Shown here piece after piece: positions 1-64,000 of a stretch of DNA of 64,000 bases. The DNA is taken from contig CP060755.1 of assembly GCA_023205875.1 (NCBI GenBank), forward strand, positions 744,001 to 808,000. The letters are read 5' to 3'. The position numbers and the translations under genes are program-made. The notes under the pieces were generated by a model. That model worked only from the letters and a program-made list of their open reading frames with translations. It was not told the origin of the DNA and ran no database searches. Each line of letters opens with the position of its first letter. Within the stretch, counting starts at the first letter, position 1. Source of the DNA: Chloropicon primus (Eukaryota; Chlorophyta; Chloropicophyceae; Chloropicales; Chloropicaceae).

Positions 1-1146
1 CCCTTGAGAGTCTTTCAAGTCCGCCCTCAGGCCCGCGATGCACCCTTTCAGCTGCCCGTAAGCCAGCCGAATTGTGGACAACCTACCATCTGGATCAAGC
101 GGCAGCAAAGACGCACAGAACCCGTGCAGAGTCTGAGACATGTAGGAAGGAAACAGCTCCTTCTTCCGCGTTGTGCCCCCTGAGTCCAGCCACTTGCCTG
201 ACAAGTACTCTTTCGCCGTGAGTCTCTTCGAGGGATCGAGCTGGATCATGTGGAGAATCAGGGCCCTCATGTTCTCGTCTTTCACCTTGCTGGACAGGAC
301 TGTCGACGGGTCGTATTCACCCCTTCGGTACGCGTGCAGCTCCGACAGGTCAAAGAGAGACTTCCCTTCCATGTAAAGCTCCGCGAGGACGCACCCCAGG
401 GAGAATATATCCATCGCGCCAGTCAAGCCCCCCTGGCTCTGCGAAGGGAGGGGCGAAAAAATCGTTGGGGAGCCATCCTCCTGAGAGTCCGCCGTCCCCA
501 GCTCTGCTGCACCGACACTCCCCTCGGCATTCACTTTGTCAACGAACCTCTCGGGTGCCAAGTAGCACCTCCTCCTCGACCCGGCGTCGAAGAAGAAGCT
601 GAAGTCTGCTGGGTTATCCGCCGGCAGGTACGTTGGTTTGTACGCCGAGGCAAAGTCAGAGAGATACACCCAGTTCCAAGAGGTGACCAGAACGTTTTCA
701 CACTTGATGTCCCCGTGGTAAACCCCCTTCTCGTGAGCCTGACCAACCGCAAACAGAAGCTGGAACGCCATCCACTTCTTCTCCGGCAGAGAGAGGAATG
801 GTCTCGTCGAGATCCTCTCGTACAGGTTGCTGAAAACGTACTGCCTAAGAAGGAAGGCCTTGCTATCCGACTCGAACCAAGTCTGAAAGGGCCAGAGGTG
901 AGGACAACTCAGTCCACTGAGGTTATCCCTTATACGCCCGAGCTCCCTCTTGTACACGTCCAGGTCCGGCGATCCCTCCCTCTTGAGGTAAACCTTGACC
1001 ACGACGAGGCCTCCCTCATCGTGAACGCACACGAAAGTCTTCAGCACCCTTCCTCCTCCGAGGGTGTCCTTGTACACCACGTTCGGCAAGTCGGACAAGA
1101 GCTCAGCAGGACGCGTGGTCACCGCCTTGGCCAACTGGTTTCCCAT
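1..1146 (-). CDS. VPS15: VPS15 (PI3-kinase regulatory pseudokinase-like Ser/Thr kinase), 5' part
   Basis: VPS15/PIK3R4 is the myristoylated kinase-like regulatory subunit of the class III PI3-kinase VPS34 complex, acting on endosomes and in autophagy. The frame is open from ATG at 1146 to the left window edge, giving the first 382 residues. The protein begins MGNQLAK, the family's N-myristoylation signal with Gly2. A kinase domain follows. The catalytic loop reads HGDIKCENV (His144), with the HGD form typical of VPS15 rather than HRD. It is followed by the family block containing SDFA, KPTYLP and DNPADFSFFF, then a C-YLAPERF activation/APE segment and DIFSLGCVLAEL. The HEAT and WD40 parts of this roughly 1,300-residue family must lie outside the window. 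No intron is seen. Identification is firm; only the 3' end is missing. Confidence 0.93.
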   Translation of the reverse strand, partial: MGNQLAKAVTTRPAELLSDLPNVVYKDTLGGGRVLKTFVCVHDEGGLVVVKVYLKREGSPDLDVYKRELGRIRDNLSGLSCPHLWPFQTWFESDSKAFLLRQYVFSNLYERISTRPFLSLPEKKWMAFQLLFAVGQAHEKGVYHGDIKCENVLVTSWNWVYLSDFASAYKPTYLPADNPADFSFFFDAGSRRRCYLAPERFVDKVNAEGSVGAAELGTADSQEDGSPTIFSPLPSQSQGGLTGAMDIFSLGCVLAELYMEGKSLFDLSELHAYRRGEYDPSTVLSSKVKDENMRALILHMIQLDPSKRLTAKEYLSGKWLDSGGTTRKKELFPSYMSQTLHGFCASLLPLDPDGRLSTIRLAYGQLKGCIAGLRADLKDSQG

Positions 1147-1549
1147 CTTAAACCTCCTCTATCCAATACACGCTTCACTCTCAGGCGCCAAATTCGCCAA
1201 GTGGCATACCAATCGAAAGCCCGTGAGCCGTAGTATGCAACCGCGTCACCCTCGACCCCTTCGCGAAACCTTCGCGACCTCACCCGACCCGAAACTCTTC
1301 ATCTGCTTGCGGAGGCGAACTCCCTCACACACGGGTGGAGTGGAGCCTTGCGAGGTGGGAAGGGGGAGAGGAAGCCGAGGAAGGTTTTGAGTGCGAGGAC
1401 GTGACCCAGGGCGAAGTTCAGGAGGAGGAAGGCGCCCGGAACGATCGACTGTGGAGCGAGGAATGAAATGCTTGCACGACGTTCGAAGGGGAAGCCAGTA
1501 GTCCGTTCGGGACGAGAGAGAACACGCGTGTGGTGCCGGTGAGCTTATA
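1147..1549. other. intergenic, no gene seen
   Basis: This 403-bp gap lies between the VPS15 start and the 3' end of the next minus-strand gene. It should hold the VPS15 promoter and 5' leader. No conserved reading frame, RNA gene or clear repeat was recognised. Confidence 0.5.
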
Positions 1550-2215
1550 TTACAGCTCGAGCTTCTCGAGCTTTTCTCGAATTTCAGGAGGGATGTCGGT
1601 GTCGAGGTCCTCCAGCAGCATGAACTTGATGATACGCTTCTCGATATTGAGCCACACCTTGGGCTTGGGGAGGGAAAGCTTGCCGACGTTCCAGAGCCAG
1701 TACCCGAGTGCGCAGGTGGCAGCCAAGCCGGCAAGCAGGAAGACCAAGATCACCACAAGCCTGAAGCACGGGTTCTTGATCCTGGTGTAGAAGAAACCAT
1801 CCGAGAGGATGTACTCCCTGAGCGGGTGCCTCGTGGTGAGGACGAGCACGTCCGAGGAGGAGGAGACCTCCGAGGAGAGCTGGAGCCTGGTCCTCGCGGT
1901 GGAGACATTGACCGTGGTGAAGAGCTCCCCCGCGCTCACGTTGGAGTGAGCCTGGGATATGACTCCCGGAACCACGCGGTGCTCCACGAGCCTCGCGTCG
2001 TCCCGGAGGACGTCGTCGGAGGGCAGGGGCCCCCTGAGCTCCTGATCCTTGACCGGGACGCCAAGTATGCCTCTCACCGCCTTCTTGACGTCGAGCACGG
2101 TCGCATTCTTGAAGCAGCTCCTGCGGGGCCTAAACGAAACCGGTATGCTTCGCCTCACAATGGCTTTCCCATTCCTGTCCACTGCTTCCACGCGAACCTG
2201 AACGACGCACTCCAT
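1550..2215 (-). CDS. Ubiquitin-like fold plus single-TM protein, unknown function
   Basis: A 221-residue protein from ATG at 2215 (MECVVQVRVEA). The same frame continues upstream without an ATG of obvious quality, so this start is chosen. Residues about 1-90 look like a ubiquitin-like fold: a beta hairpin, then TVLDVKKAVRGILGV as the helix, then a PSDDVLRDDARL segment like the Ub loop. Near residues 145-185 is one hydrophobic helix (LVVILVFLLAGLAATCALGYWLW), followed by a charged tail ending in EIREKLEKLEL. The likely topology is a cytosolic N-terminal domain anchored in a membrane. I do not recognise an orthologue. The architecture resembles membrane-anchored ubiquitin-fold proteins, but there is no C-terminal prenylation box. 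No function is assigned. Confidence 0.65.
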   Translation of the reverse strand: MECVVQVRVEAVDRNGKAIVRRSIPVSFRPRRSCFKNATVLDVKKAVRGILGVPVKDQELRGPLPSDDVLRDDARLVEHRVVPGVISQAHSNVSAGELFTTVNVSTARTRLQLSSEVSSSSDVLVLTTRHPLREYILSDGFFYTRIKNPCFRLVVILVFLLAGLAATCALGYWLWNVGKLSLPKPKVWLNIEKRIIKFMLLEDLDTDIPPEIREKLEKLEL

Positions 2216-3643
2216 GCCGAAGAACTTGAATGAACGGCGTCGTCCTCCCCCTCGGAGGTCCAGCCAGTGCTTGGCAAGACAAGGAAAGTCTCCGGCGGGA
2301 GCTTGAGACCTAGTTGCTACACCATCGCCCTCCTCCTCCTCCTTGTTCGGTGAGGTTTTTAGGCCAGTCAGCAACAACCTCAGAGGAGGGAGGGGAGCAA
2401 TGCAATGCAGGGAGCAATGACAATGCACAACGCTACGCTACACGACGACCTCTTGTTGACCTCCTCTGAAGCAAGGCCCAAGTGCCCAAGACGGCATCTT
2501 TGACGCCACTCTTCAAGTCACCTTGGGTCCCTTGAGCCGAGGAGCCCCGCGTCCCCGTCGGAGGTTGGCGTTAGTCAAGTTAACCCCTACTTTGGCTTCT
2601 GCTTAAGGAAAAGCTTTCCAGGGAACACGTCTTGAAAAGCAAAGGTCCTTTCTTAAATATCTTGAGTATCATATCAAAATATCCCATTACAAGCGGACGA
2701 AGGGGGGGGGGGACGAAGGGGAAGAAGGATCCTTTCTGTGGAGGAGAAGCATGCCAGGTCACAAGGAGGATCATGACCTCTCGAGAAAGAAAAACCGAAC
2801 GGTCGCCTAAACTCAGTCCAAGCGACATACACGATGTCCCTTTTCCCTCCTCCTTCACATCCATCCTTTTTTGCTTCTTCATTTTCTTCCATCGAACGAT
2901 CCTTCCATCGAAAGATGCGCCTTTGCGTCGTGCAAAGCATGGAACCATCCACGGGGTGTCCTCTTGATGACGAATAAGGTTTGGTCTCTCCTCTCCTCTC
3001 CTCTCCTCTCTCCTCTCGCTCGCTCGGGGTATGTCTTGTTTCTCGTCGCTTTGACGAGATTGATGACGATTGATTGAGAAGAGATTCCCTCGGCGAGAGT
3101 CTGCGAGAGGAGAGGAGAGACAGGATCGTGACGCCGACGAGGGTGGATACCAATACGATTGCTTGGCGTGCTGGATTGATCGCTCGGACGGTGGAGACGA
3201 GAAAGAGAAAGAGGAAGAGGAAGAGGAAGAGGAAGAGGGAGGCATCCCCATAGGGAAGGACGGAACAGGGTGACAAGGCGGAGAAAGGAGGAAAGGCATT
3301 GGAGACAAAGATGGGAACACAAGAGTAATAGTGTGGGTCCCAGGTTTGTGTGCAGGATAGGGAGTCTTTGGGGTCGGAACCTCGAGAAAAGGCTCAAGGG
3401 ACGAGGGGTGAGGAAGGGAAAGGGATATCGTCTATCTTTCCGCATTGAAAGGTAAGGAGAAACGAACTTTTGCGGTTGCTCGGGCGGAACCCGGGTTTCC
3501 TGGAACAATGTTTCTTTCTTCTTCTTTCTTGGAGTCACAAGCCACGTGTTTAAGTTGGTTTGGACGAGGAGGAGGAAGGAAAGCAATGAGAGGCATGGAT
3601 ACTGACACGATTCTTGACTCGCGTTAGGCTTGACGGGGACGCG
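2216..3643. other. gene-poor interval with simple repeats
   Basis: About 1.4 kb between two divergent genes. It contains purine/pyrimidine tracts, including a GA-rich tract near 3196-3240 and a TCTCCTC array near 2990-3020. Open frames crossing it on both strands are low-complexity and mutually overlapping, so none is called. It probably holds promoters and 5' leaders for both flanking genes. Confidence 0.5.
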
Positions 3644-4375
3644 ATGGAGGTGACTCACAGTGCATTTACGATAGCACAGGCGACGGAGACGAAGTCCGAG
3701 GAGGACTGCGAGGACTGGGACAACTGGTCTACGGAGAGGGAGAGCGATTCCGCGACGAGTCACGGTGGAGTGGATGAGAGCCACGAGTCGTTCTCGAACA
3801 CGGTGGACTCGCTTCTGCAAGAATCACTGAATTCTTTCTTGGACGAGGGGCCGATACTCCACCCCATCGAGCACCAGTACTCGGAACTCAAGGGAGGCAA
3901 CTCGAGTTTTTCTAGCAACCCCCAGAGCACGCGGGACTTTGTGGCCGATTGCTTGTCATTAGTCTGCGAGTGCAAAGGGTTCGAGTACTCCATAGTGTGG
4001 GAGATAGACAACAAGTTGGGGCTCTTGACCGCGAAGACTGGTTATTACATCCCGGGGTGCGGAAAGATAAAAACGTTTTACAACAGTTCGATGACCTTGC
4101 GAGCGTTTCCACTCGGGCTGGAGATCCCCGGACGAGTGGCTTACAGCGGTCAAGTGGAGTGGTGCGACCACGTCCACGAGGAAGCCGTATGCAGGTTCCA
4201 CCGCGTGAACGAGGCCAAGATGTACGGGGTACAGACTGTGCTTGGAATACCTATAGCGTGCGGGGTGTTGGAGTTCGGAAGCAGCCAGAAGATCCCCCAG
4301 TGCCCGCAAATCTTGAGGTACATCCACAACGTGTGCAAGCCTTTGTTGTACTGCTTGCAGGACTCGACTTGGTAA
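3644..4375 (+). CDS. bHLH-MYC_N / GAF-like domain protein without a bHLH
   Basis: 243 residues from ATG at 3644 (MEVTHSAFTIAQ); the open frame begins slightly upstream but has no earlier ATG. Residues 1-90 are acidic and serine-rich, apparently disordered. Residues about 95-240 match the N-terminal domain of plant MYC-type bHLH factors. There is a FEYSIVWEID strand, a GLEIPGRVAYSGQVEW block like the plant 'GLPGRA..SG..VW' block, and a GVQTVLGIPIACGVLEFGSS block like 'GIQTIVCIPV..GVVELGS'. In plants this domain binds R2R3-MYB and JAZ partners. No basic helix-loop-helix follows: the protein ends in CLQDSTW shortly after the domain. It may therefore be a stand-alone protein-interaction or GAF-like sensor. 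The family assignment is moderate. Confidence 0.7.
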   Translation: MEVTHSAFTIAQATETKSEEDCEDWDNWSTERESDSATSHGGVDESHESFSNTVDSLLQESLNSFLDEGPILHPIEHQYSELKGGNSSFSSNPQSTRDFVADCLSLVCECKGFEYSIVWEIDNKLGLLTAKTGYYIPGCGKIKTFYNSSMTLRAFPLGLEIPGRVAYSGQVEWCDHVHEEAVCRFHRVNEAKMYGVQTVLGIPIACGVLEFGSSQKIPQCPQILRYIHNVCKPLLYCLQDSTW

Positions 4376-4868
4376 GAAGTGCGCGGAGCTTGAGATTGCC
4401 AAAGGGCAAACGGGTGGGCAGATGGACGAAAAGGAAGGGGGAAGGGACAATGAGGCCTGTATTTTTATTCACCAACCTTCAAAGAAATCTTCTACGAAGC
4501 TTTAAAAAACGATTCTTTTATGTTGTAAAAAAACAAAAACAAAAACAAAACTTTTCTTCGAGGCAACACCCACCACACCCCCGCGCGGCGCCGGCTCGCT
4601 TTCCCTCGCCTCCCCACGCCCCCGCCAAGTGAGGCACCCATATTCGAAAGCCCGCGAGACGTAGCATCGACCAGAGCCTGTTCACTCCTCCCGAGGCCTT
4701 CCCTTTCCCCGCGATCACTTCCCCAACTTCGATTGCCCTTCTTCCAACCCAGGCAGCCCCCCCCCCGGTAGCGGCGCAGACTACAGAACTTTGATCAGAA
4801 TACATGATTTAAAGTCTCGCACACCATGGTGGTCTTGCTTGCTCTGCGTGGCAAACGAATCTCCCTCC
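4376..4868. other. convergent intergenic region
   Basis: 493 bp between the 3' ends of two convergent genes. It contains an A-rich run near 4528-4550 (AAAAACAAAAACAAAAACAAAA), likely 3' UTR sequence. No gene was recognised. Confidence 0.45.
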
Positions 4869-5678
4869 TCACTCTTCCTGCTTGACCTTGACGATGGAAG
4901 GGGCCGTCTTGCTTCGTGTTCTCTTCGACGACGGAGGACGAACTTTGCAGAGCCCGACCTCTTCGAGGTACTCTCTCTTCACAATGCATTGTTCCTTGTC
5001 GCTCAGCATAAGAGATGTGTCCGCAAAGATGATCCTCAACACCTCGTTGTAGTCCGCGATCTCTCTCTTCTTCTCCGGGGACTTGCTGTCGTAACGCAGG
5101 GCCTCCTGCACGGCTTCGGCGTACTCCTCCTCCGTCATCAGGCCGGACTCGAGAGCCTCTCTCAAAACCAAAGCATAGGGAGAAGGAGAACTTGTTGTGT
5201 TGTTGTTGGTGGTGGTGGCGTTGGAATTCTGCTTATTGAGGTTGTCGGCGGTTGATCGATTCAAGTATTCCTTGGCGATGGCATATCTTCCGTATGCAGT
5301 GCGAACAAAGCGGGGGCCATGTGAACAAGCAGACCTGACAGTGGCCCGCATTATCTCATCATCCGTAGAAACAGAACCATCCATACGCCTGAACACATAC
5401 AACTTCTTGGCCTGGATCAGACCAAGGATCTCTTTGATGTGCAAGCTCTCTCCCGCTTCTTGAAGAACGAGATAGACGGCAGTCCGAAGCGTTCTCTTTC
5501 CATTGCGAGTCCTGAAAGGACGTGCGTTGCCTCCCATTATAGTCAACTGCGCTGACGCTGACCCAGGCTGAAAAGACGAACCCGCACCACCACTATCCTC
5601 CTCACTGTCGCTCTCCTCTTCGATGATGGTGGTGGAGCCCGTCAAGAAGCTCTGCACACACTCTCCGTCCATGTCCAT
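4869..5678 (-). CDS. HARE-HTH-like winged-helix protein
   Basis: 269 residues from ATG at 5678 (MDMDGECVQSFL); the frame upstream lacks an ATG. After an acidic stretch (EEESDSEED), residues about 55-135 form a winged-helix-like domain: RTLRTAVYLVLQEAGESLHIKEILGLI, a KKLYVFRRMDGSVS turn, and a FVRTAYGRYAIAKEYL wing. This pattern resembles HARE-HTH or related chromatin winged helices (ASXL, RNA polymerase delta subunits). It is followed by an Asn/Thr-rich linker, a second helical region with SGLMTEEEYAEAVQEAL, and a basic C-terminus with SSKRTRSKTAPS and KVKQEE, which looks nuclear. It is head-to-head with phosphomannose isomerase, with 182 bp between the ATGs. The domain call is tentative and the function is unknown, probably DNA or chromatin binding. 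Confidence 0.6.
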   Translation of the reverse strand: MDMDGECVQSFLTGSTTIIEEESDSEEDSGGAGSSFQPGSASAQLTIMGGNARPFRTRNGKRTLRTAVYLVLQEAGESLHIKEILGLIQAKKLYVFRRMDGSVSTDDEIMRATVRSACSHGPRFVRTAYGRYAIAKEYLNRSTADNLNKQNSNATTTNNNTTSSPSPYALVLREALESGLMTEEEYAEAVQEALRYDSKSPEKKREIADYNEVLRIIFADTSLMLSDKEQCIVKREYLEEVGLCKVRPPSSKRTRSKTAPSIVKVKQEE

Positions 5679-5860
5679 GGCGATGGCACCTGGGGGCAAC
5701 CCTCCCTTGTCGTCATCATTGTTGCGCGACGAACCCGAGCGTTAAATCTCACTCGCGTAAACTCCTCTCCTTGAGGGTTTCGCGCGAGGAAATCCTTCAG
5801 GAGGAACAACCGCCTGGGGGCGAGGGGGAGGGTCAGGGAAAGTGGACGTGGAGCTTCGAC

Positions 5861-7072
5861 ATGTTTAAGATCAACTGCGCTGTGCAGAACTACGCATGGG
5901 GTCGTCTGGGAAGCGACAGCGAGGTGGCCAAGTTGTTTGCCTCCGGCAACGCTGGCGCTGAGGTGGAGGAGGACAAGCCTTACGCGGAGCTTTGGATGGG
6001 AACCCACCCGAGCGGACCGAGCGTCGTGGCTTCCACGAACTCCACGCTCAAGTCCTGGATCGAGGTGAACGAGGCATCTCTGGGAAAGGTGTTGCTTGAC
6101 AAGTATGGGAAGGACTTGCCCTTCCTGTTCAAGGTACTTTCCGTGAGGACTGCTCTGTCGATACAGGCTCACCCGCACAAGTCGCTCGCGGAGGAGCTCC
6201 ACGCGGATCGCCCACACGTGTACAAGGACGACAACCACAAGCCCGAGATGACCCTCGCCCTCACAGACTTTGAGGCACTCTCCTGCTTCGTTTCTCACGA
6301 GGAGCTCAGCGAGGCCATCGGCAAGGTGCCGGAGTTGGCGGCGTGCATTGGGACGGAGCAAAGCGCCGGGATCGCTGCGGATCTCCTCAAGGCCGAGACT
6401 CGCACGGATGCCCTCAAGTCTGCCTTCAAGGCCGTGATGACGCGGGACGGCCAAGTGGTCAAGGGGTTGATCGAGAAGCTCGTGGATAGGTTGAGAGCGA
6501 AGGGCGATGCGGGCTTGGCACCAAAGGAGGAGCTCATTTTGAGACTCAACTCCCAATACCCTGGAGACGTTGGGATTTTTGCTGCCTACTTCTTGAACTA
6601 CATCAAGATAAAGCCGGGGCAAGCCATTTACCTTGAAGCGAACGAGCCCCACGCCTACCTGAGCGGAAACTGTGTGGAGGTGATGGCAACTTCAGACAAC
6701 GTGGTAAGAGCGGGGCTTACCCCCAAGCTCAGGGATACTGACGTCCTTTGTAGCATGCTGACGTACAAGGCGGGGATGCCTGAGGTCCTTAACGGGGACA
6801 AGGTCACGGACCACATGAAGTCCTACACGCCTCCTTTTGACGAGTTTCAGATCAATGTGGTGGACCTTCCCGCTCGCGGGGAGACGGTGGTGAACCAGAT
6901 CCAAGGCCCGCTCCTTGTTCTCGTTTACGACGGAAAGGGAAAGATCAACGGGTCGGACGTCGCCAAGGGAGAAGTGTATTTCGTCCCGGATGGGCACGAC
7001 ATGAACGTCCAGGGAAGCGAGAGCTCGGGCTGCTCTTTGTACATTGCTTCGGCCAACAAAAGGATCTTTTAA
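5861..7072 (+). CDS. PMI1: Mannose-6-phosphate isomerase (type I)
   Basis: 403 residues from ATG at 5861 (MFKINCAVQNYAWGRLG), the standard family start; upstream in-frame codons lack an ATG. The enzyme interconverts fructose-6-phosphate and mannose-6-phosphate in the cytosol, feeding GDP-mannose for glycans and cell-wall polymers. Zinc-site motifs are visible: SIQAHPHKSLAEEL, the KPEMTLAL block, and YLEANEPHAYLSGNCVEVMA with the catalytic NVVRAGLTPK segment. Length and order match eukaryotic PMI1. The gene is intronless. Its stop lies 21 bp from the stop of the convergent aminotransferase gene. Confidence 0.96.
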   Translation: MFKINCAVQNYAWGRLGSDSEVAKLFASGNAGAEVEEDKPYAELWMGTHPSGPSVVASTNSTLKSWIEVNEASLGKVLLDKYGKDLPFLFKVLSVRTALSIQAHPHKSLAEELHADRPHVYKDDNHKPEMTLALTDFEALSCFVSHEELSEAIGKVPELAACIGTEQSAGIAADLLKAETRTDALKSAFKAVMTRDGQVVKGLIEKLVDRLRAKGDAGLAPKEELILRLNSQYPGDVGIFAAYFLNYIKIKPGQAIYLEANEPHAYLSGNCVEVMATSDNVVRAGLTPKLRDTDVLCSMLTYKAGMPEVLNGDKVTDHMKSYTPPFDEFQINVVDLPARGETVVNQIQGPLLVLVYDGKGKINGSDVAKGEVYFVPDGHDMNVQGSESSGCSLYIASANKRIF

Positions 7073-7093
7073 AGTGAACCCAAATGAATCTCT

Positions 7094-8482
7094 TTACTTA
7101 CTACTCGAAGCAATGAGCTTCCTCATCCTGGATATTGCCTCGTCCACGACCGGTTCTGTCTTGCAGATCGCGAACCTCACAAGGCACTGCTCGGCACTGC
7201 TCAGTTCGCTCGCGGGCGTCCCGAAAAACATGTTCATAGGAGCAGCGGCGACTTTGCACTTCTCGAGAAGGTCTTTGCAAAACTCCATGTTTGAGGTGAA
7301 GCCCAGCGGCGAGCAGTCCGCGACCACGAAATACCCGCCCTTCGGGCTGTACACTCTCAGGCCCATGTCTCTCAACACTGCGCTCAGCTTCTCGGCGTTC
7401 ATTTTCATCAGGGCCCCCGTGCCATCAAAAGAGACCGCCGGATCGAGGTCGACAAAGCCGTCCAAAGCCTTCGCGATCCCGTGCTGGAAGGGGGTCGGGG
7501 CGCAGTAGGTGGAGTACCCGTGCAGAGCCTTGCAGCCGTTAATGATGTGCTCCGGTCCAACCAGCCACCCGACCCTCCAACCCGTAAGGCTGCAGAGCTT
7601 GGAGGAAGTTCCCATGGACAGGACCTCCACCGACGACCCGGTCGCTTCGTTCAGCTGCTCTATCTCCTGCTGCACCTTCTTGTGCCCACCCGGTGCCCAG
7701 CACTGCCCCTCATATGCCTCGTCCGAGAACAAGGTGCAGCCGACTCTGCTCGTCGACGCGACCTCGTGCACGATTTCCAGCTCTTCCCTGGTGAGAACCC
7801 TGCCGCTAGGATTGTGCGGCGTGTTCACGACTATCAGCCTCGTCTTCTCCGGATTGAATTTCTCCAGAAGCTTGGCCTTGTCTATCTTGAAGTCGTCCTC
7901 CATGCTCAGCCGAACAAGCTTGGCCTCCCCGCCCGCCAGCTTCACTCCCGGTCCGTACCATGGGAAGTAGGGCTCGAAAAGGATGACCTCGTCCCCAGGG
8001 GACACGAGCGTCTGAAAGGCCACGCTGATCGCCTCCGTCCCGCTCGAAGTCACCACGACGTTCTTCTTCGCGTCGAGGTCTTTCATGTTCCACAACCGCG
8101 AGTACAAGCTCGTTATGCTCGCCATGAGAGTCCCGAGACCCACGAGGGGAGAGTACTGGTTCAGCTTGTTGTGCTCCAGCCTCGTGATCACTTCCGCGGC
8201 CTCCAGCCTCGCCTTCCGACTCCCCTCGAAGTCAGGATACCCCTGCGTCAAGTTCACCACCGATGGATGTTCCGCGGCCTCCAGTAGGGCTTTCCATTCT
8301 TCCACATGACCGCCAGCTCCTCCACCCAAAACTCTTCGAGCTCTTTCGCTAAGTACGTCGCGAGAACGGGAGCGAGAACAAGGTGAAGCCATGGCGTGAA
8401 CGCTGCGCAACAATTTCCGTCCCTTTGTTCGAGTCCACGCCCACGCCGCGGCCTGGACAAAACCTTTCCCTCGCATCAGCAT
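7094..8482 (-). CDS. Kynurenine--oxoglutarate aminotransferase-like (class I/II), probably organelle-targeted
   Basis: 462 residues from ATG at 8482 (MLMRGKGFVQAAAWAW). The basic, alanine-rich N-terminus looks like a mitochondrial or plastid presequence. A second ATG at 8392 (MASPCSRSRS) could give a shorter form. The enzyme is a fold-type I PLP aminotransferase, closest in pattern to kynurenine/glutamine transaminase K. Seen features are NLTQGYPDFEG, SSGTEAISVAF, the NTPHNPSGRVL substrate/PLP block, and the DEAYEGQCW motif. The PLP lysine is in SSKLCSLTGWRVGW, and VRFAICK closes the C-terminus. It should transaminate kynurenine or aromatic and sulfur amino acids with 2-oxo acids. Exact substrate preference cannot be read from sequence. 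It is intronless. Confidence 0.88.
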   Translation of the reverse strand: MLMRGKGFVQAAAWAWTRTKGRKLLRSVHAMASPCSRSRSRDVLSERARRVLGGGAGGHVEEWKALLEAAEHPSVVNLTQGYPDFEGSRKARLEAAEVITRLEHNKLNQYSPLVGLGTLMASITSLYSRLWNMKDLDAKKNVVVTSSGTEAISVAFQTLVSPGDEVILFEPYFPWYGPGVKLAGGEAKLVRLSMEDDFKIDKAKLLEKFNPEKTRLIVVNTPHNPSGRVLTREELEIVHEVASTSRVGCTLFSDEAYEGQCWAPGGHKKVQQEIEQLNEATGSSVEVLSMGTSSKLCSLTGWRVGWLVGPEHIINGCKALHGYSTYCAPTPFQHGIAKALDGFVDLDPAVSFDGTGALMKMNAEKLSAVLRDMGLRVYSPKGGYFVVADCSPLGFTSNMEFCKDLLEKCKVAAAPMNMFFGTPASELSSAEQCLVRFAICKTEPVVDEAISRMRKLIASSSK

Positions 8483-8816
8483 CGTCTCTGACGAACGAGA
8501 AGCCAAAGGAAAGTGACAAGCCAGCCGACCTTGACCCCAAGATGGATTCATGTCATGGGTGGAGCAGAGCAGAGGGAACGAGAACGAGAACGAGAACGAC
8601 GGCCTCTGAGATGGATCGTGGCCATTCGCACTTGCTTGCTTTGCTGGAACGTCCACGAGCGCTCTGCTTCATCGATTGGGATTCGGTTATGGTTATACAT
8701 AATAGAGCAGGGATGGTCACGACCACATGCCACACAAGCCCTTATGTGAAGTGAAGAAGAAGAAGAAGAATACAATACATAATTTTTTTCTCTGCCTCGC
8801 CGTCGTTGGCGTGATC
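8483..8816. repeat. intergenic with GAGAAC simple repeat
   Basis: 334 bp between the aminotransferase start and the PSMB2 stop. It includes a short (GAGAAC)n run near 8577-8600. No gene was recognised; it presumably holds the aminotransferase promoter. Confidence 0.45.
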
Positions 8817-9395
8817 TCAGACGGTGACGGTCCTGATCCCCGCCTCATCAACGATCTTAATGGTGTAGGTGGGGGACGCGACCACGAGGCGGTTCTTCAC
8901 CTCCTCGATTCCCAGTCGCATCATCTCGAGGGCCTCGGCCTCCGTCAAGTCCGGGTGCCACATCCTGTCGTACATGGACAACACGAACCACGAGCCGTAA
9001 CCATATCCCGCGATGTTCATATCGTGCATAGTGGCCAGGTAATCCAAAAAGTACAGGGAGGCTCCCTTCCCCTTGTCATACCCCGCGACAAGCAAGTTGG
9101 TGGACTTTGGACCCTTCCTCAAAGCCGTCGCCAGCTCCCCGCGAGAGAAGTTTGCGATCGCCTTGGTGCTCAGCTTGCTTCCGTTCCTCAAAGCGTAAAG
9201 CCTCACGTTCGCCGCAACGAACTCGGAAAACTGTACGCGGTCTCCCGGCTCACCCGACGTCGCAAGCAAAGAGTGCGTCCCGAGCGGCAGTATCTTGTCC
9301 TCGTCGTGCTTCATGGTAATGATCTGCTGCACAGCCGTGGCACTCGTGCACACCATGGCAAAGCCCTTTCCCTTGATCCCCATCACGTACTCCAT
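8817..9395 (-). CDS. PSMB2: 20S proteasome subunit beta-4 (PSMB2 type)
   Basis: 192 residues from ATG at 9395 (MEYVMGIKGKGFAMV). PSMB2 (yeast Pre1, plant PBD) is a non-catalytic beta subunit of the 20S core. In line with that, there is no propeptide and no N-terminal catalytic Thr. Family signatures are seen: MGIKGKGFAMVC, an ILPLG segment, TNLLVAGYD, and LYFLDYLATMHDMNIAGYGYGSWF, the typical beta-4 stretch leading to helix H3. It ends at TYTIKIVDEAGIRTV. The length matches the family. It is intronless and head-to-head with HisRS across a 589-bp interval containing a 12-bp inverted repeat. Confidence 0.95.
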   Translation of the reverse strand: MEYVMGIKGKGFAMVCTSATAVQQIITMKHDEDKILPLGTHSLLATSGEPGDRVQFSEFVAANVRLYALRNGSKLSTKAIANFSRGELATALRKGPKSTNLLVAGYDKGKGASLYFLDYLATMHDMNIAGYGYGSWFVLSMYDRMWHPDLTEAEALEMMRLGIEEVKNRLVVASPTYTIKIVDEAGIRTVTV

Positions 9396-9545
9396 CGCGC
9401 CTCACCTCCCGACCAAACACGCAAACAAAAAATAAACAAAACACAAAACCTCTCCCCTGCCACTTCCCTCCCTCTCTCAATACTCTCGATCGAGAGATAG
9501 AGAGATAGAGATCAATCGTTCGTTCGTTCGATCGATCGAAGGAAC

Positions 9546-9639
9546 GAGGTGTTCAGTCCCTCCCTCTCGAGCAACGCGCGCACGTCCGCGCACCAAGAAA
9601 AGAAAACAGAAAACAGAAAACAGAAGCACTGAACACCTC
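9546..9639. repeat. 12-bp perfect inverted repeat in a divergent promoter
   Basis: GAGGTGTTCAGT at 9546-9557 is repeated as its exact complement ACTGAACACCTC at 9628-9639, with a 70-bp spacer. It sits within the PSMB2/HisRS head-to-head interval (9396-9984). That interval also carries GATA/GATC-rich and AGAAAAC simple repeats. It could be a paired binding site or a chance palindrome. Confidence 0.5.
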
Positions 9640-9984
9640 AAGGCGTCCTCCTTCCGGTACCTCCGCTCTCTCCCTCGCCTCTCTCTCTCTCTCTGTCTCT
9701 TTCTCGTCGATCGCTCGGCTCGCGTTTGAAACTGAAACCCTCGCCTCGGTGCTTCGTGCTTCTCAATTGTGGGGACAGGAGAAGGGAAGGGGGAAACGCG
9801 CCGTGTTCGGGACCCCGTGGAGGGATCAAGAGGGATAGAGGGTGGAGAAGGTGCGGACGGAGGGATAGAGCGTCTCGCGAGCTTTCAGGAGACCCCTCGT
9901 GCGTCCGATTTGAGTGGAGGGGCGAGGAGGGAGGAGGAGAAGTGTGAGCCACGAGCTTGAGACAGAGGGCGCAGAGGGAGGAGG

Positions 9985-11490
9985 ATGCGTGCGTTTTGGA
10001 CGACGAGGGGGAGGCTGAGTCCGCTGCCGCACAAGGCGTCGTCATCGTCGTCGTCGTCATCGTGCGTGCCTCGGGTGCCACGGCTGAGGCGAGGAGCGGC
10101 ATCGGGGGATGCGGGGGGAACGGCCTCGGCGTCGGCGTCGGCGTCCAAGGGGAAGGAGCAGAGGAGGTCTGCAGGGGAGCTGAAGAAGGGCTCGTCGCCC
10201 CGGCAGCTGATCGATTTGCAGCCGCCCAGGGGGACGAGAGACTTTTTTCCCGAGGAGATGCGCCTGAGGAACTGGCTGTTCGACAAGTTCAGGCACGTCA
10301 GCTGGGTGTACGGCTTCGAGGAGGTGGACTTCCCCGTGCTCGAGTCGGAGCAGCTGTACACGCGCAAAGCGGGGGAGGAGATCACCACGCAGCTGTATAA
10401 CTTCGAGGACAAGGGTGGGAGGCGGGTGTCCCTGCGGCCTGAGCTCACTCCGAGCCTCTCGCGCCTGGTGCTGCAGAAAGGAAAGTCCCTGCAGCTCCCC
10501 ACCAAGTGGTTCGCCATAGGCCAGTGCTGGAGGTACGAGAGGACGACGAGGGGCAGGAGGAGGGAGCACTACCAGTGGAACATGGACATCGTGGGAGTGT
10601 CGAGCATGGAGGCGGAGGCGGAGGTGATCAGCGCGATCATCGACCTTTTCAAGCTCGTAGGCCTTTCCTCCCAGGACGTGTACATCAAAATCTCAAACAG
10701 GAAGCTCCTCCAGAGCCTGATCAGCACGTTTGGGGTCTCCAGCGAGGTGTTCCCGCAGGTCTGCGTCTGCGTGGACAAGCTGGGGAAGATTCCGAGGGAG
10801 GCCATATGCAAGGAGCTCGTTGATCTGGGCCTGTCCGCGGAGGTCTCGGACAGAATCGTTGGCTTGGTCGCCGAAGGGACCTTCGAGGACTACAAGCGAG
10901 CCTTGGTGGAGGGCGGGTCCGACGAGAGCAACTTGGAGGTACTGAAAGAGATCGAGGGGCTTTTGGATATTTTGGCTGCCCGAGGGTACGAGGACTGGAT
11001 TCAATTCGACGGCTCCATCGTGAGGGGACTGGCGTACTACAGCGGCACAGTCTTCGAGGCCTTTGACAGGGATGGCGAGCTCCGAGCGATCTGTGGCGGG
11101 GGAAGGTACGACCACTTGCTGTCCACCTTCGGTGGCAAAGACCAACCCAGGGTCGGCTTTGGATTCGGCGACGCGGTCATCGTAGAGCTGCTGAAGCAGA
11201 AGAACTTGCTGCCTCAGCTGTCGCCGCAGATTGACGATATTGTCGTGTCCCTGGACCCCGCGTTACAAAAGTACACCGGGCAGGTCGCAAGCAAATTGAG
11301 GTCTTCTGGGAGAAGGGTCGACGTCGTGCTCGAGCAAAAGAAGATGAAGTGGGTGTTCAAGCAGGGGGACAGGACCAACGCAAGGAGGCTGGTTATTCTT
11401 GGGCAGGAAGAGTGGGAAAGGGGGGTGGTCAAAGTCAGAGACCTTGCTGAAAGAGAGGAACGTGAAGTTCCAATCGATGACCTGGTTTGA
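9985..11490 (+). CDS. Histidyl-tRNA synthetase, organellar
   Basis: 501 residues from ATG at 9985. The first ~70 residues are rich in Arg, Ser and Ala (MRAFWTTRGRL, a serine run) and look like a plastid and/or mitochondrial transit peptide. The class II catalytic core follows: PPRGTRDFFPEEMRLRNWLF as motif 1 entry, LRPELTPSLSRLV, and motif 2 within GQCWRYERTTRGRRREHYQWN. The HisRS-specific 'histidine A' motif is GLAYYSGTVFEAF, and motif 3 is AICGGGRYDHLL with GFGFGDAVI. The C-terminal anticodon-binding domain (about 415-500) contains VSLDPALQKYTGQVASKLRS. It charges tRNA-His in an organelle. It is intronless, and its stop lies 37 bp from the SIN3 stop. Confidence 0.94.
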   Translation: MRAFWTTRGRLSPLPHKASSSSSSSSCVPRVPRLRRGAASGDAGGTASASASASKGKEQRRSAGELKKGSSPRQLIDLQPPRGTRDFFPEEMRLRNWLFDKFRHVSWVYGFEEVDFPVLESEQLYTRKAGEEITTQLYNFEDKGGRRVSLRPELTPSLSRLVLQKGKSLQLPTKWFAIGQCWRYERTTRGRRREHYQWNMDIVGVSSMEAEAEVISAIIDLFKLVGLSSQDVYIKISNRKLLQSLISTFGVSSEVFPQVCVCVDKLGKIPREAICKELVDLGLSAEVSDRIVGLVAEGTFEDYKRALVEGGSDESNLEVLKEIEGLLDILAARGYEDWIQFDGSIVRGLAYYSGTVFEAFDRDGELRAICGGGRYDHLLSTFGGKDQPRVGFGFGDAVIVELLKQKNLLPQLSPQIDDIVVSLDPALQKYTGQVASKLRSSGRRVDVVLEQKKMKWVFKQGDRTNARRLVILGQEEWERGVVKVRDLAEREEREVPIDDLV

Positions 11491-11527
11491 GCAATATTTT
11501 GCGAAGCCTGTGATAAAACTGCAATAA

Positions 11528-14500
11528 TTAGTTATCGTTGGATTCTTCCGCCTTCTCGATCTCGGCCTCGATCCATTTGTCGAACCGACCCTTCCTCCTC
11601 GTGGCATGATCCGGCTTCGAGCGGGTGCGGAACCCGCCCTTTCGAAGCAAGACGTCCTCGGTGTCCAAAACATACGAAGTTTTCGAGCTGTTGCAAGCTA
11701 TCTTGCACTCCAAGCCGTTCCTCACGTAGAACTTCTTCAGCTCGTCAGACAAGTGCTTGTCGGCCGCATTCCCGCCACCGTCCTTCAAGCCTTGCAAGGT
11801 TCTGGTGAGAAAGATCTTCCCCGGCTCATAGGCGCTGACACTTGAACCGAACTCAACATAGTTCTTGAGGTAATCAGAGAAAGCCTTGTCCATGGCAACA
11901 GCAGGGATGTCGCACTTGCTGACAGCCACGTCCAAGATCTGGGCACTGACTTTTCCTTTTTCCATGACCCCGATCCTAAACCTGGTCTCGTCGTTCAAAA
12001 GCACGAGACTGTTGGCGTAGTACACAGAATCGTCAAATAAGTTATCCCTTCTCTCCCTCTCGTAGCTGTACAAGCATTGCAGTTTCAGAAGCAAGTCGTC
12101 GGTCACGATGCTCTGGATCTGCTTCACCAGCTTGTAGATTAGCTTGTCGACAGTAAACAAAATGTACGCCTTTGCGCCCAACAAATGCCTGCATTCATCT
12201 TCATACTGGGACACGTCTGTTGTGCCGTCAATAAGCCTGTACAGCAGCCTCATGAACTCCTCATGCAGCTTCTTAGCTTTTCCTTCATCCTCCTCCTTGG
12301 ATGACTTGGCAGGCTTGCTCTCAGTCTGAGAGGGCTTCCACTTGTTATCCCCACTCTTCGCGCACTGCTCGACGATCCCAAGCCTTTCGTACAAGTAGCT
12401 GTGCAGTCTGAACAGGATATAAAACGCATCGTTACCGTAGAAGACCGTCTTGACCTTGTCGGTCTTTGAGCTTTCCTTCTTGCCGGATACATAAGCAGCG
12501 ATAGGTTTGCAGTTCACGAATTCGCTTTCCTCTTGGTCATTGGCATCCTCTTCCTCCTCTTCCTCCTCTTCCTCCTCCTCTTCCTTCTCCTTCTCCTTCT
12601 CCTTCTCTTCCTCAGAGTCCTTGGAGTCCACATCCATGCCTTCCGCCTTCTCGTCGCCCTCCTTGTCGGCGTCTTCAGAATTTTTGTCCTCCATTGATGT
12701 ATCTCCGTCCTTCTCCTTGGAATCGTCGGCATACTTCTTCCTGTCCTCCGGGTCCCTGCTTGGCAATCCAAAGAAAGGCTCGTAGAACTCGCGCCAGAAC
12801 TTGGTGACCTTTCTGCTAAGATCAGCAGAAAGCATTTCCTCGGCGGCGTACGCAATAATGCCATAAATTTCATCGTGAAGAGCCTTGTCATTGCAGTCAA
12901 AGACGATATCCACCTCAGTGTGCTGATCAGACCACTTGCTGTCCGGAATCGTTGCAATTGCCTTGGACAGCTTTGTCTTCATGTCCTGCTTCTTCCTCCT
13001 TTCTTCGGACAATTCCTTGATCTCCGAGATCATGCCCTTCGAGCTGAGGTTTTTCTTGTCAATTTGCTTGAAGTAGAACGATCTATGGTCCAGGGACTTG
13101 TGGTAGTTCTGCTCATAGACCTTTCTCCAGATTTTGTTCATCTCCTCCTGGACGTTCCTCCATTCCTTGTCCTTCTCTTTCAACCTCTTGTGCACGATTG
13201 GGACTGCATATCCTGGAATTCGCCTGAGAAGGTCAAGAATGGTCTGGCCATGCTCCGCATAGATCTTCTCGATGCTGCGAATGTGAACTGGGCCCAACAG
13301 ATCCTCCGGCAAAGCCATAGCCTTCTTTGCGTCGTCAGAAAGCGAAGGAATCTGCTCCGCAAACTTATCCAGCACCTTGATGGTTGCGGTGTTGCATTCA
13401 ATGCACATTTCAAGCTCAAATCTATCATCCTCGCACCGGAACAGGGCTTCCTCGTATTGGTTTCTTCTCAAGCCCTTAAAGCCAAAGGCGTCCTCCGATC
13501 CTGTTGGAAGAGAGACCCACTGATCGTTCAACATGCCAGCAAACATGGTCTTCAGCTCAGGGCACTTGTGCTTATCCCTGCCATGGAAAGACATCTTGGG
13601 GTAGTCCGCAGGGAGCTTGCGGTACGAAGGAGTGCACTGCTCACACATTGTGAAATCAAGGTCAGATACTGGCCTTGTGTTGTACTTCTCCCTCATTGAA
13701 ATGGCCTTGAGCTTCTGCTGCATATCCTTCGAGGAGACGCTCGTCCTGGCGGCCTCCAATGCTTTACCGTCCTTGCCCAGAATATTCTTGACGCTCAAGT
13801 CCAAGTCCATACTTTCACATCGCGACAAGAAGTCGTTGAACCCTTGTACAAGGTCGGAGTGCTTCCCTATGATGTCGTAAACCAGCCCTTGCAATTCCAT
13901 TTTGCTGATGATCTCCTGGCTGAATATGTTCAAACACTTCAAGAAATCCTGGTAAGCTTCTTTGCTTCTCAAGCGGTTCTTGACTCGCTCGAAAAACTGG
14001 AGCTCCTTGCCCAGGGAAGCTAGGGACAGCTTGACCTTTTTGTCCTCCTCGTCCTTGCTGGACTTGGCAGATGTCTTGGCCCTCTTGCTGGACTTTGAAT
14101 CCTTGGATTTGCCTGCAGACCTCTTCGATGGCGCTGTCAACTGCGGAGGAGGCTGCGAGTCGGGCAAGAAATACGTGAACTCCTTCAGCAGATCCGGGTG
14201 CTCATCAAACAGGACTGACACTTCTTCGTAGACACGGTAGATGCCCTTCTTCCCCTTCCTGTACATGTTGAGTATCTCAAGGAAGGCCTTGTACACGCGC
14301 TCGTCATTAGCAAACCTCTTCTTGATCTTGTTCACGTAGTTGATAGCTTGGTTGAACTCGATGGGCTGCTTCTTCTTCGGAGCTGCTTTCTTCCCCTTCG
14401 CGCCACCAGCCGCCCCCTTTTTGGGTGGGTCCACCCTGATCTCGTACCCGTTCGGAACAAAGGTGTTGAACCCAAGAAGCAGGTCTTTGTGGCCTTTGAA

Positions 14501-16009
14501 CAAGGTCTTGACAAGCTCCACGACGCCAGAAGTGTCGATCTTGTTCATTCTAAACTTCTTCATGATGTCCAAGAACTTGTTGTAAACGCTCGGCTTCTCT
14601 TTGAATCTCTCCTTCACCTTGGTAAGGTACTCGATCGCGTCTTTCTGGGTCAGCTTTTCCTTGGCCTTGATATTCCGCGAGGGCCCCGCTTTCGAGGCGC
14701 CCTGATACGACTTTCCAGCTTTGCCCTTGTCCTGCTTCTCGTTCTTGCGCTTCTTTCCCTTGGCATCCTTTTCCGGGGCCTTTGGCTTCGTCTGCGCCTG
14801 GGCCATGGCCTGGTTCCGAGCCTGGGCCTGGGCCTGGGCCTGGGCCTGAGCGTGAGCCTGCACCTGGGCTTGGGCGGCTTGCACCATCATCTGCTGAGGA
14901 ACCAAGAAGCTCTTGGGGAGTTGGACCGACTGCAATTGGCTTGGCATCCCTTGGAGCTGGGGCGGCATGCCCATGTAAGGGACCTGCACGTTGGCGGCCT
15001 GGGTCTTCCCTTGCATGATGGGAGACCCCGCCCCCAATCCCTGGGCCTGCTGCTGCTGCACGGCTTGGACCGCCTGGGCCTGGGCCTGAGCTTCTGCCTG
15101 GGCTTGAGCCTGCATCCTGAGCACTTGGTAGAAGGACCCGTCCTGGGCTCCGGCGAGACCGGGCACCACCAGCGGGCTGCTCGCAGCCACAGCAGCGGCC
15201 GCGGCGGCTTGCGTTTGAAGCTGGGGAACGACCGACGGCTCGCCAAGCGGGGCGGACGCCGCTTGAGGATCGGCGGCGTACTGAACGTACTCCTGCCCGT
15301 CCGCCTGCTGGGCTTCGGTGCCACCGGGAGCGGCCGCGTTCGCGTCAAAGTGATCCCCCGCCCCAGGAACGCTTTCGTTCTTCACCGCCGCCCCAACAGG
15401 ATCGAGCGGCTGCTCCGGCGCAAAAACCGCTGGTGCCTCCGCCTTCACGGCGTCGGCGGGGCCGTCGCCGCCCGCCTGCACGTCGGCCTCCATGGGCTGG
15501 GCGCCCAGATCGTCTTGCCCCGCGTGGGCAGCAGCCACCATCGTGGCACCTTCCCCACCAAAGCCCCCTGGAATCGCCTCCTGCGCGGGGGGAGCACCCG
15601 CCGCTGCGTCTTCCACCGCCGTGCCCACTCCGTTGCCTCCCCCGAGGTTGGGATCTGGCGATTGATCCGCGTCCTGACCGGGCCCGCGCTCCTCCCCGAG
15701 GGCCGAGGGTCCGTTGCCGGCGTCGGCCCCCTGATCTTGCAGGCCCCCCGCCAGGGCACCTCCCTCCTCCCCCGCCTCCACCTGCCCATCCTCGTGATCC
15801 CGGCCGTCCTCCTCCACGGCTCCACCGCGGTGCGGATCCGCGGCCGGCTCCACCGCGTCCACGGCCTGGACCTGGACCGTCCCCTCCTGGTCCGTCCCCT
15901 GCGGCCCCGCCGTCGGCGCGACCTCGACCTCCATGTCGTCCTGATCCTGCCGATTCAGCTTGGGTAGCTTCACGATCAGCCTCATCGGCTTCAGGTCCTC
16001 GTTCTCCAT
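11528..16009 (-). CDS. SIN3: SIN3 transcriptional corepressor scaffold
   Basis: 1,493 residues from ATG at 16009 (MENEDLKPMRLIVKLP). SIN3 is the scaffold of the Rpd3/HDAC corepressor. Residues 1-445 are low-complexity: acidic and Gly/Pro-rich, then long AQAQAQ-type Gln/Ala tracts. Three paired amphipathic helix domains follow: PAH1 about 451-520 (AIEYLTKVKERF...YNKFLDIM), PAH2 about 553-620 (INYVNKIKKRF...YKAFLEIL), PAH3 about 666-730 (FFERVKNRL...YQDFLKCL). The HDAC-interaction domain is about 770-890 (TRPVSDLDFTMCEQCTPSY, LNDQWVSLPTGSED, RNQYEEALFRCEDDRFELEM). An acidic block of Glu runs sits near 1131-1155, then the Sin3 C-terminal domain (NDAFYILFRLHSYLYERL). It is a single large exon. 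Plant SIN3 usually begins its PAHs nearer the N-terminus, so the long Q/A-rich leader is notable. Confidence 0.95.
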   Translation of the reverse strand: MENEDLKPMRLIVKLPKLNRQDQDDMEVEVAPTAGPQGTDQEGTVQVQAVDAVEPAADPHRGGAVEEDGRDHEDGQVEAGEEGGALAGGLQDQGADAGNGPSALGEERGPGQDADQSPDPNLGGGNGVGTAVEDAAAGAPPAQEAIPGGFGGEGATMVAAAHAGQDDLGAQPMEADVQAGGDGPADAVKAEAPAVFAPEQPLDPVGAAVKNESVPGAGDHFDANAAAPGGTEAQQADGQEYVQYAADPQAASAPLGEPSVVPQLQTQAAAAAAVAASSPLVVPGLAGAQDGSFYQVLRMQAQAQAEAQAQAQAVQAVQQQQAQGLGAGSPIMQGKTQAANVQVPYMGMPPQLQGMPSQLQSVQLPKSFLVPQQMMVQAAQAQVQAHAQAQAQAQAQARNQAMAQAQTKPKAPEKDAKGKKRKNEKQDKGKAGKSYQGASKAGPSRNIKAKEKLTQKDAIEYLTKVKERFKEKPSVYNKFLDIMKKFRMNKIDTSGVVELVKTLFKGHKDLLLGFNTFVPNGYEIRVDPPKKGAAGGAKGKKAAPKKKQPIEFNQAINYVNKIKKRFANDERVYKAFLEILNMYRKGKKGIYRVYEEVSVLFDEHPDLLKEFTYFLPDSQPPPQLTAPSKRSAGKSKDSKSSKRAKTSAKSSKDEEDKKVKLSLASLGKELQFFERVKNRLRSKEAYQDFLKCLNIFSQEIISKMELQGLVYDIIGKHSDLVQGFNDFLSRCESMDLDLSVKNILGKDGKALEAARTSVSSKDMQQKLKAISMREKYNTRPVSDLDFTMCEQCTPSYRKLPADYPKMSFHGRDKHKCPELKTMFAGMLNDQWVSLPTGSEDAFGFKGLRRNQYEEALFRCEDDRFELEMCIECNTATIKVLDKFAEQIPSLSDDAKKAMALPEDLLGPVHIRSIEKIYAEHGQTILDLLRRIPGYAVPIVHKRLKEKDKEWRNVQEEMNKIWRKVYEQNYHKSLDHRSFYFKQIDKKNLSSKGMISEIKELSEERRKKQDMKTKLSKAIATIPDSKWSDQHTEVDIVFDCNDKALHDEIYGIIAYAAEEMLSADLSRKVTKFWREFYEPFFGLPSRDPEDRKKYADDSKEKDGDTSMEDKNSEDADKEGDEKAEGMDVDSKDSEEEKEKEKEKEEEEEEEEEEEEDANDQEESEFVNCKPIAAYVSGKKESSKTDKVKTVFYGNDAFYILFRLHSYLYERLGIVEQCAKSGDNKWKPSQTESKPAKSSKEEDEGKAKKLHEEFMRLLYRLIDGTTDVSQYEDECRHLLGAKAYILFTVDKLIYKLVKQIQSIVTDDLLLKLQCLYSYERERRDNLFDDSVYYANSLVLLNDETRFRIGVMEKGKVSAQILDVAVSKCDIPAVAMDKAFSDYLKNYVEFGSSVSAYEPGKIFLTRTLQGLKDGGGNAADKHLSDELKKFYVRNGLECKIACNSSKTSYVLDTEDVLLRKGGFRTRSKPDHATRRKGRFDKWIEAEIEKAEESNDN

Positions 16010-17652
16010 CGCGCCGCACAAAAGACCTCGATGGAGGAAAGCCTGAGAGCCTTCAAAGGTTCCACCTTGGGAATGGATGAGAAGCGCCAGAGTCAGCAGA
16101 AGGCTAATGTCACTCGTCGAAAACGGATGCCCCTCGTCGGAAACGGAAGCGGGGGGCGACGGCGTCGGGCCAGGCCTCGTGGTCCCCCTTCGTCTTGACC
16201 TCCGCTCCGCTCCGCCAACTTTGTCGAAACGAGGTTTCGTGCGCGCGAGAACTCACCCTCCGCGAGGCAACCTCTTGCCCTCCCCTCTGTCCCTCAAAGC
16301 CTTGGAAAGGCGCGGGAGCGTCGTCGCCCTCGCCTCGTTTGTCGCGCGCGCGCGCGCCAAAAGTAACTCCTCGCCGATCCCCTCCTCCACGTCGCGTGCT
16401 CGTTGGTCGAACTCTCTCGCGCGAATCCGTCGCCTACTTCGCCGCGAGCTGGAAGAGAGCGGAGCAAGAAGGCGGTCAGGGAGGTCCGCGCAACGCGAGC
16501 GGCGGGGCCAAATGACTCCGACGGCGCGGTTTGGAGGAAAAACAAACCAAACGGTTTTCGTTTTCTTTCTTCGCCGACCGCGAACCCGGCCGAGTTTCCG
16601 AGCCTCTCGCCTTCCGAGCGTCACTTACCTTCCGAGGTCTCTCAAGCGACACCGTCACGCAGAAGAATGCCTCAGAATGCTTCAGACGAAGAAGAAGAAG
16701 AAGAAGAAGAAGAAGATCTCGCCAATGCCTCTCCCTCTCTCTCTCCCTCTCTCTCTCCCTTCCTCCGGTCGCCGAGCGAGCAAGGAACGGAAGGTTCTTC
16801 GTCGTCGAAGCCGCAATGGGGGGACGCAGCCAACAGCCTCCAGCCTCCTCCTCAAGTTTGTAAGTAAGAAGAAGACGACGACGAAGACTCTCCTCCGAAA
16901 GAAAAAAAAAAAAAGAAAACGAAACGAAAACGAAAACGAAAGATCTGTCGGTGGTGATCTTCCCCTCCGCCTCAAGTTCCCTTTCGATCGACCAATACGT
17001 TCGTTCTCTTTTGGATCTTCCAAGCGCCACCGCGGTGGTGGTCCAGGTGCTTGCGCCAAAAGGTGAAAGGGCCCCCCCTTGAGTTTTTTGTTTCGCGGCT
17101 CGATGGGCCTCTCTCTGGCTCCTCCCTTCAACGCCAGGGAGAAAAAAAAAAAAAAAAGGAAAAAACGAATTTTTCGATGATTTTTGGATGCGGCCCCATA
17201 AGATGGAATTTCTACTACGAATGCCGGGCCTGATCCGAGCTCGATCCGACCCGACTTCGAGGGGGGGAAGCGATCCCAGGGAAAGGGAGGGGAGGATCAA
17301 TCTTTCAAGCGGTTTGGTTGGGTTTGGTTTTTTTCTTTCCGAGGAGGCCTGGAAGGAAAGGAAAGAAAAAGGGGGGGAGGGAGTCAATACGATCATTCCG
17401 TATTTCTTTATTTACTTCTTTGAAATGCGTATTCTCCCTTTTAATATAAGTGTGCACCCCTTTCTTTCTTTCCTTCTTTTTATTCGTTAGGTACGGAAAA
17501 CTCCGAAATTCCTCCAAACTCCTGGCATTCTTTCTTTGCAACTCCACTTCTATGGATGGAAGAAAGCAGCAGGAGCAGCAGCATTATTCTCTTCTCCCTC
17601 GCTCCAATCGCTCCAATCGCTCAGAGGATCCCAATCCCAATCTCAATCCCAA
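16010..17652. other. gene-poor interval rich in simple sequence
   Basis: 1.6 kb between the SIN3 start and the stop of the BED/hAT-derived gene. It has an AAG array (16686-16712), CTCTCTC tracts (16724-16765), A-rich runs with AACGAA repeats (16903-16940), and a poly-A run near 17141-17157. Long open frames exist on both strands but are repeat-encoded and not protein-like. It presumably carries the SIN3 promoter and leader. No gene is called. Confidence 0.5.
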
Positions 17653-19239
17653 TCACTGGTGGTGCTGCTGCTCCGGAGAGAGCAGGACGGGGTTGTACTT
17701 GAGGAACAGGATCGCCCTCTTGTGGTCCTCCGTGGCCTCGTAACCGACAAAGTCGCCCGCCTCGAGGATGCGGATGTCCCTGGGCGTCTGGATGGGCTCC
17801 GAGGGGGGAGGACCCCCCGCCGCGCAGACGCTGCACGCCAGCTTGTGGAGGGTCCGGCACTTGGAGGCGCCCTTGGAGCGCCAGAACGCCTCCGAGTCGC
17901 CTGGCCTCGAGGCCTTGGCCAAGGCCTCGTAGTCCTCCAGCTCCTTGAGGAGGTCGCCGCCCGCGAGGTCGTCCGCGGCGGCCTCCCCAGGCCTCCTCTC
18001 GAAGAAGGCTCGGCAGACCCAGTCCCTCCCCAAGGCCTCGGCGGCGGCTGCGGCGTTGTGGGGGCTCAGGTAGGACGCGAGGTCCTCCTCGATTTTGGTG
18101 GCTCCCCTCGCCCTACGCAGGCCTCCGTCCCCCGCGACCACGGAGACCGAGGAGACCCACGATGACCAGGACCCCTCCCCCAGGTCGTACTCCCCGAAGG
18201 CCTTCTCGGCGAAGGGCTCGCCGTCCAGAGAATCCCGGTGCTTGGACACGAGGACGAACTCCTCCCTGTCCCCCTCCTCGTTCACGAAGCTCAGCCGGGC
18301 CGCGGGCCCGGGCACGAACCGGGGGTCCACCACGACGTCCAGGAAGGGGAGGCCCAAGTAGTGCTGCCGGGACACGTGCTCGAGCCTCCGCCGGAGCTTC
18401 CCCCGCAGCGCCTCGAACTCCTCCAGCAGCAGCTCGTGCATCACCCCCGTGCTCCCGTGGTTCCTCAGGCTCTTCCCCTGCCCCGGCTTGCCGAAGGAGC
18501 CCACGAACTCGGCGAAGGCCTCTTGGCCCACCACGTCGAGCGGCAGCAGCTGCCTGGCGCAGAACGCGACGCAGCTCCTGAGCACCGCGGCCGCCTTCCC
18601 CGACGGCCTCGTGTGAGCCTGGCCCTCCGACTTGCGCTGCCTCTTGGCCCCCGACGCCGCCGACCGGACTCCCCCGGACGCCGACCGGTCCCTCCCCGAG
18701 TCGTCAATGATACAAGCGTACACCCCCTGGTGCTTCTTCTTGACGTGGCGGAGCGGGTTGCCGAGGGACCCCTTGGGGATCTTGAGCAGGGCGCCGCACC
18801 GCTTCAGCTCCCCCGTCGCGGGGTCCGTCACCGGGACGCAGCACAGGAAGTCTTGCCCCCCAGGAGAGAGGGGCGGCTCGAACACGGCCCCGATCTCGAA
18901 GAGCCTCGAGCGAAGGGGCCTCCCGTTCCTCCCCAGCGGGACCTTCACCCTCACCTCCTTCGCCCCGAACGTCAGGCTCGTGCCCGGCTTGGGAAGGTCC
19001 ACCTTCGACAGGTCGAACGACGACGACGACGACGACAGCATCACGGAGCGCGGAGCGCCAAGGTTGTCGTTGTCGTTGCTGTTCTGCTGCTGCTGCTGCT
19101 GCTGCTGCTGTCCGGGGGACTTGGCGGCAGTGGTGGGAGACCGTGCGGCCACGGAATGATTCATTCCGCCACCACCACCTATCTCCTCGTAAGTCGTGTG
19201 CAGTCCCCGCTTGCTGTTGTTGTTGGTGGCGCTGCTCAT
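17653..19239 (-). CDS. BED zinc-finger / hAT-transposase-derived protein
   Basis: 528 residues from ATG at 19239 (MSSATNNNSKRGLHT). A disordered N-terminus contains a nine-glutamine tract and a serine run. Residues about 128-165 look like a BED finger: paired Cys (FLCC and RCGALL) and the His pair in GSLGNPLRHVKKKH, which closely follows the BED pattern 'GS..NL.RH...KH'. Residues about 190-300 resemble the hAT transposase region after BED: ARQLLPLDVVGQEAFAEFVG ('RP..VVE..GF'), then LRRRLEHV. The expected RNase H-like DDE core and C-terminal hAT dimerisation domain are not recognisable in the last ~220 residues. It is therefore probably a domesticated or decayed hAT derivative acting, if at all, as a DNA-binding protein. 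It is intronless with high GC like its neighbours. Confidence is moderate. Confidence 0.6.
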   Translation of the reverse strand: MSSATNNNSKRGLHTTYEEIGGGGGMNHSVAARSPTTAAKSPGQQQQQQQQQNSNDNDNLGAPRSVMLSSSSSSFDLSKVDLPKPGTSLTFGAKEVRVKVPLGRNGRPLRSRLFEIGAVFEPPLSPGGQDFLCCVPVTDPATGELKRCGALLKIPKGSLGNPLRHVKKKHQGVYACIIDDSGRDRSASGGVRSAASGAKRQRKSEGQAHTRPSGKAAAVLRSCVAFCARQLLPLDVVGQEAFAEFVGSFGKPGQGKSLRNHGSTGVMHELLLEEFEALRGKLRRRLEHVSRQHYLGLPFLDVVVDPRFVPGPAARLSFVNEEGDREEFVLVSKHRDSLDGEPFAEKAFGEYDLGEGSWSSWVSSVSVVAGDGGLRRARGATKIEEDLASYLSPHNAAAAAEALGRDWVCRAFFERRPGEAAADDLAGGDLLKELEDYEALAKASRPGDSEAFWRSKGASKCRTLHKLACSVCAAGGPPPSEPIQTPRDIRILEAGDFVGYEATEDHKRAILFLKYNPVLLSPEQQHHQ

Positions 19240-20296
19240 GGATTGGAGTTGGATGGACAATGAAGCCAGAGAGCCGTGTGTCGTGTGTGTTGCAAGCTTC
19301 CCTTCCTAATCCTACCCAATCCTACCCTTCCCTCGCTGCGCCGCGTGGTTCAACGCGAAGAGCAAGGAAACTAAAAGCGGGAATGGTTGAGAGGATTGAG
19401 GGACAACGACAAGAAGCGCCAAGACAATGCCAAGCGAGATACGATACGATACGATACGATACGATATGTATGTATGTCCTCCTTCCTCCTTGTGCGTTGC
19501 GTGTTGTGCAAGCGTGCGTGCGCTTTCAAGGAAGTCGTCGGTTTGTTCCAAAAAAAAAAAAAAAAAAAAAAAAGGGAAAACCGTCAAACGAACCTCCCTC
19601 CCCCTCCGGTTGTGGTGGTTGCGTCTTGTATTGGTTGCGGTGAACGCGCGCTCGTGCTGCCGTCGAGGACGACGTCGCCGCTCGTTCCGCTTTTTTTTTG
19701 GATTCCAGGAAGAAAACAAAAGAAGAAGAAAGAAGAAGGAAACGAAGAAGGCTCTTCCCCGTGCCCCTTTCTTCAAGGATGAGAGGCCAGAAAGCCAAAA
19801 AAACCAAATCTAAAAAAAAATCTTGAGGCTACGAATCTATGGTACGACGCAACAAGGGAAAACTACAAGATAGGGTATTCTGTGAGAGACGTGTTGGAGG
19901 AAAATATCTCACGGTACACTCGAAAATGGACCCTCCCGCGTACACCCGAATGGGGGGCTTTGGGATCGATCGATCGAGAGGAGCAAGACGGCGGCGACGA
20001 CGGCGACGACGGTGCGCCAGGGGGTCCGTGTTCCTCCTCCTTTGGTGTTTTCGCGTGAAGGACGAGAAGCTACGTCTCGAGGGCTTTCGAACGATACCAC
20101 GCATCGCATGCTTCGGTGACATCCTTTCCTTTTTTTCCACCACCGAAGGCGGCGACGGCGACGGCGACGTAGGGAGGAAGGAAGGAAGGAGATGGGTCGT
20201 CGTCGTCACCAGCACCAGCACCAGCACCAGCACCAGAAGCACCAGCACCGAGGACGGGCCTCCCCGTCTCCGCTTCTTCGGCCGGAGGACAACGCC
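19240..20296. repeat. divergent promoter interval with GATAC microsatellite and A-runs
   Basis: About 1.06 kb between two head-to-head genes. It holds a (GATAC)n run at about 19437-19467, a 23-nt A run near 19550-19573, other A-runs near 19805, and GACGGC and CACCAG repeats (20150-20240). The CACCAG repeats could be the 5' end of an N-terminally longer RRP6 (ATG at 20192). No separate gene was recognised. Confidence 0.5.
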
Positions 20297-22446
20297 ATGG
20301 CGTCGCGGCCGCAGGACTCGTGGACGGTGAAGCCGGACAACTCCAAGGCGGCGTTCGTCCACAGGCCCTGCGGCCTCGACCCTCCGTCCTCATCCTCATC
20401 AGCATCAGCATCCTCAGCTCTGCTGCTGGAGAGGGCGCAGAAGCTCGGGTACGCCAAGGGGGCGGCGTCCGAGTCCCACCCGCTCGGCAACGTCATCAGG
20501 GGGATGGCGTTCGAGGACTGGATGCTCGAGTGCGACCAGGCTCAGGTAAGACCAACAACGTCAACAACAACAACAGCAGCAACAACAGCAGCAACACCTC
20601 GCAAGGAAACACTCTGCTTCTGGAACGCGAAAGCCTGGCAGCAAGCAATTAAACCCTTGCCAAATAAAAGTCTGCGCCCGTTGCGACATCCACCGCCACC
20701 TTTTCTTTTGCTTGGTGCCCGGACCACTCGCTGACAGGCGCAACACACTTCCTCTTCCTCTTCCCTGAATAGTCCTTCAAGAGCTTCAAGGCCACGCCGC
20801 TCACGTACGTGGACGACAAGGCCCTCCTCGAGGTCCTGGCCAAGAAACTCGACGAGGAGTCCGTGATCGCGGTGGACCTGGAGAACCACTCGCTGCACTC
20901 GTACCAGGGATTCCTTTGCCTCATGCAGGTGTCCACGAGGAGGGAGGACTTCATCGTGGACTGCCTGGCGCTGAGGAACGAGGTCGGCCCCGCCCTGGGG
21001 CACATCTTCGCGGACCCGAAGAAGGTCAAGGTCATCCACGGCGCGAACTCGGACATCGTGTGGCTGCAGAGGGACCACGGGATCTACGTCTCGAACCTGT
21101 TCGACACGGGGCAGGCGGCGCGGGCCCTCAACCTCCCCAAGTTCGGCCTCGCCTTCCTGCTCCAGCACTATTGCAACTATAACACCGACAAGAGGCACCA
21201 GATGGCGGACTGGAGGATGAGGCCCCTCCCGGACTACCTGGTGACGTACGCGAGGGCGGACACCCACTTCCTGCTGTACATCTACGACAGGCTGAAGATC
21301 GACCTGAGGACCAGGAAGCTGGTGCCGGAGGAGGCCGAGGACGCGGAGCTCCCCCAGAGCTACCCGCAGAACCTCACCGGCCTGGTGCTGTGGAAGTCCG
21401 CCGTGATCTCGATGCAGATGTACGACAAGCCCGTGTTCACGGAGACGACCTACCTGGACTACTACGCCAAGCAGAGGGTGTCGTACAACTCGAAGCAGCT
21501 GGCCGTCTTCGCCGGCCTGTTCGCTTGGAGGGACGCCAAGGCCAGGGAGCTCGACGAGTCCCCCGAGGCCGTGCTGTCGAGGAGCCAGCTCCTCGACCTG
21601 TCCCGCGGCCCGAAGAGCAGCTCGTGGCAACGGCCGTTCGAGGAGCGGGCCTCGAGGGACTTCTTGGGGCGCATCTGCAGCCGCAAGTCGACGAACTTTG
21701 CGGCCTCGCGCCAGGAAGACCTCTTCCAGGTCATCAGCTCCTCCATCGAGCAGAACATCTCTTACGGGTCGTCTTCCGTTGATGAGACGACAAAGACGAA
21801 GACCAAGACGAAGACCAAGACGAACAAGAAGTCCCAGGGCCCCAAGGATGAGGGGACCGGGCCGCGACCGGAGGTCGTGGCGAGGCTCTCGAAAGGAAGC
21901 GCGGTGTGGGACGCCCTGGACCAAGGCAAGCGGAGCGTGCCAAAGTGCGGAAAGGTGGAGAGCGTCGTGATGTCCTTGAAGCTTCCGTTCCTCCGCGCAA
22001 AGAAGGCCCCGGCGGCGGCGGGCTCGAAGAAATCCGAGGAAGAGCGGCCGCAGGAAGGCGGCCGGGATCCCGCCAGACCCGCCGTGTCGGCGAACGACAT
22101 CAGATCGTGGGCCAACAAAACGAAGGAGGAAGAGGAGAAAGTCCAGGAGCCAAAAACGGAAGGCAAGGAAGCCTTTCCGAAACCTTTGTCCAAGAGGTAC
22201 CAGATGGGAAAGTCGAGGCAGCAGAGGCCTGCGCAGTTGGACAAAGCGTCCGCCGCGAGCGGGGGGAACTCGAGCGGGTTTGACTACTCTGCCGCCCGGG
22301 AGCAGCTGAAGAACCGGAAGAAGGGGAAGAGAAGGCAGAACATGGTCGCTCAAAGCTTTTACTCTATTCCTGACGAGAACTTGGTCAAGCCGGCGAAGAG
22401 GAGAAAGCAGCCGCAGACCGGAAACAGGAGCATGACGTTCAAGTAG
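20297..22446 (+). CDS. RRP6: RRP6/EXOSC10 nuclear exosome 3'-5' exonuclease
   Basis: Exons 20297-20545 and 20773-22446, joined in phase 0 across a 227-bp GT-AG intron (CAG|gtaag to aatag|TCC), give 640 residues. Translation from ATG 20297 (MASRPQDSW) is chosen; an in-frame ATG at 20192 would add 35 His/Gln-rich residues. RRP6 is the DEDD exonuclease of the nuclear exosome, trimming rRNA, snoRNA and surveillance targets. Seen: the linker HPLGNVIRGMAFEDWML, Exo I IAVDLENHSLHSYQGF (Asp and Glu), Exo II VIHGANSDIVWLQ, Exo III with YARADTHFLLYIYD (Asp, Tyr), then an HRDC domain (LFAWRDAKARELDESPEAVL). The lysine-rich tail resembles the exosome-binding lasso. The N-terminal PMC2NT (Rrp47-binding) domain seems absent or very short. 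A TGTAA signal lies 63 nt after the stop. Confidence 0.93.
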
Positions 22447-22508
22447 TGGGTTCCGAGCCAAGCTCATCGCGCGTGCACAAGAAAAGCATTTTTTGTTCTT
22501 TGTCTTTG

Positions 22509-22513
22509 TGTAA
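22509..22513 (+). promoter_or_regulatory. TGTAA polyadenylation-like signal after RRP6
   Basis: TGTAA, the poly(A) signal used by many green algae, lies 63 nt after the RRP6 stop. The same pentamer occurs twice after the G-alpha stop (30641-30650) and once after the ABHD11-like stop (46121-46125). Confidence 0.45.
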
Positions 22514-22603
22514 ATTAGAGAGAGAAAGAGATTAATCCTAATCCTGTTGTGTAACAACAACAACTGGACAACAACAAGCAACAAAACAAAGAGGCCTCTA
22601 CGC

Positions 22604-24007
22604 CTAGGCCTCTGCTGCACCCACCTCTTCGAAGCACTCCTTGAGGACCTCGACGCACCTGTCAATGTCGCCGCGCTCCACCACGAGCGGGGGAACGAGC
22701 CTCACCACGTTTCCCTCGCCCGCCGTAATGACCAGCAGACCCCTGTCCCTCGCCTTGGCGACAATGGGGCCAGCAGACCTGTCGATCTCGATCCCTACGA
22801 TCAGGCCCTTTCCCCGCACCTCCCTCACGAACGATTTCCCCCCCACTGCCTCGCTGAGCTTGCCGACGAGATAGTCCCCCTTGTCGCTCACTTCCTGGAG
22901 GAAGCCACCCTCCTGCAGGCGCGACATGACGTGGAGCCCCGACGTGCAGACGAACGGGCCCCCAGCAAACGTGGACCCGTGGTCCCCCAGGCTGATCGCT
23001 TCCGCGATCTCGTTGGTCATCAGGACAGCGCCTATTGGGAGGCCGGCCGCGAGGGGCTTGGCCAAGGTCATGATGTCAGGGCAAGCCCCCTCGCCGTACC
23101 ACTGGTGAGCAAACATCTTCCCCGTCCTTCCCAAGCCGCACTGCACCTCGTCGTAAACGAGCAAGGCCCCCGCGTCGTCGCACAGCTTTCTCAGGCCGAC
23201 GAGAAAGTCCCTGGTCGAGGGGTTGCACCCGCCCTCCCCTTGGAAGGGCTCCACAAACACCGCGCAGGTTCTCCCTCTTCTGATCACCTTTGCCGCGCTC
23301 TTGAGGTTGTTGTACTCAGCGAACTTCACCCCAGGCATAACGGGCTCGAAGGGAGTCCTGTACTTCGCCTTGGATGTTAGGGCCAGGGCCCCCATCGTCC
23401 TGCCGTGGAACCCCGCGGAGAACGCCACGAACTCGGTAGGCTGCTGCTTCCTGCCGAGGAGGGAAGGGCTCCCCTTCCCGTTCAGCTTTTGGTACTTCCT
23501 CGCGAACTTGATCGCTGCCTCGTTCGCTTCCGTGCCGCTGTTAACGAAGAACGCCTTCTGTGCCCAAGGGGAGGACGCTTTGCACAGCTCCCTCGCGAGC
23601 AAAGCTGCGGGCTCGGTGCTGTACAAGTTGCTGACGTGCACCAAGGTCCTGAGCTGGTCGGACAAGACGTCCGTCAACTCCTTGTCCGAGTGCCCCAGGC
23701 AGTTCACAGCAATCCCAGAGGTGAAGTCCAAGTACTCCCGACCTTCCGCGTCGAAGAGCCTGCAGCCGTCCCCCCTGACGAAGGAAACTCCCGCAGGCCT
23801 CGCCCCCGCGTACGTCCCCAGGAGGTACTCGGTCTCCAGCTCCTGCACCTCCACGGACGGCATGGACCCCGCTGAGGTCGTCGAGGCCTTGCATCCCAAC
23901 GCCTTCCTTCTCGCTGACGGCCTCGATGCGCTCCTCGCCACCTGAGCCCTAAAACCCACCCTCACCCTGCACCCGTACTCAAACTTGTACAACGTCATCT
24001 TCATCAT
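22604..24007 (-). CDS. ARGD: Acetylornithine aminotransferase, plastid-targeted
   Basis: 467 residues from ATG at 24007 (MMKMTLYKFEYG). The Arg/Ser-rich leader to about residue 45 (ARSASRPSARRK...CKASTTS) looks like a plastid transit peptide. It is a class III PLP aminotransferase of arginine biosynthesis, converting N-acetylglutamate semialdehyde plus glutamate to N-acetylornithine. Seen: FTSGIAVNCLGHSDKEL, FFVNSGTEANEAAIKFARK, SAGFHGRTMGALALT, EPFQGEGG, and VYDEVQCGLGRTG. The PLP lysine is in MTLAKPLAAGLPIGAVL, followed by GSTFAGGPFVC and VRLVPPLVV. The residues Phe-His-Gly-Arg and Asp-Glu-Val-Gln fit ACOAT rather than ornithine aminotransferase. It is intronless and head-to-head with DPH5 across a duplicated promoter. 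Confidence 0.93.
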   Translation of the reverse strand: MMKMTLYKFEYGCRVRVGFRAQVARSASRPSARRKALGCKASTTSAGSMPSVEVQELETEYLLGTYAGARPAGVSFVRGDGCRLFDAEGREYLDFTSGIAVNCLGHSDKELTDVLSDQLRTLVHVSNLYSTEPAALLARELCKASSPWAQKAFFVNSGTEANEAAIKFARKYQKLNGKGSPSLLGRKQQPTEFVAFSAGFHGRTMGALALTSKAKYRTPFEPVMPGVKFAEYNNLKSAAKVIRRGRTCAVFVEPFQGEGGCNPSTRDFLVGLRKLCDDAGALLVYDEVQCGLGRTGKMFAHQWYGEGACPDIMTLAKPLAAGLPIGAVLMTNEIAEAISLGDHGSTFAGGPFVCTSGLHVMSRLQEGGFLQEVSDKGDYLVGKLSEAVGGKSFVREVRGKGLIVGIEIDRSAGPIVAKARDRGLLVITAGEGNVVRLVPPLVVERGDIDRCVEVLKECFEEVGAAEA

Positions 24008-24034
24008 CCACTCTCCCACTCTCACTCGCTTCGT

Positions 24035-24365
24035 GTCCTCAAATCCTTCGCAGACCGCCGATGCCTTCGACCGACCACCCGTTCGAAAGCCAACGACGCG
24101 ACGCTTCTCGCCACCACCCTCCCTTTCCCTCCTATTGCCTCGCTCGCTGGCGAGGGACGCCCCTGTCTCTCTCTCTCTCCTCCAGGTGAGGTGAGATGGA
24201 TTGATCTCCCTCTTCGTCTCGTCCTCAAATCCTCACCACTGGGTCAAATCCTTCGACCGACCTCCCGTTCGAAAGCCAACGACGCGACGCTTCTCGCCAC
24301 CACCCTCCCTTTCCCTCCTATTTCCTCGCTCGCTCGCAAACTCCGCCCCTGTCTCTCTCTGTCTC
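24035..24365. repeat. ~186-bp tandem direct duplication in the ARGD/DPH5 divergent promoter
   Basis: Two copies lie 186 bp apart. The best-kept core is 24064-24148 against 24250-24334, differing at 2 of 85 positions by eye. Flanking bits also match at the same offset: GTCCTCAAAT at 24035 and 24221, and CGCCCCTGTCTCTCTC near 24158 and 24344. It fills most of the 469 bp between the divergent ATGs of ARGD (24007) and DPH5 (24477). Confidence 0.85.
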
Positions 24366-24476
24366 TCTCTGTCTCTCGTCGCTGGGCTCAGCTGCTGAGT
24401 GCGTGAGAGGCGGCGAAGGCGAAAGGGGAACGAAGGGACGAGGAGGTGTGAGGTGTGCGGTGAGAGTGAGAGAGAG

Positions 24477-25337
24477 ATGCTTTACCTGATAGGTTTGGGT
24501 TTGGGGGACGAGAGCGACATCACGGTGAGGGGGCTAGAGGTTGTGAAGACGTGCAAGAGGATCCTTCTCGAGTCGTATACCTCGATACTTCCAGGGCTGG
24601 GGAAGGAAAGGCTGGAGGCATTGTATGGCAAGCCGGTGGAGATAGCTTACAGGGAGAAGGTGGAGGAGGACATCGAGGAGGTCATTGAGGAGGCTCGTGA
24701 GGAGAATGTGGCCTTCCTCGTGATTGGAGATCCTTTTGGGGCGACGACGCACAGCGACTTGTACTTGAGGGCGCTCCGCTTGGGAGTCCAAGTGGAGGTC
24801 GTCCACAACGCGAGCATCATGAATGCCTGTGGTGCCTGCGGGCTCCAGCTTTACAAGTTCGGGGAGACCGTGTCAATTGTGTTCTTCACGGAGACGTGGA
24901 GGCACGGGGATAGCTTCTACGACAAGATCCTGAGGAACAACGGGGGGAAGGCTGAGGGCGGGCTCCACACGCTGTGCTTGCTTGACATCAAGGTTCACGA
25001 GCTCAACTTTGACGAGATGATTCAGACCGGCAAGCCTGTTTACATGCCACCGACGTTCATGAAGGCCTCCCTGGCTGCCTCTCAGCTGCTTGAGATCGAG
25101 GAGAGGCGAAAGGACGGGGCGTGCTCCCCTGACAGGCCGGCGGTGGCCCTCGCGAGGGTGGGAGCAAAGGACCAGGTCATCGTGAGTGGCACGCTGGAGA
25201 GGCTGTCCAGGAGCGACGTGGACGACGTCTTGGGAGCCCCGCTCCACTCCCTCATCGTTTGCGGGGAGCTCCACGACCTGGAGAAGGAGTTCTTCGAGCA
25301 CTTCAACATCGACAACCGCAAGGCGCGTGAAGACTAA
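24477..25337 (+). CDS. DPH5: Diphthine methyl ester synthase
   Basis: 286 residues from ATG at 24477 (MLYLIGLGLGDESDITVRG), the canonical DPH5 start. The enzyme uses S-adenosylmethionine to methylate the modified histidine of elongation factor 2, a step of diphthamide synthesis in the cytosol. Tetrapyrrole-methylase fold motifs are visible: the LIGLGLGD SAM loop, LLESYTSILPG, VAFLVIGDPFGATTHSDL, VVHNASIMNACGACGLQLY, and ETVSIVFFTETWRHGDSFYDK. Near the C-terminus are the ARVGAKDQVIVSGTLERL and HSLIVCGELHDLEKEF blocks. Length and motif order fit the family. It is intronless. Its stop lies 71 bp from the stop of the convergent LYR gene. Confidence 0.96.
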   Translation: MLYLIGLGLGDESDITVRGLEVVKTCKRILLESYTSILPGLGKERLEALYGKPVEIAYREKVEEDIEEVIEEAREENVAFLVIGDPFGATTHSDLYLRALRLGVQVEVVHNASIMNACGACGLQLYKFGETVSIVFFTETWRHGDSFYDKILRNNGGKAEGGLHTLCLLDIKVHELNFDEMIQTGKPVYMPPTFMKASLAASQLLEIEERRKDGACSPDRPAVALARVGAKDQVIVSGTLERLSRSDVDDVLGAPLHSLIVCGELHDLEKEFFEHFNIDNRKARED

Positions 25338-25408
25338 GTTTGGGACGTGAAGAGACAACCCCACAAACAACTCTTTATTAATGACAACAAATAAACCGCA
25401 ACTGCCCT

Positions 25409-26101
25409 TCAGCTCGAGTTGCCGTCCGGGCGTTTTTGTTGCTCCTCCAGTATCTCCCTCTGCTTGTCGATCATATTTTGCAGGGACTTGTCGAGACAGT
25501 CCCTTCCAGAAACAATGAGCTTGTTGACGACGTGAGGATCCTTCTCGTACCTGGCAGCCTCGTACTCCTTCCTGGCTGACTCCCGGATCAGATCCCTGCA
25601 GCCAAAAGAAAGGGACAGCGAGTCAGTGTGCCATGGTCAGTTTCTCACCGACAGTGACAGAGCTAGGGGGAACCACGGAGGGAAGGGCTGGACGCGTACG
25701 CCTCGCCTGGCGTTGCGTGGTGAACCACTCGCTGCTGGGGATGAGATAAGGATGGGTGAGAACCTAAAGCTGCTCGTTTCTCCTCACCTGAAAGGTATCC
25801 CGTTGTTATCCGTCCACGTGAAGAACCTCGAGAAGCGCAGAATGTCCCTGTAGAGAGACAGAGACTCTCTCCTCGTTGTCGCCACGCTCTGCTTCGGCGT
25901 GCCCGGAGTGTTCGACTCCTTCGAAAGGTGCCGATCGAGGAACTCCTCGATCTCGTCACTGCTCGAGGACGTCTCCGTGCTCAGGGACCTTCCAACGATT
26001 CCCGTGCACGACACAGATGCTGCTGCCGGAGAGACGCCTCCCGCCATCCCGTGACGCGCCAGAAGCCCTGCCAAGGTTTTCCTCGTCATCATCATCGTCA
26101 T
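25409..26101 (-). CDS. LYR-motif (Complex1_LYR) mitochondrial protein
   Basis: Exons 26101-25788 and 25595-25409 are joined across a 192-bp intron (TTTCAG|gtgagg to ggctgcag|GGATC). The split arginine codon restores one frame of 166 residues. The start is the first ATG of the frame (MTMMMTRKTLAGLLARHG), and the basic, Ser/Thr-rich leader looks mitochondrial. The LYR domain covers about residues 80-150: SLYRDILRFSRFFTW, then, across the splice, PFRDLIRESARKEYEAARYE and DPHVVNKLIVSGRDCLDKSL. LYR proteins are small helical mitochondrial partners of acyl carrier protein. They assist Fe-S cluster, complex I/II/III or ATP synthase assembly. The specific member cannot be named with confidence. Joining the exons gives an uninterrupted LYR fold, which supports the intron. 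Confidence 0.8.
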
Positions 26102-26582
26102 CGCCAAACTCCTCCTCCTCTTTGATTCCCTTACCCTTTGGTGCCTTCACCTGAGGAGGCGCTGCGCGAACAGACGGGAACCAACAATGACAGCGGCAAT
26201 GGAATGGAATGGAGTGGAGTGGAATGGAGCGGAATGGAACACGGCCTTGGCTTCCTTGCTCCCTCCCTCCCTCTCTCTCTCTCTCTCTCCTCCTAATGCT
26301 AATGTCTCTGGCTGGGCTCCTGGCTTTGTATCTTGGTGTCCTCTTCTCTTCTCCTCGTCGTCGTCGTCCGTCCATAAAGTGTCTCGTTCGTGTCCATGGC
26401 GTCCAAGCTCGAGGCAGGAGCTGGAGAACCTTGAGGACAAGACAGTGGCTTGCTTGGTTGCTCGTCTTGGTCCCTTGCTGTCCTGCATGTAAGCATAGTC
26501 CCCAGGCATTTGTGGCCTCGGTGTATAAGAGAGACCCGTCTAGAAGAGGTAGGGGAGACGTCCTTCCCATTGGGCAGACACC
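26102..26582. repeat. divergent interval with GGAAT-type repeat
   Basis: 481 bp between head-to-head genes. An imperfect GGAAT/GGAGT array lies at about 26198-26245, followed by a CTCTCTC tract at 26268-26290 and a CGTCGTCGTC run near 26356-26368. No gene was recognised; it is likely a shared promoter. Confidence 0.5.
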
Positions 26583-28356
26583 ATGCAAGGTGGAGACAGC
26601 CTGGCTCAGCTTTACCTTCACGACTTTACGGACGATGAGGAGCAGAAGATATCAAAGGAGATCCTTTCCCTCGTGGAAGCTATTGGGGATTTGGAGGACC
26701 TTCCAGAGATAAGTGCCACCAAGGAGGTGCTCAAGAAGGAGCTTGGGAATGAGGGAAGTACGAGCCAGGAAAGGACAGGGACGACGGTGGCGACGAGAAA
26801 AGCAGGTGAGTCTTGGCATCAGAGAGGGGGTGGGGTGTCGGTCAGCGGACTTACACGCCTGTGTTTCTTTTCGAATTCGTTTGCTTGCGTCTCCTTCCTT
26901 CCCACTAGCGAAAATTGCGGAGCGCCTTATCAGGCTTAATGGTTTCGAGGAGCTCTTCGATTCCCTCAGCACGGAAGGGAACGTGGACAAGAACACCCTG
27001 GTCGTCGTCATCGTCATCCTATCCAGCGGGGAGCTGGAGGACAAGCTGAAGGAGTTGTTCGCTCTCGTGGCAAAGAAGCCGAGCAGAGAGAGGACGAAGA
27101 AAAGGGAGAAGATGGTGGCCACAAGACAAAACTTGGAGGACACTGGACAGCTGGTGCTGACTTGCCTGGTGATGATGAACCTCTCCATGCAATTCTGCAA
27201 CGGGCCAAGGTTCAGGCTCGCCCTGTTTGATCCCCAGATCGTGATGCACGTGGGAAAGAACCACTTGGAGCGGGCCATCAGCGATGTCTGTGACGTGCAC
27301 CTCCTGTCGTCGTCCTTTGAGACGCCCAACCCAACGTCCACGAAGGCTCACGTGGACTTTGACGAATTCGTTCAGATCTGCCTAAACGTGTTCTACAACA
27401 TCGTCGAGTCGTCCTCGATGAAAGTTCTCGAGACGCCGCTGAGGTCCAGGAGTGACCCCGTGCTAAGGAGGTTCACCGACGATGGCCTCGATTCCACCGC
27501 GGAGGAGCGCTTGCAGAGAAGGATCTCGAACGCCACCCAGGATGGTGGTGGTGGTGGTGATTACGGCAGCCAGACGAACACCCCGAGTGGCGACCCCTTG
27601 ATGAATGTGGTGGAGACCCCAGTGCCCCTCCCAGAAGACCTCATGCACAGGAAGAGTCTGAGGGACCTCGCGATGGAGGCCGCGGACGTTGCTGCTGATG
27701 AGGCGAGGGAGGAGGAGGACGCGCCAGAGAACGAGCTTCCGCCCACCATCGCAGGCCTGCTGCAAGATTTTGGCCTGCGGCTCTTCTTCCTCTCGGGAGT
27801 TCGATTCGCCCTGGCCTTGGTCTTCCTAGCAGCAAACGGGTCTCTCATCCTGGTGCTCGTGAACAGGTTCGACTACACCGTTGAAGTTGCCCTGGGCTTC
27901 GCCCTCGTCTTCGACCTTGGCGTTGCCCTCCTTTCGTTCTACTTGGCGTCCAGATTGAAGAAGCTGGAGCAAAACTTGGCGCTGCTGAACGAAGGGGAGG
28001 GCGACGATCTCGGCGACCTTCCGGAGGAGATCGACTCGATCATGCCCGGTCTCGGCAAGCTGCTCCCGAGTTCCTTGGGTTTCTTGAAGGGGTTTGGCAG
28101 AGGCAACAAAAATAAGGGAAAGACCCCGATGAAGACCCCGAAAGCGAAGAAGGAGAAGGACGGGGGATCTTTCATCTCATCGATCTCCAGTTTCTTCGGG
28201 GGAGGCGGGGACGACAAGAAGAAGAAGAAGAAGGGGCACGACAAAAACAAGTCGAGCAAGTCGTCCTTCACCGAAATGGATTTCACTCCCTTCAAAAGTC
28301 AGATGTCAATGCAAGGGCGTCACTCCAGGCAGCCCTCCGCCGAGCTTATCTTGTAA
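26583..28356 (+). CDS. Unknown protein with two C-terminal TM segments
   Basis: Exons 26583-26805 and 26909-28356 (103-bp intron, GCAG|gtgag to cactag|CG) give 556 residues with a split alanine codon. The N-terminal ~230 residues are helical and soluble (TDDEEQKISKEILSLVEAI; AERLIRLNGFEELFDSL; QLVLTCLVMMNLSMQFCN). The middle is acidic and disordered. Two hydrophobic segments occur at about 362-385 and 392-412 (FFLSGVRFALALVFLAANG; VEVALGFALVFDLGVALLSF). The tail is Lys/Gly-rich and positively charged (KTPMKTPKAKKEKD; DDKKKKKKGHDKNK). A hairpin-like TM pair with a basic tail suggests an endomembrane or envelope anchor. I do not recognise the family and assign no function. Confidence 0.65.
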
Positions 28357-29251
28357 CATTAAGAAATATAGTAGTATGTTTAGCCAACTGTCTCCGGTCC
28401 AGCCTCTGATCCGCTGCAGACTTTTCCCTCCAGTTTGACTCCCACCCCCACCCCGAGAGGTTACTCCAGCACGTCAGCCGCGTGGCAATGAGCGTTACTG
28501 CTGGAGTGAACAATAACACCCTAGCAACCTTTCGATGGCATTGCGATCGATTCCCCTCCCCGTCCTACCCCAAGCTCGTCCTCCGTGGTCTTCATCTCTG
28601 GTCTTCATCTCTGCAGACTTTTCCCTCCAGTTTCCTCCAGCCTCCCTTCAGGAAGGAGGATCCTCGATTTCCCCTTGGCTTGCGAGGAGGACACGATATA
28701 TGGTTGTGGTATGGTTGTAGATATCGATATCGTATCGTGCTATCGATGTTCATTGGAAAGAATCTTGATGTGCGTCGTCTTCGTCTTCGTGTCGTCTTCG
28801 TCTTCGTGTCGTCTTCGTCTCTTCGTGTCGTCTTCGTGTTCTCTTGGTTCGTGTCCGCGGCGCCTTGAGCGAATCATAGGCTTTTTCGTAGAATTTTATT
28901 TCAGGCGGATCCTCGTTGACCCCAGGACGAGGAATAAGGAAATAGGAAAACGACGAGGGTTTGCCTCGTCCTCGCCAAAGCGGGGGGTCGCCCACGACGA
29001 GGACCTTGCTCGTCTTTCGTTTCTTTCCCTTTCCTTTCGTTTCTGTTGCTTCGGCTCTTTCTTCGGCTCTTTCTCACGTGTGGAAAAGGGACGGAGGTGG
29101 ACGACCTTGGACGACTGCTCCGACTGTCAAGCAGGGCAAGGCGCTTGGACGTATTGAAAACCGACGCCGAGGCTGAGACTTGAGGCTCGCACTCGCACAT
29201 CAGACCGCGCCGACGACGGGCTAGAAGAAAAGGGGAGCAGAAGAGAGCGAA
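28357..29251. repeat. intergenic interval with CGTCTTCGT minisatellite
   Basis: 895 bp upstream of the G-alpha gene. It contains a short minisatellite of about 80 bp (28772-28850) built from CGTCTTCGTCTTCGTGT-like units, and a duplicated GTCTTCATCTCTG motif near 28585-28615. No gene was recognised. Confidence 0.5.
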
Positions 29252-30546
29252 ATGGGTTGTGGCTCGAGCTCTGCCAAAGGACCGGTAAGTGAACCTTTTG
29301 TTTTGCCTCGAAAGGAGGGACGGACTGGGGGTCTGAATGAGGAAGGTGGGCGAGGACCAAGATTGAGTCTTTGTTCGAACGGACCCCTTGCACGAACCCA
29401 ATGCGTTTGAGGAGCGCGTGTGGAAGTCCAGATGCTGACACGCGTGGGCTCTTCTTCTTCATGTGTATAGGGTGCCTCCATCCGGGTCTTGCTCCTAGGA
29501 GGAGGAGGATGCGGTAAAACCACCTTTGTGAAGCAGATGAAGCTGAATTACAGGGGAGGATTCTCTATGAACGAGACGAGCGGTAAGTTACTGGAGGGGA
29601 CGGCGACGACGCGCGCACAATTAGGGAAAGTGGTTTCAATTCGTACTGACCCACGTCTTCCCAATTTTGTCGTTCATGACCACCAGAGGTGAAGCAGAAG
29701 TTGAGGTCGAACATCCTGCAGCGCTTGGTGAAGTCTCTGAACGACACTGAGAGCGTGTCAGAGGAGTCTCAACAGGCCGTGGAGCTCCTGAGGAAGGCGG
29801 CCTCCCAGGAGTACGAGTTCATGTCTGAGACTGGAGAGCACTATGATCAGCTGGCCAAGGCTGTCATCCTTGCCTGCAACCTGAAGGAGATTCAGGATTA
29901 CAGAGCCGAGAACTACTTCCTTTCCCCTTGGGACTTTGACCTGTTTGACAGCGCAGCCAGGATCTTCGCCAAGGGCTACGAGCCCTCTCACCAGGACATT
30001 CTGATGTGCAGGTCTCCCACGACCGGGCTCCACGAGTACAGCTTCATCGTGGACAACATCGAGCTCGTCTTCATTGACGTGGGAGGACAGAGAAAGGAGA
30101 GAGCCACTTGGGCCAAGGCCATGGAGAACATCGGAGCCGTCATCTACGTGGCGTCCCTTGCAGAGTATGGACAGATTCTTGAGGAGGACAACCTCAAGGA
30201 CAGAATGGTGGAGTCCATGGAGCTCTTCCAGAGGGTCTTCCACAGTCCCAAGTTAGCAAACATTCCAACCGTCCTTCTGCTGAACAAGTTCGACCTGCTG
30301 CAGCAGAAGCTGGAAATGACCCCGCTGAGCTCGGTATTCAGCGAGTACTCTGGACCGAACGAGGTCGAGTCCGCTTACGAGTTCATCTCGAAGAAGTTCA
30401 TCGAGAGGATGGCGCTGAAGCCATCGAACAAGGACTTTGTCTGCCAAAGAGTTTCGGCCATCGACCAAGGTAACTTTATGAAGGTGTTCGCAGTCATCAA
30501 GGCCATGCTCATCTCGTCCAGTCTCAGAGAGTCTGGTCTGGGATAG
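29252..30546 (+). CDS. Heterotrimeric G-protein alpha subunit
   Basis: Exons 29252-29284, 29471-29582 and 29687-30546 (introns of 186 and 104 bp, all GT-AG) give 334 residues in one frame. The N-terminus MGCGSSS has Gly2 for myristoylation and Cys3 for palmitoylation. GTPase motifs: P-loop GGGGCGKTTFVKQMK (about 21-35); an all-helical domain; switch I QDILMCRSPTTGLHEYSF, with the catalytic Arg and the Thr that binds Mg; switch II FIDVGGQRKERATW, with the catalytic Gln; G4 LLLNKFDLL. G5 is divergent: VSAID replaces the usual TCATD. The C-terminus LRESGLG lacks a pertussis-toxin Cys. The length is slightly short of ~350. It should couple a membrane receptor or regulator to effectors at the plasma membrane. 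Two TGTAA signals lie downstream at 30641-30650. Identification is firm. Confidence 0.93.
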
Positions 30547-31015
30547 ACGCCCACGAGAGCTGCGAGGAGGAGACCTCCGAGGACAACAGCAACAACAATA
30601 ATATAACTAGACGCCTTGATTGAGAAGGAGACTTGAAATTTGTAATGTAAGCGAAAGCCTTGCTTTCTTGGAAAAAGAAAAAGTAAACGCTTCTTCTTCC
30701 GTCTTCTTCTTCCCTTGAAGAGGTGACGCCTGCAACAACAACATCATCATCCAGGAAAAGGGAGAACGAACACAAGGGAGGGGCCGCACGTCGACCGCGC
30801 AGCAAAGAGAAAACACGGTTGGGGGGGCGATGAAGCCTATCAGTCCCTGGATAAAAGCTACAATGAAACTACATAGAAAAGAATATGAGGCTGTGTGTTT
30901 GTGTATCTTAAGCTAAAAGCTTGGTTGTCTCTTCCTCTTTTCACGGTCCTGCCTCGTCGGTTCCGTCAACAAACGAGCCCCCTCCTTGGTTTGCTTTCGC
31001 AACGAGCCCTTGGTA

Positions 31016-31069
31016 TTATCCATCCTCGTCCAGAAAGTCGTAAAAGTCAACCTCGTCTTGCCCCGGCAT
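31016..31069 (-). CDS. Micro-ORF A with DFYDFL motif (possible terminal exon)
   Basis: The ORF MPGQDEVDFYDFLDEDG (17 residues) ends in TAA. It may instead be the last exon of a spliced gene. A plausible acceptor (gctgcgcag) lies just upstream with exon start at 31076. A matching donor (ACAAG|gtaagg) lies at 31264/31263, and joining them keeps the frame (187-bp intron). The upstream exon has no recognised protein similarity, so the splice model is weak. The motif is shared with micro-ORF B 1.1 kb away on the same strand, where DNA differences fall mainly at synonymous or Asp/Glu positions. Function unknown. Confidence 0.35.
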   Translation of the reverse strand: MPGQDEVDFYDFLDEDG

Positions 31070-32061
31070 CTTGTCCCTGCGCAGCCCAAGCAAAGAGACC
31101 ACAACGCAGAACCAGCGTGTTAGTTACAAAGATTATCTTTCTCCAAAGGTAGGCCCACCCGACGAAACAAACGAGACGACGACCGACTCGCGAAAGAGAA
31201 AAAAGAAGTCGTCCTCGTCCTCCGTTTTCCCGACCTAAACAAACTAAAGCCTCGTTTCCTTACCTTGTCCGCGTCCTTGGTCTACCCTTGGCCTTCCCTC
31301 CTGTGTCGCACTGTCGCACACCACCTGTCGTCCAGCGTTGCGCTGTCTCTCTTCTGTAGCCTCGAGGTGTGTCCTGTTCTTTTAGGACAATCTCCATCCA
31401 GGAAGGAAGGAAGTTTTGCAAAAGGAAAGGAAAGGAAAGGAAAGGAGAAGACGAGAAAGACGTTCGAGAGGATTCCTTTTCCCGAGGGGGAGATACAAAG
31501 AAGGAAGCAGGCGGCTGCTGGAAGAACGAACGCCAGCTCTCTGGCCGAACATCACACCACAGCAAACGGATGGCCTCTCCTGGAGGCCAGGAGGGGCAAT
31601 ATATCGTCATTGTATCGATGGTGGCCTTTGGAAGAAGGAGACTAGGTCTCCATCATGCTCCGCGGTCTCTCTTTCCACGATCTACTTCTACTCGACTCTT
31701 TCTCTCTCTTCCCGTCCTCTTGTTCCCAGGAGGACGGGAAGGGACGGGACGGAGGGAAGGGTTGGTCCAAGAGGCCCTCTTGAAGAGGGGAAGGATGCAG
31801 GTGCTTACGGGGTTGGGTGGATCTGTCGATCAATCTCTTCTTGGTGGTATTGTCCCGACGCTTTTCGCTGTCGGGAGTTTGCGTCTCAGAACTATGTCAA
31901 TAGGTTACAGAAATTATCTTGTGCCGGAAGGAATTACGCTTTGGCAAGACAATCTAAATCACTGCCACGCCAACTCAAGGTAAGGAGGCCATGGCGTGGT
32001 TGGTTGGTGGAACCGGAGATGAATCAACGTGCGTGCACACACACAAAACGGGCTCCGACAA

Positions 32062-32202
32062 CTATTTGAAAAATTTCTTGAAAAAGCCTCCCTTCTTTTT
32101 GTCTGCTCCTTCTGCTTTCTTTTCGTTCGAAGGTTCGCTCTCCACCTCTTGAGCCTCCTCTCCGCCGTCCTCCAGAAAATCGTAAAAGTCTATGTCGTCC
32201 AT
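32062..32202 (-). CDS. Micro-ORF B, 46-residue acidic/basic protein with DFYDFL motif
   Basis: It starts at ATG 32202 (MDDIDFYDFLEDGG) and ends with TAG at 32062. The first half is acidic (EEAQEVESEP). The second is Lys-rich and ends in KKGGFFKKFFK, a short amphipathic basic/aromatic tail that could contact a membrane or nucleic acid. The start shares DxxDFYDFL(D/E)(D/E) with micro-ORF A. No acceptor in the right phase was seen just upstream, so it may be a stand-alone small protein. No known family is recognised. Confidence 0.4.
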   Translation of the reverse strand: MDDIDFYDFLEDGGEEAQEVESEPSNEKKAEGADKKKGGFFKKFFK

Positions 32203-33408
32203 CGTCGTCAACAACAACCAACTCCCCCCCCCCGAGAAAAAAAAACCAAAACTACTTGTTCCAGCTTCCTACTGGTCCAACAGGTTGTCAGTCCACCTTG
32301 CTGGTCCCAAGCGTTTCTCAGCACAACAGAGCAAGAACGACCAAGATCCCACTGCCTTCCTTGCCTCCTTGCCAAGCGAGTCTCTAGTTCGGAACTTACG
32401 TGGACTTCGCCTCGCTGTCTTTAGTTACGCATGCAATACGCACACATCTCTCTGCCAAAGACGAAATGTTCCTGCGCCCTTTTTCTTACGCCCGAAATGC
32501 TGCGAGTGTCCTTGGTCGCCTGCAGCGTCTGACACTCCGGCAAGACCTCAAGTCCTCTTCTGCTTTCCAAGAGCCCGAGCTCCAAACTTGACCCGTCTCC
32601 ACCCGTCTCTCGCCTCTTGTCCCTCCGACCCGACGACGACGGTTGTGTGTGTGTGTTGCCTTGGAGTGTCGCCACCAAAAAGACAACGGCCTTAGGTTTG
32701 CCGCAAAAAGATCCAAAGATCCTCTCTCCCTCTCCCTCTCCCTCTCTCTTTCTCTCTCGCTCTCTCGAGCTTGACAGTCCAAGCCGCTCGGGTTGAGTCC
32801 CTTTGAGTCCCTTCGCTGGCCGTACGATAAACGGAGAGAGAGAGAGAGAAGAGAGGGAGCAGCCTCTGGGAACGAAACAAAGACAACGAAACAAGGATGG
32901 GAAGGTACACCCCACCCGTATTTTTTTCTCTCGCCATTGTCTTAACCAACTCCAAAGAAACCCACCGAAGAAGAGGCTCTCGTTCTCTTCTTCCTAAAAC
33001 CCTCCCTGCTCTCTTTCTCTTTCTCTTTCTCTTTCCACAGAGTAGTGAAGCGGTGTCCGAGTGAAGAAAAGGAGGACGACGAGGGATGACGACGACGAGG
33101 ACGACGAGGAGGAGGAGGGAGGTTCTTCAATGCTCTTCTATTCTTGCTCGAAGTCAACCAGGGTCCATCTCGTCCCCAACACAATCCTCCCAATAACCAG
33201 AAAAAAAGAAAAAAGAAAAGAAAAAGGAGAGAGACATGACCCCCTCCTCCCTCCTCCTGGGAGAGACTTCGGATCGCCCTCCTGATCCTTTCCTCCTCCT
33301 CCTCCTCTTCCTTCCTCTCTCCTCTGCTAAATATCGTTCTGCTGGACGCTTTTCGTTTCTGGAGAGTCTCAAGGGCGGCCGAGGCTGGAGAGAGAGAGGA
33401 GGAGAGAG

Positions 33409-34299
33409 ATGACGGGACCGTTCAACACGACGGTGGCGTTCGCCGCGATGGAGAGGAGGAAGGGAGGGGACTGGCGCGACCTCGTCCTCGGACCGACTTT
33501 GCAGTGCCTCGAGGCCGCGAGTCTCGGAATGCCTTTCGAGGTGTGGAAGACTCGCATGGGGAGGTTCAGGAACGAGTCGACTGTGACTGCGTTCAGGAAT
33601 GTGTACAAGGAGGGAGGGATCAAGGCGTTCTGGAAGGGCACGGGGCCTAAGATGGTGGAGTCCGCCACCAAGGGAGCCATCCTGTTGTACGCCAAGGAAG
33701 GAATCCTCACGTACTCTCTCAGGAGCGGGCTTGACCCCACTCTCGCGGGTATCGTCGCAGGAGCGGGAGGTGGCATCTGCCAGGTGAGCGTGATGGGACC
33801 CTGCACGTTCCTTGTCACTGGCGCCGTCACCGGGTCCTCGAACGAATCCACCATGCAGAGGGTGTCTAGGGTGTACAGGGCGAACGGAATTTCTGGGTTC
33901 TACCCGGGAGGGACAGCGATTGCTTTCAGGCAGGCCACGAACTGGGCGTCCAGGCAAGGTTTCACCGAGGCCGTTCGGTACAGGTTCAAGCTCCTGTTCC
34001 ACAACGACGAGAATGCCAAGCTGACGACGAGGGAAAACATTCTGGCGGGTATCGTCGGAGGGTCCCTCTCGTGCTGGAACCACCCTTTCGAAGTTGCGAG
34101 GATCGAGGCGCAGGCGAGGGCCGACCAAGGCCAATCGAAGCTGAATATGATAAGAGTGATGCAGATGGTCGTGAAAGAGAACGGAGTCAAGGGGCTGTTC
34201 CAAGGAATCGTTCCCCGCTGGGGACTTGGTGTCTGGCAGACCTTGTTCATGGTCACTGGGCCAAAACTCGTGCGAGATGCCCTGGGTATGGGTGAATAA
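33409..34299 (+). CDS. Mitochondrial carrier (SLC25), YHM2-like citrate/oxoglutarate type
   Basis: 296 residues from ATG at 33409 (MTGPFNTTVAFAAME), three tandem carrier repeats. The signature P-x-[DE]-x-x-[KR] is intact in repeat 1 (MPFEVWKTR) and repeat 3 (HPFEVARIEAQ) and degenerate in repeat 2 (MGPCTFLVTG). The segment RQATNWASRQGFTEAVRYR in repeat 2 is characteristic of the YHM2 citrate/2-oxoglutarate carrier group. The protein should sit in the mitochondrial inner membrane and exchange di/tricarboxylates. The YHM2 assignment is from motif similarity only; the SLC25 family call is secure. It is intronless, and its stop lies 32 bp from the BMS1 stop. Confidence 0.88.
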   Translation: MTGPFNTTVAFAAMERRKGGDWRDLVLGPTLQCLEAASLGMPFEVWKTRMGRFRNESTVTAFRNVYKEGGIKAFWKGTGPKMVESATKGAILLYAKEGILTYSLRSGLDPTLAGIVAGAGGGICQVSVMGPCTFLVTGAVTGSSNESTMQRVSRVYRANGISGFYPGGTAIAFRQATNWASRQGFTEAVRYRFKLLFHNDENAKLTTRENILAGIVGGSLSCWNHPFEVARIEAQARADQGQSKLNMIRVMQMVVKENGVKGLFQGIVPRWGLGVWQTLFMVTGPKLVRDALGMGE

Positions 34300-34331
34300 A
34301 TTCGTTACATTCTTTACATATTTTTTGTGAC

Positions 34332-37300
34332 TTATCCTCGGCTCATTCTTTTCTGGTCCCTCTTCGCTGCTTGCCCCTGCAGGATGTACCTCTTCTTCCT
34401 CTCCGCCTTCTGGAGCTCCTCTCTCCACGCCTCCTCCTTCGGCTTCCTCTTCGCGGCCCTTTCCAAGGCTTCCGCCCTCTTTGCCTTCTTCTTCGCCGCC
34501 TTGTCGTTCCTGATCGTCTGAAGCTGCTGCATCAAGGTGTAGGCCTTCTTCTCGTCGGAGGAAGGGACAACCGCCCTCCTGGCGTCCAAACTCTTCCTCT
34601 TCCTCTTCTTCTCCAGCTTTGGCTTTGAGCTGTACGGCAGAGAGGCTTGAAGCTTTTGTGGCACTTGCAAGGGATTGAAGACGCGCTTCACCCTTTCGAT
34701 GGGCAGGTACAGACTGTCCCTGTTCACGGGAGCCCCCATGTTGCTCTCCCTCCGGAGCTGAGCGACTGTCTTCATGATCGGGACCTGAGCGCCGTCAGGC
34801 GCACCGTTCTCTGATTTCTGGGAGTCGTCCAAGTAGTAGCCAAGGCCAAGGTTTCCGGTTTTGAACACGAACCCTTCCTTTCTGCCATCAAACGCTTTCA
34901 ATGGGATGAAGGTGCTCTTATCCTTCGCAGCGTTAACGGCCGCCGCGGAGGACGAGGTGGTCAGGAGCTTCTCGCCAATTTGGTTGTAGAACTTGGGGAC
35001 TTCCACTTGCACCCAAGACCTCGTGAAGACGATGTCCTTGTAAAGGATCTTGTCCTCGAACGTGCACCTCGCTACACCCTTCTTGCCCGGCATCTTTGCC
35101 GCTTTTTTGATCGTTCCCCTGATCCCACTGACCGTCTTGATTCCCGCGCCCTCGAATTTCGCGACCTCCAGGTCCGAGTTAAACATCCCTTCGATGAACG
35201 CCGTGTTCCTGTTGACTTTGAGGGGGGTTCCAACAATCTTGAGCTTCTTCATGATCTTGGAGGAGTGATCAAAATCGAGAACGGTTCCTGTTGCGCTGAT
35301 TCTCCAGGTTGCCTGACTGGAGTCAAGGGTCTGAAAAGCCACGAGACCCGTGTTCAAAGGCGCCAGGGGGCCGTAGACCGTCGCGAGGCAATGCATGTGC
35401 TCGGGAGTGTACTTTATCATCCTGTACCTCCCGCCGACGTCTTGCAGGTTGTAGACTGGAATGGACTGGAACCTTCTCCAGCCAATTGAAAAGATCAGAG
35501 GGTCTTTGTTCTTCAGGATCTTCCTGTGCCACCGATGGCGCTTCAGCCTAAACCTCATCAAGCCCACAGAATGCTCGTTGTTCAGGAGGCCCCCCACCAG
35601 CAGTGGTGAGGTCGGATCAAAGTTCTTCACCAACTCGTACGGCATGCCAGAGAACCTTAGCCTGACGTAGCTCCCTGGCCTGTAGCCCTCCATGGCAACT
35701 CTCATCTGCGGATCCATCGTGTCCAGCTCTGCCCGAGCCCTGGCGTACTCCTCGTTCATGTCTTGCTTTATCATGTCAAAGTACGAGGCCGGATCCTTCT
35801 CTTCTTGAGCAGGATCCGTCCCGTCCACCTTCGAGCCTGAAGCATCGTAGTCCTCATCAAAAGCCGCTTTTTTCGCAGCTTTCTTTATCGCAAGCTCGGA
35901 CTCGTCCTCCTTGCTCTCGTCCTCCGCTTTGAATTTCTCCCCGCTTTCAAGGTCTTCGAAGTCTCCGTAAAGCTCGCTGTCGCTGTCGCTCTCGTCCTGA
36001 GGCCTCAGCTCACCCCTTTCGTTGCCCGCGTCCCAGTCGCCTGTCACAAACCTATTTCTTATCGACTCAAAGTCGTTAGAATCTTTCCACGAATCTTCTT
36101 CCAAAGTGATTTTGCCCTTGGAGCAATCGTCTGTTTCAGGCGCAGCAGTGCTTTTCCCTTGTCCGCCGACGGGCTTGAAAAAGTCTAAATCGTCCCCGTC
36201 CTCGCTCTCACTCCCGTCGTCGCCACTCTCGTCATCACCCCGGTACATGCTCACGCTGCCGTACACCAGATTCATAATGTCGGAAGCCCTCGTGCTGAAG
36301 ATGGTCACAATGTTCTTTCCCATTCTTTCCTTCCATTGCGCTCCGGACTCAAGTGGCAAAAGGGATTCCCTTGGGTCCTTCTCCTCCTCCGAATCGTCTG
36401 AGAATTCTGAGTCGGATTCAAATGCCTTCTTCGACCCCGCGGCTGCTCCCTCGCCGCCGCCGTTTTCGAAAATTGCTCTCCGCCTCACTCTCCCGTCCTT
36501 GGTCTCCTCCGTGTCCTGTCTCTCGCCCTCCGAGCCCTCTTCATCCGAGCTCCCTTCCTCGTCAGACCCGTCCTCAGAAAGACCATCTTCGTCCGAGTAC
36601 TCCTCGCTCGAGTCTTCGCCTCCCATGTCCCCGGCAACAACGCTTCTTCCGCCCGCAAAGAGTTGGATGCTCGATTGGTTCAACTTCTCGTCCACAGTCT
36701 GCGCTGTCTGCTGAAGGTCGAGGACCATTTGCTCACCGGACCCATCCTTCTCACCCGGGACCTTTGCGCCCGAGAACTGCACCTTCCAGTCCGGTATGTC
36801 TATATACGTCGCGTCCTTGTCGTACGTCAAGTTTCCCAAATTTGCCATGGGAGCGTAAATCAAGCGCGATTTGTCCCCCAGAGACTTCTTGTGCCCTTTC
36901 TCTGGAAGTGGGCAGGGATCCGGGAGCTCCGACACCTCCAACACGTCGTAGTCCCCCGCACCGGCAACGTGGACCCTCGACTGGAGACGCAAGTTGCTCC
37001 CCCGGACGTAGCCGTACAAGCACAAGTCCCTGTCGCACTTGGGGTCCGCGTGGATGATGTCAGGCGGCGTGATGTCCTCCATTCTGTCGGCCACGAGGTA
37101 CGGGTGCTGGCTCCTCCAAGTCAAGGGCCTAACCTTCTGAACCGAGATGAACCTCGCCAAGTTCAAGACCTCCCTCTTCGGGTACTTGCCGTTGATCAGA
37201 CCGCTGAAGTAGAAGAGCTTGGCGCCCTCGTAGATCTCGTTCCAGAACCTCGACTTCAGTCCCTTCTTGACCTTCTTCAGCCTCTCCTTGTTCTTGTAAA

Positions 37301-37913
37301 GGTCCAGGTGCGTCAGCACGCCCATCACCTTGGGGAAGCCGTGGACCTGCAGCAAGTTGAGAAACTCGAACGTCTCCATCTCGAAGCCGAAGTTTCCGTC
37401 GATCACCAGGAGGACGAGGTCGGCCACCTTGGCCGCGTCGATCATGCCCGTCAAGTTCTTGGGGCACTCAATCAGCGTTATCCGCCTGTTTTTTCCCGAC
37501 ACCACGCTGATTGGGCCCTTCGTGTCCGAGATGTTCTGCCGAGCGTAGTGCTTCACGAGGGACTTGATGACGGTCGACTTGCCCACGCCCGGAGGACCGT
37601 GAACCAGCACGACCATCGGAGGCGGCTCCTCGGGCGTCTTGTCCAGGACCGGGGCATGGAGCCTCTTCTGCTCCCTGTCCGCCTGCCTGGCCCTCGACTG
37701 CCTGGCGCGGAGGGAAGACTTGACTCCAAAAGCCTTGGGGTTGTTGATCCTCTGCTGCTCCTTCGTCAGCACCTTCTTCCCCCCCGCCGATGACAATGCC
37801 CCGACCTTGTCGCCGCCACCCGCCTCATGCTCCTCCTGCTTCTTCTTCCTTTTGTCCTTCTTCTTCTTCGCCTTGGCTCCGGCCTTCCTGGCCCTGTGCT
37901 GCTTCCCACCCAT
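34332..37913 (-). CDS. BMS1: BMS1 ribosome-biogenesis GTPase
   Basis: 1,193 residues from ATG at 37913 (MGGKQHRARKAGAKAKKKKD), the standard BMS1 start; codons upstream lack an ATG of good context. BMS1 is the essential nucleolar GTPase of the SSU processome that works with Rcl1 in 18S rRNA maturation. Seen: the basic N-terminus, NPKAFGVKSSLRARQSRARQ, and the GTPase P-loop HGPPGVGKSTVIKSLVKHY at about residue 108. Then come VSGKNRRITLIECP, the G4-like THLDLYKN, and the AARP2CN block. A central acidic region is rich in SEDG/DEEGSSDEEG. The C-terminal DUF663 domain contains MRFRLKRHRWHRKILKNKDPLIFSIGWRRF (in two parts) and GTIKKAAKMPGKKGVARCTF. Length matches the family. It is intronless. Confidence 0.96.
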   Translation of the reverse strand: MGGKQHRARKAGAKAKKKKDKRKKKQEEHEAGGGDKVGALSSAGGKKVLTKEQQRINNPKAFGVKSSLRARQSRARQADREQKRLHAPVLDKTPEEPPPMVVLVHGPPGVGKSTVIKSLVKHYARQNISDTKGPISVVSGKNRRITLIECPKNLTGMIDAAKVADLVLLVIDGNFGFEMETFEFLNLLQVHGFPKVMGVLTHLDLYKNKERLKKVKKGLKSRFWNEIYEGAKLFYFSGLINGKYPKREVLNLARFISVQKVRPLTWRSQHPYLVADRMEDITPPDIIHADPKCDRDLCLYGYVRGSNLRLQSRVHVAGAGDYDVLEVSELPDPCPLPEKGHKKSLGDKSRLIYAPMANLGNLTYDKDATYIDIPDWKVQFSGAKVPGEKDGSGEQMVLDLQQTAQTVDEKLNQSSIQLFAGGRSVVAGDMGGEDSSEEYSDEDGLSEDGSDEEGSSDEEGSEGERQDTEETKDGRVRRRAIFENGGGEGAAAGSKKAFESDSEFSDDSEEEKDPRESLLPLESGAQWKERMGKNIVTIFSTRASDIMNLVYGSVSMYRGDDESGDDGSESEDGDDLDFFKPVGGQGKSTAAPETDDCSKGKITLEEDSWKDSNDFESIRNRFVTGDWDAGNERGELRPQDESDSDSELYGDFEDLESGEKFKAEDESKEDESELAIKKAAKKAAFDEDYDASGSKVDGTDPAQEEKDPASYFDMIKQDMNEEYARARAELDTMDPQMRVAMEGYRPGSYVRLRFSGMPYELVKNFDPTSPLLVGGLLNNEHSVGLMRFRLKRHRWHRKILKNKDPLIFSIGWRRFQSIPVYNLQDVGGRYRMIKYTPEHMHCLATVYGPLAPLNTGLVAFQTLDSSQATWRISATGTVLDFDHSSKIMKKLKIVGTPLKVNRNTAFIEGMFNSDLEVAKFEGAGIKTVSGIRGTIKKAAKMPGKKGVARCTFEDKILYKDIVFTRSWVQVEVPKFYNQIGEKLLTTSSSAAAVNAAKDKSTFIPLKAFDGRKEGFVFKTGNLGLGYYLDDSQKSENGAPDGAQVPIMKTVAQLRRESNMGAPVNRDSLYLPIERVKRVFNPLQVPQKLQASLPYSSKPKLEKKRKRKSLDARRAVVPSSDEKKAYTLMQQLQTIRNDKAAKKKAKRAEALERAAKRKPKEEAWREELQKAERKKRYILQGQAAKRDQKRMSRG

Positions 37914-38487
37914 CCCTACACCACCACCAACTTCACTGTTGGCTCCCAAAACAAAAACAAAAAACAAAAACAAATACCCTTACGCACGAGGCAAGAGACC
38001 CGCGTCCGGAGAGGTCCGACTCTATCCAAACCAGAACCAGGAGAAGAACCAATCACCAAAACACCAAAACACCAAAACACCTTCCCTTCCCTTCTCTCTC
38101 TCTCTCTCTCTCTTTCTCTCTGTCTCGAATGAGAATGAGAATGAGAATGAGAATGAGAATGAGAACGAGAGTGTGTTTGTGGATGAAGAGAGAGCGAGAG
38201 CAAGGTGTTCGGCAAACGAAACGAAACGCGTGTCCTCTCCCAAGGAGCGCAACCCACCGCCCCTTCCTCCCTTGCAGGAACGCAACGCCGGCTGCAGACC
38301 TTGTCCTGATCGATCCTGATCGATCGCCGTCACAAAAGAAGTCTACAAAGAAGTGCAAACTCCCCTCAGGAAAAGTAACGTCACGGGGTGAATTTTTTTG
38401 GCGCCAAAAAACCCAGGAAAGAGAGAGAGAGAGAGAGAGAGAGAAGCCCAGGGGGAGAGGGAGAGAGAGAGAGAGAGAGAGAGGGAG
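37914..38487. repeat. divergent promoter with GAGAAT and GA microsatellites
   Basis: 574 bp between head-to-head BMS1 and RCC2. It has CAAAAA runs (37950-37976), ACACCAAA repeats (38058-38080), a CTCTCTC tract (38093-38118), a (GAGAAT)n array at about 38129-38166, and GA arrays at 38416-38442 and 38459-38487 directly before the RCC2 start. No gene was recognised. Confidence 0.55.
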
Positions 38488-39986
38488 ATGAGTGACGGCG
38501 GTGCGACGAAGAAGGAGGAGGAGGAGGAGTACGAGGGGACCTTGCTTTTCACGGGGATCACCGACTTTGGCATCGTAAGTGGAACACAAACACAAACGTG
38601 ATCCCATCCCTAACCGTTCACAAAAACTGACGGACCTCTTTCGAACGAACGAACGATGATTGTGTTTGTGTGTGTTTGTGTGGGTCGGTCTCTGTGCGTG
38701 CGTGTGCGTGGTGTTGTTAGCTCGGGAAGGTGACGGCGAAGCCTGCGCTGGAGCTGCCGAACCATCCGTCTCCGACGCGGTTCAAGGTGTTGAGCGGCGT
38801 GAAGGTGAAACACGTCTTGGGCGGGACCGCGGCGCAGCACTGCTTGATTATCGACAGCGAGGACAGGGTCTGGTCCTGGGGGAACAATGGAAAGGGTCAG
38901 CTCGGACTGGGGCACACGAGCCACATGAGCCAGCCGGCACTGATCGAGGGGGGGCTGAAGGATAAGAAGGTGGTGGGCGGGGCGGCGGGACGTTTCCACA
39001 GCGTCGTGTTCCTGTCCGACGGGACTTCGTACAGCTTCGGACTGAACAAGTACGGGCAGCTCGGCCTCGGGTCCTGCAAGTTTAGCATCCTGTCCAAGAA
39101 GAAGAACCAGGAGGAGATTCACACGGATCCCGTCAAGAACCAGGTGATGAACTGCACCGCCGTGTCTTGCGGCACGGAGTTCACCCTGTGGCTGACGACC
39201 ACGGGCGTCCTCTCCGCGGGTTGCCCCGAGTACGGCCAGCTCGGCCACGGGACCAACAACGAGTACAACTCCTCCGAGTCGTCTCTGAAGATGTACTTCC
39301 AGCCCCAGCCGGCGCCAAAGCTGATCGCGGCCCTGGCGAGCAAGAAGATCTTGAAGATCGCGTCCGGAAACAACCACTCGCTCGCGCTGGACTCTGACGG
39401 GCATTTGCACTCTTGGGGCTTCGGAGGATACGGCAGGCTCGGTCACAGGGAGCAGAAGGACGAGTTCAGCCCCAGGAAGATTGAGATGTTCGAGAACCGG
39501 TTGGCGCTTCCGCTCGACTCCAAGATAGCGTGCGGAAACATGACGAGCTTCGCCACCATCAAGGGGGGGCAGATATACCAGTGGGGCAAGCCAAAGCTGT
39601 CTGGAGACACCATCATGTACCCAAAGCCGCTCTTCGAGCTCAGCGGATGGAACATCCGCAGCATGGCCGGTGGCAACGGTACTTTCGCGGTCGCCTCCGA
39701 GAAGTCTGCCATCACTTGGGGCACGGCCTTGTACCAGGAGCTTGGTTACGGCCCAAAGGGAAAGAAGTCTTCGGCGAACCCAGCCAAGGTGGAAGCCCTG
39801 GATGATATGCTCACGCACGAAGTGAACTGCTCTGCGGGAAACATCCTCTTTCTGGTGGATTCAAAGGAGGACGTGTCGGCCTTCGAGGAGTGGGAGGCGC
39901 CGGCTACAGTCACCCCAGTTGAGGAGCCGCCGAAGAAGAGGAAGGGGGGGGCTAAGGCTGGACGCGGGAGGAAAAGAGTGAGGTAA
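38488..39986 (+). CDS. RCC2: RCC2/TD-60-like RCC1-repeat protein
   Basis: Exons 38488-38574 and 38721-39986, phase 0, 146-bp intron (GGCATC|gtaag to gttgttag|CTC), give 450 residues. The first exon encodes a Lys/Glu-rich head and LLFTGITDFGI, continuing in exon 2 as LGKVTAKPALELPNHP. This matches the RCC2 first blade, confirming the splice. Seven-bladed propeller repeats follow: RVWSWGNNGKGQLGLGH, TSYSFGLNKYGQLGLG, SAGCPEYGQLGHG, HLHSWGFGGYGRLGHREQKDE, and SAITWGTALYQELGYG. A Lys/Arg-rich tail (PPKKRKGG...GRGRKRVR) suggests a nuclear location. RCC2 proteins act in chromosome segregation and small-GTPase regulation in animals; the role in algae is not known. Conserved SWGFGGYGRLGHxEQKDE and ISWG residues point to RCC2 rather than RCC1. 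Confidence 0.92.
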
Positions 39987-40034
39987 ATTGGGATTAAGCT
40001 CTTTGGGTGTGTGGCGGAGGGAAACGGACCCCGC

Positions 40035-42027
40035 CTATTTTTCAGACTTAATATATCCTTCAAGAATATCATCGAGCCTTGCCATAACCATCTCAATCGC
40101 ATGCAGGTTCATCAGCTTTTGCGACTGCCAGTCATCTCCTATCGTGCATTTGAAACGACCGTAGCGGTTGGGCCCGAACTCCGGTGCCCCGGGCTTTTGC
40201 TGCTCTCTCAGAGCCGTTTGCACAACCCCTCTGATGCAGGGCAAAGTCTCCACCAAAAGCCGCTTTGCGCAGTCCTTGCTGAGCATGACAGCCTTCGAGG
40301 CACCTTGGTTCTGCTCCTTGAGAAGCACGAACCGAAGCGCGTTCAGCGAGGCGACCACAACCTCGCTCTTTTCGTCGAGATAATCCTTCCTTTGACCAAG
40401 GTCCGTGATTCTCTCCGTGCTGTACAATGGCCCCAGGATACTGCCGAGGGCAGCTGGCCCGAGAAAAGCCGAATCACTTTCTGGTCTTTCCTTTGTCGGC
40501 CACACCGCAGCTACTTCGTCCTTCATCCCCACCATCAGGGTAGCGCTGATGCTGGGATACTGGCATGACTCGATAATCCCGGCCATGCACTGGCATCGCT
40601 GCTTGTCGTTAAGGGCCTTGAGGAGGGCAGTCATGCAAAACTTTGCTCTCGTTCGCACAGGTCTGTCCGGGAAGTGGGACATCATCCTGATCAGGCAGCC
40701 CATCACCGTCCGCTGCCCTGGAGAAGCTTCGCTCAGTCCTCCTGAGTTCTCGATGTGGGCTACGAACGAGTACAGGAGGTGCAACGCCCTCGAAACGGCC
40801 GCTGGGGCTTGGCTTTCTGCCAGATGTTCAGCGAAAGCGAGCATCTTTGCGAAGAATGTCGAGGCCATGTGCATGAGATCAGGGCAGGTAAGCGAACCTT
40901 CTCCGCTTTCCTGAGCTACTGCTGAGTCCAGGAAGCTCTCCGCCACCAGGCACGCCCCAATGAAGTGTGCGTCCTCGAGGCTTTCCCCTTCGTCGTCCGA
41001 GGCGCCATCTTCATCGGCGAGCACGAGCTTTCCCAAGTCCCCCAGATGCTTCACCCCCAACGTGCCCAGGGACCTGATCGCAAGAGCTGTCCAGGCGTTC
41101 CACGTACCCTCCAAGTGCTCCTGCCCGACGGTGACGTACATCGACCCCAGCAGACACAGGCAGTGAAGGCTTAGTCTTCTCGCTGCTTCATCCTTGTCTG
41201 CGCTTGGCCCTATCGAGGCCAGGTCGTCACAGGCCACGCCGAAGTCCTCCAAGACCGTTGTAGCTGCCTCGCAGCAGAGCGAGGCTGGGGCAGCTCTCCC
41301 GCCCTCGCCTTCCCCGTCCCCTCCCTCTGCGAGTGCATCTGCCGCACTGGCACATACGAGGGTGTGAAGATCACACGAGCTCAAGTAGTGCAAATACTTC
41401 TTCCTCTTGATGACCCCGAGCGCCGAGGAGGTCGTGGAGAGGGCGCAGACCAGCGACTCCCACTTGACCTCCCCATCGGTCGCCAGCTCCCGCACGACCT
41501 CTCCAATGAAAGCGCGGACCTCCCTTCCGGAACACCACCCCACAATGCACCTTCCGATCGAAGCCACGGTTTTCCGGCACCGATCGGACACGCTCGCGCA
41601 GAGGTAGAGCGCCTTTGCGGACGCCCTGTCACCCACGAGGTAATCCAGATCACTCTGCTTCCGCTCGATGGACTCCTCCTGGCAAGAAACAGATCAGAAG
41701 CCAAAGTCAGCGAAACGTTGTAGCTTCCTCGCAGCAGAGCGAGGCCGGGGCAGCCCTCCCGCCCTCGCCTTCCCCGTCCCCTTCCTCTGTCGCACTGGCA
41801 CACACGAGGGTGTGCAGATCACACGAGCTCAAGTCGTGCAAATACTTCCATTTGAACCCACGAAAACAAAAACACGTCGCGACCGCGTCACGTCGCGTCT
41901 CGGTCGGTGGCCAGTCCTCGCGCCTTACCTCCTCGATCCTCCGCAAGAGGCCGGAGACCTCCTCGTGCACTTGGGACTCGTCCCCTTCTTCCAGGGAGCC
42001 CTTCAGCCTCTCACAGACCGCCTCCAT
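40035..42027 (-). CDS. Glomulin / ALF4-like protein
   Basis: Exons 42027-41929 (33 codons, MEAVCERLKGSLEEGDE) and 41678-40035, phase 0, joined across a 250-bp intron (GAGGAG|gtaagg to cttgccag|GAGGAG), give 580 residues. The protein is all-helical, HEAT-like. The C-terminal block VVASLNALRFVLLKEQ, the LGPLYSTERI segment, and PNRYGRFKCTIGDDWQSQKLM fit the glomulin/ALF4 family. Members bind the RING protein RBX1 and inhibit cullin-RING ubiquitin ligases. In plants ALF4 controls lateral-root initiation. The intron holds a 133-bp copy of part of exon 2, described separately. Without splicing, exon 1 reads into the intron for a 106-residue truncated product ending at 41707. Family assignment is good but not absolute. 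Confidence 0.75.
41716..41848. repeat. Intronic copy of a glomulin exon segment
   Basis: This segment inside intron 1 of the glomulin gene duplicates 41256-41400 of exon 2, same orientation. By eye it differs at roughly ten positions plus one 12-bp in-frame gap in the intron copy. The copy keeps an open frame continuous with exon 1 and encodes LSSCDLHTLVCASA...GDGEGEGGRAAPASLCCE, as in the exon. Confidence 0.9.
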
Positions 42028-42450
42028 TGTGTCCCTCTCACTGACCCTCGTACCCCTCCATCTCCAGCAGTTGCCCGCATGCGGAGATCTGAGACTCTCC
42101 AGACTCTCCTCACGAGATCCTCAAGAATTGTATGCCGCGGCAGGGAGGAGAGGAGACCGGAGATCAATGCTTTGACCAACAACAGAGAGAAAGAGAGGGA
42201 GAGAGGGAAAGGCCATTAGTTCTCTGATTGACGATTCGCCCAACCTTTGGACATGGACCGAAAGAAGAGAAGGGAAGACCTCCGATCAACAGCCAAAGGG
42301 GGGGAGGTTGGTGTCGGGGAGCAAAGGCAGGGAGGGACTGGACAGAGAGTCCATGTCCATTTGGAGATCCTGCGTTCGTCTGACATGTTTTGTGTGTGAA
42401 GAGCAGAACCATCATAAGTTAAATGCGCTTGCCAAGTTCTTTGTGCGCGT

Positions 42451-44350
42451 CTAGTTCTCGCGCGACAGTCCCTCGTGGAGCCAGCCACCCAGCCATCCCA
42501 GCCAGCGACAGAATCTCATCGACTTCAACCTCTTCCTTCGAGGGTACCGGGAGCTGAACGAATTCTTGCTCGACTTCACGATTCCCATGAGCTCGCAGAA
42601 GACCGTCTCGTAGATTCTCTCCTTGTACGCCTGCATGAGCTTGCCGTCGTTCTTCAAGGCCTCGCTATTTTCTGTTTTGATGTAGAACAAGTGGACTTCT
42701 TTCTGGTCCATGTCCTCGAGCTTGCCCGTCACGTACATCTCTGCCTCGAACACCTCGAGCTCCAGCGAGCAAAGCGCTGTGGTGACGTCGAAGATGACTC
42801 TGGGACGACCTCGGCCCGTGGTGTCCCCCGGCGCGACGACTCGCAATTCCATGCAATCTGCTTTGGACGACGTTTCCAGATCTAGCTGAAAGGGTTGGGC
42901 GATCGCCCCGTAAATCAAGTCCTTGAGCTTCTCCTGCGCTTTCTCGTTCTTGATCTGCCCGCCCCTGGAGTCTTTGACAAAGATGAGAGCCTCGCCTGAG
43001 ACACAGGCGGGCGCGAATGAGGAGGAAGAGGGAAGGAAGTCAGCGCCAAGAGGCGAAGAAAGGGGTCGACCCGACGTCGCGACTTACAAACAGAGTTGTT
43101 CGTGGCGATCCTTCCGTAAGAGGCTTTCAGGCTCACGTCAGACACGAGCCGGAACAGATCGTAGAGCACGCCCTTCCTGTCTGGGCAGATGCACCTCAAG
43201 ATTGTGTTCTCGTTCGAAGTCCAGTTGTCGATCTCCACCGTCGCTTTGCAGTAGCTGTCGTCGTTGTTTTCGGAGAGAGAGGGAGGGGGAGCGAGGTCAG
43301 CGAAGAAGGCCACAGAGAAACCAGGATGCAGGGAAGACAGAGGGAGCTCGCTCACCTCTCGAAGCTCGTCGGGCTCTCTGAAGAGTGCGCTTCGTGCGCG
43401 TGGTGGATGCACGTGTTCGGGCTGGCCAAGAGCGGTTCGGACAAGCTGCTCTGGGACTGAAAAGAGTCGAAGCTCCGCGATCCCTGGTGCTGCTGGTACA
43501 CGGAAGAGTCGAGGCACCTGTTACTCAGCCTGCGCGTCCTCCTGATGGTGGTGTCGTACTCGTCCTGCACGCTCTCCACGGTGACGACGGCGTCCAAATT
43601 TTCCTTGATGGAGTCGATCACGGCCCGGAGGGGGTCCACGGGGTCCAGCCCCTCCACGGCCCTCGCGTCGCTGATGTAAAACTTGTCCACGACCTCCCCG
43701 TCCTCCGTCGTCGTGCACTTGAGCCTGTGAATGGTCGTCTTGAACCCCCAAAAGTTTTTCATTAACCAGTTGATGAGGCCGGGCCTGTCCTTGCACTTCA
43801 CGGTGAGGATGTGGTACGACTCGGTCTTGTGGTAGTTGGAAAACTTTGGCTTGTAGTACAGGGCCCCGAGCGAGTCCGCGGGGCAGATTTTCACCAGCAA
43901 GTCCCTCAGGAGGGCCCAATCCTTGGCCTCCTTCCTCGCGGTGCTCGGGGTCGGCTCGACCTTGAACATGATGAAGCAGTAGCGACCGTCCGTGGAGAAG
44001 TCGCAGGACACGATCCTGAGGCCAAAGTCCACGAACGTCCGGGTCACCATGCACCCGAGGCCTATGGCGTCGCAGCAGCTGATGTAAATCTCCTTGTAGT
44101 CCCTCTGCTTCTCCCCGCCGAGGTCCAGGGCGTCCTGCACCACCACCGTGTCCTGGAGGGGGGACAGGATCGAGCTCCGAGGAGTGTTCCCCCCGCTCGG
44201 CGACGCCATGACGCCCGCCGGGCACCACGGGCTGAGCGGCATCGAGAGGGGCGTCTCGTGCTCCGACACTCGACCCCCCCTGGACCCCGTCGTGTTGAGC
44301 GAAAGGGGAGACCTCAAGACTCCATCCCCTCCTCCCACCAGCAACCCCAT
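42451..44350 (-). CDS. ACT-domain repeat (ACR) protein
   Basis: Exons 44350-43356, 43254-43088 and 42995-42451; introns of 101 and 92 bp, GT-AG, with codons split so that a single 568-residue frame results. Start ATG 44350 (MGLLVGGGDGVLRS) is the first of the frame; ATG 44209 (MASPSGGNTPRSS) is an alternative. ACT-like modules: about 85-150 (IYISCCDAIGLGCMVTRTF, IVSCDFSTDGRYCFIMF); about 180-250 (SYHILTVKCKDRPGLINWLM, HRLKCTTTEDGEVVDKFYIS); about 335-400 across the exon 2/3 junction (TILRCICPDRKGVLYDLFRLVSD and KASYGRIATNNSVCEALIFV); and possibly a fourth (ELRVVAPGDTTGRGRPRVIFDV). This DRxGLL-type spacing matches plant ACR proteins, presumed amino-acid sensors. No GlnD uridylyltransferase domain is attached. 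The ligand is unknown. Confidence 0.85.
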
Positions 44351-44906
44351 CCCTCTCAGCCGTACCAAGAAAGCCCTCGAGACAAAGACAAAGACAAAGA
44401 CAAAGAGAGAGACAAAGAGAGAGAGAGGAGAGAGACTAACCCCCCCTCTCGTCCAGTCACCCAAACGAAGCGCACGCCAAGAGGGAGAAGACAAGACAAC
44501 CACCAGCACCCCCGCGGTCGTTACCCTGAAACCCTCAAAGCGTTACGAAAACGAAAAAAACATGAAGAATTTTAATTTTTTGGTTTAGAAGTTAACGGGC
44601 GATCAACGGCCGAGAGCGAGCGGAGCAGACTCGAGAGGGGCGTGACTTCGTTCGTGACGACCGGGACGAAGGCGAGGGGGAGAGGGACGGGACGGGACGG
44701 AGCCGACCGGTCGATCCTTTCAAAATTGCGTGAGAAAGCGACGCGCCTCGTTTCTTGCTCGGGTTCAGAACAACGACGAGGAACGAGGAGGAACACCTCA
44801 CAGACTGACGGACTTTTTCGTGGCTGCTGGACGCCTCGACCGCGCCGAGGAGGTTGAATTGAATTGAATTGGCTTGGCTTGCGCCTGGTCCGCGCAACGA
44901 ACAACG
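44351..44906. other. divergent promoter interval
   Basis: 556 bp between head-to-head ACR and ABHD11-like genes. It has GACAAA repeats near 44382-44405, an AGAGAG tract near 44415-44432, and GACGGGACGG repeats near 44687-44700. No gene was recognised. Confidence 0.45.
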
Positions 44907-46046
44907 ATGAGGCTCGTCGCGAAGCCGCTCAGCAGCAGCAGCAGAGGAGGAGGAGGAGGAGGAAACGCTCATCAGGAGATTTTGTTTTTGGGCAATGGTC
45001 GTCGTCGTCGTCGTGGCTGCTGCTGCTGCCCCGTGTTGGCGAGGAGGAGGTCCATGACGTCGTGCTCGGCGTCTGCCTCGAGGAAGAGGGCCGCGGCGGC
45101 GTCCGCGCCGGACGTCGCGGACCACGACGCGCTGACAGGTGTCCCGGAGGACGTGGTGACGGCGTCCAGAACCTGCTCGTCTCACATCAAGTACGAGGTG
45201 CTGAAGGGGCCGCTCGTGGAGTTCAGCGAGAGCTCGAGCGTCGAGGTTCCGACCGCCGTGCTCGTGCACGGGATCCTGGGCTCCGGGAGGAACCTGCGCG
45301 GGTTCGCGAGGAAGCTGGCGAGGGAGAACCCGGCCTGGCAGTTTGTCCTGGTCGATCTGAGGTGCCACGGGGGCACCGCGGTGGCCGGCCTGACGTCCGA
45401 CGCGGTGAATTCCGTGGACGGGGCCTCGGAGGACGTGCTGCGCCTCCTCAAGAAGCTCAACCTCTTCCCCAAGATGCTGATCGGCCACTCGTTCGGGGGA
45501 AAGGTCGTGATGAAGATGGTGGACCAGTTCGGTTCCAAGGCCCTCCCGAGGCCGGTGCAGGTTTGGGTCCTGGACACCGTCCCCGGGGACGTGGAGCAGG
45601 ATCCGGATTGCGGAGACCACCCGGGGGACCTGATCGAGAGGCTCCTGAGGTTCCCCCTCCCCATCAGGTCTCCCAACGTTCTGGTGAAGGATCTCATGAG
45701 GGACGGCGTCTCGTTCGAGGTGGCTTCCTGGGTGGCGACGAACTTGTCCATGCACCCCTCCGGCTTGGGGTACTGCTGGACCTTCGATCTCCAGGGCATC
45801 AAGCAGATGTACGAGTCGTACAAGAGCTCGGACCTGTGGAGCGTGGTGGAGTACCCGCCGCAGGGCCTGAGCATCGACTTTGTCAAGGCGGAGAGAAGCA
45901 CCTTCAGGTGGGCCGGGGCGGATCACCACAGGATCGAGAGCACAGGGGCGAGCGTGCACGTGCTGAAGAACGCGGGGCACTGGGTTCACTCCGACAACCC
46001 GGACGGGCTGTTGAGGATCATGCAGTCGTCCTTCAGTGAGCCGTGA
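44907..46046 (+). CDS. Alpha/beta hydrolase, ABHD11-like, organelle-targeted
   Basis: 379 residues from ATG at 44907 (MRLVAKPLSSSSRGG). The leader to about residue 80 is Ser/Arg/Ala-rich and looks like a plastid or mitochondrial transit peptide. The alpha/beta hydrolase core follows: VLVHGILGSGRNLRGFARKL (oxyanion HG), FVLVDLRCHGGT, and the nucleophile elbow LIGHSFGGKVVMKM with Ser about residue 195. The acid region is near VWVLDTVPGDV, and the catalytic His is in LKNAGHWVHSDNPDGLL. The DLRCHG and GHSFGGK motifs match the ABHD11/YbfF esterase group, whose physiological substrates are mostly unclear. It is intronless. A TGTAA signal lies at 46121, about 75 nt after the stop. Confidence 0.88.
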   Translation: MRLVAKPLSSSSRGGGGGGNAHQEILFLGNGRRRRRGCCCCPVLARRRSMTSCSASASRKRAAAASAPDVADHDALTGVPEDVVTASRTCSSHIKYEVLKGPLVEFSESSSVEVPTAVLVHGILGSGRNLRGFARKLARENPAWQFVLVDLRCHGGTAVAGLTSDAVNSVDGASEDVLRLLKKLNLFPKMLIGHSFGGKVVMKMVDQFGSKALPRPVQVWVLDTVPGDVEQDPDCGDHPGDLIERLLRFPLPIRSPNVLVKDLMRDGVSFEVASWVATNLSMHPSGLGYCWTFDLQGIKQMYESYKSSDLWSVVEYPPQGLSIDFVKAERSTFRWAGADHHRIESTGASVHVLKNAGHWVHSDNPDGLLRIMQSSFSEP

Positions 46047-46208
46047 GCGCGGCGCCCGGGGGCAGGGGAGGCAGGGGAGGGGGTAAAGTACAATTAAGCT
46101 AACATATGTACAAGGTGATGTGTAATTTAAGGACCAAGACAAGTCGAATCGGGGTCGGGGGGCGCAGAGTAGTGTGCAAGTCGCCCGCGAAAAACGCTTT
46201 CTCTCGCT

Positions 46209-47225
46209 TCACTGCATGGACAGGACGAGGACGATTAAAAGTACAACAAGAATGACTGCAATCATGCACATCCTGTTTCTGGCGGACTTCTGGTGGGACG
46301 CGGCCTTGACGAGCTCCGTCCTCGCTTGTGTGGTGTGTCCGTGGGAGGAGACGATGTTCGACTCGATGTCGTTGACCATGTCCCCCTGCTCGTGGACCAG
46401 GACGGCCAAGTCCTGGAAGATTTCCCCCACCTCCGCGATCTGTCCCTGGATTTCTCGAATGCCCTCCTCCCTCTCCGCTATCAGCACGTCGTGGTGGTCT
46501 ATCTGGTTGTCGAGCAAAAGCTGGCTTTCCATCCTTTCCGCCTCGAGGCTGTCTTCTTGGCTCCTTCCCTGGTCCCCCAAGAGGTCCAGGCCCTGATGCC
46601 CGCTGTTCTTTTGCCTTCGCCTCCCGCCCCTTGGGCTGGCCTCGTTCTGAGGCATCGTCGTGGACATCTTCTCGAGGCACACGCGGTACACCTTCTGAAA
46701 CTCCTTCAGCACCTGCTGGAAGTCCTGAATAAGTTTGGGCGACGTGTTCGCCGAGGCCGTGCCCCCGCTCTTCAAGCTCTCCGAGATCTCCTTCGCGAGC
46801 TCCTTGATGTTCTTCCCGAGCGCGTTTATCTTGAGCCTCTGCTCCTGGGTGTCCCTCCTGGTCCCGAGCAGAGCAACCTGCTTCTGGAACTTGGTCACAC
46901 TCGTGGTGAACTGGAACACCTGGCCCTGAAGGCCCTGCTGCCCACCACTGTTGTTCGCAGACCCGGCGCCGACCCTCTCGGTCATCTGGTTGTAGCCTCC
47001 CGGCCTGTTGCTCGCCACGTCCTGAAACACAAAAAACAAACACAAAAACGAAACACCCTCGAGGTGTCAGTGAGACCTTCTTCCCTCACGGCCCACGAAA
47101 CCGAAACCGAAGGCAAGAAAGGCACGACGGACGGACGGAGAGAGGGACGTCAAACCACGCGACATCGTGGCCTTCGTGGCCGGTACCGCACTTGACAAGA
47201 CGCGAGCACTTACGAGAAAACTCAT
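46209..47225 (-). CDS. Qa-SNARE (syntaxin, SYP2/STX7-like)
   Basis: A four-codon first exon (47225-47214, MSFL) is followed by a 192-bp GT-AG intron (CTC|gtaagt to tgtttcag|GAC) and exon 46209-47021, giving 274 residues. MSF at the start matches many endosomal syntaxins (MSFQD), which supports this small exon. An N-terminal Habc bundle covers about 35-130 ([21 protein letters not shown]...[15 protein letters not shown]). The SNARE motif is about 180-240 ([23 protein letters not shown]...[20 protein letters not shown]) with the zero-layer Gln in IFQDL. The C-terminal anchor is [17 protein letters not shown]. It mediates fusion at the prevacuolar or endosomal membrane by analogy with SYP2/Pep12. 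The subgroup is inferred from the Habc and SNARE pattern. Confidence 0.9.
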
Positions 47226-47725
47226 CCTCCCCCTTCCCTTCCTTCCTCCCAAAAGAAAAAAAAACAAAAACAAAAAAAGTAACCTCCTCCTCCTCCTTCT
47301 CCTTCTCCTCGGAGGCAAGTGCAGTGCAGTGCCTATCCTCGAGCCGAGTGAGGTCCTCGTCCGTTACGTTCCTTCCCTCCTCGTCCTCGTCCTCGTCCTC
47401 GTCCTCCTCAACAAGAGAGAGAGAGAGAGACAAGACAAGACCTCTCGCGCTTCTCTTCGCCTTCCCGTCTCCGCTTTCTCTCTCTCTCTCTCCGTCAGCA
47501 GAGCAGACGAGAGGCTGGGAGCCACGAGTGAGAGGCCGGGCTTTCGCGAGGTTGCAGAGGACGAACCCGGAGAGGGGAGCGGAGGGGAGGTGGAGGAGTC
47601 GAAGCATCGCGTCTTGCTCTTTCCGTAGAGGGGTCGCTCGAAGGAAGAGGCGGTCTGGTGAGGATTGGAGGACCCGAAAGGGATTGCGACGAGAAGAGAG
47701 GGAGGAGAGGGAGGAAGAGGGAGGG
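47226..47725. other. divergent promoter interval with simple repeats
   Basis: 500 bp between the head-to-head SNARE and SerRS genes. It holds CTCCTC and TCCTCG arrays (47283-47310, 47376-47408), an AGAGAG tract at 47419-47432 and a CTCTCTC tract at 47475-47492. An open frame runs through it into the SerRS gene but lacks a plausible ATG, so it is treated as leader. Confidence 0.5.
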
Positions 47726-49306
47726 ATGCTTCTGGGGACGAAGACGTTCGGCGCGTTGCGCCTGAGGACGAAGCAGCGCGTTGGATCTGCGCTGTGCTTG
47801 GCGTCCACTCGGAGGAGGGTGGGGCTCGAGGGTCCGGGCTTTGTGGAGAGGAGCGGGCTTCAAATCCACCACGGCAGGAGGTCTTGGCTTGCTGGGTCCC
47901 AAGACCTGCGCTGCAATGCGACGGTGGTGGAGGCCAGTGACGTGAGTTTGGCGTCAGGGAGCGGCGGGAAGAAGGAGTCCGGGGATCAGGCGGCTGTGTG
48001 GAAGGCCCCGCTGGACTTCAAGTTCATTCGGGACAACGTGGAGGAGGTGGAGGCGAACTGCAGGGACAGGAACGCCTCCGCGGACCCGAGGCTGGTGGCG
48101 GAGCTTTACACCAAGTACTTGGAGAGGAACCAGGAGCTCGCGGAGGCCCAGCAGGCCCGCAACGCGAACGCGAAGAAGCTGAAGGGCAAGATGCCCAAGG
48201 AAGAGAGGGACGTTCTCATCAGCGACGGCAAGGGCCTCAAGGAACAGATCGCAGTCCTCGAGCAGGCCGTGGAAGCCGTCCAGATGGAGCTCCAGAGGGA
48301 GGGGCAGAAGGTGCCCAACATGACCCACCCCGAAGTCCCCGTGGGCGGGGAGGAGCAGTCGACCACGCTCGAGACTGTTGGGGACAAGCCAGATTTTGGC
48401 TTCGCGGTGAGGGACCACCTCGAATTGGGCGAGAAACTTGACCTGATCGACTTTGAGTCCGCCGCGGACGTCACGGGGAGCAAATTTTACTATCTTAGGA
48501 ACGAGGCCGCCCTCCTGGAGCTCGCCCTCGTCAATTACAGCATGAGCAAAGCCGTTTCCAGGGGGTTCGTGCCGATGATTACCCCTGACCTCGTGAGGAC
48601 GGAAGTCCTGGAGAAGTGCGGGTTCCAGCCCAGGGCGGAGAACACCCAGAACTACAGCATCGCGGGCTCGGACCTTTGCTTGACCGGAACGGCCGAGATA
48701 CCTCTGGGGGGCTCCGTGATGAACTCCCTTTTGGAAGAGCCCGCGCTGCCGCTCAAGATGGCGGGCTACGGGAGGTGCTTCAGGACAGAGGCAGGGGCAG
48801 CAGGGGCGGCTTCAAAGGGGTTGTACAGAGTTCACCAATTTAGCAAAGTAGAAATGTTCGTTGTCTGCACGCCTGAGCAGAGCGACCAGCTTCACCAGGA
48901 GCTCATAGACATCGAAATAGAGATGTTCAAGGAGCTTGGGCTGCATTTCAAGGTGATGGACATGGCGAGCCACGACCTTGGCGCGCCGGCGTACAGGAAA
49001 TTTGACATAGAAGCGTGGATGCCGGGAATGGAGAGGTACGGGGAGATATCAAGCGCATCGAACTGCACGGATTATCAGGCGAGGAGGTTGAGCATCAGGT
49101 ACCGCCCCACTGCCAAGCCGGGGAAGAAGAAGCCCAAAAACCTCTTTGTGCACACCCTCAACGCCACTGCCTGCGCCGTCCCAAGGATGATCGTTGCGAT
49201 CCTGGAGAACTTTCAGCAGGAAGATGGCTCGGTCCTCATCCCGGAGGCTCTCCAGCCCTACATGGGAGGCATGAAGAAGATGCAGCCAAAGGAGAAGGAC
49301 AAGTAA
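47726..49306 (+). CDS. Seryl-tRNA synthetase, organellar
   Basis: 526 residues from ATG at 47726 ([19 protein letters not shown]). The first ~75 residues form an Arg/Ser-rich organelle transit peptide. The bacterial-type SerRS follows: tRNA-binding coiled coil about 105-205 ([20 protein letters not shown]...[17 protein letters not shown]), a [14 protein letters not shown] hinge, and class II motif 1 around [20 protein letters not shown]. Motif 2 is [26 protein letters not shown] in two parts, and motif 3 has [24 protein letters not shown] with [12 protein letters not shown] at the end. The motif 2 loop reads [10 protein letters not shown] where most enzymes have AGSAGRDTRG, a modest divergence. 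It is intronless. It charges tRNA-Ser in plastid and/or mitochondrion. Confidence 0.93.
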
Positions 49307-49390
49307 AGGGTCTTTTTCTTTTGGAAAAGAGTTCTTTGTTGTTGTGAAAATTACAAGGTTAATGATATGTTATCATAGACGGATACACCT

Positions 49391-52259
49391 CTACGCAATT
49401 CCTGCTGGGGTATCACTGAGCTCGACCTTCATGGTCTCAGAGCCGTTCAAGACAGTGATATTTCCCTCAGGGTCGACATCCATGATAATAGAATCCCCTT
49501 CTCTGATGTCCCCGGCCAGCATCTTCTCAGCGAGGCCATCCTCCATGAGTCTCATGATGGCTCTTCTGAGAGGCCTGGCACCGTAAGCTGGGTTGAAGCC
49601 CTCGTCCACAAGTCTATCCTTGAACCTCTCGGTGACATCAAGAGTGATGCCCTTCTCCTCCGTTCTGCTGAAGACGTCCTTCAACATAATGTCGGCGATC
49701 TCCTTGACCTCAGACTTGGTGAGCTGCCTGAACACGATGATCTCGTCCAATCTGTTCAAGAACTCTGGCCTGAAGTACTGCTTCAGCTCCTCGTTCACCA
49801 AGGTCTTAATTCTGTTGTAGGACTGCTCGTCCTGGTCGTCGGTTGGCAGCTGGAAGCCAAGCTGCATGCCACCCTTCTCGATGACACTGCTACCCACGTT
49901 AGAGGTCATGATCAGCAAAACATTCTTGAAGTCCACTGTCCTTCCCTTGGAGTCGGTCAGCCTACCGTCCTCCAAGATCTGAAGCATCATGTTGAACACA
50001 TCTGGATGAGCCTTCTCGATCTCATCGAAGAGGACCACGGTGTATGGCCTTCTGCGGACGGCCTCGGTAAGCTGTCCACCCTCGTTGTATCCCACATAAC
50101 CTGGTGGGGAACCAATGAGCTTGCTCACCGTGTGCCTCTCCATGAACTCAGACATGTCAAGCCTCACCATGGCTTCCTCGGATCCGAAGTAGTAGGAAGC
50201 AAGAGACTTCGCCAGTTCCGACTTGCCAACACCAGTTGGTCCAGAGAAAATGAACGATGCAATAGGCCTGTTGGGGTTCTTCAGGCCAACTCTTGCCCTT
50301 CTGATGGCCTTCGAGATGGCAACCACGGCCTCCTCCTGGCCGATGACCCTGTTGTGGAGGGTATCCTCCATCTTCAAGAGCCTCTCGCTCTCGTCGCTCG
50401 ACACCTTCTCCACTGGGATTCCAGTCCAGCTGGCAACAATGTTGGAGATGTCAGTCTCAGTGACCACCGGTCCTGTCTCGCCAGCAGCCTCATCCTCTGC
50501 CTGGGTCTCGTCCTTGTTCTTCTGGGTGATCGCCTCGATCTGGGCCTTGAGCTCCATCTCTCTGTCCCTGAGCTGGCCAGCCTTCTCAAAGTCCTGCCCC
50601 CTCACCGCGGCGTCCTTCTCCTTGAGAAGGGCCCTGAGCTCCTTGTCGAGCTCCTTGGCCTCCTCTGGAAGCTGGGCGTGTCTCAGCCTAACCCTCGATC
50701 CAGCCTCGTCGATCAGGTCAATCGCCTTGTCGGGCAAGAACCTGTCACTGATGTACTGGTACGAGTACTGGGCGGCAGCCTCGAGGGCCTCGTCAGTGTA
50801 CCTGAGCTTGTGGTGCATCTCGTACCTCTCCCTGAGTCCAGACAAAATCTGAACGGTCTCCTCGACACTTGGCTCCGGGACGTTGACGGGCTGGAACCTT
50901 CTCTCGAGGGCTGGGTCCTTCTCGATATGCTTCCTGTACTCGTCAATGGTGGTGGCACCAATGCACTGGAGCTCTCCTCTGGCGAGGGCCGGCTTGAGGA
51001 TGTTGGCGGCGTCGATGGCACCCTCGGCGGCACCTGCGCCGATGAGCGTGTGCACCTCGTCGATCACGAGAATGATGTCATCGCTCTGCTTGATCTCCTC
51101 CATGAGCTTCTTCAGCCTCTCCTCGAACTCTCCCCTGTACTTGGTACCGGCGACGAGCAGGCCCATGTCCAAAGCAATGACCTGCTTCCCCTCGATGGTC
51201 TCAGGGACGTCTCCCCCGGCGATCATCTGCGCAAGGCCCTCGGCAATGGCAGTCTTACCCACGCCAGGCTCACCGATCAGGCAAGGGTTGTTCTTGGTCC
51301 TCCTTCCCAAGATCTGGGTGACCCTCTGGATCTCGTTGGCCCTTCCGACCACCGGGTCGAGCTTTCCTTCCTGAGCCTGCTTGGTCAGGTTGGTGCCGTA
51401 CTCCTCCAGGGTTGGGAGCTTGGAGTTTCCGGAGGCCCCGACTCCGGCGCCGACCTGCTCCTTCTCCTCTCCCACCATCTTGATGACCTGGGTGCGGATC
51501 TTCGTCGCGTCTGCGCCGAGGTTCTCCAAGACGCGGGCGGCGACACCCTCCCCCTCACGCAGGAGGCCGAGGAGCAGGTGCTCCGTGCCGATGTAGTGGT
51601 GCCCGAGGTGGCGGGCCTCCTCGAGACTGAGCTCCAAAACGCGCTTGGCCCTCGGGGTGAACGGGATCTCCACCGCCACGAACCCGCTGCCCCTGCCGAT
51701 GATCTTCTCCACCTCCACGCGGGCGTCCTTCAAGTTCACGCCCTGGGACTTGAGCACCTTGGCCGCGATGCCAGTTCCCTCGCCGATCATGCCCAGCAGC
51801 AGCTGCTCCGTGCCCACGAAGTTGTGCCCGAGACGGCGAGCCTGTTCTCGTAGTACGATCACGAGCAAGGAGAAAGGGTCAGAGAAGGGCAAGAACGGGA
51901 CTGCTGGGCGGAGGGAGAAGAGCGAAGAGCGAAGAACTTACCTCCTCCTGCGCAAGCATAACGACCTTGATTGCTTTTTCTGTGAACCTCTCGAACATGG
52001 CCTTGGTGACGACCCTGCCGCTCCTTCCCTTCCCGGACGAGGGAGCGGGCGCCCCCGCCGCGACGGACGCGCCGAAGAATCCCGTCACGCTCTGCTTCCT
52101 TCCAAGCCCCGGCGCCACGTTTGTCCTCAAACCAAAGCTCGCCCTCGTCATGGTCGTCGCCGTGGCTCTTGGCATGGCCGTAGTCGCGTGGGTCCTCGCA
52201 TGGACGCCGACGCCGCGCCTTCCCTGGCCAGCTCTTTTCATCGCCGCACTCGTCTTCAT
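49391..52259 (-). CDS. CLPC: ClpC, plastid Hsp100 chaperone
   Basis: Exon 52259-51942 (106 codons) and exon 51841-49391, phase 0 across a 100-bp intron (GAGGAG|gtaagt to gagaacag|GCT), give 922 residues. The join restores the diagnostic [30 protein letters not shown]. The leader (~90 residues, Arg/Ala/Thr-rich) is a plastid transit peptide. Two Clp_N repeats follow. AAA1 has Walker [10 protein letters not shown] near residue 296 and [20 protein letters not shown]-like coiled segment lies near 520. AAA2 has [14 protein letters not shown] near 640 and [16 protein letters not shown]. The C-terminal region includes [13 protein letters not shown]. ClpC feeds substrates to the stromal ClpP protease and aids TIC import. 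It is highly conserved. Confidence 0.97.
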
Positions 52260-52821
52260 CCTTCCAACCTCTCCTCACCCTCAGCGCTCAACACACACAC
52301 ACACACACACCAAGACAAGACAAGACGCTCCTCTCTTGCGCGCGCGATCGATCGCGTTCTCCCTCGCCGCAACTCGCTCCTCGCTCGGCTTCCCTCTCCG
52401 CTCCGGAGGAGAAGAGGAGGGCACAAGATCGAAGTGGTAAATCCATCTTAACGGAGGGGGAAAAGGAGTTTCTTTTTGGGGGGGGAAACGTCATCCGAAC
52501 GATTAGAGTAGATTTCCCGTCTTGGACTCGACGTTCTGTTTTGGATAGAGGCCGAGACAAGATAGGGACGAGCGAGGCTTCCGGGCCTCAAGCAGGGGGA
52601 CAGGTGGAAGCTGGATTGTTGTTATGGAGGACGGGACGCTTCCTGTTTCTGTTCGGTCAAGGGGCCTGACCTTTTTTGGTTTGATTGGCACGTGCACTAC
52701 ATTGATCTTACATACACTTTACACTGCTCCCCTCCTCTGAAACACGACCTAAAAAAAAAAAGACAACCAACACCAACCCAGGGTCTCCTCTTGAACCCGG
52801 TGTCCTCAGATCCTCAGATCC
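52260..52821. other. intergenic, ClpC promoter side
   Basis: 562 bp between the ClpC start and the PI4K stop. It has a (CA)n run at about 52291-52310 and an A-run at 52752-52761. No gene was recognised. Confidence 0.45.
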
Positions 52822-54741
52822 TCAGACCGGAGCAGAGGTTCCCAAGTGCGCCTGAGCCCTGACGTCCAGAGTTTTCCAGCTCCCCTGCTCCAGGCACCTC
52901 TCCACCTCCCCGAAGAGGATCTTGCAGAAGAGATGCCACGTGTCGGCGTCCATGTCGCTGAACAGGCCCTTGAGCTCCCTGCTCGGCATGTCGCAGCTGA
53001 CGGGCTTGGCCCGAAGCATGTCCGAGGCGTGGGTGTGGTGGCACACGCTCTTGGCCCCGGTGAACTGCCAGGGCGAGGTCTCCACGCCGCACATCGACGA
53101 GTGCCTCCTGGAGATGTTGATCCTGGGGGACCTCGGGGTGCCCGACAAGGGGCTGCTGCTTCCGGCCTCGCACCCCCCGTGGAGGCCCTTGCCCACCCTG
53201 AGGGACTTGAGGGGGCTCACGGGGGAGAAGCCGGGGTACTCCAGAGCCTTCGCGCTCGGCGAGTCCGGGGAGTAGCTGCTCCTGCTGCTCGTCGAGAGCT
53301 GGGCGGGAGACAGGATGTCGTCCATCTCGAACATGCTGTCCTCCATGTCGCTGTCCTCAAAGTACCCCTCGTCGTCGTCGCCGCCGCCGCCGCGGCCTCC
53401 CGACCCCTCCTCGTCCGACTCCCTGAGGCTGTACCTCCTGTTGATCGAGGAGTTGAAAACGGCCTCCTCCTTGGCCAGGATGCAGAGCCTCTCCAGCTCG
53501 CTCTTCTCCTCGTCGAAGCCGGACATGGGGCTCGACATCACGGACCCGATCTCCGCGAGGTTCAGGCCCGCGCGGGCGCACATCTTGAGCAAGGTCGTCG
53601 AGACCTCCAGCAGCCTGAGGGACTGGACCCTGAGCATGGGCAGCTCCCTGTTCAGCATGGCGACGTCGGCCTTGTAGTCCAGCTTCTCGATGTACTCCAG
53701 CTCGCTCTCGGAGAAGGGCATGCTGGCCTGGGGCCAGTGCAGCCACTCAAAGTACACCGTCTCCAGGGTCTCCGGGAGGCAGAAGCCGTGGTCGATGGGG
53801 ACGAGGTCGACCGAGGGGAAGGAAAACGACTTGGACCCCCCTCCGCCGAAGTTCGGAACCGGCGCCCCGGCCTCCACGACCTGGTCCTTCTTGCACACCA
53901 GGATGTTCCCCGAGTGCCTGTCCGTGTTGAACAGCCTGATGTCCAGGATGCCGATCCTGTGGACCGCGTCCACGGGGAACATGGCAGTCCCGACGTCCGA
54001 GGCGTCGTACTGGTGCTCCACGAACTCCTGGATGGACACCAGCTTGGAGCGCTGCCTGGGCTGGCCCTGGTTGTGGTTGAAGACCCCGTGGGTCATCCTC
54101 GCCAGGGAGGTGCACGGCACCTGCGCAAAGTGCTGGTGGTCCAAGAGGTACGCCGCCGCCTCCCTCAGGCCGGCCTCCCCGACCCTCACCGTGGGCTTGA
54201 GCCCCGGGTCGCCGAGCCCCCTTCCCACGAAGCCCTTGGGGTTGTTCGGCGCCAGGGGCTCCTCGTCCGTCGGCTTCACCACCGCGACCTTCTTCCCAGT
54301 GTCGCTCTTGAACACGTAGCACCCGCCGAGGCCGTCCGTGAGGCACTCGGGCTCCACGCCGCTCTCGAACCCCCTGGTGATCTCCTGCACCATGCCCCTG
54401 AGCTTGGCCCTCGACTGGTACTGGCAGAGCGACTTGATGGAGGGCCGGATCCCCACCGCCGGCGGGGACGGGCTCCTCGACCTCGCCAACGCGCCAGGGC
54501 TGCAGTAGCTCCCGTCCTTTAAGCTGCAGTTGTTGCTGAAGCAGTTGGCGAGGTCGTCCTTCTCCGGGCTCGCGGGGGAGCTCAGGCACTCCGCCGAGGC
54601 GCTCCTCTTGTGCTTCAGCCCGTCGTGCTTGAGAAGAACCGGCACGTTGAAGCTCGCCACGTCCCTGTCCACGGTCAGGGTCAGGACCCCGTTGTCCGTC
54701 TGCACCAGAAGCTCGTTGTCCATTCTATTGTCCACCAACAT
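52822..54741 (-). CDS. Type II phosphatidylinositol 4-kinase gamma-like
   Basis: 639 residues from ATG at 54741 (MLVDNRMDNELLVQTDNG); an ATG at 54723 could also serve. The N-terminal ~60 residues form a ubiquitin-like beta-rich start (ELLVQTDNGVLTLTVDRDVASF), degenerate compared with plant PI4K-gamma. The PI3/4-kinase catalytic region spans about 135-425: GGCYVFKSDTGKKVAVVKPTDEEPLAPNNPKGF (in parts), GEAGLREAAAYLLDH, then IGILDIRLFNTDRHSGNILV as the catalytic loop and VPIDHGFCLPE in place of DFG. The C-terminal 200 residues are Ser/Asp-rich and disordered. It should phosphorylate PtdIns at position 4, though some plant members act as protein kinases. It is intronless. Confidence 0.9.
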   Translation of the reverse strand: MLVDNRMDNELLVQTDNGVLTLTVDRDVASFNVPVLLKHDGLKHKRSASAECLSSPASPEKDDLANCFSNNCSLKDGSYCSPGALARSRSPSPPAVGIRPSIKSLCQYQSRAKLRGMVQEITRGFESGVEPECLTDGLGGCYVFKSDTGKKVAVVKPTDEEPLAPNNPKGFVGRGLGDPGLKPTVRVGEAGLREAAAYLLDHQHFAQVPCTSLARMTHGVFNHNQGQPRQRSKLVSIQEFVEHQYDASDVGTAMFPVDAVHRIGILDIRLFNTDRHSGNILVCKKDQVVEAGAPVPNFGGGGSKSFSFPSVDLVPIDHGFCLPETLETVYFEWLHWPQASMPFSESELEYIEKLDYKADVAMLNRELPMLRVQSLRLLEVSTTLLKMCARAGLNLAEIGSVMSSPMSGFDEEKSELERLCILAKEEAVFNSSINRRYSLRESDEEGSGGRGGGGDDDEGYFEDSDMEDSMFEMDDILSPAQLSTSSRSSYSPDSPSAKALEYPGFSPVSPLKSLRVGKGLHGGCEAGSSSPLSGTPRSPRINISRRHSSMCGVETSPWQFTGAKSVCHHTHASDMLRAKPVSCDMPSRELKGLFSDMDADTWHLFCKILFGEVERCLEQGSWKTLDVRAQAHLGTSAPV

Positions 54742-55795
54742 TTTTCTTCTTCTTCCAGCACACCGCGTTGGTTCCTTCTTCTTCTCCTTCTTCTTCTAAC
54801 AAGAGCGAGCCGGCAAGTTGTTCGTCCGCTCTCGCTTCTTCTTGCGGGCGAACGCTTTCCCTTCTACTCGCTCGCCCTCTCCTAAAAAAAACTATTCCTT
54901 CGCTCGAACGAAGCTTCCAAATTCTTCTTCCACCTTCTCTTTGCGTGTCACATGCTATAGCTCATGGGCCCGTCCGTCGCTCCCTTCTCCTCTCCTCTCC
55001 TCTAACCGATCAATCCCTAGCGATCAGATCAGTTACCATGCGCGCGAGCACGAGAGTCGCGAACACGAGCTCCGCCTCGAGCTCAACCCTCGTCCCACCT
55101 TTGCTCTTCCTCTCAGGTTCAGCGAACCGACGAGAAAGAAGAAAAACGAACCGCGCACCGCACCGCTCCGCGCGAGAAAGAAAACAAGCGAGCGCGCACC
55201 CTCCTCGAAACGAGAAAAAAAAAGGCCCACGACTCGGTCGTCGACCCTCCCTCGCTTCGTCCGAGCGCCAGGTCGCGCTCCTCCGCTCGCCCCTTCCCTT
55301 CCTCTTTCTCTTTTTTCCCTTCCTCGTGTGCTACTGCCTCGCGTCACTCACTCGAGCCGAGCGAGGGGGGAGACGAAGCTCGTTGAAATCGACTATCCAA
55401 AATCATCGAAGGAGGAGGAGGAGGCACGTGGGCGTGAGGTGCTAAGACCGAGGTGCTACAGGGGGGAAGAAGGTGTGGATAGAGCCAAGAGAGAATCCAT
55501 CCTTCTCAGGAGAGAAGAGCCTCAAGGTGGTTTTCCGTTTGAGCTAAGCTAATGGGCCCATTACGACACGTGTCTTTTGTTATTCTAATTGTTTTTTGAA
55601 GAACAAGACAAGACAAGATCTTCTTCTTCCTCCTTATTTGGACAAAGACCTGAAAAGAAGGGCTTGTCTTGACGATGAATCTTGACGAGATGATCGATGC
55701 TTAACACCTGCTTTTACTACAAACAACGTCTTCTTCCTAGTTTATTTCTTCTTCTTCTTCTTCCTGATGATCTGATCCTCCTCCACCTCACTCCC
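54742..55795. other. gene-poor interval
   Basis: 1.05 kb between the PI4K start and the HDS stop. It has TTCTTC runs (54777-54800) and CTTCTTCTT runs near 55738-55764. Long plus-strand frames here are Ser/Arg-rich without domain signals and overlap one another, so none is called. Confidence 0.5.
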
Positions 55796-58039
55796 TCACA
55801 CGCTCGCGCTCTCCATCTCCACGCTCTCCTCCTCCTCGGGCTCGGGCTCCACCCAACGGCCGTACTCCTTGATCAGGTCGATGAGCTCGTCCACGGCCTC
55901 GTCCATCTTGACGCCCTTCCTGACGACATCCTTCTCGACGTAGAGGTCGATCTTGCCGGGGACCGTGCCGACGTACCCAAAGTCCGCGTCCGCCATCTCC
56001 CCCGGGCCGTTCACGATGCACCCCATGATCGCGATGGTCACCCCCGGGAGGTGCCCCGTCTTCTGCTGGATGGCGTTCGTGACCTCCTGCAGGTCGAAGA
56101 GCGTCCTGCCGCAGCTGGGGCAGCTCACGTAGTCCGTCTTGGTGCTCCTCATGCGGCAGCCCTGGAGGAGGCCGAAGCTGGTGAGCCGGACGAACTCCGT
56201 GGGGAAGCTCCTGTTCTCGATGATCACGCCGTCCCCGAGGCCGTCCACCAGGAGGGCCCCGCACTCCGTCCCCCCCCGGATGATGATGTCGTCCTTGTGG
56301 TCCCCCTCCAGCTCTAGGTGGTGCAGGACCGCGGCGTCGACCTCGTTGGCCGCCAGGAGCTCGAAGAACTTCCTCGAGACGTGGACCCTGCTCTCCGAGT
56401 CGCGGACCTTGAGGAACACGCACACCGCGCCGGCCTGCTTGAGGAGCCTCACGTCCTCCTCGGTCTCGGCGCCCGTGCACGCCAGGGCAAAGTCCTTGAT
56501 GCCCTCCGGCAGGAGGCCGCTTGCCGCGCCCCCGGCGGCCTTGAACTCCTCCATGGACACGATGGCGACGGCGCCCCTCACGGCGTTCTTCCTGAGCTCC
56601 GAGAGGGGGGCGAAGAGTCCGACCTCGCCCTCCTGGAGCCTCCTGAGCGCGAGCATCGTCTGGGCGTCCGAGGGGTCTGGGAGCTCGTTCATGATGATCG
56701 AGTCCGAGGTCGCGATGTCCTTGAAGGGCAGGCCGAGGACGAACTTGCAGCCGAGCTCCCTGTACAGGAGGTCCGGGTTCTCAAAGTCCTTGAGGTCCAC
56801 GACCGTCATGACGCTGCCGTCCCGGTGCAGAGCCTTGCTCACGTCGTAGGGGGACTCCTCGTCCTCCGCCTCCTTCAGGGCGCCCTTTCGCTTCTCGAAG
56901 GACTTGAAGTCGCGGTGCGTCTCCGTGAAGGGGCTTGTCCCCATGCCCATGTCCGTGGCTTCCGCCCCCAGGAGGGCGAGCCTGGAGCAGGGCTCCATCT
57001 CCAGCTCGGGGTCCTCCGTGAGGGACACCCTGATGGTGTCCCCCAGCCCGTCCATGAGGAGGGTCCCGATGCCGATCGCGCTCTTCATGCGGCCGTCCTC
57101 GCCCTCCCCGGCCTCCGTGACCCCGAGGTGCAGGGGGTAGTTCCAGTCCAGCTTGTACATCTCCGACGCGAGGAGCCTGTACGCCTGGACCATCACGAGG
57201 GGGTTCGACGCCTTCATCGAGAACAGGAAGTTGTGGTAGTCGTGCTTGCGGCAGACGCGGGCGAACTCGAAGGCGGACTCCACCATCCCCCCGGGGGTGT
57301 CCCCGTAGTAGCTCAGGATCCTGGCCGAGAGGGAGCCGTGGTTCGTGCCGATGCGGATGGCCCTCCCGAGCTTCTTGCACTTCTCCACCAGCGGCGTGAA
57401 GATCTCCTCCATTTGCTCCACCTCCGCGTCGTACTCCTCCTGGGTCTCGTACGTCAGGTCGTCGAACTTCTTGATGCCGTCCGCAAAGTTTCCTGGGTTC
57501 ACCCTGATCTTCTCGAAAGCGTCGCAGACTCTCAGGGCGACCTTGGGGTTGAAGTGAATGTCCGCCACGAGGGGAGTGTCGTACCCGTACTTGAACAACT
57601 TCTCGCGGATGTGCATGCAGGCCTCGGCCTCCCTCCCTCCCTGGACCGTGATCCTCACAAGGTCAGCGCCGTTGTCCGCGCACTTCATCACCTGCTCCAC
57701 CGTCGCGTCCACGTTCTTGGTATCTGTCGTCGTCATCGTCTGCCTCGCGATAGGGTGCTCGCTCCCGATGGGCACGTTCCCCACCCACACCGTAGATGTA
57801 GGCCTCCGCTGGGTCTTGTAGATCGTCTCGCAGTACAACCCCTCCGGAAGAATGAGCTTCGGCGCACCAGCACCCTCCGCGGACCTCACCTTGCCACTCT
57901 TCCTCCATGCCTTTGCCTTGGAAGAAGAAGAAGAAGAAGAAGAAGAAGGTGAAGAAGCTTTGGAACAAGCTTTCCTCGCTCTCAAAACCCTCGCCGAGTT
58001 GTTCATGACCGCTGGACGGTGTGGTGTCACCCTCTCCAT
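55796..58039 (-). CDS. HDS: HDS / IspG: 4-hydroxy-3-methylbut-2-enyl diphosphate synthase, plastid
   Basis: 747 residues from ATG at 58039 (MERVTPHRPAVMNNSARVL); the open frame extends further upstream but into low-complexity sequence. The leader to about residue 50, with a serine run, is a plastid transit peptide. The enzyme carries out the penultimate MEP-pathway step, reductively converting MEcPP to HMBPP with a 4Fe-4S cluster. The TIM barrel starts at YCETIYKTQRRPTSTVWVGN. The plant-type insertion domain (A*) lies in the middle, explaining the length against about 370 for bacteria. Cluster ligands are visible near the C-terminus: VSCPSCGRTLFDLQ (two Cys), MGCIVNGPGEMADADFGYVG (Cys plus Glu). 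The gene is intronless. The plant-type architecture is a strong marker of a plastid-bearing host. Confidence 0.96.
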   Translation of the reverse strand: MERVTPHRPAVMNNSARVLRARKACSKASSPSSSSSSSSSKAKAWRKSGKVRSAEGAGAPKLILPEGLYCETIYKTQRRPTSTVWVGNVPIGSEHPIARQTMTTTDTKNVDATVEQVMKCADNGADLVRITVQGGREAEACMHIREKLFKYGYDTPLVADIHFNPKVALRVCDAFEKIRVNPGNFADGIKKFDDLTYETQEEYDAEVEQMEEIFTPLVEKCKKLGRAIRIGTNHGSLSARILSYYGDTPGGMVESAFEFARVCRKHDYHNFLFSMKASNPLVMVQAYRLLASEMYKLDWNYPLHLGVTEAGEGEDGRMKSAIGIGTLLMDGLGDTIRVSLTEDPELEMEPCSRLALLGAEATDMGMGTSPFTETHRDFKSFEKRKGALKEAEDEESPYDVSKALHRDGSVMTVVDLKDFENPDLLYRELGCKFVLGLPFKDIATSDSIIMNELPDPSDAQTMLALRRLQEGEVGLFAPLSELRKNAVRGAVAIVSMEEFKAAGGAASGLLPEGIKDFALACTGAETEEDVRLLKQAGAVCVFLKVRDSESRVHVSRKFFELLAANEVDAAVLHHLELEGDHKDDIIIRGGTECGALLVDGLGDGVIIENRSFPTEFVRLTSFGLLQGCRMRSTKTDYVSCPSCGRTLFDLQEVTNAIQQKTGHLPGVTIAIMGCIVNGPGEMADADFGYVGTVPGKIDLYVEKDVVRKGVKMDEAVDELIDLIKEYGRWVEPEPEEEESVEMESASV

Positions 58040-58457
58040 CGCCAAGACCCTCTCTCCCGTCGTCGACCTCGACCCACGCAACCAAAAAGCACGCAGCCTC
58101 TCGCCCTCCAGGATGAGAGACTCGATTATCGAGAATGGTTGGCGCTCCTTCGCCGGCGGAGTGCTCGTTTGACGAGAGAATTGCAAGCCTGACCTTGGGA
58201 TGGAGGGGTGGGAGGGAGGGGAGGGAGGGGAGGGATGAGGGACACCTGTTCCTTGTTCCTGTTCCTTTTTGCTCTCTCTTTGTTTGTTTGTTTGTTGTTC
58301 ATTGGCACCAACCACTGACTGAATGAGTGAGGGACAAGGGACAAGGAATGGAATGCTTACAGGTGAAGAATTACGGATGAAGAAAGGGTGACTTTAATTC
58401 ATTCGATATAATTATTGTCTCTCTCTCTCTCTCTGTCTTTTGTCTGGCTTCTTAGGT
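58040..58457. other. intergenic, HDS upstream region
   Basis: 418 bp between the HDS start and the next minus-strand stop. It includes a GGGAGGGGA array near 58209-58232, a TTTG run near 58279-58291, and a CTCTCTC tract near 58418-58432. No gene was recognised. Confidence 0.45.
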
Positions 58458-60368
58458 TTACTTCCACATCTTGGGCTCGGCGATCTTGTTGAACCACTTG
58501 GAGGTGAGCTTGTACTCATTCAAGAGGTTCTTGTTGGCCTTCTTGGCCTCGATGCACTCGGCCCCGAAAAGGAGGTCCGCGATGGTCATGGCCTTGCCCG
58601 CCAGGAACTTGTTGCCCTCCTCGAGCCACTTCTCCAGCTGGGGCAGGATGTCCCCGGTCATCTTCTCCTCGCTGACCTGCTTCCCCTCAGTCAGGTCGTT
58701 GTACCAGTCCAGGGCGCCCCCGACCTTGAGGTCCTCCTCCTCGTTCTGGGGGTAGAGGTTCGAGTTCTCCCTCTTCGTGATGAACTTGAGGACGTTGGTG
58801 CCCTGCCCGGCGACCTCGTCGTGGTACGAAGCGACCGCGTCGCAGGAGGCGTGCTGCCTGCAGCCCTCAGGCATGCTGTCGACGTCCTCGATGCTTTCGA
58901 CCGACTTCTGCAGCTTCATGTTCCTGAAGAGGTACTCGATGCTGTTCTTCACCCCGGCGGAGGCGTCCTTTGAGTACCACACCCTGTACATGTCCTTGTT
59001 GAACAAGGGGTCGTAGATCTGGTGCTTCCTTGGCTGCAGCCTGCCCTTCTTGTCGAGCTCGTTGACGAAAGGCATGAACTTGACGCCCATCATGAAGGGC
59101 TGGAGGACCTCAGGAACCCTCACCCCGTCGGCAGTTTGGTAGTTCTCCAGGAGGCAGCACAGGGCTCTCTCCGTCGCGCTCAGGGTGCTGTTGAGCATGT
59201 GGACGTAGACCTTCTCCTTGTCGATCACGCCCTTTGGAGCCCTCATCCTGACCTCGAGCCTCCTCGACTGGTAGTCCGTGCAGTTGGAGCACGAGACGAG
59301 CTCGCGGAACGCCTGGCTCGCCGGGAAGGAGGCCTCGAGATCGAACTTCTTCGCGGCGGCGTCGTTGAGCTCGCCGGACACTATGTTGACGACGTGGTAC
59401 GGGATCCCCAACGACTGGTAGAAGTCCTCCGCGTTCTTGAGCATCTCCTCCATCGCCTCCCAGCTCTCGTTGCCTTGAGGCGACGTGAGCACGAACTGCT
59501 CGATCTTCTCGAACTGGTGCACCCTGTAGATACCCAGGGTGTCCCTCCCGTGGCTTCCCGCCTCCTTCCTGAAGCAAGACGAGTAGCCGGCGTACTTGAT
59601 CGGGAGCTCCCTCGGCTCGTACCACTTTTGCCTGTGCATGCTCGATATCGTCTGCTCCGAGGTGGCGATGAGGTACTTGTCGTCCCCCTCCCCGGAGACC
59701 TTGTAGAGCTGCTCGTCAAAATCAGAGAGCTGGGCAGTCTCCGCCATGATGTTCTTCCTCATGAAGAAAGGGGTGTGAACCGGGCAGTAACCCCTGAGAG
59801 CCAAGAACTGGAGGCCGTAACTGATCAGAGCCTGGTTCAGCATCACTCCGTAGTTCAGCAGGTAGTACCCCCTGCCGCCAGCAACCGCCTGGCCAGCCTC
59901 GAGGTCCACGATGCCGAGCATGCCGACCAGGTCCACGTGGTTGTACTTTGCGTCCTCCTTCGTTCGGGGGGTGCCGAATGTCCTCACGACCTCGTTGTGC
60001 GCCTCGTCGTTGTTCACGGGGACGGAGTCGTGCACGAGGTTGCCTATCTTCTTCAGGGCCTCGTCGCGCTTGGCCTCCGCGACCTTCACGATGTCTTGCA
60101 GCGCTTCTATGTCCTTCTTCATTGCCTTGGACTGCTCCTGGAGCTCGGAAGCATCCTCCTTGGCCTTCCTCTTCGTAGCGATGCTCTTGTTCAGCTTGTT
60201 GAACTCCTTGCTGATCTGATCCACATCGAACCTCTTCTTCCTCCACTCCTGGTCCAGCTCGATGACGCTGTCCACGAGGGACACATCTTTATACCGCCTC
60301 CTTTGAGACTCGCGAATGAGCTCAGGATTCCCGCCCTTCTCCTCGCGGAACAAGTTGATGTCCAACAT
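58458..60368 (-). CDS. Cytosolic seryl-tRNA synthetase with a C-terminal GST-like domain
   Basis: One uninterrupted 636-residue frame from ATG at 60368 (MLDINLFREEKGGNPELI). Residues 1-115 are the coiled-coil tRNA arm. The class II core has FFMRKNIMAETAQLSDFDE, motif 2 SSCFRKEAGSHGRDTLGIY followed by RVHQFEKIEQF, and motif 3 NSTLSATERALCCLLENYQ with VPEVLQPFM. The core closes near residue 450, where eukaryotic cytosolic SerRS normally ends with a short tail. Instead about 175 residues follow. They carry GST-like signatures: NLYPQNEEEDLKVGGALDWYNDL (the helix-4 pattern of GSTs), LPQLEKWLEEGNKFLAGKAMTIADLLFGA (the conserved 'FLAG..lTIADl' N-capping box), and YKLTSKWFNKIAEP at the end. Such domains tether other aminoacyl-tRNA synthetases and eEF1B into complexes. 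No frame break lies at the join. Confidence 0.92.
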   Translation of the reverse strand: MLDINLFREEKGGNPELIRESQRRRYKDVSLVDSVIELDQEWRKKRFDVDQISKEFNKLNKSIATKRKAKEDASELQEQSKAMKKDIEALQDIVKVAEAKRDEALKKIGNLVHDSVPVNNDEAHNEVVRTFGTPRTKEDAKYNHVDLVGMLGIVDLEAGQAVAGGRGYYLLNYGVMLNQALISYGLQFLALRGYCPVHTPFFMRKNIMAETAQLSDFDEQLYKVSGEGDDKYLIATSEQTISSMHRQKWYEPRELPIKYAGYSSCFRKEAGSHGRDTLGIYRVHQFEKIEQFVLTSPQGNESWEAMEEMLKNAEDFYQSLGIPYHVVNIVSGELNDAAAKKFDLEASFPASQAFRELVSCSNCTDYQSRRLEVRMRAPKGVIDKEKVYVHMLNSTLSATERALCCLLENYQTADGVRVPEVLQPFMMGVKFMPFVNELDKKGRLQPRKHQIYDPLFNKDMYRVWYSKDASAGVKNSIEYLFRNMKLQKSVESIEDVDSMPEGCRQHASCDAVASYHDEVAGQGTNVLKFITKRENSNLYPQNEEEDLKVGGALDWYNDLTEGKQVSEEKMTGDILPQLEKWLEEGNKFLAGKAMTIADLLFGAECIEAKKANKNLLNEYKLTSKWFNKIAEPKMWK

Positions 60369-60925
60369 GAATGGTTACTCAGCAACTCGCAAGGGGATTT
60401 CGTCGGCCTCTATTGCCTCTTCTCTTCCGCACTTCCTTGTCTTCGCAGTCAGAAAGGACGCCCGCTGCTTCCGTGCCCCTCTCCTCTCGCCGCCTTTCCT
60501 TTTCGGTCCCCTCTTTATCAAGGTCAATCTGATTGTCTGAGGAGGGAGGTAGAAGTAACGGTGAATGGTGGGCGGAGGGGTGGTGTGCTAGGGGGCAGGT
60601 GGAAGCATGGATCCTTCCTCCTCCTTTCAAGGAGCCTCCATGTGCCAGAGGTTGGAAAGGGACAAGGAAGGTGATTGATGAGGAGGAGGAGGATGAAGAG
60701 GAGGACGGTGTGAGGGCGACATATGGGGGGGGGGGTGCTGACGAGGTATCGGGGGGGAAGGAGGGCCAAGGGCCATCCCCGGGACAGCTTGAAGGCAAGG
60801 AATAGATTTACATGAGACTCTTTTCGGCAAGCGGTTGCCACAAGTCCTGGTTTAGTCTTTAGCCTCTGCCCCATCTGCCCTGCATCATGGGTATCGAGGA
60901 GGTGAAGGAATCGGCAGGGGTGCGA
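60369..60925. other. intergenic between SerRS and IF-2
   Basis: 557 bp from the SerRS start to the IF-2 stop. It includes GGAGGAGGATGAAGAGGAGGA repeats near 60680-60702 and a G-run at 60726-60736. No gene was recognised; it presumably holds the SerRS promoter and IF-2 3' UTR. Confidence 0.45.
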
Positions 60926-63250
60926 CTACGACGCCTCGGCAGTGAACTGAATAATAATATCTCCGGGGATGAAGGCATCAAAGCCTTCCAGCATCAGGCC
61001 GCACTCCTTCCCCTGCTGCATGGAAGGGACATCCTTCTGCTTGTGCTTCAGGGACTGGATCTTGCCCTCGAATATGACATCGCCGCTCCTCAACACTTTG
61101 AAGACGTGCTCCTTGTCGTTGCTTATCGCTCCCTCGTTCACTTTGCAGCCAGCGATCGTCCGCTTCGTCCGACCCGAGTCCTCCCGAGTGTTGACGCTGA
61201 AAACCTGCAGCACTTTGCACTGCCCGGTCTTCACGGGCTCTTGGTTTTTCCCGCTGGCGAGGCTCTGCACGAGGTCCTGCAAGTGGTCCAACAGCTTATA
61301 GATCACCCTGTGGGAGTACATCTTGGTCTTGTCCCGCTCCATCATCTTTTGCACCTGCGACGATATGGGCTTCACGTTGAACGCTATGACTGTCGCGTCA
61401 CAGGCCTTTGCCAGGACGACGTCCGATTCGGTGATCGGGCCGACCGAGCTGAAGATGGATTTCACTTCCACGTCCTCGTTCTCAAGTGCCATCACCGCCT
61501 CTTCGAGCGCTTCGAGGGTGCCGTGAACATCTGCTTTCAGGATCAGCGTGAGCTTTGGCTTGTCCTCCTCCTCTTCGCCGGGTTTGCCTTCCTCTTCGCC
61601 AGCTTCTGCCGCGTCCTCCTCCTCTGCATTTTTCAAGCGAATCTTGTTTGGCACGTACTTCGTCCTCTCCATGAACTTTTCTCTGTACGTCCTCTTCTTC
61701 TTTTGGGGCCCAGATAGCTTGGAAGTGACCTCCGGTCTTCTCTCGTGGATCAGGTCCTGCACGTCCCTCTGCCTCGACGCGCTGAGTTTCCTGGCCATGG
61801 ACTCGGACTCGACGCACCTGACCTTGTCCCCCGCCTGGGGCAGGCCTTTCAGACCTATGACTTCCACGGGGAACGACGGGATCGCTTCGTGGACCTGCTG
61901 CCCCCTCGAGTCCCGCATCAGCCTTACCTTCCCCCACTCCTTTCCTATAACCAGGGAGTCCCCGGTTTTGAGGACGCCCTGCCTCATGATCAAGGTAGCG
62001 CAGGCGCCGCTCTTCTTGTCGCTCTTGGCCTCGATCACTGTCCCTGTCGCGACCGATCCCAGGTCTGATGACAAGTCTATCATCTCGGAAAGGAGCGTTA
62101 TTGCGTCCAAGAGGTCGTCGAGACCCATGCCGGTGGGCGCGGCAACTTCCACGCACTGCACGTCCCCGCCGTCCTCTTCCAACTCCACGCCACAGTCCTT
62201 CAGCCCCGCCTTGACTTTCTCCGGATTGGCATTCTCCCTGTCGCACTTTGTGATCGCAACGATCAGCGGCGTCCCGGCAGCGGCGGCGTGCGCAAGCGCT
62301 TCGTTTGTTTGCGGCTTCACCCCCTCGTCCGCTGCTACCACGATGATAGCAATGTCCGTCACGGCGGCCCCCCTGGCCCTCATTTCGCTGAAAGCTTTGT
62401 GGCCCGGGGTGTCCAGGAAGGTCACGAACTCCTCCCCGCTTCGAATCCCTGGTTCTGAGCTGACCCTCTGCGAGGCTTTCTTTTTCGTTTTGCTCTTCTT
62501 CTTCTTCTTCGCCTTATTTCCCGCCGGCGCCTCCTCACCGCCGCCTTGGTTCTGAACCCCCACCGCCTTCAGGTCGACGGCAAAGGCTCCAATGTGCTGA
62601 GTTATCCCCCCCGCTTCCTTTGCTGCAACGGAAGCAGACCTCAGGGCATCCAGCAGAGTCGTCTTCCCGTGATCAATGTGCCCCATAATCGACACCGTTG
62701 GCGCCCTCCGATGCTGCTGCGCCGACCCGGACTCGCCCTCCTCCCCGCTGCCCCTCTCCTCCTCGTTCTCCTCGACGTAGAAACCGAGCTCCGCTGCGGT
62801 GATCTCCGCCGCACCCCAGGACAGGTACACGTCATTCGACTTGGGAAGCTCGCCGAGGTCGTCCAGCGTCGACCTCACGACCTCCAAGTCCGTGCTCAGG
62901 AGCTTGGACAACTTATTGACAGTGACCCGAGCCGGCAGGCGCACCACCAACTGCGTCTGTGCCCCCGAGTACTGCCGGAGCTGGCCACTGAGCGCACCCC
63001 GAAGCGTGGAGGACGCCGCGATTCCTCTCCCCACCTCGAAGCGCCGCGCGGCCACCTCCCTCCGCGAGCTCGTCGACGGCGTCTCCCCAGCAGCTGCCGA
63101 CGAACCCACCCACCTCGTTGCCAAGCCCAGTGCTCCCTCCCCGCACACCCCGGCGTCCTTCCAACAGGGCGACTCCCCCACGATCCTCCTCGTCCCCCTC
63201 ACCACTTGGCGCAGCACCTGAAGCCCCACCTCCCTCCCCAGTCCTCCCAT
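60926..63250 (-). CDS. Organellar translation initiation factor IF-2
   Basis: 774 residues from ATG at 63250 ([17 protein letters not shown]); the frame upstream lacks a convincing ATG. An Arg-rich leader (RGTRRIVG...[12 protein letters not shown]) suggests mitochondrial or plastid import. A short IF2_N module ([21 protein letters not shown]) precedes the G domain: P-loop [31 protein letters not shown]3 [18 protein letters not shown], and G4 ITKCDREN. Between switch I and G3 is an unusual ~45-residue insertion with a Lys-rich run ([13 protein letters not shown]), absent from bacterial IF-2. Domains II-IV follow ([52 protein letters not shown]). IF-2 brings initiator tRNA to the organellar ribosome. 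It is intronless. Mitochondrial or plastid location cannot be decided here. Confidence 0.93.
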
Positions 63251-63505
63251 CCTCCCACCAGCAGCAACAAAACTAACCCAACAACAAACACCTCCGAGGT
63301 TCCTTTCGAGTGAGGCCTCGTTCGAAAGACCGCGACAAGGACAACAACAAGGATAAGAGGAAACAAAGGTAAACGAAGAGAATTCCACCTCCCAACCCTT
63401 CCCACTCCCCCTCGAGTCGACCTCGACAAACAAACCAAACCAAACCAAACCAAACGCAAAAGCGATCGATCCAAAAGATGGTCTCTCTCTGCTCCTGGGC
63501 TCTCC

Positions 63506-63551
63506 GTTAATTTTCCATGAACGGACTCATACCGAGTCATGGAAAATTAAC
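63506..63551. promoter_or_regulatory. Perfect 15-bp inverted repeat in a divergent promoter
   Basis: GTTAATTTTCCATGA (63506-63520) and its exact complement TCATGGAAAATTAAC (63537-63551) are separated by 16 bp. The element lies between IF-2 (ATG 63250) and the rightward partial gene (ATG 63688). Just downstream, ATTAACGTCTC near 63546 and ATTAATGTCTC near 63573 form a loose direct repeat overlapping the palindrome's right arm. A dimeric factor site or a hairpin in the leader are both possible. Confidence 0.7.
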
Positions 63552-63687
63552 GTCTCTAGGAGTATATGTGGAATTAATGTCTCCCAGTGAAAGACATTTG
63601 GTGGTTTGAGAATCGAGTGGCTGAGAGAGAGAGAGAGAGGAGAGCGTTTGAGGGGACTGGACTGGAGGCTTTGGGTTGTGGGTTGGG

Positions 63688-64000
63688 ATGAGGGTGACGA
63701 CGAGCGCGACGAGGGGGAGGGTGTTCCTCCCTGCCGGGGGGAAGGGAAGGGGATCGACGAGGTGGAGGCGGAAGGTGACCGAGGTGGGGGCTTCAACGCC
63801 CTCGCCCAAGGCCCGAGGGAGTCAGAGCCAGAGCCAGAGCCAGAGGCAGAGGAGGGGGAGTCTGGCCGTGGTTGCGTCGACGAGTGAGGTGCAGGAGCCT
63901 TCCCCGAGGGTGGCGAAGCTGACGGATGCCATGAGGGCCCTGTTCGCGGGCTGGTCGAAGGTGGTGACGAGCGCGCTCTCGAACGTCTCGGCGAAGCGGG
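63688..64000 (+). CDS. Organelle-targeted protein, 5' part, unknown
   Basis: The frame is open from ATG at 63688 (MRVTTSATRGRVFLPAG) to the right edge, 104 codons. The first ~70 residues are Arg/Ser/Gly-rich with almost no acidic residues and include an SQSQSQSQRQRR run, then SLAVVASTSEVQ. That looks like a plastid transit peptide with a cleavage region near VAS. After it, RVAKLTDAMRALFAGWSKVVTSAL starts the mature part as an amphipathic helix. There is too little to identify the family. It is head-to-head with IF-2. Confidence 0.6.
   Translation, partial: MRVTTSATRGRVFLPAGGKGRGSTRWRRKVTEVGASTPSPKARGSQSQSQSQRQRRGSLAVVASTSEVQEPSPRVAKLTDAMRALFAGWSKVVTSALSNVSAKR

Follow-up and report, generated by a model that had tools for sequence, protein, structure and literature searches.

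A GST-like domain predicted at the C-terminus of the cytosolic seryl-tRNA synthetase of Chloropicon primus

Why would a seryl-tRNA synthetase (SerRS) end in a GST-like domain? The question is posed by a 636-residue open frame on the minus strand (58458..60368) of the 64,000-nucleotide stretch of Chloropicon primus DNA analyzed here (the window), which lies on contig C2 of a genome of 17,584,162 bases in 20 contigs. A sequence-only reading of the window had proposed an in-frame fusion of a cytosolic SerRS with such a domain and had pointed out that SerRS is not a usual bearer. The latter agrees with AARS Online, whose entries available to us record GST on CysRS, GluRS-E, MetRS and ValRS only. 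These listed bearers are class I enzymes, whereas SerRS belongs to class II.

One frame with two supported parts

From the SerRS core through the tail, the frame is free of stops and frame breaks, and both parts have Pfam support. The tRNA-binding arm (Seryl_tRNA_N, residues 1-112; 60033..60368, E 4e-25) and the class II catalytic core (tRNA-synt_2b, residues 222-410; 59139..59705) are present, and the protein clusters with plant and algal cytosolic SerRSs. A linker (residues 441-459; 58992..59048) leads into a C-terminal tail of about 177 residues. Its helical half (residues 535-636; 58461..58766) was assigned from the structure model and from a GST_C match at residues 568-631; the tail scores 27.9 bits for GST_C (cut-off 20.7) and 26.1 bits for GST_C_3 (cut-off 21.6). 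None of the GST_N families in Pfam matched the SerRS frame. The thioredoxin-like half (residues ~460-534; 58767..58991) was instead recognized by the structure model, which also sets its boundary, and by fold search. All these features lie on the minus strand. Overall, the tail is predicted with high confidence to adopt a complete GST fold, and its third-position GC resembles that of coding sequence. As judged from the uninterrupted frame, the GST_C match and the predicted fold, the tail is a GST-like domain fused in a single gene to a cytosolic SerRS, as had been proposed. A scan for bacterial-type promoters and terminators gave nothing useful for this eukaryotic gene.

The proposal that the cytosolic rather than the organellar copy bears the domain held up as well. 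About 9 kb away on the same chromosome, a second SerRS (47168..49306, plus strand, open frame as read) has a presequence-like N-terminus typical of an organellar enzyme and carries no GST tail. ARAGORN found no tRNA genes in the window.

Distribution and descent of the tail

The same fusion was found in relatives, where the sequence-only reading had suggested looking. A full-length SerRS search scored 7996 candidates, 6239 of them at E 0.001, and we examined the best 120, own protein included, for C-terminal extensions, defined by length past a core motif or, in 17 rows without the motif, by total length (441-489 aa). Thirteen among these best 120 of 6239 extend at least 197 residues beyond the core. 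Eight of these (P0001-P0006, P0008 and P0009) form one clade (SH-aLRT 99; 100/99 in a second tree), in which the seven further members share 79-87% identity with the window protein in the core and 32-57% in segments of the tail. Twenty-two tail columns are invariant in all eight, and a YDPLF-like stretch of the linker is kept in most of them. Six of the eight full proteins pass the GST_C cut-off, P0003 and P0009 falling below it; GST_C matches all eight tails at E<=1 when they are taken in isolation, the best value being 1.6e-7.

This conservation bears on whether two genes have been read as one, with the tail on a separate transcript or in an unrecognized intron arrangement. Met460 does sit where the GST fold begins, a place at which a separate protein could start, but it is replaced by Thr or Val in 3/8 clade members, while linker and tail are kept in seven relatives with no stop or frame break, which leaves this reading with a close to negligible probability. 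On the same grounds of a kept linker and tail and a variable Met460, we rejected a separate downstream gene.

Outside the clade, GST-like tails were also read in P0034, P0039, P0052 and P0098, bringing their number to 12 among the best 120 SerRSs. P0034 passes the cut-offs for GST_C, GST_C_2 and GST_C_3; taken singly, the other three stay below every GST cut-off, and P0039 has no GST match at E<=0.1. A joint profile of the four matches that of the eight clade tails with a probability of 98.8, and PDB GSTs at 3.6e-11, and P0034 may drive both results. In the SerRS core trees, P0034 (SM000031S11609, a naming style that we take to be that of Spirogloea muscicola) clusters with Closterium and Mesotaenium. 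P0007 and P0068 were rejected as tail bearers, being long only as tandem SerRS models and having no GST match.

On the branch sister to the Chloropicon clade, P0051 (443 aa) ends without a tail; P0056 (632 aa), the thirteenth of the long proteins, is extended at its C-terminus by about 200 residues that match no Pfam family at E<=0.1. Because one sister sequence is tailless and the other bears a different extension, SerRS evidently functions without a GST tail.

Searches with the tail itself were less informative. A protein search of the own genome for tail paralogues returned only the query; a tail-region search found itself alone among 266 candidates, and a tail-query search nothing among 25. 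The last two negatives weigh little, because the full-length search recovered relatives that both had missed. Because SerRSs took up the listing of the VIA search, run with the full-length model, it is uninformative on the tail.

For the descent of the fusion, SerRS core trees were built from 90 of the 120 rows (P0007, P0068 and 28 others being dropped) and then from 38 hand-picked rows. The tail-bearing rows require four changes on the core tree, and their union in one clade is rejected (p-AU 0.0009 in the 38-row tree, the split being already seen in the 90-row tree). A tree of the GST domains themselves comprised the 12 tails and 13 domains from the own genome, with no named reference GST classes and with seven own-genome loci omitted (L031, L034, L035, L039, L040, L061 and L063). 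In it the 12 tails group together with support of 83/91, subject to long-branch and composition warnings, and are separated from the synthetase/eEF1B group in 88% of bootstrap trees, a figure that leaves seven free GSTs uncounted. Both a single old C-terminal fusion that was lost many times and recurrent fusions with similar GSTs would fit these trees.

Could the tail simply be a passenger, an old GST fusion with little or no function that is drifting? Such a history would account for a tail more diverged than the core and for its patchy occurrence, with 12 tails among the best 120 SerRSs and sister sequences without one. It is less easily squared with a frame and 22 columns kept in all eight clade members, with the confidently predicted fold and with the coding-like third positions, and we regard it as quite unlikely.

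GST-like domains on other translation proteins

A six-frame GST_C scan of the genome returned at least 18 matches at E<=10, at least 13 of them over the cut-off; frames were scored exon by exon and the listing is confined to the best candidates, so that the census is a lower bound. Over the cut-off are AlaRS, ProRS, ValRS and GluRS, all with the domain at the N-terminus, SerRS with the domain at the C-terminus, and eEF1B-gamma. The rest of the matches comprise short GST-like frames and a fusion to a potassium channel; the latter (L034; G000:C11:406000-414500, minus strand) is a 1429-aa frame in which three near-identical GST-like repeats precede the C-terminal domain of an inward-rectifier potassium channel. 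Scans with GST_C_3 and GST_C_2 added no further synthetase among the frames read; C7:132114 (698 aa), C3:631721 (464 aa) and C5:34689 (565 aa) lay outside this reading.

These proteins differ in layout. AlaRS (L028; G000:C5:736000-744500, minus strand) has a full N-terminal GST with GST_N and GST_C above the cut-off (GST_C 49.7 bits), its first exon being joined across a GTAAGT...AAATAG intron as read by eye. A stand-alone ProRS (L029; G000:C1:903500-911500, positions 3143-5428) is a 761-aa frame with an N-terminal GST_C of 49.4 bits and a Lys-rich linker. The 1557-aa ValRS frame (L032; G000:C8:153500-163000, minus strand) combines GST_C at the N-terminus with a PH domain (PH_3, E 1.1e-12) at the C-terminus. 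MetRS (L049; G000:C3, minus strand) shows a weak N-terminal half-GST, like the eEF1B-beta-type frames of L064, and an EMAPII-type (tRNA_bind) domain at its C-terminus. The EMAPII-type domain occurs in four shorter frames (L043, L044, L045 and L048) and, with E 2.5e-18, upstream of the GTPase in a 1595-aa eIF5B-like frame (L047; G000:C1, match G000:C1:338821-339120; GTPase motifs identified by eye).

At E<=0.01, no GST family matches the second SerRS or either of two additional ProRS-type frames, the second ValRS, MetRS and CysRS do not appear among the GST_C matches listed, and a long cytosolic-type CysRS frame has no GST match. As read from their N-termini, the second synthetase copies are probably organellar. 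The domains on AlaRS, ProRS, ValRS, GluRS and eEF1B-gamma, together with the weak MetRS match, thus provide a context that favors complex formation.

Multi-synthetase complexes (MSCs) have been described mainly from animals, yeast and parasites. As far as its accessible text goes, the review PMC4394549 mentions neither algae nor plants and considers that GST on ValRS could be confined to Deuterostomia, a limit to which the GST-bearing ValRS of Chloropicon would be an exception. For Arabidopsis, the available part of PMC7564348 assigns a GST domain to GluRS and states that those of CysRS, MetRS and ValRS could not be found. The main text of two Chloropicon genome papers (including PMC12301720), in the portions consulted, never uses the term 'tRNA synthetase', and a review of SerRS interactions (PMC10817482), in the sections open to us, mentions GST for pull-down assays only. 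In the literature searched, in which subscription journals are thinly covered, we found no report of a SerRS-GST, AlaRS-GST or stand-alone ProRS-GST fusion. Within that literature, SerRS-GST appears to be an unreported variant on known synthetase-GST fusions.

A probable docking module

The best matches of the tail, by sequence in the PDB and by structure, are free GSTs (delta, theta, epsilon and alpha). Unlike these, the tail is fused to SerRS and lacks the glutathione-binding E/Q-S pair before the last thioredoxin helix, which is absent from 8/8 clade tails in the alignment, one of its two residues surviving in P0001, P0004 and P0008. Immediately ahead of the model's strand 3, 8/8 have Asp, Glu or Ala rather than Pro, a reading that depends on the alignment, as MAFFT places a conserved Pro from earlier in the chain in the usual cis-Pro column. 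Just after strand 1 there is no Ser or Cys common to all eight, and the Tyr that closes this strand is Phe in 5/8. Hence, even with a complete GST fold, a functional glutathione transferase or peroxidase carried on SerRS seems very improbable, and a catalytic role of the tail is unlikely from these residues. Absence of the E/Q-S pair together with a kept fold and 22 invariant columns is what a docking domain would be expected to show.

In known cases, GST-like domains assemble synthetase or EF1 complexes, according to the accessible parts of PMC4394549 and PMC10813123, the former cautioning that complexes cannot be predicted from sequence alone. The SerRS tail shares with the GST-like domains of MetRS, GluRS, GlnRS, Arc1p and the AIMPs in the MSCs of yeast, Apicomplexa and animals a non-catalytic fold on a cytosolic synthetase, as is characteristic of docking domains of the MSC/eEF1 type, and the T-x-x-D N-cap box: S/T-x-A-D caps helix 5 in 8/8 clade tails, as TIAD at residues 595-598 in the helical half of the window protein. 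In other respects it differs. The synthetase domains of these complexes are N-terminal and that of SerRS C-terminal. Moreover, the SerRS tail is not of the Arc1p_N_like type: the window SerRS has no match to this model at E<=1, and one of the eight clade tails matches at 0.035. Genome-wide, the six Arc1p_N_like matches listed comprise AlaRS and eEF1B-gamma above the cut-off and ValRS, ProRS, GluRS and MetRS below it, making SerRS the one GST_C-bearing synthetase absent among them.

A further difference concerns the contact surface. We take the interface-2 Arg to be the residue before the Trp on helix alpha-7. In the alignment, this position, Lys624 in the helical half of the window protein, is Lys in 7/8 clade members and Asp in 1/8 (P0004); elsewhere in the genome it is Arg on AlaRS, ProRS, ValRS and eEF1B-gamma, Lys on GluRS and Gly on MetRS. 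By contrast, PMC10813123, in the part seen, describes this helix-7 Arg as interface 2 on GluRS, the AIMPs and EF1 beta/gamma, with helices 2 and 3 forming interface 1. Both classical MSC/eEF1 features tested, the Arc1p_N_like type and the alpha-7 Arg, are thus missing from the SerRS tail as far as its sequence tells. Because the Arg is Lys or Asp, we would expect SerRS to make contact through interface 1 or a different face.

The suggestion that the domain recruits SerRS to a synthetase or eEF1 complex consequently stands in part. The GST fold and the cytosolic bearer speak for it; the C-terminal site, the missing Arc1p_N_like match, the Lys or Asp at alpha-7 and a tail more diverged than the core count against it. 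One known synthetase has a GST-like domain outside a classical complex, a likeness in that respect, on a different enzyme and at the opposite chain end. C-terminal extensions of cytosolic SerRS that bind proteins are also on record, namely the basic extension of yeast, which binds Pex21p, and UNE-S of vertebrates, in the portions of the sources available; unlike these, the Chloropicon extension, some 177 residues long, is predicted to fold as a GST-like domain.

SerRS is presumably a homodimer, like others of its family, and canonical GSTs homodimerize. The tail might act inside SerRS without any partner, as an extra self-association face giving a higher oligomer or by steadying tRNA binding, which would also suit a GST type unlike those of the other synthetases of the genome, with which partners need not be common. 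The analogy with GST-like domains on other synthetases, which dock other proteins, argues against this, and we consider it unlikely, though the least unlikely of the alternatives to docking.

Docking is the likeliest function of the tail. We give a probability of roughly 0.55 to a non-catalytic module that tethers cytosolic SerRS to one or more cytosolic partners in the translation machinery. The likeliest assembly would also hold the N-terminally GST-tagged AlaRS, ProRS, ValRS, GluRS and MetRS as well as eEF1B, and the surface in contact would be interface 1, on which canonical GSTs dimerize, or an unclassified one, in place of the Arg-Arg interface 2. Docking, partner and interface, like any effect on the delivery of seryl-tRNA, are what we infer from this comparison. 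More tentatively, and with the odds somewhat against it, Chloropicon may possess a synthetase/eEF1B supercomplex of undescribed composition, with GST on Ser-, Ala-, Pro-, Val-, Glu- and MetRS; SerRS-GST may likewise be an old green-plant trait, retained C-terminally in a few lineages and lost in most.

What the locus brings into view is a picoalga in which five to six cytosolic synthetases carry GST-like domains; among these, Ser, Ala and stand-alone Pro, all class II, are unlisted as bearers. With it, the origin and purpose of synthetase complexes could be tested in a photosynthetic cell that is both small and free-living.
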